Positions 1 through 20,564 of a stretch of DNA of 20,564 nucleotides are shown one piece after another. The first letter of the stretch is position 1, and each line of letters opens with the position of its first letter. Source of the stretch: a virus. Made by a program: the position numbers and the translations under genes. Below the pieces are notes generated by a model. The model worked only from the letters and a program-made list of their open reading frames with translations, was not told where the DNA came from and did no database searches. The DNA is taken from IMG/VR virus record IMGVR_UViG_3300031999_000238, positions 1-20,564 of that record; one strand, 5' to 3'.

Positions 1-57
1 ATTGATAGAATAAACTTATGTCGCAAATGGCTTAATGATAACTATTTTAATAACTAA
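1..57 (+). CDS. C-terminal end of an upstream gene (partial)
   Basis: Frame 1 is open from the first base to a TAA at 55-57 and encodes 18 residues ending in WLNDNYFNN. The other two forward frames are stopped early here. The next gene then begins 7 bases after this stop, the tight spacing seen throughout the window. This supports a real gene tail, but no start or domain is visible, so no function can be given. Confidence 0.4.
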   Translation: MDRINLCRKWLNDNYFNN

Positions 58-64
58 AAATACA

Positions 65-316
65 ATGAAAACCCCTAAAAAAGTATTAATTACTAAAAAA
101 ACAAAGGCAGTATTTATGAGGCCACAGGAAGCACAACACTTTTTAAACATATCATCCTTCAGTATCTATCACAACATCGTAAAAAAACATGATATTTATG
201 CGAAAAAAGGAGATAAATTTGTGTTGATTGAGGGCTACAAAATGCCTTTAGTTGACTTTACGGAACTCCCAGAAGAAACAAATCAAGTAAAAAATTATAT
301 AATAAATAATAACTAA
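65..316 (+). CDS. small basic protein, possible helix-turn-helix
   Basis: This is an 83-residue protein rich in lysine. I chose the ATG at 65 over the in-frame ATG at 35 because the 35 start would overlap the preceding gene tail, which ends at 57, while 65 leaves a short A-rich spacer. Residues 18-60 (from MRPQEAQHFLNISSFSIYHN) look like the excisionase/MerR-type layout in which an 'EA..L.is..tiY' helix pair is followed by a short basic wing. That resemblance is weak. If correct, the protein would be a small DNA-binding regulator. It stands at the head of a series of closely spaced early genes, followed one base later by a zinc-ribbon protein. It could equally be an unrelated small phage protein. 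Confidence 0.55.
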   Translation: MKTPKKVLITKKTKAVFMRPQEAQHFLNISSFSIYHNIVKKHDIYAKKGDKFVLIEGYKMPLVDFTELPEETNQVKNYIINNN

Positions 317-317
317 A

Positions 318-563
318 ATGTACATTAACCCCAAACATCTAAAGACTTTACCAAAGGCACAGAAACCAATCAAAAACATTGCTTATAACTCCAGGACTTG
401 CACTAAGTGCGGCGACAATTATAAGGTAGCTGATGGCTCAACTTGTAAGTGCGGATTTTCAACCAACTACATTGATGGCTTATGGCTTATAACTCGTGAA
501 GGTAAGCATCACACACACCAACCATTACAGACTCAGGAAGTAATGAAAAGTAATTTAAAATAA
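318..563 (+). CDS. small zinc-ribbon protein
   Basis: This is an 81-residue protein with four cysteines in a C-x2-C ... C-x-C arrangement at residues 28, 31, 43 and 45, within TCTKCGDNYKV and TCKCGF. That spacing suits one zinc-binding ribbon or knuckle. The remainder is basic and has no recognisable domain. The start lies one base after the previous stop, indicating the same transcript. Short zinc-ribbon proteins in phage early regions are often nucleic-acid binding, but nothing here fixes a partner or role. The existence of the gene is better supported than any function. Confidence 0.6.
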   Translation: MYINPKHLKTLPKAQKPIKNIAYNSRTCTKCGDNYKVADGSTCKCGFSTNYIDGLWLITREGKHHTHQPLQTQEVMKSNLK

Positions 564-570
564 AACACTA

Positions 571-593
571 ATAAATAAATAAATAAATAAATA
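571..593 (+). repeat. TAAA tetranucleotide tandem repeat
   Basis: From 572 the sequence runs through five perfect TAAA units plus a partial sixth. It ends 5 bases before the ATG of the helicase-methyltransferase at 598. It forms most of the spacer behind the stop at 563. An A-rich leader is expected for Bacteroidota translation starts, but a regular tetranucleotide run is more ordered than that needs. Confidence 0.8.
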
Positions 594-597
594 CAAA

Positions 598-2766
598 ATG
601 GAAGATTACTTAAAATTTTTAGAGAAAAAACAAAAGACTCATATATTGTCTGGGTTTGATGTTAAAGATTTACAATTAAACAAAAACCTATTTGACTTTC
701 AAAGATTCATTGTTAAAAGAGCTTTGAAAGCTGGTAAGTATGCAATATTTGCTGATTGCGGGTTAGGTAAAACATTAATGCAATTAGAATGGGCTAATCA
801 AGTAACTATACATACTAATAAGCCAGTATTAATATTAGCACCTTTAGCTGTGGTTGGACAGACAATACAGGAGGGAGTGAAATTCGGTATTGATATGACA
901 AATATATCAGTTAAAAATTATGAGCAAATAGACAATATAGATTGCAGTATTTATAGCGGTATTGTGCTTGATGAAAGTAGTATATTGAAAAACTTTGAAG
1001 GTGCAACAAAGAAATTAATTATTGATAATTTTAGCAAAACTCCTTATAAATTAGCTTGTACAGCAACACCAAGCCCAAATGACCCTATGGAATTAGGGAA
1101 CCATAGCGAATTTTTAGACGTTATGGGTAGAAATGAAATGTTAGCAATGTACTTTGTTCACGATGGTGGCGAAACTGCTAAATGGCGGATTAAAGGTCAT
1201 GCTACTAAACTATTCTATCAGTTTATAGGCACATGGGCTATAATGCTAAACAAACCTAAAGATATAGGTTATGATATGATAGGTTATGATTTGCCAAGAT
1301 TAAACTTATTAGAAAACCAAATTAAAACACCTAAAAGAGATAATGGTAGTTTATTTAATGATGCTATAATTTCGGCAACTAATTTTAATCAAGAGTTAAG
1401 ACTTACAAAGATTGAAAGACTTGATGAAGTAGTAAAATTGGTAAATGACAAACCTAATGAAAATTTTATTATTTGGATAAAACAAAATGAAGAAGGGGAA
1501 TTGTTGAAAAAACTACTACCTGATGCAATAGAAGTAAAAGGTAGCGATACCAATGAATGGAAAGAAGAAAAATTATTAGGGTTTGCTAATAATGAATTTA
1601 GAATACTAATTACAAAAACAAAGATTGCATCATTTGGTATGAATTACCAGAACTGCAGAAACCAAATATTTGCAAGTTTAGATTTTAGCTTTGAGGGTTT
1701 ATATCAAGCTATTAGGAGGTCATATCGTTTCGGACAAAAGAACGAGGTCAATATTTATTTAATCACAACAGATACTATGGCTAATGTAAAGTTAGCGATA
1801 GATAAAAAACAAAAACAATTTGAAATTATGCAAACAGAAATGAGCAAAGCTATTAACGCAAATTTAGATGGTAAAATTATGCAATCAGGCAAATTTGATA
1901 CTATTGAAGAGTCAAATGAATGGTACAATATCCAACGTGGAGATTGTGTTCAACTAATACAACATCTAAAAGATGAGAGTATTGGGCTTAGTGTGTTTAG
2001 TCCACCATTCGCAGAACTTTACACATATTCTAATCATTTAGAAGATATGGGTAACTCAAAAGATTATAATGAGTTTCTTGATCAGTTTGGGTACTTAATA
2101 AAAGAATTATATAGAGTATTGATAAGTGGTCGTAATGTAGCAGTCCATTGTATGGATTTACCCGTACAAAAGGGCAAACATGGATATATAGGATTGAGAG
2201 ATTTTAGCGGGTTACTTTTAAAGGCTTTCGAAGACGCTGGGTTTGTTTATGCGAGTAGGGTTACAATATGGAAAGACCCGGTAGTTGAAATGCAAAGGAC
2301 AAAGGCACTCGGGCTGCTACACAAGCAAGTGAAAAAAGATAGCACTATGAGCCGTGTTGGTATTCCTGATTATGTGATGATATTTAGAAAAGATGGTGAA
2401 AGGAATAATCCTGTAACCAATACAGAATTAAGTGTTGATTTGTGGCAAAAATACGCATCTCCGGTATGGATGGATATTAACTATTCAAACACATTACAAG
2501 GTTTTAGAAATGGCAGAGAAGAAAATGACGAAAAGCATATTTGTCCTTTACAACTTGATACTATTGAACGATTAATTCACTTGTACTCAAATAAAGGCGA
2601 TACTGTTTTAACTCCATTTATGGGTATAGGTAGCGAAGTTTATCAGGCTGTTAAAATGGGGCGAAAAGGCATAGGTTTTGAGCTAAAAGAAAGCTACTTT
2701 GACTTAGCAAAATCCAATATTCGAGCAGTAGTACAATTAAAGAATCAAATAAGTACAAATTTATAA
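598..2766 (+). CDS. SF2/SNF2-like helicase fused to a DNA methyltransferase
   Basis: This 722-residue protein has two enzyme halves. The N-terminal half is a superfamily 2 helicase/translocase: a Q-like motif at 31-39 (LFDFQRFIV), Walker A DCGLGKT at 53-59, motif II DESS at 125-128, a TATP motif III at 155-158, and motif VI (QAIRRSYRFGQ) at 370-380. The C-terminal half, from about 440, is a DNA amino-methyltransferase. It has SPPF at 468-471 (motif IV, target base) and PFMGIGS at 673-679 (motif I, AdoMet). Motif IV before motif I is the beta-class order, and SPPF rather than DPPY leans toward N4-cytosine, although N6-adenine is not excluded. No nuclease motif is seen, so it is not obviously a self-contained restriction enzyme. 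Likely roles are protection of phage DNA from host restriction or methylation linked to replication. It lies directly upstream of the replication-type gene. Confidence 0.88.
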   Translation: MEDYLKFLEKKQKTHILSGFDVKDLQLNKNLFDFQRFIVKRALKAGKYAIFADCGLGKTLMQLEWANQVTIHTNKPVLILAPLAVVGQTIQEGVKFGIDMTNISVKNYEQIDNIDCSIYSGIVLDESSILKNFEGATKKLIIDNFSKTPYKLACTATPSPNDPMELGNHSEFLDVMGRNEMLAMYFVHDGGETAKWRIKGHATKLFYQFIGTWAIMLNKPKDIGYDMIGYDLPRLNLLENQIKTPKRDNGSLFNDAIISATNFNQELRLTKIERLDEVVKLVNDKPNENFIIWIKQNEEGELLKKLLPDAIEVKGSDTNEWKEEKLLGFANNEFRILITKTKIASFGMNYQNCRNQIFASLDFSFEGLYQAIRRSYRFGQKNEVNIYLITTDTMANVKLAIDKKQKQFEIMQTEMSKAINANLDGKIMQSGKFDTIEESNEWYNIQRGDCVQLIQHLKDESIGLSVFSPPFAELYTYSNHLEDMGNSKDYNEFLDQFGYLIKELYRVLISGRNVAVHCMDLPVQKGKHGYIGLRDFSGLLLKAFEDAGFVYASRVTIWKDPVVEMQRTKALGLLHKQVKKDSTMSRVGIPDYVMIFRKDGERNNPVTNTELSVDLWQKYASPVWMDINYSNTLQGFRNGREENDEKHICPLQLDTIERLIHLYSNKGDTVLTPFMGIGSEVYQAVKMGRKGIGFELKESYFDLAKSNIRAVVQLKNQISTNL

Positions 2767-2776
2767 TAAATTTAAT

Positions 2777-2784
2777 TATATTTG
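2777..2784 (+). promoter_or_regulatory. possible -7 promoter element
   Basis: TATATTTG fits the Bacteroidota -7 consensus TAnnTTTG and sits in the 137-base gap before the replication-type gene. No TTTG -33 partner is found 19-21 bases upstream, and such octamers are frequent in AT-rich DNA. If used, transcription would start near 2791 and the RNA leader would contain the whole hairpin at 2826-2890. Confidence 0.3.
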
Positions 2785-2825
2785 CAATGTTAAATCCCTC
2801 ATTTAATGAAAATCTTTAAAAATTT

Positions 2826-2890
2826 ATACCCATGTACAGAGTCATTTAGCTATTTGAATATAGCGATGGGGGAGCTTTGTATGTGGGTAT
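2826..2890 (+). promoter_or_regulatory. long leader hairpin with U-tract (terminator or attenuator-like)
   Basis: Bases 2826-2842 pair with 2874-2890 over 17 consecutive positions when G-U pairs are allowed; the core is ATACCC with GGGTAT. Inside, CAT 2843-2845 pairs with ATG 2866-2868, and GCTAT 2849-2853 pairs with ATAGC 2860-2864 around a 6-base loop. A purine bulge, GGGGA, lies at 2869-2873. A run of six T (2890-2895) follows the outer stem at once. It ends 13 bases before the ATG at 2904. It may terminate the methyltransferase transcript or attenuate the next gene. Confidence 0.6.
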
Positions 2891-2903
2891 TTTTTATTTA
2901 AGA

Positions 2904-3683
2904 ATGAAATATTTTCTACACGACTCAAACTCTTTTAGCGATGAAAAGATAACTGAGCTTTATATTAAGTTTGGATATGAGGGGCTTGGTCTATTTTATA
3001 CTATTTTAGAAAAGTTATCATTTCAAGAAAAACCAATTAAAACTGAGGTATTAAAAAAGCAATTATTCGTAGGTAAAAAGTTAGAAAAATGCTGGAATTT
3101 TATGGAAGAAATTGATTTAATTTCATCAAATAATGGAGAAACTTTCAACAAACAATTGCTAAACTTTAGTGAAAAGTTCATGATAAAAAAAGAAAAAAAC
3201 AAAAAAAGAATTTTAGAATGGCGTAAAAATCAAGAAGATACAGAAAATGTAACGCGTTACAAAAATGTTCGTAACACTCCTAAAGATAATATAAGTAAAG
3301 ATAATATAAGTAAAGAAAAAAGAGTTATAGAAAAAAACGAAAACAAACCCCACCTTTTTTGTGATTCTATTTTTTTTATTTTTGATGAATTTGAAAAAGA
3401 ATTTAATGGCACTGATTACGAATTAGCCGATTTAAGATTTTATTATGAAAACGTTAAAAATTGGAGTGCTGGGGGCGGGAATAAAAAGATAGATTGGATA
3501 GCTACTGCAAGAAATTTTATGCTAAAAGACAAACAAGAAAACAAATTAATTTTAAAAAATGGAAACAAACAACAAACTTCAAGCGGTAAATCAAAAGCAC
3601 AAGAACAATTTGAACGCATTGCTGCTGACCTTCGCAGAGAACAGCAAGATAAGTTCGGTAACAACAATAGCGGAGCTGTGTAG
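2904..3683 (+). CDS. DUF4373 (Lin1244/Lin1753 N-terminal domain) replication-type protein
   Basis: This is a 259-residue protein. The N-terminus (MKYFLHDSNSFSDEKI, then FGYEGLGLFYTILEKL) matches the family whose members begin with MKYF-HD-N-DEKI and occur in phage and plasmid replication regions of Firmicutes and Bacteroidota. I chose the ATG at 2904 because the family starts at this methionine; the TTG upstream at 2877 lies inside the leader hairpin. Residues 1-90 are a winged-helix-like domain, 95-155 are lysine-rich low-complexity linker including KDNISKDNISK, and the rest resembles the helical part of DnaD-like initiators. The role is inferred to be replication initiation or helicase loading. 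The last 125 bases overlap the next gene in another frame. The middle of the gene carries origin-like repeats. Confidence 0.75.
   Translation: MKYFLHDSNSFSDEKITELYIKFGYEGLGLFYTILEKLSFQEKPIKTEVLKKQLFVGKKLEKCWNFMEEIDLISSNNGETFNKQLLNFSEKFMIKKEKNKKRILEWRKNQEDTENVTRYKNVRNTPKDNISKDNISKEKRVIEKNENKPHLFCDSIFFIFDEFEKEFNGTDYELADLRFYYENVKNWSAGGGNKKIDWIATARNFMLKDKQENKLILKNGNKQQTSSGKSKAQEQFERIAADLRREQQDKFGNNNSGAV
3249..3260. repeat. 12-base perfect palindrome GTAACGCGTTAC
   Basis: This palindrome is perfect over 12 bases and contains CGCG in otherwise AT-rich DNA. A further GTAAC half-site occurs at 3271-3275. It lies inside the replication-type gene and just before the tandem repeat at 3281-3316. It could be a protein-binding site within a replication origin, or simply coding sequence. 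Confidence 0.45.
3281..3316. repeat. 15-base direct tandem repeat, iteron-like
   Basis: The unit TAAAGATAATATAAG is present as two exact copies (3281-3295 and 3296-3310) plus a 6-base partial third. It encodes the linker peptide KDNISKDNISK, so the repeat keeps frame. A very AT-rich stretch follows, including T-runs near 3354-3378. Exact nucleotide identity with no synonymous change suggests either recent slippage or selection on the DNA itself. Confidence 0.5.
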
Positions 3684-4101
3684 CACCGAAAAAACAAAAA
3701 TTACAGACCTTGTAAAAATTGGCGAAGGTGGGCAAAAAGATTACACAGATTGTTTTATGTTTATGAACGCAATCATTACGCAAATAGCTGAATATTATGG
3801 GGCTGAGTGGTCTGATTTAACTACAAAAGATTTATCAAAAACTTTGTATTTTGATAACTACTCACTTGGATTAGAGGGTTGGATTCATTTTTGCAAAAGG
3901 TTAAAATCGGGTTACTTTGGCAAGGTTTACGGAAAATTCACCCCTGCGATGTTGGTTGACTATGTGAACATCTACTACTCTGAATGGCAAGAGCAACACG
4001 CAACTATCCACGCTAATGGTAGCAATAGGTTTACACCACAATACACCCCGATAAATGAGGCTATTTTTAACTTAAAAATGCTAAAAAACAATGAGAATTG
4101 A
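3559..4101 (+). CDS. hypothetical phage protein, DUF6633-like
   Basis: This is a 180-residue soluble protein. Residues about 31-60 (ISSVTTIAELCSTEKTKI), and the segment with FCKRLKSGYFGKVYGKFTP followed by AMLVDYVNIYY, resemble a family common beside replication genes in Bacteroidota phages and mobile elements; I recall it as DUF6633 but cannot confirm this. No catalytic motif is visible. If the ATG at 3559 is used, it overlaps the preceding gene by 125 bases. A later start would shorten the overlap, but the family-like segment IAELCST already lies across the end of the upstream gene, so some overlap seems real. It is probably translated by coupling. A DNA replication accessory role is possible from position only. 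Confidence 0.7.
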   Translation: METNNKLQAVNQKHKNNLNALLLTFAENSKISSVTTIAELCSTEKTKITDLVKIGEGGQKDYTDCFMFMNAIITQIAEYYGAEWSDLTTKDLSKTLYFDNYSLGLEGWIHFCKRLKSGYFGKVYGKFTPAMLVDYVNIYYSEWQEQHATIHANGSNRFTPQYTPINEAIFNLKMLKNNEN

Positions 4102-4378
4102 GTCAGTTGAGCAGTTTCAAAAGCTCGTAAACACTTCTGAAATGTTAGGTTTTCACGCATCAAGCTACGAGAAATACTTAAAAGAATTAAACGAAGAAAC
4201 GAAATTAACCACTTTAAGCCCAGCAAAAATATTAAACCATACCAATGTACCAAACGAGATAGAAGATTCATGTAAGTGGCTAAAAAGTAGTAAAAACACA
4301 TACATTTTAGTTGAGAGTTGGTATAACAAAATTCAAAACAAGTTCAACGAAATAAATTTAAAACAAAAATATAAATAA
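4091..4378 (+). CDS. hypothetical protein
   Basis: This 95-residue hydrophilic protein is unrecognised. It begins MRIESVEQFQKLVNTSEM and is predicted mostly helical with many lysines and glutamates. No membrane segment, cysteine cluster or nucleotide-binding motif is present. It overlaps the preceding gene by 11 bases and ends 5 bases before the SSB-like gene, so it belongs to the same early transcript. Codon use is like its neighbours. Confidence 0.6.
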   Translation: MRIESVEQFQKLVNTSEMLGFHASSYEKYLKELNEETKLTTLSPAKILNHTNVPNEIEDSCKWLKSSKNTYILVESWYNKIQNKFNEINLKQKYK

Positions 4379-4383
4379 AAATT

Positions 4384-4674
4384 ATGAGTAAAACATTTTA
4401 TGGCTCAATTGATTTTAGTAAGTTAATTGAAGAAGCCAAATCAGGAAACAAAGCATTCAGCAAGTCAGAAAAAAATGGCCGAATTTATTTAAATGTTCAA
4501 GTATTTATCAAAGATGAAGTTGATATTTACGGCAATTCAATGGCTATTAGAAGCAACTACAAAGGTGCAACCAAAGAAGATAAGTTTTATTTTGGAAATT
4601 TAAAACCATCAGAAGAAATTGATCAACCAATTCAATCAAATGAAATATCAGGGGAAGATGATTTATTTTTTTAA
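4384..4674 (+). CDS. small SSB-like protein with acidic C-terminal tail
   Basis: This is a 96-residue protein. The core (YGSIDFSKL at 6-14, then GRIYLNVQVFIKDEVDIYGN) looks like a small beta-rich fold. The chain ends in an acidic segment closing with EDDLFF. Bacterial SSB proteins end in DD-L/I-PF, and T7 gp2.5 also has an acidic, aromatic tail that recruits replication partners. By analogy this could be a phage single-strand-binding or SSB-mimicking protein. Similar roughly 90-residue proteins with a DDLPF-like end are common in Bacteroidota phages, to my recollection. Its position after the replication genes agrees. An OB fold is inferred, not demonstrated. Confidence 0.6.
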   Translation: MSKTFYGSIDFSKLIEEAKSGNKAFSKSEKNGRIYLNVQVFIKDEVDIYGNSMAIRSNYKGATKEDKFYFGNLKPSEEIDQPIQSNEISGEDDLFF

Positions 4675-4691
4675 TTTTAATAAACAATAAC

Positions 4692-5393
4692 ATGAAAATA
4701 CTAACCGCAGTTATATGTTGCGACTTTAAAAATTACTCATTAGATGAGTGCATAAAATCAATCAAAAAAGCAGGTTTTGAAAATGTACTTTTGAATTATG
4801 AGTCATCTGATAATGAACTGCCAAATAACAAAAAACTTTTATTGCTGCTGCCCGAAAATTTACAAGTTTGGCAAATTTCTGAATTTGGAGAATCAGACCG
4901 ACAATTCGACCAAGACCAGGGATATAGACTCCCTAGAATAGTAACTGCACGCAATATGTGTATTGATTACGCTATTAAACATGATTACGATTGGCTATTT
5001 TTTGTAGATTCAGATGTGATAATACCTGAGAATACTATGGAATTGCTATTTGAAAATAACAAATACAAACTTAAATCAGGGTTAGTACATGGTAGAGGCT
5101 CACATCAAGGAGCTCAATATGTGTTTAACAGATTAGGAACAGAGGGCGATTGGACTAAATGCGAGTATTCAACTTGTGGATTCACTGCAATTCATAGAGA
5201 AATATTTAGAAGAGTAAGGTTCAAGTGGGGCGAACCATTTGAAGGCGGTGCATTATGTTCAGAAGATCCACTTTACGGAGCTGATGTAAGACATTTATAC
5301 AACATTAATTGGATGGTAAATACTAAATTGCAAGCTCAACATATTGACAATCCAAACCAACCTTTAACTAACGACCAAGCAAGCCAATACTAA
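4692..5393 (+). CDS. glycosyltransferase, GT-A fold
   Basis: This is a 233-residue putative glycosyltransferase. It starts MKILTAVICCDFKNYSLDEC, a beta strand and helix typical of the nucleotide-sugar-binding half of GT-A enzymes. A DSD metal-binding motif lies at 106-108 within FFVDSDVIIP, preceded by a TARNMCIDYA helix near residue 92, as in GT2-like enzymes. Later, CGFTAIHREIF and CSEDPLYGAD fit the acceptor side, with an acidic residue in the ED pair as possible catalytic base. No membrane segment is present, so it is presumably cytoplasmic. It is the first gene of a five-gene cassette and is followed one base later by an FkbM-type methyltransferase. Donor and acceptor are unknown. Confidence 0.75.
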   Translation: MKILTAVICCDFKNYSLDECIKSIKKAGFENVLLNYESSDNELPNNKKLLLLLPENLQVWQISEFGESDRQFDQDQGYRLPRIVTARNMCIDYAIKHDYDWLFFVDSDVIIPENTMELLFENNKYKLKSGLVHGRGSHQGAQYVFNRLGTEGDWTKCEYSTCGFTAIHREIFRRVRFKWGEPFEGGALCSEDPLYGADVRHLYNINWMVNTKLQAQHIDNPNQPLTNDQASQY

Positions 5394-5394
5394 A

Positions 5395-6009
5395 ATGAAT
5401 ATAGACATAACAAAAGCACTCGAAGGAGTAAGGAGAGGTAGAATATTGCATGTTGGTGCAAACACTGGGCAAGAGTATGAATTGTATAGGCAGTTAGGAT
5501 TTAATAACAATGTATGGGTTGAAATGGATTCAAGTTTAACATCGATATTGTGGGATAAATGCGAAGGGGATTTAGTTTTAAATTGTGCGGTAAGTGATAC
5601 ACCTGCTAAAATAAATGGGTATTACTCAGCATCCAACAATAACGAGTCTGCTAGCCTACTGAAACCATTAAAACACATTGATAAATATAGTAATATTAAC
5701 TTTAATAAAAACTTTAAAGAGATATATCAAACTACTATTGAATGTTTAATATCTACATCAATGATTTATGAGCCAAACGTATTAATCTTAGACATCCAAG
5801 GCAACGAACTAAACGCACTTAAAGGATTAGGTAGATACATAGATAAATTTGATGTAATCATAACAGAAGCATACACAGAAGAACTATACGAGGGTTGCGG
5901 AATGCTCGAGGACATCAAACAACTCTTATCAGAACATTACGACTTTATAGAATACGCTCCTGAAGGAGACAAGGGATGGGGTGACGCACTTTTTAAACTA
6001 AAAAAATAA
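5395..6009 (+). CDS. FkbM-family methyltransferase
   Basis: This 204-residue AdoMet-dependent methyltransferase has motif I HVGANTGQE at residues 19-27 and an acidic residue at the end of strand 2 in VEMDSS. The FkbM signatures LNCAVSD, a serine/asparagine-rich SASNNNESASLL, and LILDIQGNELNALKG follow. Members of this family usually O-methylate sugars or other small glycoconjugate hydroxyls. Its place between glycosyltransferase genes, with one-base gaps on both sides, suggests that it caps or decorates the glycan the cassette builds. The full domain appears present and no truncation is seen. Confidence 0.82.
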   Translation: MNIDITKALEGVRRGRILHVGANTGQEYELYRQLGFNNNVWVEMDSSLTSILWDKCEGDLVLNCAVSDTPAKINGYYSASNNNESASLLKPLKHIDKYSNINFNKNFKEIYQTTIECLISTSMIYEPNVLILDIQGNELNALKGLGRYIDKFDVIITEAYTEELYEGCGMLEDIKQLLSEHYDFIEYAPEGDKGWGDALFKLKK

Positions 6010-6010
6010 C

Positions 6011-6646
6011 ATGATAGCATCAATATTATACAACACACCTGAATTGGTGAAACCACTAAGAGAGCAATACTCAGATATTTATTTAATAGATGGGGGTAGT
6101 GATATCAAGATATTTAATTGTCATTGGAGGATAACACAAAATGAATTTTGGACTGGCAATTGGGATAGAATGTTAAAAGATTTTAAAAGAATAGGCATAA
6201 AATATGTTTGGATGGTCAACTCAGACATATCAAGCGGAATTGATGTTGGATATTATGAAAAGGCAAAAAATATTATGAAAGTAAATGATTTATTTATGCT
6301 TACTCCATCATTTAATAGCCCGCATAAAGTATTCCAACAAATAGAAGATGCGGATGATTATTTATTCCATAATTGGATAGATATGTGCTGCCCAATTATA
6401 GACGTAGAAAAGTACATTGAATTAGGCGGTTTTGACTTACAATTTAAAGGGTATTTTGCTGACATAGACTTGTGCAAAAGAGCAAGGGATAAAGGGTTTG
6501 AAATGGTTATTGATTATTCACACTACTGCGAGCATATCGGAGGTTACACAGTAAACAAAGAAGCCAAACACGAGCAGTCAAACATGGCTGATGCTGAAGT
6601 TCTATGTCAAAAATGGGGAGTTAAACATTATACAGAATTAATATGA
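6011..6646 (+). CDS. glycosyltransferase family 2-like
   Basis: This is a 211-residue GT-A enzyme. The N-terminus MIASILYNTPELVKPLREQY matches the opening of rhamnosyltransferase-like GT2 proteins. The metal site is NSD at 70-72 within WMVNSDI. The C-terminal part has GGFD (139-142) followed by an FADIDLCKRARDKGF segment with D151 and D153, the usual GT2 'GGFDE..F..-E/D-D-x-DLC.R' catalytic region, then an H-x-GGYT motif. No transmembrane helix is present. It overlaps the next gene by four bases (ATGA), indicating translational coupling. Confidence 0.8.
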   Translation: MIASILYNTPELVKPLREQYSDIYLIDGGSDIKIFNCHWRITQNEFWTGNWDRMLKDFKRIGIKYVWMVNSDISSGIDVGYYEKAKNIMKVNDLFMLTPSFNSPHKVFQQIEDADDYLFHNWIDMCCPIIDVEKYIELGGFDLQFKGYFADIDLCKRARDKGFEMVIDYSHYCEHIGGYTVNKEAKHEQSNMADAEVLCQKWGVKHYTELI

Positions 6647-7224
6647 GCAAATTAATAATCATAGTGCCAGTGTCAAGGCCTGAGTTTGTGCCGATAATAA
6701 AACAATATCACTTTGGTTCATGGTATTCGTTATGTGAATGTGATGGGCAATTTGTAGAACTAGTGATTGAAAGAGATAAAGGACTACCTCCAAGCGGAGC
6801 AAACGTAAGGCAAAAATATTTAGAACAATACCGAGGGCAAGATGTGTATTTGCATTGGCTTGATGATGATAATTTAATAAGCCCCCAAGCAATGCAATTT
6901 ATTTACCTATCAATAATAGAACAATTTAATCCTAGAGTATTTATGTTTGGTCAAATATGGTGGGCAAATGGGCCTAAAAGATTAAACGCTACACCCAAAA
7001 ATTGCAAACCATGCCAATGCGACATTGCTCAATTATTCGTACATGCCTCGTTACTAGATGGCATAAATTGGGGCAATAGATATGAGAATGATGGAGATTT
7101 AATCAAAGAACTATACCAAAAGCACCCCGATAAATTTAACTTTTACAACGATGTCGATGTGTGGTATAACGCACTCAGACCAAATCAAGGTTTATACGAA
7201 GGACAAATTAAATTAATAGCATGA
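6643..7224 (+). CDS. putative glycosyltransferase, GT-A-like
   Basis: This is a 193-residue protein that begins MSKLIIIVPVSRPEF, a strand typical of GT2-like enzymes, and carries a DDD at 74-76 within HWLDDDNLISP, consistent with the DXD metal-binding motif. A GANVRQKYLEQ helix precedes it, as in the TARN-type helices of this fold. The C-terminal half, with a C-x-x-C-x-C cluster in NCKPCQCDIAQLF, is unusual and could bind a metal or form a structural site. Start and end overlap both neighbouring genes by four bases. I am fairly sure of the fold and less so of the activity. Confidence 0.65.
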   Translation: MSKLIIIVPVSRPEFVPIIKQYHFGSWYSLCECDGQFVELVIERDKGLPPSGANVRQKYLEQYRGQDVYLHWLDDDNLISPQAMQFIYLSIIEQFNPRVFMFGQIWWANGPKRLNATPKNCKPCQCDIAQLFVHASLLDGINWGNRYENDGDLIKELYQKHPDKFNFYNDVDVWYNALRPNQGLYEGQIKLIA

Positions 7225-8177
7225 CAAAATTAAGAATACTAGCAGTCTGTGCAATGCCAACAGACCCGACTTCATGGTATAGAGCCTGGGGTGTTTATGG
7301 AGATATAATGAAGCGGTCAGACATTGAGTTTGATTGCTATGAAGATTTACAAAAAGTATCTTGGAAGCATCTAATCAAATACGATTTAGTCATATTTCAA
7401 AGGGCATTAGGGAACGCTACTCAGTTAGCTGAGTATGTCACTCAACTTGGCATCCCTTATGTCTATGATTTGGATGATAATTTTTGGGAGATACCAAGTC
7501 ACTCATCAATTAAATCAACATACAATTTTAAAGTATTAGGCACAATGGAGAAGATGATGAAAGGTGCTAGGGCTATAACTGTATCAACTAAAGCTCTAGG
7601 TGACTACATTGAGAACAAACTAGGTATTAAATGCAACGTAATTAACAATGGAATTGATTTAAACAAGTACAAGATTCAACCATATAACAAGGTAGGCAAA
7701 ACTATTTGGCGAGGTTCATCAACTCACATAGATGATGTAAGGCAGTTCTCATCATTCTATGAATCTGTAGCAAAACAAGTTAATCAAATAGAATTTTGGG
7801 GTCATGATTGCGTTCAAGGTTCGCCAAAATTAGACATTAAAAATAGTAAGTTTTTTGCTGGAGAAGATTTAGTTAGATACTTCAGATTACTTCAAACTTC
7901 AAACATAGCTCACATACTTTGCACATTAGTAGATGATGAGTTCAACAGAGCCAAATCTAACATAGCATGGATAGAAGCGACACTTGCAGGTGGTGTGTGT
8001 GTTGGTAATGGAGTAGGTGAGTTTGCAGATAAGCAAATATTAATGAATGATTTTAATATAGAGCATGATTATCAAGGTCATTACATTAGGAGTAAGCAAC
8101 TGATACATGATAAGTACAACCTATCAGAACTTAATGACAAGAGAATTGAACTTTATAAAAAAGTAGTTGGTAAATAA
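7221..8177 (+). CDS. glycosyltransferase, GT-B fold (GT4-like)
   Basis: This is a 318-residue enzyme of the GT1/GT4 type. The N-terminal Rossmann half has TSWYRAWGVY near 17-26 and VYDLDDNFWE at 81-90. The linker contains STKALGDYI and NNGIDLNKY, the usual 'V..NGID...Y' site. The C-terminal half has WRGSSTHIDD near 163 and FNRAKSNIAWIEA from 241, followed by GGVCVGNGVGE, which together bind the nucleotide-sugar diphosphate in this family. GT4 enzymes are retaining transferases. It closes the sugar cassette, and its stop codon shares one base with the start of terL, so the cassette and packaging genes are likely on one transcript. Confidence 0.8.
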   Translation: MTKLRILAVCAMPTDPTSWYRAWGVYGDIMKRSDIEFDCYEDLQKVSWKHLIKYDLVIFQRALGNATQLAEYVTQLGIPYVYDLDDNFWEIPSHSSIKSTYNFKVLGTMEKMMKGARAITVSTKALGDYIENKLGIKCNVINNGIDLNKYKIQPYNKVGKTIWRGSSTHIDDVRQFSSFYESVAKQVNQIEFWGHDCVQGSPKLDIKNSKFFAGEDLVRYFRLLQTSNIAHILCTLVDDEFNRAKSNIAWIEATLAGGVCVGNGVGEFADKQILMNDFNIEHDYQGHYIRSKQLIHDKYNLSELNDKRIELYKKVVGK

Positions 8178-9871
8178 TGGCTAAGACACTTGACATAAAA
8201 CAATACGATAGCTATGCAATAGATGTAATTGCAGGTAGAGAGCCTGCTTGTAATTGGGTAGTTCTTGCTTGTAAAAGATACTTAAACGATAAGCAAAGAA
8301 AGGATTTAAAGTTTGATGAGTTTAAAGTTGATTTAGTTATCAACTTTATTCAACTTTTGAAGCAAAGCAAGGGTGAGTTTGGAGGTCAAAAATTAATACT
8401 TCAAAGATGGCAAAAGTTTATTATTGCAAATATATTTGGATTCTATAAGACCAATGAAGCAGGCAAGCTAGTCAGAAGGTTTAAAAAGGTTTATATAGAG
8501 ATACCTCGAAAGAATGGTAAGACTACAATGGCAGCAGCAATAGCTTTATACATGTACATATTAGATCGAGAAGAAGGCCCTGAGATTTACTTTGCAGCAA
8601 CCAAGAAAGACCAAGCTAGAATATGCTATGATGAAGCTGCATCAATGATTAGATTTAATACTGAACTATCAAGCCACCTAACAATTCAACGGTCATCTAA
8701 TAGGGTTTTATTTGCCAATGGTAAGTTTGGATTTATGACTCCACTATCAGCAGACTCAGACAAGATGAGTGGACTTAATCCACATTGTGCAATATGTGAT
8801 GAGGTGCATGAGATGTCAAATAGTGGTATTATTGATTTGCTTACTACTGCAATTGGAGCTAGAAGGAATCCATTAATATTTGAGATAACCACCGCAGGCA
8901 AAAGGTTAGATTCTATTTGCTATGAACATTCAAAAATGACTGAAGAAATATTGCAAGGTATTAAAGAAGATGATGGATGGATGGGTATTAAATATAGTAT
9001 TGATGAGGGAGATGATTGGACTCTACCTGCAACCTGGAGAAAAGCAAACCCCAATTTAGGAGTAAGTAAGAAGTGGGATTATATGTACTCGGAATATCAA
9101 GAGGCAACGAACAGAGCAAGCAAGGTAAACGTATTTAAACAACTTGACTTAAACGTATGGACTTTTGGTGGCAAAGGTTGGATAACAGATGAGCAATGGA
9201 TGGATTGTGAAGATAGAATGAGTGATGAAGATTTGAAAAACTTACCAATGTGGGCAGGGTTAGACTTGGCAGAAACTAGAGACTTCTCAGCTCTATCTAT
9301 GGTGTTCAAATTGCCTGATGGCAACTTTTATTTAAAGGTTAAGATGTGGTGTCCTGAAGAAAATGCTATTGAACTTGCAAAACAATCTCAACCTTTCATA
9401 TTGAATTGGGCAAACGATGGGTGGATTGATTTTACTGATGGAAACGTAACTCACTTTGATAAGATTGAAGATGATATTTTAAAAGAGTTAAAGAAGTTTA
9501 ATTGTCAAGCACTCGCATTTGATAGAAGATATGCAGGCACAATGCCAAACCATTTGAACGAACAAGGCATAAATGCAACGGCCTACGCACAAACCGCATC
9601 AATGATGTCACAACCTATTAAAGAGATTGAAAGACTTGTAATATCTAAAAAGATTAGGCACGATGGTAGCCCATCAATGAGGTGGATGATGTCGAATGCG
9701 AAGGTAAAAGAAAACCAAGGAGATGAAGTTAAGATAGTAAGAGGAAAAGAAGGAGGTAAGATAGATGCAGTTATCTCATCAATCATGGCAGTAGGTGAGA
9801 TGATGAGTGATGAGTTAAAAGACTATACAAAAAAATCAATTTACAATAACAGAGACATAAGATTTATATAA
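8177..9871 (+). CDS. terL: terminase large subunit, HK97-type
   Basis: This 564-residue DNA-packaging motor has an N-terminal ATPase and a C-terminal nuclease. Walker A is PRKNGKTT at 110-117 and Walker B is AICDE at 205-209, with E209 as the catalytic glutamate. The RNase H-like nuclease acidic residues are D363 (in WAGLDLAETRDF), D449 (in LAFDRRYAG) and D530 (in KIDAVIS). The N-terminal region before residue 60 (VVLACKRYLND) is typical of the phage terminase_1 (HK97/P27-partner) family. Length is normal and all key residues are present. It starts at ATG 8177 inside the stop of the GT-B gene and ends one base into terS, so all three are coupled. Confidence 0.96.
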   Translation: MAKTLDIKQYDSYAIDVIAGREPACNWVVLACKRYLNDKQRKDLKFDEFKVDLVINFIQLLKQSKGEFGGQKLILQRWQKFIIANIFGFYKTNEAGKLVRRFKKVYIEIPRKNGKTTMAAAIALYMYILDREEGPEIYFAATKKDQARICYDEAASMIRFNTELSSHLTIQRSSNRVLFANGKFGFMTPLSADSDKMSGLNPHCAICDEVHEMSNSGIIDLLTTAIGARRNPLIFEITTAGKRLDSICYEHSKMTEEILQGIKEDDGWMGIKYSIDEGDDWTLPATWRKANPNLGVSKKWDYMYSEYQEATNRASKVNVFKQLDLNVWTFGGKGWITDEQWMDCEDRMSDEDLKNLPMWAGLDLAETRDFSALSMVFKLPDGNFYLKVKMWCPEENAIELAKQSQPFILNWANDGWIDFTDGNVTHFDKIEDDILKELKKFNCQALAFDRRYAGTMPNHLNEQGINATAYAQTASMMSQPIKEIERLVISKKIRHDGSPSMRWMMSNAKVKENQGDEVKIVRGKEGGKIDAVISSIMAVGEMMSDELKDYTKKSIYNNRDIRFI

Positions 9872-10356
9872 TGGGAAAAGGAAGATACAAATTGCCGCTT
9901 GAAACAAAGCAAAACAAAGGCACACTAAGACAAAGCCGAGATGCTGATAAAGGATTTGATGCACCTGAATTAGATGCTACTAAATCAATATCCACTATGA
10001 CAGAAAGAGAACAAAAGTGGTTTGATTCAATGTATAATATACTTGAGCCAACAGGAGTATTGAAAGAGTCAGACCTTTACTCACTTGAGATACTTGCTAA
10101 GTCTAGGGCCACAATGGAGATGTGCGATGAGCATATAAGGGTAAACGGATTGACTATAACAGTAGAAACTAGAGATGGAAGTTCAGAAAAGAAAAGTCCA
10201 TATCATCAAATCTATATGGATGCTTATAATATTTTCAATCAAATGGCGGCTAAGTTTGGAATGAATCCAAGTGACAGAGGCAGAATAGCTAGTCCTAAAT
10301 CGCAAGAAGATGATGAAAGCGACTTGAGTAAATTATTAAGAGGAAGGAACGACTAA
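9871..10356 (+). CDS. terS: terminase small subunit, P27 family
   Basis: This is a 161-residue DNA-recognition subunit of the packaging motor. After a basic N-terminus it has the P27-family helical pattern: TEREQKWFDSMYNILEPTGV, then KESDLYSLEILAKS, then a short glycine-containing turn with ITVETRDGSSEKKSPYHQIY. It closes with KFGMNPSDRGRI, the conserved 'fGltPssR.rl' signature. It follows terL with a one-base overlap, reversed from the common terS-terL order. The acidic stretch EDDESD before the end may contact the large subunit. Function is assigned by family pattern and location. Confidence 0.85.
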   Translation: MGKGRYKLPLETKQNKGTLRQSRDADKGFDAPELDATKSISTMTEREQKWFDSMYNILEPTGVLKESDLYSLEILAKSRATMEMCDEHIRVNGLTITVETRDGSSEKKSPYHQIYMDAYNIFNQMAAKFGMNPSDRGRIASPKSQEDDESDLSKLLRGRND

Positions 10357-10357
10357 T

Positions 10358-10597
10358 ATGAAAATACAATCCATAATAAATCAGAAACCCTACAAGTCAG
10401 AAGTATTAAAGTTTAAAAATAATCTTGAAACTTTTGCAAGTGTAATCAGAGAATACAAGAGTGAGCATGGTTGCACCATAATTGATGCGTATAATTTTGC
10501 CGAAAATCAACATGAGAGGTTGTTTGGTAGTAGAAAATTTGCAAGTTATAACTCATTTAAAACATCGGCAGCCTCTAATCACAATATAAAGTTATAA
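10358..10597 (+). CDS. small hypothetical protein between terS and portal
   Basis: This 79-residue basic, mostly helical protein is unrecognised. Its second half (AYNFAENQHERLFGSRKFASYNSFK) resembles short proteins I associate with Bacteroidota phage packaging regions, in which an 'AE..H..lFG.rky.SY.SF' pattern recurs, but I cannot name a family. The start lies one base after terS, so it is on the packaging transcript. An intrinsic-terminator-like hairpin begins two bases past its stop, making it the last gene of that unit. Confidence 0.65.
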   Translation: MKIQSIINQKPYKSEVLKFKNNLETFASVIREYKSEHGCTIIDAYNFAENQHERLFGSRKFASYNSFKTSAASNHNIKL

Positions 10598-10598
10598 A

Positions 10599-10630
10599 AA
10601 AAAAGCCTTTAATTTCTTAAAGACTTTTTT
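10599..10630 (+). terminator. probable intrinsic terminator, possibly bidirectional
   Basis: Bases 10607-10612 (CTTTAA) pair with 10617-10622 (TTAAAG) around the loop TTTC. After one mismatch (C10606/A10623) the stem continues with G10605-C10624 and an A-run against a T-run to 10630. The T-run on the + strand and the matching A-run on the other side make it usable in both directions. It has few G-C pairs, so it may be leaky. Confidence 0.6.
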
Positions 10631-10707
10631 ACAAATTTAGAATTTTAATAATAAACTACTACAAATCAGAGTACAATTATATGGTGGTTTAAATTATTAA
10701 ATTACTA

Positions 10708-10745
10708 ATACAATATTGTTGTATAATCTTAAATCGTTTTAAGAT
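10708..10745 (+). promoter_or_regulatory. two adjacent inverted repeats upstream of portal
   Basis: ATACAA (10708-10713) and TTGTAT (10719-10724) form a perfect 6-base inverted repeat with a 5-base centre. One base later ATCTTAAA (10726-10733) and TTTAAGAT (10738-10745) form a perfect 8-base inverted repeat around TCGT. They end 14 bases before the portal start. Possible uses are an operator, an RNA leader structure, or none. The gap 10598-10759 holds no gene. Confidence 0.45.
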
Positions 10746-10759
10746 ATTAATATTGGTGC

Positions 10760-12085
10760 GTGGAAATTCGCATCGGTAAATACTCTTTTAATTTTGGCAA
10801 AGCACACGAGGAAAGGGCATCGACTAAGATGCCACTTAACTCTATCGGCCAACCGACTAATATTTTTTCATCAATTTCTGATGCTGGTAATACTGTTACT
10901 CAGCAAACCGCACTAAGATTATCGGCAGTTTATGCAACAGTTCGAAACATTTCAGAGGATGTGGCCAAGTTACCAATCGGAGTATTTAAACAAGACCCTG
11001 ATGGAGATAAGCACGAATTAAGTATTGAAGAATCTAAGGTGGCATACTTACTTAAAGTAAGACCTATGAGAGGTTTAATCCCTTTTGATTTGATTAGCTC
11101 ATTACTGAGTCAAGCAATTTTAAAAGGTAATGCATACGCATATATTATTAGAGATGAATATTACCAACCTATAGGACTTAAATTGATAGCACCTGAGTCT
11201 GTGACTATATGGGTTAGCCAAGATGATACTATCACTTATCAAGTATTAGGGAATAATTTCTTAGGCTATTGGATGGAGGAAGGATTCTACTCATCTGATG
11301 ACATCATACATTTAAAAGGGATTAGTCTTGATTCGATAGCAGGTATTCCATTGTTAGTTTATCTATCAAATGTTTACGGAGGTGCAATGGCATCACAAGA
11401 CTTTGCAAATTCATTCTATAAAAATGGTACTAATTTAGGAGGTACATTAACTGTTGAAGGTACACTTGATGAGCCAGCATATAAGAGGCTAAGTGATTCA
11501 ATCCGTAATTGGGCAGGTGCTAGGAACTCAGGTCATACACCTATATTAGAAGGAGGTACTAAATACAATCCAATAACTATTAATGCAGAGCAAGCTCAAG
11601 TATTAGATAGTAGGAAGTATTCAGTTATTGAGATTGCAAGGGTATTAAGAATCCCACTCCACAAGATTCAAGATTTGGACAAGGCCACATTCTCAAACAT
11701 TGAGGAGCAAAATATTGATTATATAGTCGATACTTTACAGCCTTGGATAACTAAGATTGAAATGGAATTAAAGTCAAAACTATTGACAGAACAACAACAA
11801 AAAGACCACTATATTAATATCAATGTGAGTGAATTATTGAGAGGAAACCAACAAGCTAGAGCTGCTTTTTGGCATACCTTACTTACTGATGGGGTGGTAT
11901 CAATAAATGAGGTTAGAAGTGCGGAGAATTTAAACAGAGTAGAGGGTGGTGATTCACTATATAAACCTTTAAATATGGCAATCATTGGAGAAGATGGGCA
12001 ATTGATACCACCTCCTAGAGTTGAATCAACAACTACAACTGACCCAACTAAAACACCAGAGCCGAAAGCAGCAACAAAAAATTAA
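10760..12085 (+). CDS. portal protein, HK97-type
   Basis: This is a 441-residue dodecameric head vertex protein through which DNA enters and leaves. The conserved segment TALRLSAVYATVRNISEDVA, then LPIGVFKQ, is typical of the phage_portal family, as are LLSQAILKGNAYAYIIRD, LIAPESVTIW and the late VDTLQPWITKIEMEL helix. The reading frame has no ATG at its front: a stop lies at 10748-10750, the first usable codon is GTG at 10760, and the first ATG is at 10829 (residue 24). I keep GTG because MEIRIGKYSFNFGKAHEERA reads like the short basic lead of other portals, but the ATG start is possible. Protease and capsid genes follow in standard order. Confidence 0.92.
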   Translation: MEIRIGKYSFNFGKAHEERASTKMPLNSIGQPTNIFSSISDAGNTVTQQTALRLSAVYATVRNISEDVAKLPIGVFKQDPDGDKHELSIEESKVAYLLKVRPMRGLIPFDLISSLLSQAILKGNAYAYIIRDEYYQPIGLKLIAPESVTIWVSQDDTITYQVLGNNFLGYWMEEGFYSSDDIIHLKGISLDSIAGIPLLVYLSNVYGGAMASQDFANSFYKNGTNLGGTLTVEGTLDEPAYKRLSDSIRNWAGARNSGHTPILEGGTKYNPITINAEQAQVLDSRKYSVIEIARVLRIPLHKIQDLDKATFSNIEEQNIDYIVDTLQPWITKIEMELKSKLLTEQQQKDHYININVSELLRGNQQARAAFWHTLLTDGVVSINEVRSAENLNRVEGGDSLYKPLNMAIIGEDGQLIPPPRVESTTTTDPTKTPEPKAATKN

Positions 12086-12088
12086 CCA

Positions 12089-12772
12089 ATGGAGAAAGAT
12101 TATATATTAAGCATAAACGGAGCAGAGAGAAGATTCTTTTTAACCTCTAAAAAACCATTTGAAACAAGGGCAGCACAAGATGGAGAGCCTGAATCAAGTG
12201 TTTACATCAAAGGCTATGCAGCACTTACAGAAGTGCCTACAATCCTATATGAAAATGCTAACGAAAGCTACGAAGAAGTAATTGCTAAAGGTGCATTTGA
12301 TGATGTGCTTGAGAATGATGTGAGATGTTTATTTAACCACGATTCAAATCAAATACTTGGTAGGTCAGCAGCAGGCACATTGACCTATGGAGTTGATGAG
12401 TCAGGGTTATTCTATGAATGCATGTTAGATAATACTATCATGGCTCACTCAGACTTATATAAGTCAATCACTAGAGGTGACATATCTCAATCTTCATTTG
12501 CCTTTAAAGTAAAAGAGGATAAAATGGAGTGCTTTAACAACGAAGAAACCGAAAAGGAAATATACAAGAGAACTATATTAAAGTTTGATACCTTATTTGA
12601 TGTATCACCTGTAACATTTCCTGCCTATGCTGATACTTCAGTAATGGGTAGGTCAGTTCAAAATGTAAAGGATGAAATGTTAAAGGCTAAGACTGATGCG
12701 ACAGAACAACGCAAAGCAGATGATTTATTCTTAGCCAAGCAACTAGAAAGAAAAATTAAAACAAACAATTAA
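12089..12772 (+). CDS. HK97-type prohead protease (family S78/U35)
   Basis: This 227-residue maturation protease cuts the scaffold domain from the capsid protein. Family hallmarks are IKGYAALTEVP at 40-50, VIAKGAFDDVL near 64-74, the catalytic-histidine motif FNHDSNQILGRS with H84, and the serine motif DISQSSFAF at 131-139, where one of S133, S135 or S136 is the nucleophile. A later DVSPVTFPAYADT segment is also conserved. The start lies three bases after the portal stop. Length suits a protease without fused scaffold, and the capsid protein that follows carries its own coiled N-terminus. Confidence 0.94.
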   Translation: MEKDYILSINGAERRFFLTSKKPFETRAAQDGEPESSVYIKGYAALTEVPTILYENANESYEEVIAKGAFDDVLENDVRCLFNHDSNQILGRSAAGTLTYGVDESGLFYECMLDNTIMAHSDLYKSITRGDISQSSFAFKVKEDKMECFNNEETEKEIYKRTILKFDTLFDVSPVTFPAYADTSVMGRSVQNVKDEMLKAKTDATEQRKADDLFLAKQLERKIKTNN

Positions 12773-12785
12773 TTATATACCAAAA

Positions 12786-14102
12786 ATGGACTTAAAATCA
12801 AAAAAAGAGGCACGTGGCCTAATAGCAAAAGAACTCGATGGACTTTTAGCTAAGTTGAAAGACAACACAATCACGAATGAAGAAAGAGCTAAAATGAATG
12901 ACTTAGATTCTCAATTAGATGCGGCTGATGCTGACATCAAATTGTTAGAAAAGTCAGAACAAAGAAGCTTTAAAAGAGTATCTTCTGAAGGAGATAGCTC
13001 TGAGCAAAAAGAGATGAGAAAATTCTCTTTGAACAAAGTTGTAATGGCTATGGCTGAAGGTCGTAACCTTGATGGACTTGAAAAAGAATTAGTTGATGAG
13101 TCAACTAAAGAAGTAAGAGAGATTGGTGGTTCTGCTCCTAAAGGAGTCTACTTATCATCAAATATCTTGGATGCCCTAGCTTACAGAAAGCAAGAGGCTC
13201 GTACTATGAATGTTGGAACTCCATCAGCAGGTGGTTACTTTGTACCTACTGAAAAGTTAGGATTTTTTGATTCGTTATTTCCTAACTCAGTGTTAGACCA
13301 ATTAGGAGTTCAAAGATTAACAGGATTGACTGCATTCACAGATCTTCCAGGTTTCACTACAGCAGTAACTTCATCTTGGGTAACTGAAACAGGAAGTCAA
13401 TCTCCTGCCGATGCAACGGTTGTGAATCGTTCATTAAGCCCTAAGTTGTTAGTAGGTGCTACAAACATATCGCGTCAGTTGATGATTCAAACAAACAATT
13501 CAATTGAGAATTACATCTTAGGTAACATCATGAAGTCAATGTATAGTGCATTGGAAGCAGCAGTTATCAATGGTGATGGTAGCAATAAGCCAACAGGTAT
13601 TTTAGGTACTTCAGGCATTAGCACTGTATCAATGGGAACAAATGGACTTGCTCCAACACTTGCGAAAGTATTAGAGTTAGTGCAAACAGTTCTAACTGCA
13701 AACGCAGATGTGACTAATGGTAAGTTCTTATTGAACCCTAAATTGGTTGCTAAGTTGAAACAAACAGTAATTGATAGCGGAAGTGGTGCAATGATACTTG
13801 CTTACAACCAATATTTCGGAGGAATCCAAAATGTGATTGATGGCTACCCTGCATTCTCAACTACCAACTTGCCATCAAACTTGGACAAAGGTACTTCTAC
13901 AGGAGTATGTTCATCAATGGTATTTGGTGACTTCTCTCAAGTTGTTATCGGTCAATTCGGAGGAATCGAACTAATGATTGACACTAACTCTGCTGCAATC
14001 GCAAGAGCAGGTTCAATAGCTATCACAGTTAACCAATACGTTGACTCTGCATTGAAACAACCAAGTGCAATCGGTACATTAACAGGATGTTTAACAGCCT
14101 AA
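12786..14102 (+). CDS. major capsid protein, HK97 fold
   Basis: This 438-residue capsid subunit begins with a charged, coiled-coil delta (scaffold) domain over about residues 1-65. The mature shell region follows from roughly 110. Recognisable family segments are MNVGTPSAGGYFVPTE, VTSSWVTETGSQSPAD with the E-loop context, GATNISRQLMIQTNN, and NGDGSNKPTGILG around 262-272. The protease cut site cannot be placed by eye but should fall between the coiled coil and the GGYFVPTE segment. A strong hairpin follows the stop. No Ig-like or decoration insertion is seen. Confidence 0.95.
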   Translation: MDLKSKKEARGLIAKELDGLLAKLKDNTITNEERAKMNDLDSQLDAADADIKLLEKSEQRSFKRVSSEGDSSEQKEMRKFSLNKVVMAMAEGRNLDGLEKELVDESTKEVREIGGSAPKGVYLSSNILDALAYRKQEARTMNVGTPSAGGYFVPTEKLGFFDSLFPNSVLDQLGVQRLTGLTAFTDLPGFTTAVTSSWVTETGSQSPADATVVNRSLSPKLLVGATNISRQLMIQTNNSIENYILGNIMKSMYSALEAAVINGDGSNKPTGILGTSGISTVSMGTNGLAPTLAKVLELVQTVLTANADVTNGKFLLNPKLVAKLKQTVIDSGSGAMILAYNQYFGGIQNVIDGYPAFSTTNLPSNLDKGTSTGVCSSMVFGDFSQVVIGQFGGIELMIDTNSAAIARAGSIAITVNQYVDSALKQPSAIGTLTGCLTA

Positions 14103-14110
14103 ACTAATAC

Positions 14111-14149
14111 TATATAAAGCCCCGATGTAAAAAGTCGGGGCAATATATA
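14111..14149 (+). terminator. strong hairpin after the capsid gene, without U-tract
   Basis: GCCCCGA (14119-14125) pairs with TCGGGGC (14135-14141) around a 9-base loop. After a 2-by-2 A internal loop, TATATA (14111-14116) pairs with bases 14144-14149. The stem is the most GC-rich structure in the window. No T-run follows, so it is not a classical intrinsic terminator. It may block 3' exonucleases and stabilise the capsid mRNA, or cause partial termination. It ends six bases before the next ATG. Confidence 0.65.
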
Positions 14150-14155
14150 AACTAT

Positions 14156-14761
14156 ATGAAGATAACAGGCACATATCAATTCACAGACAGAGCAGCTCAT
14201 GATGAGCTTGTAGTTACTTTATCTGAAATGAAAACTCATTTAAAAATTGAGTCATCATTTACAGATGAGGATGATTATATAGAGGCATTGATATTAGCAG
14301 CTCAAGACCAAGTAGAGTCTATGACATGGAGATACTTGAATGAAAATACAGTATCTTTTAATGATGATAATTGGCCTGAAAATAATATTATATATTTAGT
14401 TCGTGGGCCAGCATGGAAGGTTGAATCTTTCACTTATAAAAATACTGATGGTAACGATGTTGCAATGTCAACAGGGGTAGATTATAACTTTGATATTTAT
14501 AACGAGGTTGGGAGGGTTAATTTAATCACTAGACCTACATTAAATAAAGATGTTTTAAACCCAATAACCATCACTTATAAAACTAGGTGGAACGTAAATG
14601 ATGATTCCAATATCATTCCTCAAGCAGTCAAAACCGCTATTAAATTAATGGGCGGACATTGGTATGAGAATAGGCAAGATGTTCAAGTAGGTCAATCGGT
14701 GGCCGATGTACCAAAGACATCTGAATACATTTTAAACCCATATAAAATAAGAGTATTTTAA
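14156..14761 (+). CDS. head-tail connector protein, gp6-like
   Basis: This 201-residue protein forms the ring beneath the portal. The helical opening VTLSEMKTHLKIESSFTDED, followed by DYIEALILAAQDQVESMTWR, is the standard N-terminal pattern of the HK97 gp6-like connector family. The middle is beta-rich (YLVRGPAWKVESFTYKNTDG, ITITYKTRW) and the end again helical (IPQAVKTAIKLMGGHWYENR). It ends exactly where the head-closure gene begins. Position after the capsid gene and before head closure is the conserved order in this phage type. Confidence 0.85.
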   Translation: MKITGTYQFTDRAAHDELVVTLSEMKTHLKIESSFTDEDDYIEALILAAQDQVESMTWRYLNENTVSFNDDNWPENNIIYLVRGPAWKVESFTYKNTDGNDVAMSTGVDYNFDIYNEVGRVNLITRPTLNKDVLNPITITYKTRWNVNDDSNIIPQAVKTAIKLMGGHWYENRQDVQVGQSVADVPKTSEYILNPYKIRVF

Positions 14762-15094
14762 ATGAACATAGGGAAACTTGATAGAAAAATAGATATTTAT
14801 ACGTTCACAGAAACGACAAACAATGAAGGCGGATTTACAACATCTGAAACTTTATTCAAATCGATGTGGGCAAAAGTAGCTAATTCAAGTCCAGCAGGTA
14901 AAGAATATACTAACGATAGGAAGCAAGGAGTAGATACAATGATATTCACAGTACGCTATGGATATGCAGTTGATTTACTTGATACAATGTTATTAAAGTA
15001 CATGGATGAAACATATACAATATTAACTATTCAAGAGGCGGTTCAATATGGTAGAAAAATAGCATTAGAAATATTAGCACAAATAAAACGATAA
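14762..15094 (+). CDS. head closure / head-tail joining protein (SPP1 gp16-like)
   Basis: This 110-residue protein begins MNIGKLDRKIDIYTFTETTN, then GGFTTSETLFKSMWAKV. That 'G.ldrrI.i......d..G......w.....vWA.i' layout marks the phage head-tail joining (SPP1 gp16/HK97 gp7) family. The late DETYTILTIQEAVQYGRKIAL segment is also typical. It forms the stopper ring that closes the filled head. Overlap with the following gene is one base. Confidence 0.88.
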   Translation: MNIGKLDRKIDIYTFTETTNNEGGFTTSETLFKSMWAKVANSSPAGKEYTNDRKQGVDTMIFTVRYGYAVDLLDTMLLKYMDETYTILTIQEAVQYGRKIALEILAQIKR

Positions 15095-15510
15095 TGGCAG
15101 TAGAAGGCATAAACGAAGTTCTAAAAGCATTGGCTGAAGCAGTCCCAACAGGTGATGAAGTTCAATCAGTGTTAAAAGTTCAAGCGGATTTTCTTATTGC
15201 TAAAATAAAAGAAAAAGTCCCTGTTGATTCAGGTAATTTAAAAGATTCAATTCAATTTTTTAAACCTAAGAAAAAGAACTATTTAGTAGTTGGCCCTAAG
15301 TATAGAAAAGGCTCAAAAGGGTTTAAAAGAAAAGGTGCAAAAAGTGGGGGTAACCATGCTAACTTAGTCGAGTATGGATTTACTCATAAAAGCGGGAAGG
15401 TAATACCACCTAGACCATTTATGAGACCAGCATTTGACCAAAACAAGGAAGCTATTTTAAATATGATGGAGTCAAAACTAGGGGATTTAGTAGTTAAGAA
15501 ATTTGCATAA
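15094..15510 (+). CDS. HK97 gp10-like tail completion protein
   Basis: This is a 138-residue protein of the HK97 gp10 family. Diagnostic segments are KIKEKVPVDSGNLKDSIQF near 47-65, the basic GPKYRKGSKGFKRKGAKSGG stretch, HANLVEYGFTH, and PPRPFMRPAFDQNKE near the end. Members act at the neck or tail completion stage. The gene sits between head closure and the DUF3168-like gene with one-base overlaps on each side, the expected order. Confidence 0.9.
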   Translation: MAVEGINEVLKALAEAVPTGDEVQSVLKVQADFLIAKIKEKVPVDSGNLKDSIQFFKPKKKNYLVVGPKYRKGSKGFKRKGAKSGGNHANLVEYGFTHKSGKVIPPRPFMRPAFDQNKEAILNMMESKLGDLVVKKFA

Positions 15511-15893
15511 TGAGTATTAAGACTGAAATATTTGGAGCATTAACAAATATACTTGGTACAGGGGTATCGGTTTACCAGGTCAACAGACCAACTACCAATT
15601 ATAATATGCCTTGTGTTATATTCAATCAAATATCAACAGGCCCAAATAATACTAAAGATGGAGCAAGTGTAACAGATGATACTAGATTTCAAATTAATAT
15701 ACACACCACTCAATCGGCTGAGTGCAACACAATAGCCGATAACATAAGAAGCGGATTTGATTATTACTCAGGTGGCAATATACAAATAGTTTTTTTCGAT
15801 GACCAACAAGATGCCGATTTTGTAATGAATGCAGGCACATTGGGAGAATATTCAATAAGTCAAGACTATATAATAAGATACAACAGACAATAA
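15510..15893 (+). CDS. DUF3168-like tail completion / terminator protein
   Basis: This is a 127-residue protein. The start MSIKTEIFGALTNI, the LGTGVSVYQVNRPTTN segment, the YNMPCVIFNQIS motif and the RFQINIHTTQSAECNTIADN helix match the DUF3168 family, whose characterised relatives (lambda gpU / SPP1 gp17-like) cap the tail and join it to the head. It is followed one base later by a very small ORF and then by the tube genes, which is the usual place for this function. Confidence 0.82.
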   Translation: MSIKTEIFGALTNILGTGVSVYQVNRPTTNYNMPCVIFNQISTGPNNTKDGASVTDDTRFQINIHTTQSAECNTIADNIRSGFDYYSGGNIQIVFFDDQQDADFVMNAGTLGEYSISQDYIIRYNRQ

Positions 15894-15894
15894 A

Positions 15895-16092
15895 ATGGCA
15901 AGATATAAACTACAAAAAGACTATACCAACTCACAAGGCAGAGTTATAGAAGCAGGAACTATAATAGAAATACACGTTTCAGATATTGATAAATACACAA
16001 AGCTAGGGTGTATTGGTATTCCAAAAACAGAAAAGCCTGAAAACGCTATGGCAAAGCAACCAAAAAAAGAAACAAGAAAAATAATAAAATAA
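15895..16092 (+). CDS. small basic hypothetical protein
   Basis: This is a 65-residue protein. The N-terminal half (MARYKLQKDYTNSQGRVIEAGTI) reads like a small beta barrel of about 40 residues, and the end is a lysine-rich tail (KQPKKETRKIIK). I do not recognise it. One-base gaps on both sides place it in the structural operon. A minor neck or tail protein is possible, but only its position supports that. Confidence 0.6.
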   Translation: MARYKLQKDYTNSQGRVIEAGTIIEIHVSDIDKYTKLGCIGIPKTEKPENAMAKQPKKETRKIIK

Positions 16093-16093
16093 A

Positions 16094-16483
16094 ATGGCAG
16101 TAATATTAAACGGAACTTCATGTGTCATTAAAGTTGATACTGACACTATATCTTATGGCAAAACCGCTAACTTCAAAAGAGCGATGGCAACCAGGGAGAC
16201 AACAACAAAGGATTCAGCAGGATGGAAAGGTACTGCTGAAGCAATTAAATCAGGCTCATTCGATTTCAAAGGTTTAGTGTCTATGAACATCGGGTATGGG
16301 TTTATTGATTTATTCGCTATTGCAGCTAACAGACAACCATGCAGCGTTGAATACTACCAAGATGGTGTAACATTTACCGCTAACTGTTATATAACATCAA
16401 TGACTCAATCAGCGGAGGTTGAGGGTAGTGTTGAATTTGATGCCTCATTTGAGATTAATGGATTAATAACATCAGCAAACTAA
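16094..16483 (+). CDS. major tail tube protein, copy 1
   Basis: This 129-residue protein has the beta-rich pattern of siphovirus tail tube proteins: MAVILNGTSCVIKVDTD, then a TTTKDSAGWKGTAEA loop, SGSFDFKGLV, and a closing strand set QSAEVEGSVEFDASFEING. The 'TTTKDS.G...A.....W/S.S.dF.G' signature is shared with TP901-1-type tail proteins. It is clearly paralogous to the next gene, with roughly 40% identical residues by my hand alignment. It could form the tube alone or together with the second copy. No C-terminal Ig domain is attached. Confidence 0.82.
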   Translation: MAVILNGTSCVIKVDTDTISYGKTANFKRAMATRETTTKDSAGWKGTAEAIKSGSFDFKGLVSMNIGYGFIDLFAIAANRQPCSVEYYQDGVTFTANCYITSMTQSAEVEGSVEFDASFEINGLITSAN

Positions 16484-16490
16484 AAAAATT

Positions 16491-16901
16491 ATGTCAGTAA
16501 TATTAAACGGAACAGAAGTAAAACTATACATCGGGACAGGTGTAATAGCTAATGGCAAGAGTGCTAATCTTAAATTTTCAATGTCACCAAGAGACACAAC
16601 TACCAAGGATTCTAATGGTAATAGAGAACTTGCAGAAGGATTAATGAGTGCATCATTTGACTTCAAAGGATTGCTCGATCCAAATGCAACACCTTATGGA
16701 TTTTGGGAGCTTAACGATGCGTTAGAAAATAGAACTGTTATGACAGTTGTATTTAAGCAATTATTTGCAGGAGGTGGGGCTAAAAAATACACCGCATCTG
16801 CCTATTTGACATCATTAGACCAATCAGCGGAGGTAGAAGGTAATGTAGAATTTGGAGCATCATTCGAGGTAGATGGCCCAATGACTCAAGGAGCAGCATA
16901 A
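16491..16901 (+). CDS. major tail tube protein, copy 2 (paralogue)
   Basis: This is a 136-residue protein. It shares with the preceding gene the start M-x-VILNGT, the TTTKDSNG loop, SASFDFKGLL, and QSAEVEGNVEFGASFEVDG. It differs by a longer central insertion, KQLFAGGGAKKYTAS. Nucleotide similarity is still visible at both ends, for example the 16-base string TAATATTAAACGGAAC in each gene. The pair arose by tandem duplication and has since diverged. It is the last gene before the terminator at 16933. One copy may form the tube and the other a tail-end ring or minor subunit. Confidence 0.82.
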   Translation: MSVILNGTEVKLYIGTGVIANGKSANLKFSMSPRDTTTKDSNGNRELAEGLMSASFDFKGLLDPNATPYGFWELNDALENRTVMTVVFKQLFAGGGAKKYTASAYLTSLDQSAEVEGNVEFGASFEVDGPMTQGAA

Positions 16902-16932
16902 AGAACTCAGCATAGTAGTTATGTTGTTATTG

Positions 16933-16972
16933 AGGGGTGGCGGTATTGATTTATTTGCTACCCCTTTTTTTT
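16933..16972 (+). terminator. intrinsic terminator after the tail-tube genes
   Basis: AGGGGTGGC (16933-16941) pairs with GCTACCCCT (16957-16965), nine pairs with one G-U, around a 15-base loop, followed by eight T (16965-16972). It ends the long structural transcript. The end of its T-run also supplies the TTTG of the next promoter. Confidence 0.88.
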
Positions 16973-17001
16973 GATAACATAAATATTGTGCTTTAAATTT
17001 G
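16970..17001 (+). promoter_or_regulatory. Bacteroidota consensus promoter
   Basis: TTTG at 16970-16973 and TAAATTTG at 16994-17001 are separated by exactly 20 bases. This matches the primary-sigma consensus of Bacteroidota (TTTG-N19-21-TAnnTTTG). Transcription should begin near 17008, leaving a leader of under 20 bases before the ATG at 17026. It would drive the tail chaperone, tape measure and following genes. Confidence 0.72.
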
Positions 17002-17025
17002 TCAATCAATAACAATAATATAAAT

Positions 17026-17385
17026 ATGAAACAAGTAATTATTATCAACGAAAAAGAACATCCATTTGCATTGACATTTGGAGCTCTCCACAGATTAAAA
17101 AGAGACCATGGTATTTTAAACATCAATAAAGTCTTTTCAGAAATAGAAGAGGGTGGTTTTGAACCATTATGCAAAGTAGTTTTTGAAGGGGTAAAAAGTG
17201 GATATGGCAAAGAAAATAAAGAGAAAGACTTTACTCATAGCTATGATTCATTTGCTGACACTATTGACATTAAAGACATGAATATACTGGCTAATGCGAT
17301 AGTTGAGGCAATGACAGGTAAGCAAGAAACCAAACAAATTGAAGAAGGGAAAGCGGAGGTGGTAAGCCCAAACGAACAGAAATAG
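17026..17385 (+). CDS. tail assembly chaperone, G-like (unshifted product)
   Basis: This is a 119-residue protein. I chose the ATG at 17026; the TTG upstream at 16999 overlaps the promoter -7 element. The sequence (VIIINEKEHPFALTFGALHR, then GGFEPLCKVVFEGVKSGYG) fits the short first product of tail assembly chaperone pairs of the lambda gpG type, which coat the tape measure and recruit tube subunits. It lies between the tube genes and the tape measure gene, the conserved position. The last codons contain C_CCA_AAC at 17367-17373, where part of the ribosomes would shift by -1 and continue into the T-like extension. Those that do not shift stop at TAG 17383-17385. Confidence 0.8.
   Translation: MKQVIIINEKEHPFALTFGALHRLKRDHGILNINKVFSEIEEGGFEPLCKVVFEGVKSGYGKENKEKDFTHSYDSFADTIDIKDMNILANAIVEAMTGKQETKQIEEGKAEVVSPNEQK
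17367..17373 (+). promoter_or_regulatory. -1 frameshift slippery heptamer C_CCA_AAC
   Basis: The heptamer CCCAAAC lies in the correct phase: the zero frame reads AGC CCA AAC, fitting X_XXY_YYZ. After slippage the tRNAs re-pair on CCC AAA and translation continues with CGA ACA GAA in the -1 frame. The two frames are both open from 17343 to 17385, and the heptamer is inside that window. No strong downstream stem is obvious; a weak GATG/CATC pairing lies near 17391-17413. Confidence 0.78.
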
Positions 17386-17678
17386 ACTGGGATGAGTTGG
17401 AACAATCTGCATCATACTATGGGTTAAGAATTGGGGAGATATACGATTATACACCACGAGAATGGGCAAATTATATCAAAGGTAAAGACTCAGCTAAACA
17501 TGAACAATTGGAATACTCAAGAATGTTTTTTACTACGTTAGTAAATGCCCAACTATCCAAACCAATGCAACCTATTGCACTATTTCCTTTCCATTGGGAT
17601 AAAGAAACACAAAAAGAATATAAACTATCTGAGTACGACAGAATAAAAAAAGAATTAGAATCCAATAAATTAATGTAA
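17373..17678 (+). CDS. tail assembly chaperone T-like extension (made by -1 frameshift)
   Basis: This is the -1-frame part of the fused G-T chaperone: 101 residues after the slip, 217 in all when joined to residues 1-116 of the upstream gene. The frame is open from 17343 and has no ATG near its front; the only early start-like codon is TTG at 17397, which would drop the conserved lead RTEIDWDEL. The segment EIDWDELEQSASYYGL, then EIYDYTPREWANYIKG, resembles the T domain of phage chaperones in which an aromatic 'W-x-x-L...G....i...t..E' pattern is typical. The stop shares a base with the tape measure start. Confidence 0.75.
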   Translation, partial: RTEIDWDELEQSASYYGLRIGEIYDYTPREWANYIKGKDSAKHEQLEYSRMFFTTLVNAQLSKPMQPIALFPFHWDKETQKEYKLSEYDRIKKELESNKLM

Positions 17679-19762
17679 TGGCAGGTAGAAGTTTAAATAT
17701 ATCATTAGTAGCAACACTAACACCACTTGAGAAATCACTTGTAGCGGTTGGTAAAATGATGACTGATTTTGCTCAGTCTATTGCCTCGACCGATGCCAAA
17801 CTAGCTGATTCTATAAGGTCCTCGGTTGATACAATGAACACCGAACTTGCCAAGGTTAAGCAATCATTTGACAATGTAGGTAAGGATGGAGACGATGCAG
17901 GAAAGAAAGCAGGAGGTAGTTTAAGGACTCAACTAAGGGCAGCAACAGTTGAGGCCCAAAAAGCATCAGAAGAATTTGGAAGAATGTCTCCTCAATTTAT
18001 TGCAGCCGCTCAAAAGGCGGCCATGTTAAAAGATGAGATGGGGGATGTAGGTCAAGCAATTGATGCTTTAAACCCTGATGCTAAATTCAAAGCAGTATTA
18101 GGAGTGCTACAAGGTGTTACAGGTGGATTAATGGCTGTGCAAGGGGGAATGGCAGCATTTGGAATTGAAAGCGAAAATGCTCAAAAAACAATGGCTAAAC
18201 TTCAAGGCTTAATGGCTCTGTCTGAAGGAATAAATCAACTTGGAGGGTTAGCAGATTCAATGGGGGCATTTAAAACCCAAATAACAGCAGCAGTTATAGA
18301 GATGGGAGCAATGAAAGCAGCCATAGCAGCAACAGGTATAGGCTTACTTATTATTGGAGTAGGGTTACTTGCAGCCAATTGGGACTCAGTTGTAGAATCG
18401 ATGTCTGCTGCTGAAGTTAAGACGGAACGACTTGCAGAGGCTCAGAAAAAAATGAATGAGAAGTTTGAAAAGCAAGTAGAAGAGGGGCAGAAAAAAGAAA
18501 ATGATGCATTTGAAAAGAGTATTAAAATTGAAAAAAAATTAGGAGATAATAAAATTAAGGCGGCTGACAATGCTTTAAAAATGGCACAAGCCCAAGGTAA
18601 ACCCGAATCAGAACTTTTAAAACTTGGACTAGAAAAAAACAAAGCTGAACAAGAAGCCATAAAATTAATAATTGACAAGGCATCTCAGAATAATACCCAA
18701 ATGGCTTTGGAGTATAAACTTAAAGAAGACTTAAAACAAAAACAAGTTGAATACAATATCATGCAAGCTGATGGTGCTACTAAAGTAATTGGGCTGAATA
18801 AAAAAGCATCAAAAGAAATCAGAGAAAATGCATCCAAGAAACTAAAAGATGATCAAAATGCATTAAAAGCCTATGAAGAAAACGTGGAGGCGGGTATGCA
18901 GTATAATAAAAATATACTAGATCAAAAAAAGAAAGATGAAGATGATGTTCAAAAAGCATACGAAGAAAACCTTGAAGCTGGTATGCAATATAATAAACAA
19001 ATTATTGACCAAAAACTTCAATCAGTAAAAGACAATCAAAAAAAGGAACTTGAATTAATTACAAAATTCGGGATGGATAAACAAGATGTTGAGGAGGAGT
19101 TTGCAAAAATTAAAGCTGAAAATCCACTGCTTAACGATAAAGAGATATACGACCAAATGGCTACTAATTTTGAAAATGCTGCATTTAGAATGGTTAATGC
19201 AGGGCAACTAATTCAGCAAGCCTTTGCAAATTTAGCAACAAATGGCATTGTATTATTGGCTACTACGATAGGAGAGTTGATGGAAGGTGGAGGTAGTTTA
19301 GATTCATTCTTTAACTCACTTCTTTCAATGGTCGCTGATGCAGCGGTGCAATTAGGTAAGCAGTTTGTACAAATGGGGATATCAGCACTAATTATACAGA
19401 GTCAACTATTTATAAACCCTGCAGCAGCTATTGCAGCAGGTGCGGCTTTAATTGCAATAGGATCAGCAGCTAAATCAAGCATGGCAAACTTAGGCAAAGA
19501 GGAAACTACAGGATTTGCAGCAGGTGGTGTAGTATATGGCCCTACCAATGCTTTAATTGGTGAATACTCAGGTGCAAGTAATAACCCTGAAGTAGTTGCA
19601 CCATTAGATAAATTACAAGGTATATTAATGAGGTCAATGGGTGGCGGTGGCGGTGGCAATGTAATGGTGCAAGGTGTGATAAGTGGCAACAATATAAGAA
19701 TATCACAGGCTAAAAATTCAAGAGATTATAGTAGAATAACAGGCAGAGAAACAAGATTTTAA
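17678..19762 (+). CDS. tape measure protein
   Basis: This 694-residue protein sets tail length and fills the tube before DNA exit. It is long, alanine-, lysine- and glutamine-rich, and largely helical. A hydrophobic stretch lies at about 214-234 (ATGIGLLIIGVGLLAANW). Charged coiled coil covers about 240-480, and a second hydrophobic block lies at about 565-595 (PAAAIAAGAALIAIGS). A glycine run near 655 precedes a beta-like end. Residues 397-425 and 426-454 are a 29-residue tandem repeat, each beginning KAYEEN. No lysozyme or peptidase domain is seen. By the usual rule of about 0.15 nm per residue, the tail would be near 100 nm. It follows the chaperone with a one-base overlap, as in most siphoviruses. 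Confidence 0.9.
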   Translation: MAGRSLNISLVATLTPLEKSLVAVGKMMTDFAQSIASTDAKLADSIRSSVDTMNTELAKVKQSFDNVGKDGDDAGKKAGGSLRTQLRAATVEAQKASEEFGRMSPQFIAAAQKAAMLKDEMGDVGQAIDALNPDAKFKAVLGVLQGVTGGLMAVQGGMAAFGIESENAQKTMAKLQGLMALSEGINQLGGLADSMGAFKTQITAAVIEMGAMKAAIAATGIGLLIIGVGLLAANWDSVVESMSAAEVKTERLAEAQKKMNEKFEKQVEEGQKKENDAFEKSIKIEKKLGDNKIKAADNALKMAQAQGKPESELLKLGLEKNKAEQEAIKLIIDKASQNNTQMALEYKLKEDLKQKQVEYNIMQADGATKVIGLNKKASKEIRENASKKLKDDQNALKAYEENVEAGMQYNKNILDQKKKDEDDVQKAYEENLEAGMQYNKQIIDQKLQSVKDNQKKELELITKFGMDKQDVEEEFAKIKAENPLLNDKEIYDQMATNFENAAFRMVNAGQLIQQAFANLATNGIVLLATTIGELMEGGGSLDSFFNSLLSMVADAAVQLGKQFVQMGISALIIQSQLFINPAAAIAAGAALIAIGSAAKSSMANLGKEETTGFAAGGVVYGPTNALIGEYSGASNNPEVVAPLDKLQGILMRSMGGGGGGNVMVQGVISGNNIRISQAKNSRDYSRITGRETRF
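18866..19039 (+). repeat. 87-base in-frame tandem duplication in the tape measure gene
   Basis: Two 29-codon units, 18866-18952 and 18953-19039, both start KAYEEN-x-EAGMQYNK and agree at 20 of 29 residues by hand count. Many codons differ synonymously (GCC/GCA, TAT/TAC), so the duplication is old enough to have drifted while the peptide was kept. Confidence 0.75.
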
Positions 19763-20564
19763 TGGCAAACATAAAATATACATCAACATTTGTTTCAAGT
19801 AAAAACATTCAATATGTTGTTCAAATACATGACTTATATTTTTCAGGATCATCAACTGAAATAAGATTAGGAGGCGAGGGTTTTTCATTAAATGTAAATT
19901 CAAAGGGGGATGAGTTATATAAAGATGTTGTTAAAGCAACCGATTTAAGTATTGATATTTTTGTTGAAGATTTAACAATGGAAACGTATTTGAATACATT
20001 AATTGATAGAGCCGAGAAAACAATTTATATAACTATATTAAAAGATAATTTATACTATTGGGGTGGTGTTGTTCTTACTGATTTATTAAAGTTTGAATCA
20101 GCATCTTATCCATATATGACAAGTCTAAAAGCAATAGACTATATAGGTACATTAGTTGACTTACCTTTTAATTCAGAAAACTTTAGATTATTGACATCGA
20201 GTGGAGCTTATCCTGTTACTACTTTTTTTGCTGATATTTTAACCAATTCTTTTCCAGGCACAGGGTATTTTTACTTAAACTCAAATGAGTTATTTTCAAC
20301 ACAAAGCCCAATGTTTGAAACAACAATGGACTCAAATGCCGATGTATTTGAAAAAACATTAATACAAGTATTAGCATTTACAGATGATAATAATAATTTT
20401 TCTCTTAACTATTTTCAAGTATTAGAAAATTTGCTAACAACAATGGGTTCTAAGTTGATGTGGAGTGAAGGTAAATTTAGAATCATTGATGATAGAATGA
20501 ATGATTATTACACAACTTGGCAAGAATATGTGTATGATTATGATGGTAATTTTTTAACAAAAAA
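19762..20564 (+). CDS. distal tail / tail hub-like protein (3' end outside window)
   Basis: An open frame starts at ATG 19762, overlapping the tape measure stop by one base, and runs 267 codons to the window edge without a stop. The start reads MANIKYTSTFVSSKNIQYVV, followed by IHDLYFSGSSTEIRLGGEGF and DLSIDIFVED, a beta-rich pattern like tail proteins that follow the tape measure gene in Bacteroidota phages. Later parts (LYYWGGVVLTDLLKFES, MWSEGKFRIIDDR) resemble hub or Tal-type proteins in which repeated strand pairs bind the baseplate. No peptidase or glycan-hydrolase motif is seen so far. Assignment rests on location plus general fold; the C-terminal domain is unseen. Confidence 0.7.
   Translation, partial: MANIKYTSTFVSSKNIQYVVQIHDLYFSGSSTEIRLGGEGFSLNVNSKGDELYKDVVKATDLSIDIFVEDLTMETYLNTLIDRAEKTIYITILKDNLYYWGGVVLTDLLKFESASYPYMTSLKAIDYIGTLVDLPFNSENFRLLTSSGAYPVTTFFADILTNSFPGTGYFYLNSNELFSTQSPMFETTMDSNADVFEKTLIQVLAFTDDNNNFSLNYFQVLENLLTTMGSKLMWSEGKFRIIDDRMNDYYTTWQEYVYDYDGNFLTK

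Follow-up and report, generated by a model that had tools for sequence, protein, structure and literature searches.

Five linked phage genes upstream of terL: probable assembly and methylation of a short sugar chain, most likely carried by the phage particle itself

Known viral glycan systems and how this locus compares

To our knowledge, virion glycosylation has been demonstrated in only a few groups of tailed phages. In cluster O mycobacteriophages, according to PMC11600133 (which cites Freeman et al. 2023), three tandem glycosyltransferases lie downstream of an O-methyltransferase, and the set is described as modifying the capsid and the tail tube. The locus analysed here lies in a 20,564-nucleotide stretch of viral DNA (IMG/VR record IMGVR_UViG_3300031999_000238, hereafter the window) and, set against that published description, resembles the mycobacteriophage locus in joining several tandem glycosyltransferases to an O-methyltransferase in a tailed siphovirus. 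It differs in its host group and in the FkbM type of its methyltransferase, and the glycan on capsid and tail tube that is reported in the mycobacteriophages would here be a proposed one. An earlier note on this DNA knew of no described phage system with such a set, which is too strong given that description: with the mycobacteriophages as precedent in the literature the concept is already known, and what is new is the enzyme set and its gene-by-gene shuffling.

Chlorovirus PBCV-1 (A064R, A061L) also pairs a virus-encoded GT-A enzyme, the best fold match of the third glycosyltransferase of the cassette (GT3), with sugar O-methyltransferases. Its full-length A064R also bears a sugar O-methyltransferase domain, and the enzymes build and cap a capsid glycan (PMC9614988). 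Unlike the phage cassette, this is the system of a eukaryotic algal virus, with domains fused in one protein, an N-glycan as product and only 13–17% sequence identity. STIV A197, for which glycosylation of the major capsid protein has been proposed (PMC10551542), is likewise a minimal GT-A viral enzyme and the best PDB sequence match of GT1, but it is a single enzyme of an archaeal virus and the match is marginal (E 0.005). The gtrABC serotype-conversion operons of temperate phages are comparable as phage-borne clusters of glycan-modifying genes. A gtr system requires a flippase, a bactoprenol-glucosyl transferase and a membrane-bound glycosyltransferase, whereas the cassette consists of five soluble enzymes with none of these membrane parts; no transmembrane segment was found in any of the five proteins (19-residue hydrophobic window >1.6; control positive), and a gtr-type operon was rejected since no membrane protein is among the products. 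The phrog_7162 glycosyltransferases of Stephanstirmvirinae (Phapecoctavirus and others) are GT-B relatives of GT4 that also lie within a run of glycosyltransferase genes, but they are only ~27% identical, belong to 150 kb phages and sit beside primase/polymerase genes; no FkbM partner was found beside them in the stretch read.

Layout and predicted enzymes of the cassette

The cassette (positions 4692–8177) is made of five intact, closely packed open reading frames leading into terL (Table 1). Its junctions are two 1-base gaps and overlaps of 4, 4 and 1 base, the terL start overlapping the GT4 stop, so that the ORF coordinates bear out the tight joining into terL claimed earlier. Co-expression of the five genes appears likely. 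The description of the cassette as "inserted" before terL is upheld in part only: G+C content (34.4% vs 34.0%) gives no sign of a recent arrival, and recent acquisition judged by base composition was rejected.

Table 1. Features of the cassette and its flank in the window; the FkbM edges come from the blastn edges between the window and L002 and from the junction sequences
Feature	Coordinates	Strand	Description
GT1	4692..5393	+	Small GT-A-type glycosyltransferase (predicted)
FkbM left edge	5391..5398	+	CTAAAATG region; FkbM precisely missing here in L002/L003
FkbM	5395..6009	+	FkbM-family SAM-dependent methyltransferase (predicted)
FkbM right edge	6007..6014	+	TAACATGA, identical 8 bases form the GT1/GT2 junction in L002
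GT2	6011..6646	+	GT-A-type glycosyltransferase, GT2/rhamnosyltransferase-like (predicted)
GT3	6643..7224	+	Minimal GT-A-type glycosyltransferase (predicted)
GT4	7221..8177	+	GT-B-type glycosyltransferase (predicted)
TerL (terminase large subunit)	8177..9871	+	PF20441 E 5e-39, PF03354 E 2e-28; phrog_9

Profiles, motifs and fold matches support the enzyme assignments first made from the sequence alone, namely four glycosyltransferases of GT-A and GT-B type and one FkbM methyltransferase. By its sequence GT4 is a GT-B-type glycosyltransferase: it matches the phrog_7162 glycosyltransferases (E 1.4e-22), Pfam PF13439 lies under the cut-off (E 3.2e-4), and the donor-site glutamate motif E252-A-T-x-A-G-G is conserved as far as the divergent phage L253. 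The methyltransferase passes the Pfam gathering cut-off for PF05050 (39.1 vs 22.7 bits; 41.6 bits for the L253 copy) and falls just under that of TIGR01444 (35.1 vs 37.7). Its SAM-binding G-rich motif HVGANT and the D-x-(E/Q)-G-x-E signature LDIQGxEL are invariant in the window, L241 and L253. FkbM enzymes are O-methyltransferases of sugars or small molecules, and this one probably acts on a sugar.

GT1, GT2 and GT3 have weak or absent matches in profile libraries; a D-x-D-like metal/nucleotide-sugar motif is kept across the homologues of all three (N-S-D in GT2, not a strict D-x-D). In GT1 it reads V-D-S-D at residues 105–108, and D-S-D and S-E-D-P are invariant across four phages; the Pfam matches to Anp1 (E 1.2e-4) and Glycos_transf_2 (E 0.0035) are both below cut-off, and the PDB profile search ranks STIV A197 (2c0n) first with a marginal E of 0.0049. 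GT2 carries the motifs NSD and GGFD..F.GYFADIDLC, and its homologue in the unrelated phage L256 exceeds the PF00535 cut-off (25.6 vs 23.3 bits). Its AlphaFold model (pLDDT 74, pTM 0.78) is matched by Foldseek, with prob 1.00, to the GT-A enzymes WrtF fucosyltransferase and RmlT rhamnosyltransferase; PDB profile searches with GT2, GT4 and FkbM gave no match. GT3 has no Pfam match and only unconvincing ones in the PDB profile search. Its moderate-confidence model (pLDDT 67, pTM 0.70) finds as best folds the PBCV-1 capsid glycosyltransferase, domain 1 of A064R (2p73/2p72/2p6w, E 1.6e-5, prob 1.00, TM ~0.47), and the D-x-D of its LDDDN motif is kept in homologues with D or I in the middle. The C-x-x-C-x-C cluster at residues 121–126 of GT3, singled out in the earlier note as an oddity, is not a conserved feature: it reads C-x-x-A-x-C in L241/L253 and is absent from the distant homologue L173 (alignment with L241 and L173), and a conserved metal-binding site was rejected with the loss of the middle cysteine.

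Recurrence in a divergent lineage and variation among near relatives

Database searches with single proteins found little: tblastn of GT1, GT3 and their homologues against 50,697 phage records gave no match, and GT2 had one weak match only. Two-sequence alignment scans gave no additional relatives. Further relatives came from an MCP-based scan and then from the GT2 alignment with L241. Two phages so related, L241 and L253, are distant from the window (TerL 31%, portal 32% and MCP 46% identical; TerL, TerS, portal and protease 24–35%), yet hold all five cassette genes upstream of the terminase, 44–54% identical and in another order (GT1-GT4-GT3-FkbM-GT2). The same five genes, reordered, in so distant a phage argue for a real, co-inherited functional module, in support of the earlier suggestion that a single module assembles a short methylated oligosaccharide; the lack of synteny that would have suggested random acquisition was not found. 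Purifying selection acts on the cassette in all comparisons (dN/dS 0.06–0.23), and together with the joint recurrence in another phage lineage this places the five-gene cassette far beyond chance. Among 89 loci (TerL plus at least 3.5 kb upstream) the cassette is restricted to two lineages, that of the window and that of L241/L253. In L241/L253 opposite-strand genes lie between the cassette and TerS, so co-transcription with the head genes is not general. Additionally, near the tail genes of L256, homologues of GT1 and GT2 are grouped with a GT17 enzyme and a methyltransferase.

Near relatives whose TerL is 96–97% identical to that of the window differ in cassette content, forming a natural series of five genes, four genes and GT4 only. 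L002/L003 lack FkbM only and keep the other four genes, whereas L004/L005 retain GT4 as sole cassette gene, under purifying selection there, together with a 20-codon in-frame scar that fuses the GT1 start to the GT3 end. GT4 is probably the founding transferase. In another relative, L174, most of the cassette is lost; its head genes are 92–98% identical to those of the window, in contrast to its tail tip (41%) and tape measure (59%).

Proposed function and its alternatives

The cassette very probably has a glycosylating function, and its target is a virion protein with about an even chance. Held a little more tentatively, the fuller proposal is that soluble cytoplasmic enzymes assemble a short, optionally O-methylated glycan whose likeliest acceptor is a head or tail protein. 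Host nucleotide sugars would supply the glycan; GT4 would add the first sugar, or a single sugar on its own, GT1, GT2 and GT3 would lengthen or branch it, and FkbM would cap it by methylating a hydroxyl, the acceptor being made from the same late transcript as the cassette. The order of action, the identity of the sugars and the acceptor are proposed here. Without transmembrane segments in the five proteins, the acceptors should be cytoplasmic. The closest solved relatives of GT1 and GT3 are viral glycosyltransferases linked to capsid glycosylation, a likeness that says little about the target because the GT-A fold is common to enzymes with all kinds of acceptors, the GT1 match is marginal and the GT3 match combines a pLDDT of 67 with a TM of 0.47. 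No serine/threonine-rich C-terminal extension was found in MCP or tail tube.

Alternatively, during an infection or in a lysogen, the cassette might alter the polysaccharide of the host surface by placing methylated side groups on cytoplasmic lipid- or nucleotide-linked precursors and so blocking superinfection or progeny loss to spent cells. The family of GT2 is indeed a broad one, with matches in 250 of 395 Bacteroidia genomes; antigen-variation loci typically gain and lose single genes; and the divergent tail tip and tape measure of the cassette-depleted L174 fit a link to the receptor (n = 1). This reading is nonetheless somewhat unlikely: in contrast to gtrABC, the cassette encodes neither a flippase nor a polyprenyl-phosphate transferase, nor any membrane protein, and the genes read in the phage fragments included no integrase. 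Moreover, profile matches in sampled Bacteroidia genomes are so scarce (GT1, marginal ones only, in 6 of 395; GT3, one weak match, in 1 of 295; GT4 in 0 of 295) that these are not ordinary host surface-glycan enzymes. Glycosylation of modified phage DNA bases against restriction is quite improbable, although phages do use glycosyltransferases in this way, the window and L253 contain DNA methylase genes, and GT4's nearest cultured relatives (Phapecoctavirus) adjoin a weak match to a TET-associated glycosyltransferase (E 0.001, below cut-off). The thymidylate-synthase-type hydroxymethylase PF00303 was unmatched in the window, L241, L253, L174, L256, L002 and the Phapecoctavirus genome (controls worked; the cassette phage records are fragments), TAGT was unmatched in the cassette phages, and the usual substrates of FkbM enzymes speak against DNA; a Tet_JBP search gave no match, but its control was likewise silent.

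Transient cargo with no fixed phage function, exchanged at a permissive spot before terL, could account for the differing presence among phages with near-identical TerL and for the deletion scar, but it hardly fits five families that stay together across such diverged terminase, portal and protease genes, nor purifying selection on every gene, including GT4 after the deletion, and has very little probability. Only slightly less improbable is modification of a small molecule or host protein, such as a glycolipid or defence factor: FkbM and GT-B enzymes use many acceptors, but no precedent with this gene set was found and no supporting partner gene was seen.

Returning to a glycan on the virion, a bolder and rather doubtful extension is that the locus is a modular "glycotype" locus, by which uncultured, probably Bacteroidota-infecting phages vary their virion glycan through gain, loss and reordering of entire glycosyltransferase and methyltransferase genes beside the terminase, with GT4 as invariant primer and a serotype-like variation matched to tail tips. 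If the cassette does glycosylate the particle, the phenomenon would extend to small siphoviruses of a further host group that use a different enzyme set. The series of five-gene, four-gene and GT4-only phages, together with the reordered copy, offers ready tests of the first enzyme, of the cap and of the purpose of the glycan.

The cassette and its genomic setting

The earlier note had described four glycosyltransferase genes (GT1–GT4) and an FkbM-family methyltransferase gene placed directly before terL, and this observation is confirmed: the five open reading frames lie as it had them, neighbours being either separated by a single base or overlapping by 1 to 4 bases, and the GT4 stop overlaps the terL start. 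The cassette is a real module under selection. The window (the whole IMG/VR record, 20,564 bases) is a genome fragment without terminal repeats at its ends, with a siphovirus-like small region that includes a Lin1244-like replication protein and small genes ahead of the cassette. After the cassette come TerL, TerS, portal, S78 protease, HK97-type MCP, connectors, two genes for tail tube proteins, the tape measure and the first part of a tail-tip protein; the tail names rest in part on gene order. The host probably belongs to the Bacteroidota, since no Shine-Dalgarno motif is evident ahead of the window gene starts and a close relative of its MCP is carried by an uncultured Bacteroidia genome (L150).

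Positions of the features discussed
Locus	Feature	Positions	Remark
Window	helicase-like N-terminal part fused to N6/N4 DNA methylase	598-2766	single 722-aa protein
Window	GT4	7221-8177	C-terminal third with two allele types
Window	TerS (Terminase_4)	9871-10356	downstream of TerL; upstream in phi39:1, AS1, L241
Window	tandem tail-tube-like genes	16094-16901	49% identity between the pair; second protein 100%, first 87% identical to L174 counterpart; one copy noted in distant L241 vs two here
Window	tail tip	19762-20562	compared with L174
L174	tail tip	14358-17780	compared with window
L253	GT1	6696-7370
L253	GT4	7377-8324
L253	GT3	8330-8866
L253	FkbM	8869-9474	~215-base gap follows
L253	GT2	9692-10303
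L241	Gene product 88 family protein (PF17338)	3332-4075 (-)	between cassette and terminase in this lineage
L257 (L241-lineage phage)	PAS-domain protein	1985-2740	near peptidase-like and holin-like genes
L173 (sampled Bacteroidia genome)	protein with GT3-like domain	913-2103	then ~200 residues resembling a methyltransferase

Gene loss, reordering and rarity

Contigs with 96–97% TerL identity to the window are of two kinds. L002 and L003 have the order GT1-GT2-GT3-GT4-terL without FkbM; the absence runs precisely from the GT1 stop to the GT2 start, and an 8-base stretch at this point matches both FkbM edges in the window. L004 and L005 retain GT4 as the sole cassette gene ahead of terL, preceded by an in-frame 20-codon remnant (MKNKILTAVI-FF-NGQIKLIA-stop) whose ends match the GT1 start and the GT3 end. 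The scar is common to both contigs while their DNA differs by 8.5%, and so it does not come from a single assembly error. Even as the last cassette gene left, GT4 remains under purifying selection (dN/dS between L004 and L005 of 0.20, and 0.03 for TerL), and for this reason it may act first or independently of the other cassette enzymes. The two C-terminal allele types of GT4 pair the window with L004 and L002 with L005, a crosswise pattern that resembles recombination immediately ahead of terL.

A scan with the MCP alignment found a divergent lineage, L241, and the GT2 alignment then found L252, L253, L254 and L256. L253 carries all five genes; beyond its GT2 lie reverse-strand genes, an HNH-like gene and TerS, and in L241 (98% identical to L253) TerL comes next. 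Identities to the window are 53% for GT1, 48% for FkbM, 54% for GT2, 52% for GT3 and 44% for GT4; those of core proteins are 31% for TerL, 24% for TerS, 32% for portal, 35% for protease and 46% for MCP. The cassette is thus kept as a set, but not in its order, and would either have moved between lineages or sit under stronger constraint. Homologues of GT1 and GT2 (38% and 35% identical) also occur in L256, a 54 kb contig of an unrelated phage, where they are accompanied by a class I methyltransferase as well as a GT17 enzyme, close to tail genes.

Among 89 loci with TerL and at least 3.5 kb of upstream sequence, cassette homologues were confined to L002/L003 and to the L241 record, which counts as two of the loci (L241 and L255). 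In the sampled Bacteroidia genomes GT4 went unmatched at E 1e-8, GT3 had a single weak match and GT1 six marginal matches; matches to the GT2 C-terminal motif in 250 of 395 genomes show that such a search can detect matches there. A search of 50,697 phage records matched neither GT1 nor GT3. By these searches, the set is of phage type and for the most part missing from cultured phages.

Enzyme classes and putative acceptors

FkbM scores above the Pfam cut-off with its signature motifs intact, and GT4 groups with phrog_7162, a GT-B-like glycosyltransferase family. GT1, GT2 and GT3 score below profile-library cut-offs; their assignment as GT-A-type enzymes is supported by the L256 GT2 homologue, which passes the PF00535 cut-off, by a marginal match of the GT1 profile to STIV A197, a viral GT-A enzyme (E 0.005), and by predicted models of GT2 (pLDDT 74) and GT3 (pLDDT 67), whose PDB matches are GT-A enzymes, the best for GT3 being a PBCV-1 capsid glycosyltransferase. 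These matches point to the fold and say nothing on the acceptor.

None of the five proteins has a transmembrane segment, so the expected acceptors are those within reach in the cytoplasm, namely virion proteins, DNA or glycan precursors. Of these, DNA is made less likely by the fact that no hydroxymethylase was found in the cassette phage records, although all of these are fragments. Sequence does not decide between virion proteins and surface precursors; the virion is favoured by precedent, by the position before terL and by the soluble nature of the enzymes. The precedents are cluster O mycobacteriophages, PBCV-1 and STIV. In L174, a GT4-only phage, the tail tip and tape measure are 41% and 59% identical to those of the window, whereas head genes are 92–98% identical, a divergence that, in this one pair, fits a link of the cassette to the receptor.

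The concept of such a module is already known from other viruses; what is new here is the other enzyme families, the proposed FkbM cap and the gene-by-gene gain, loss and reordering.
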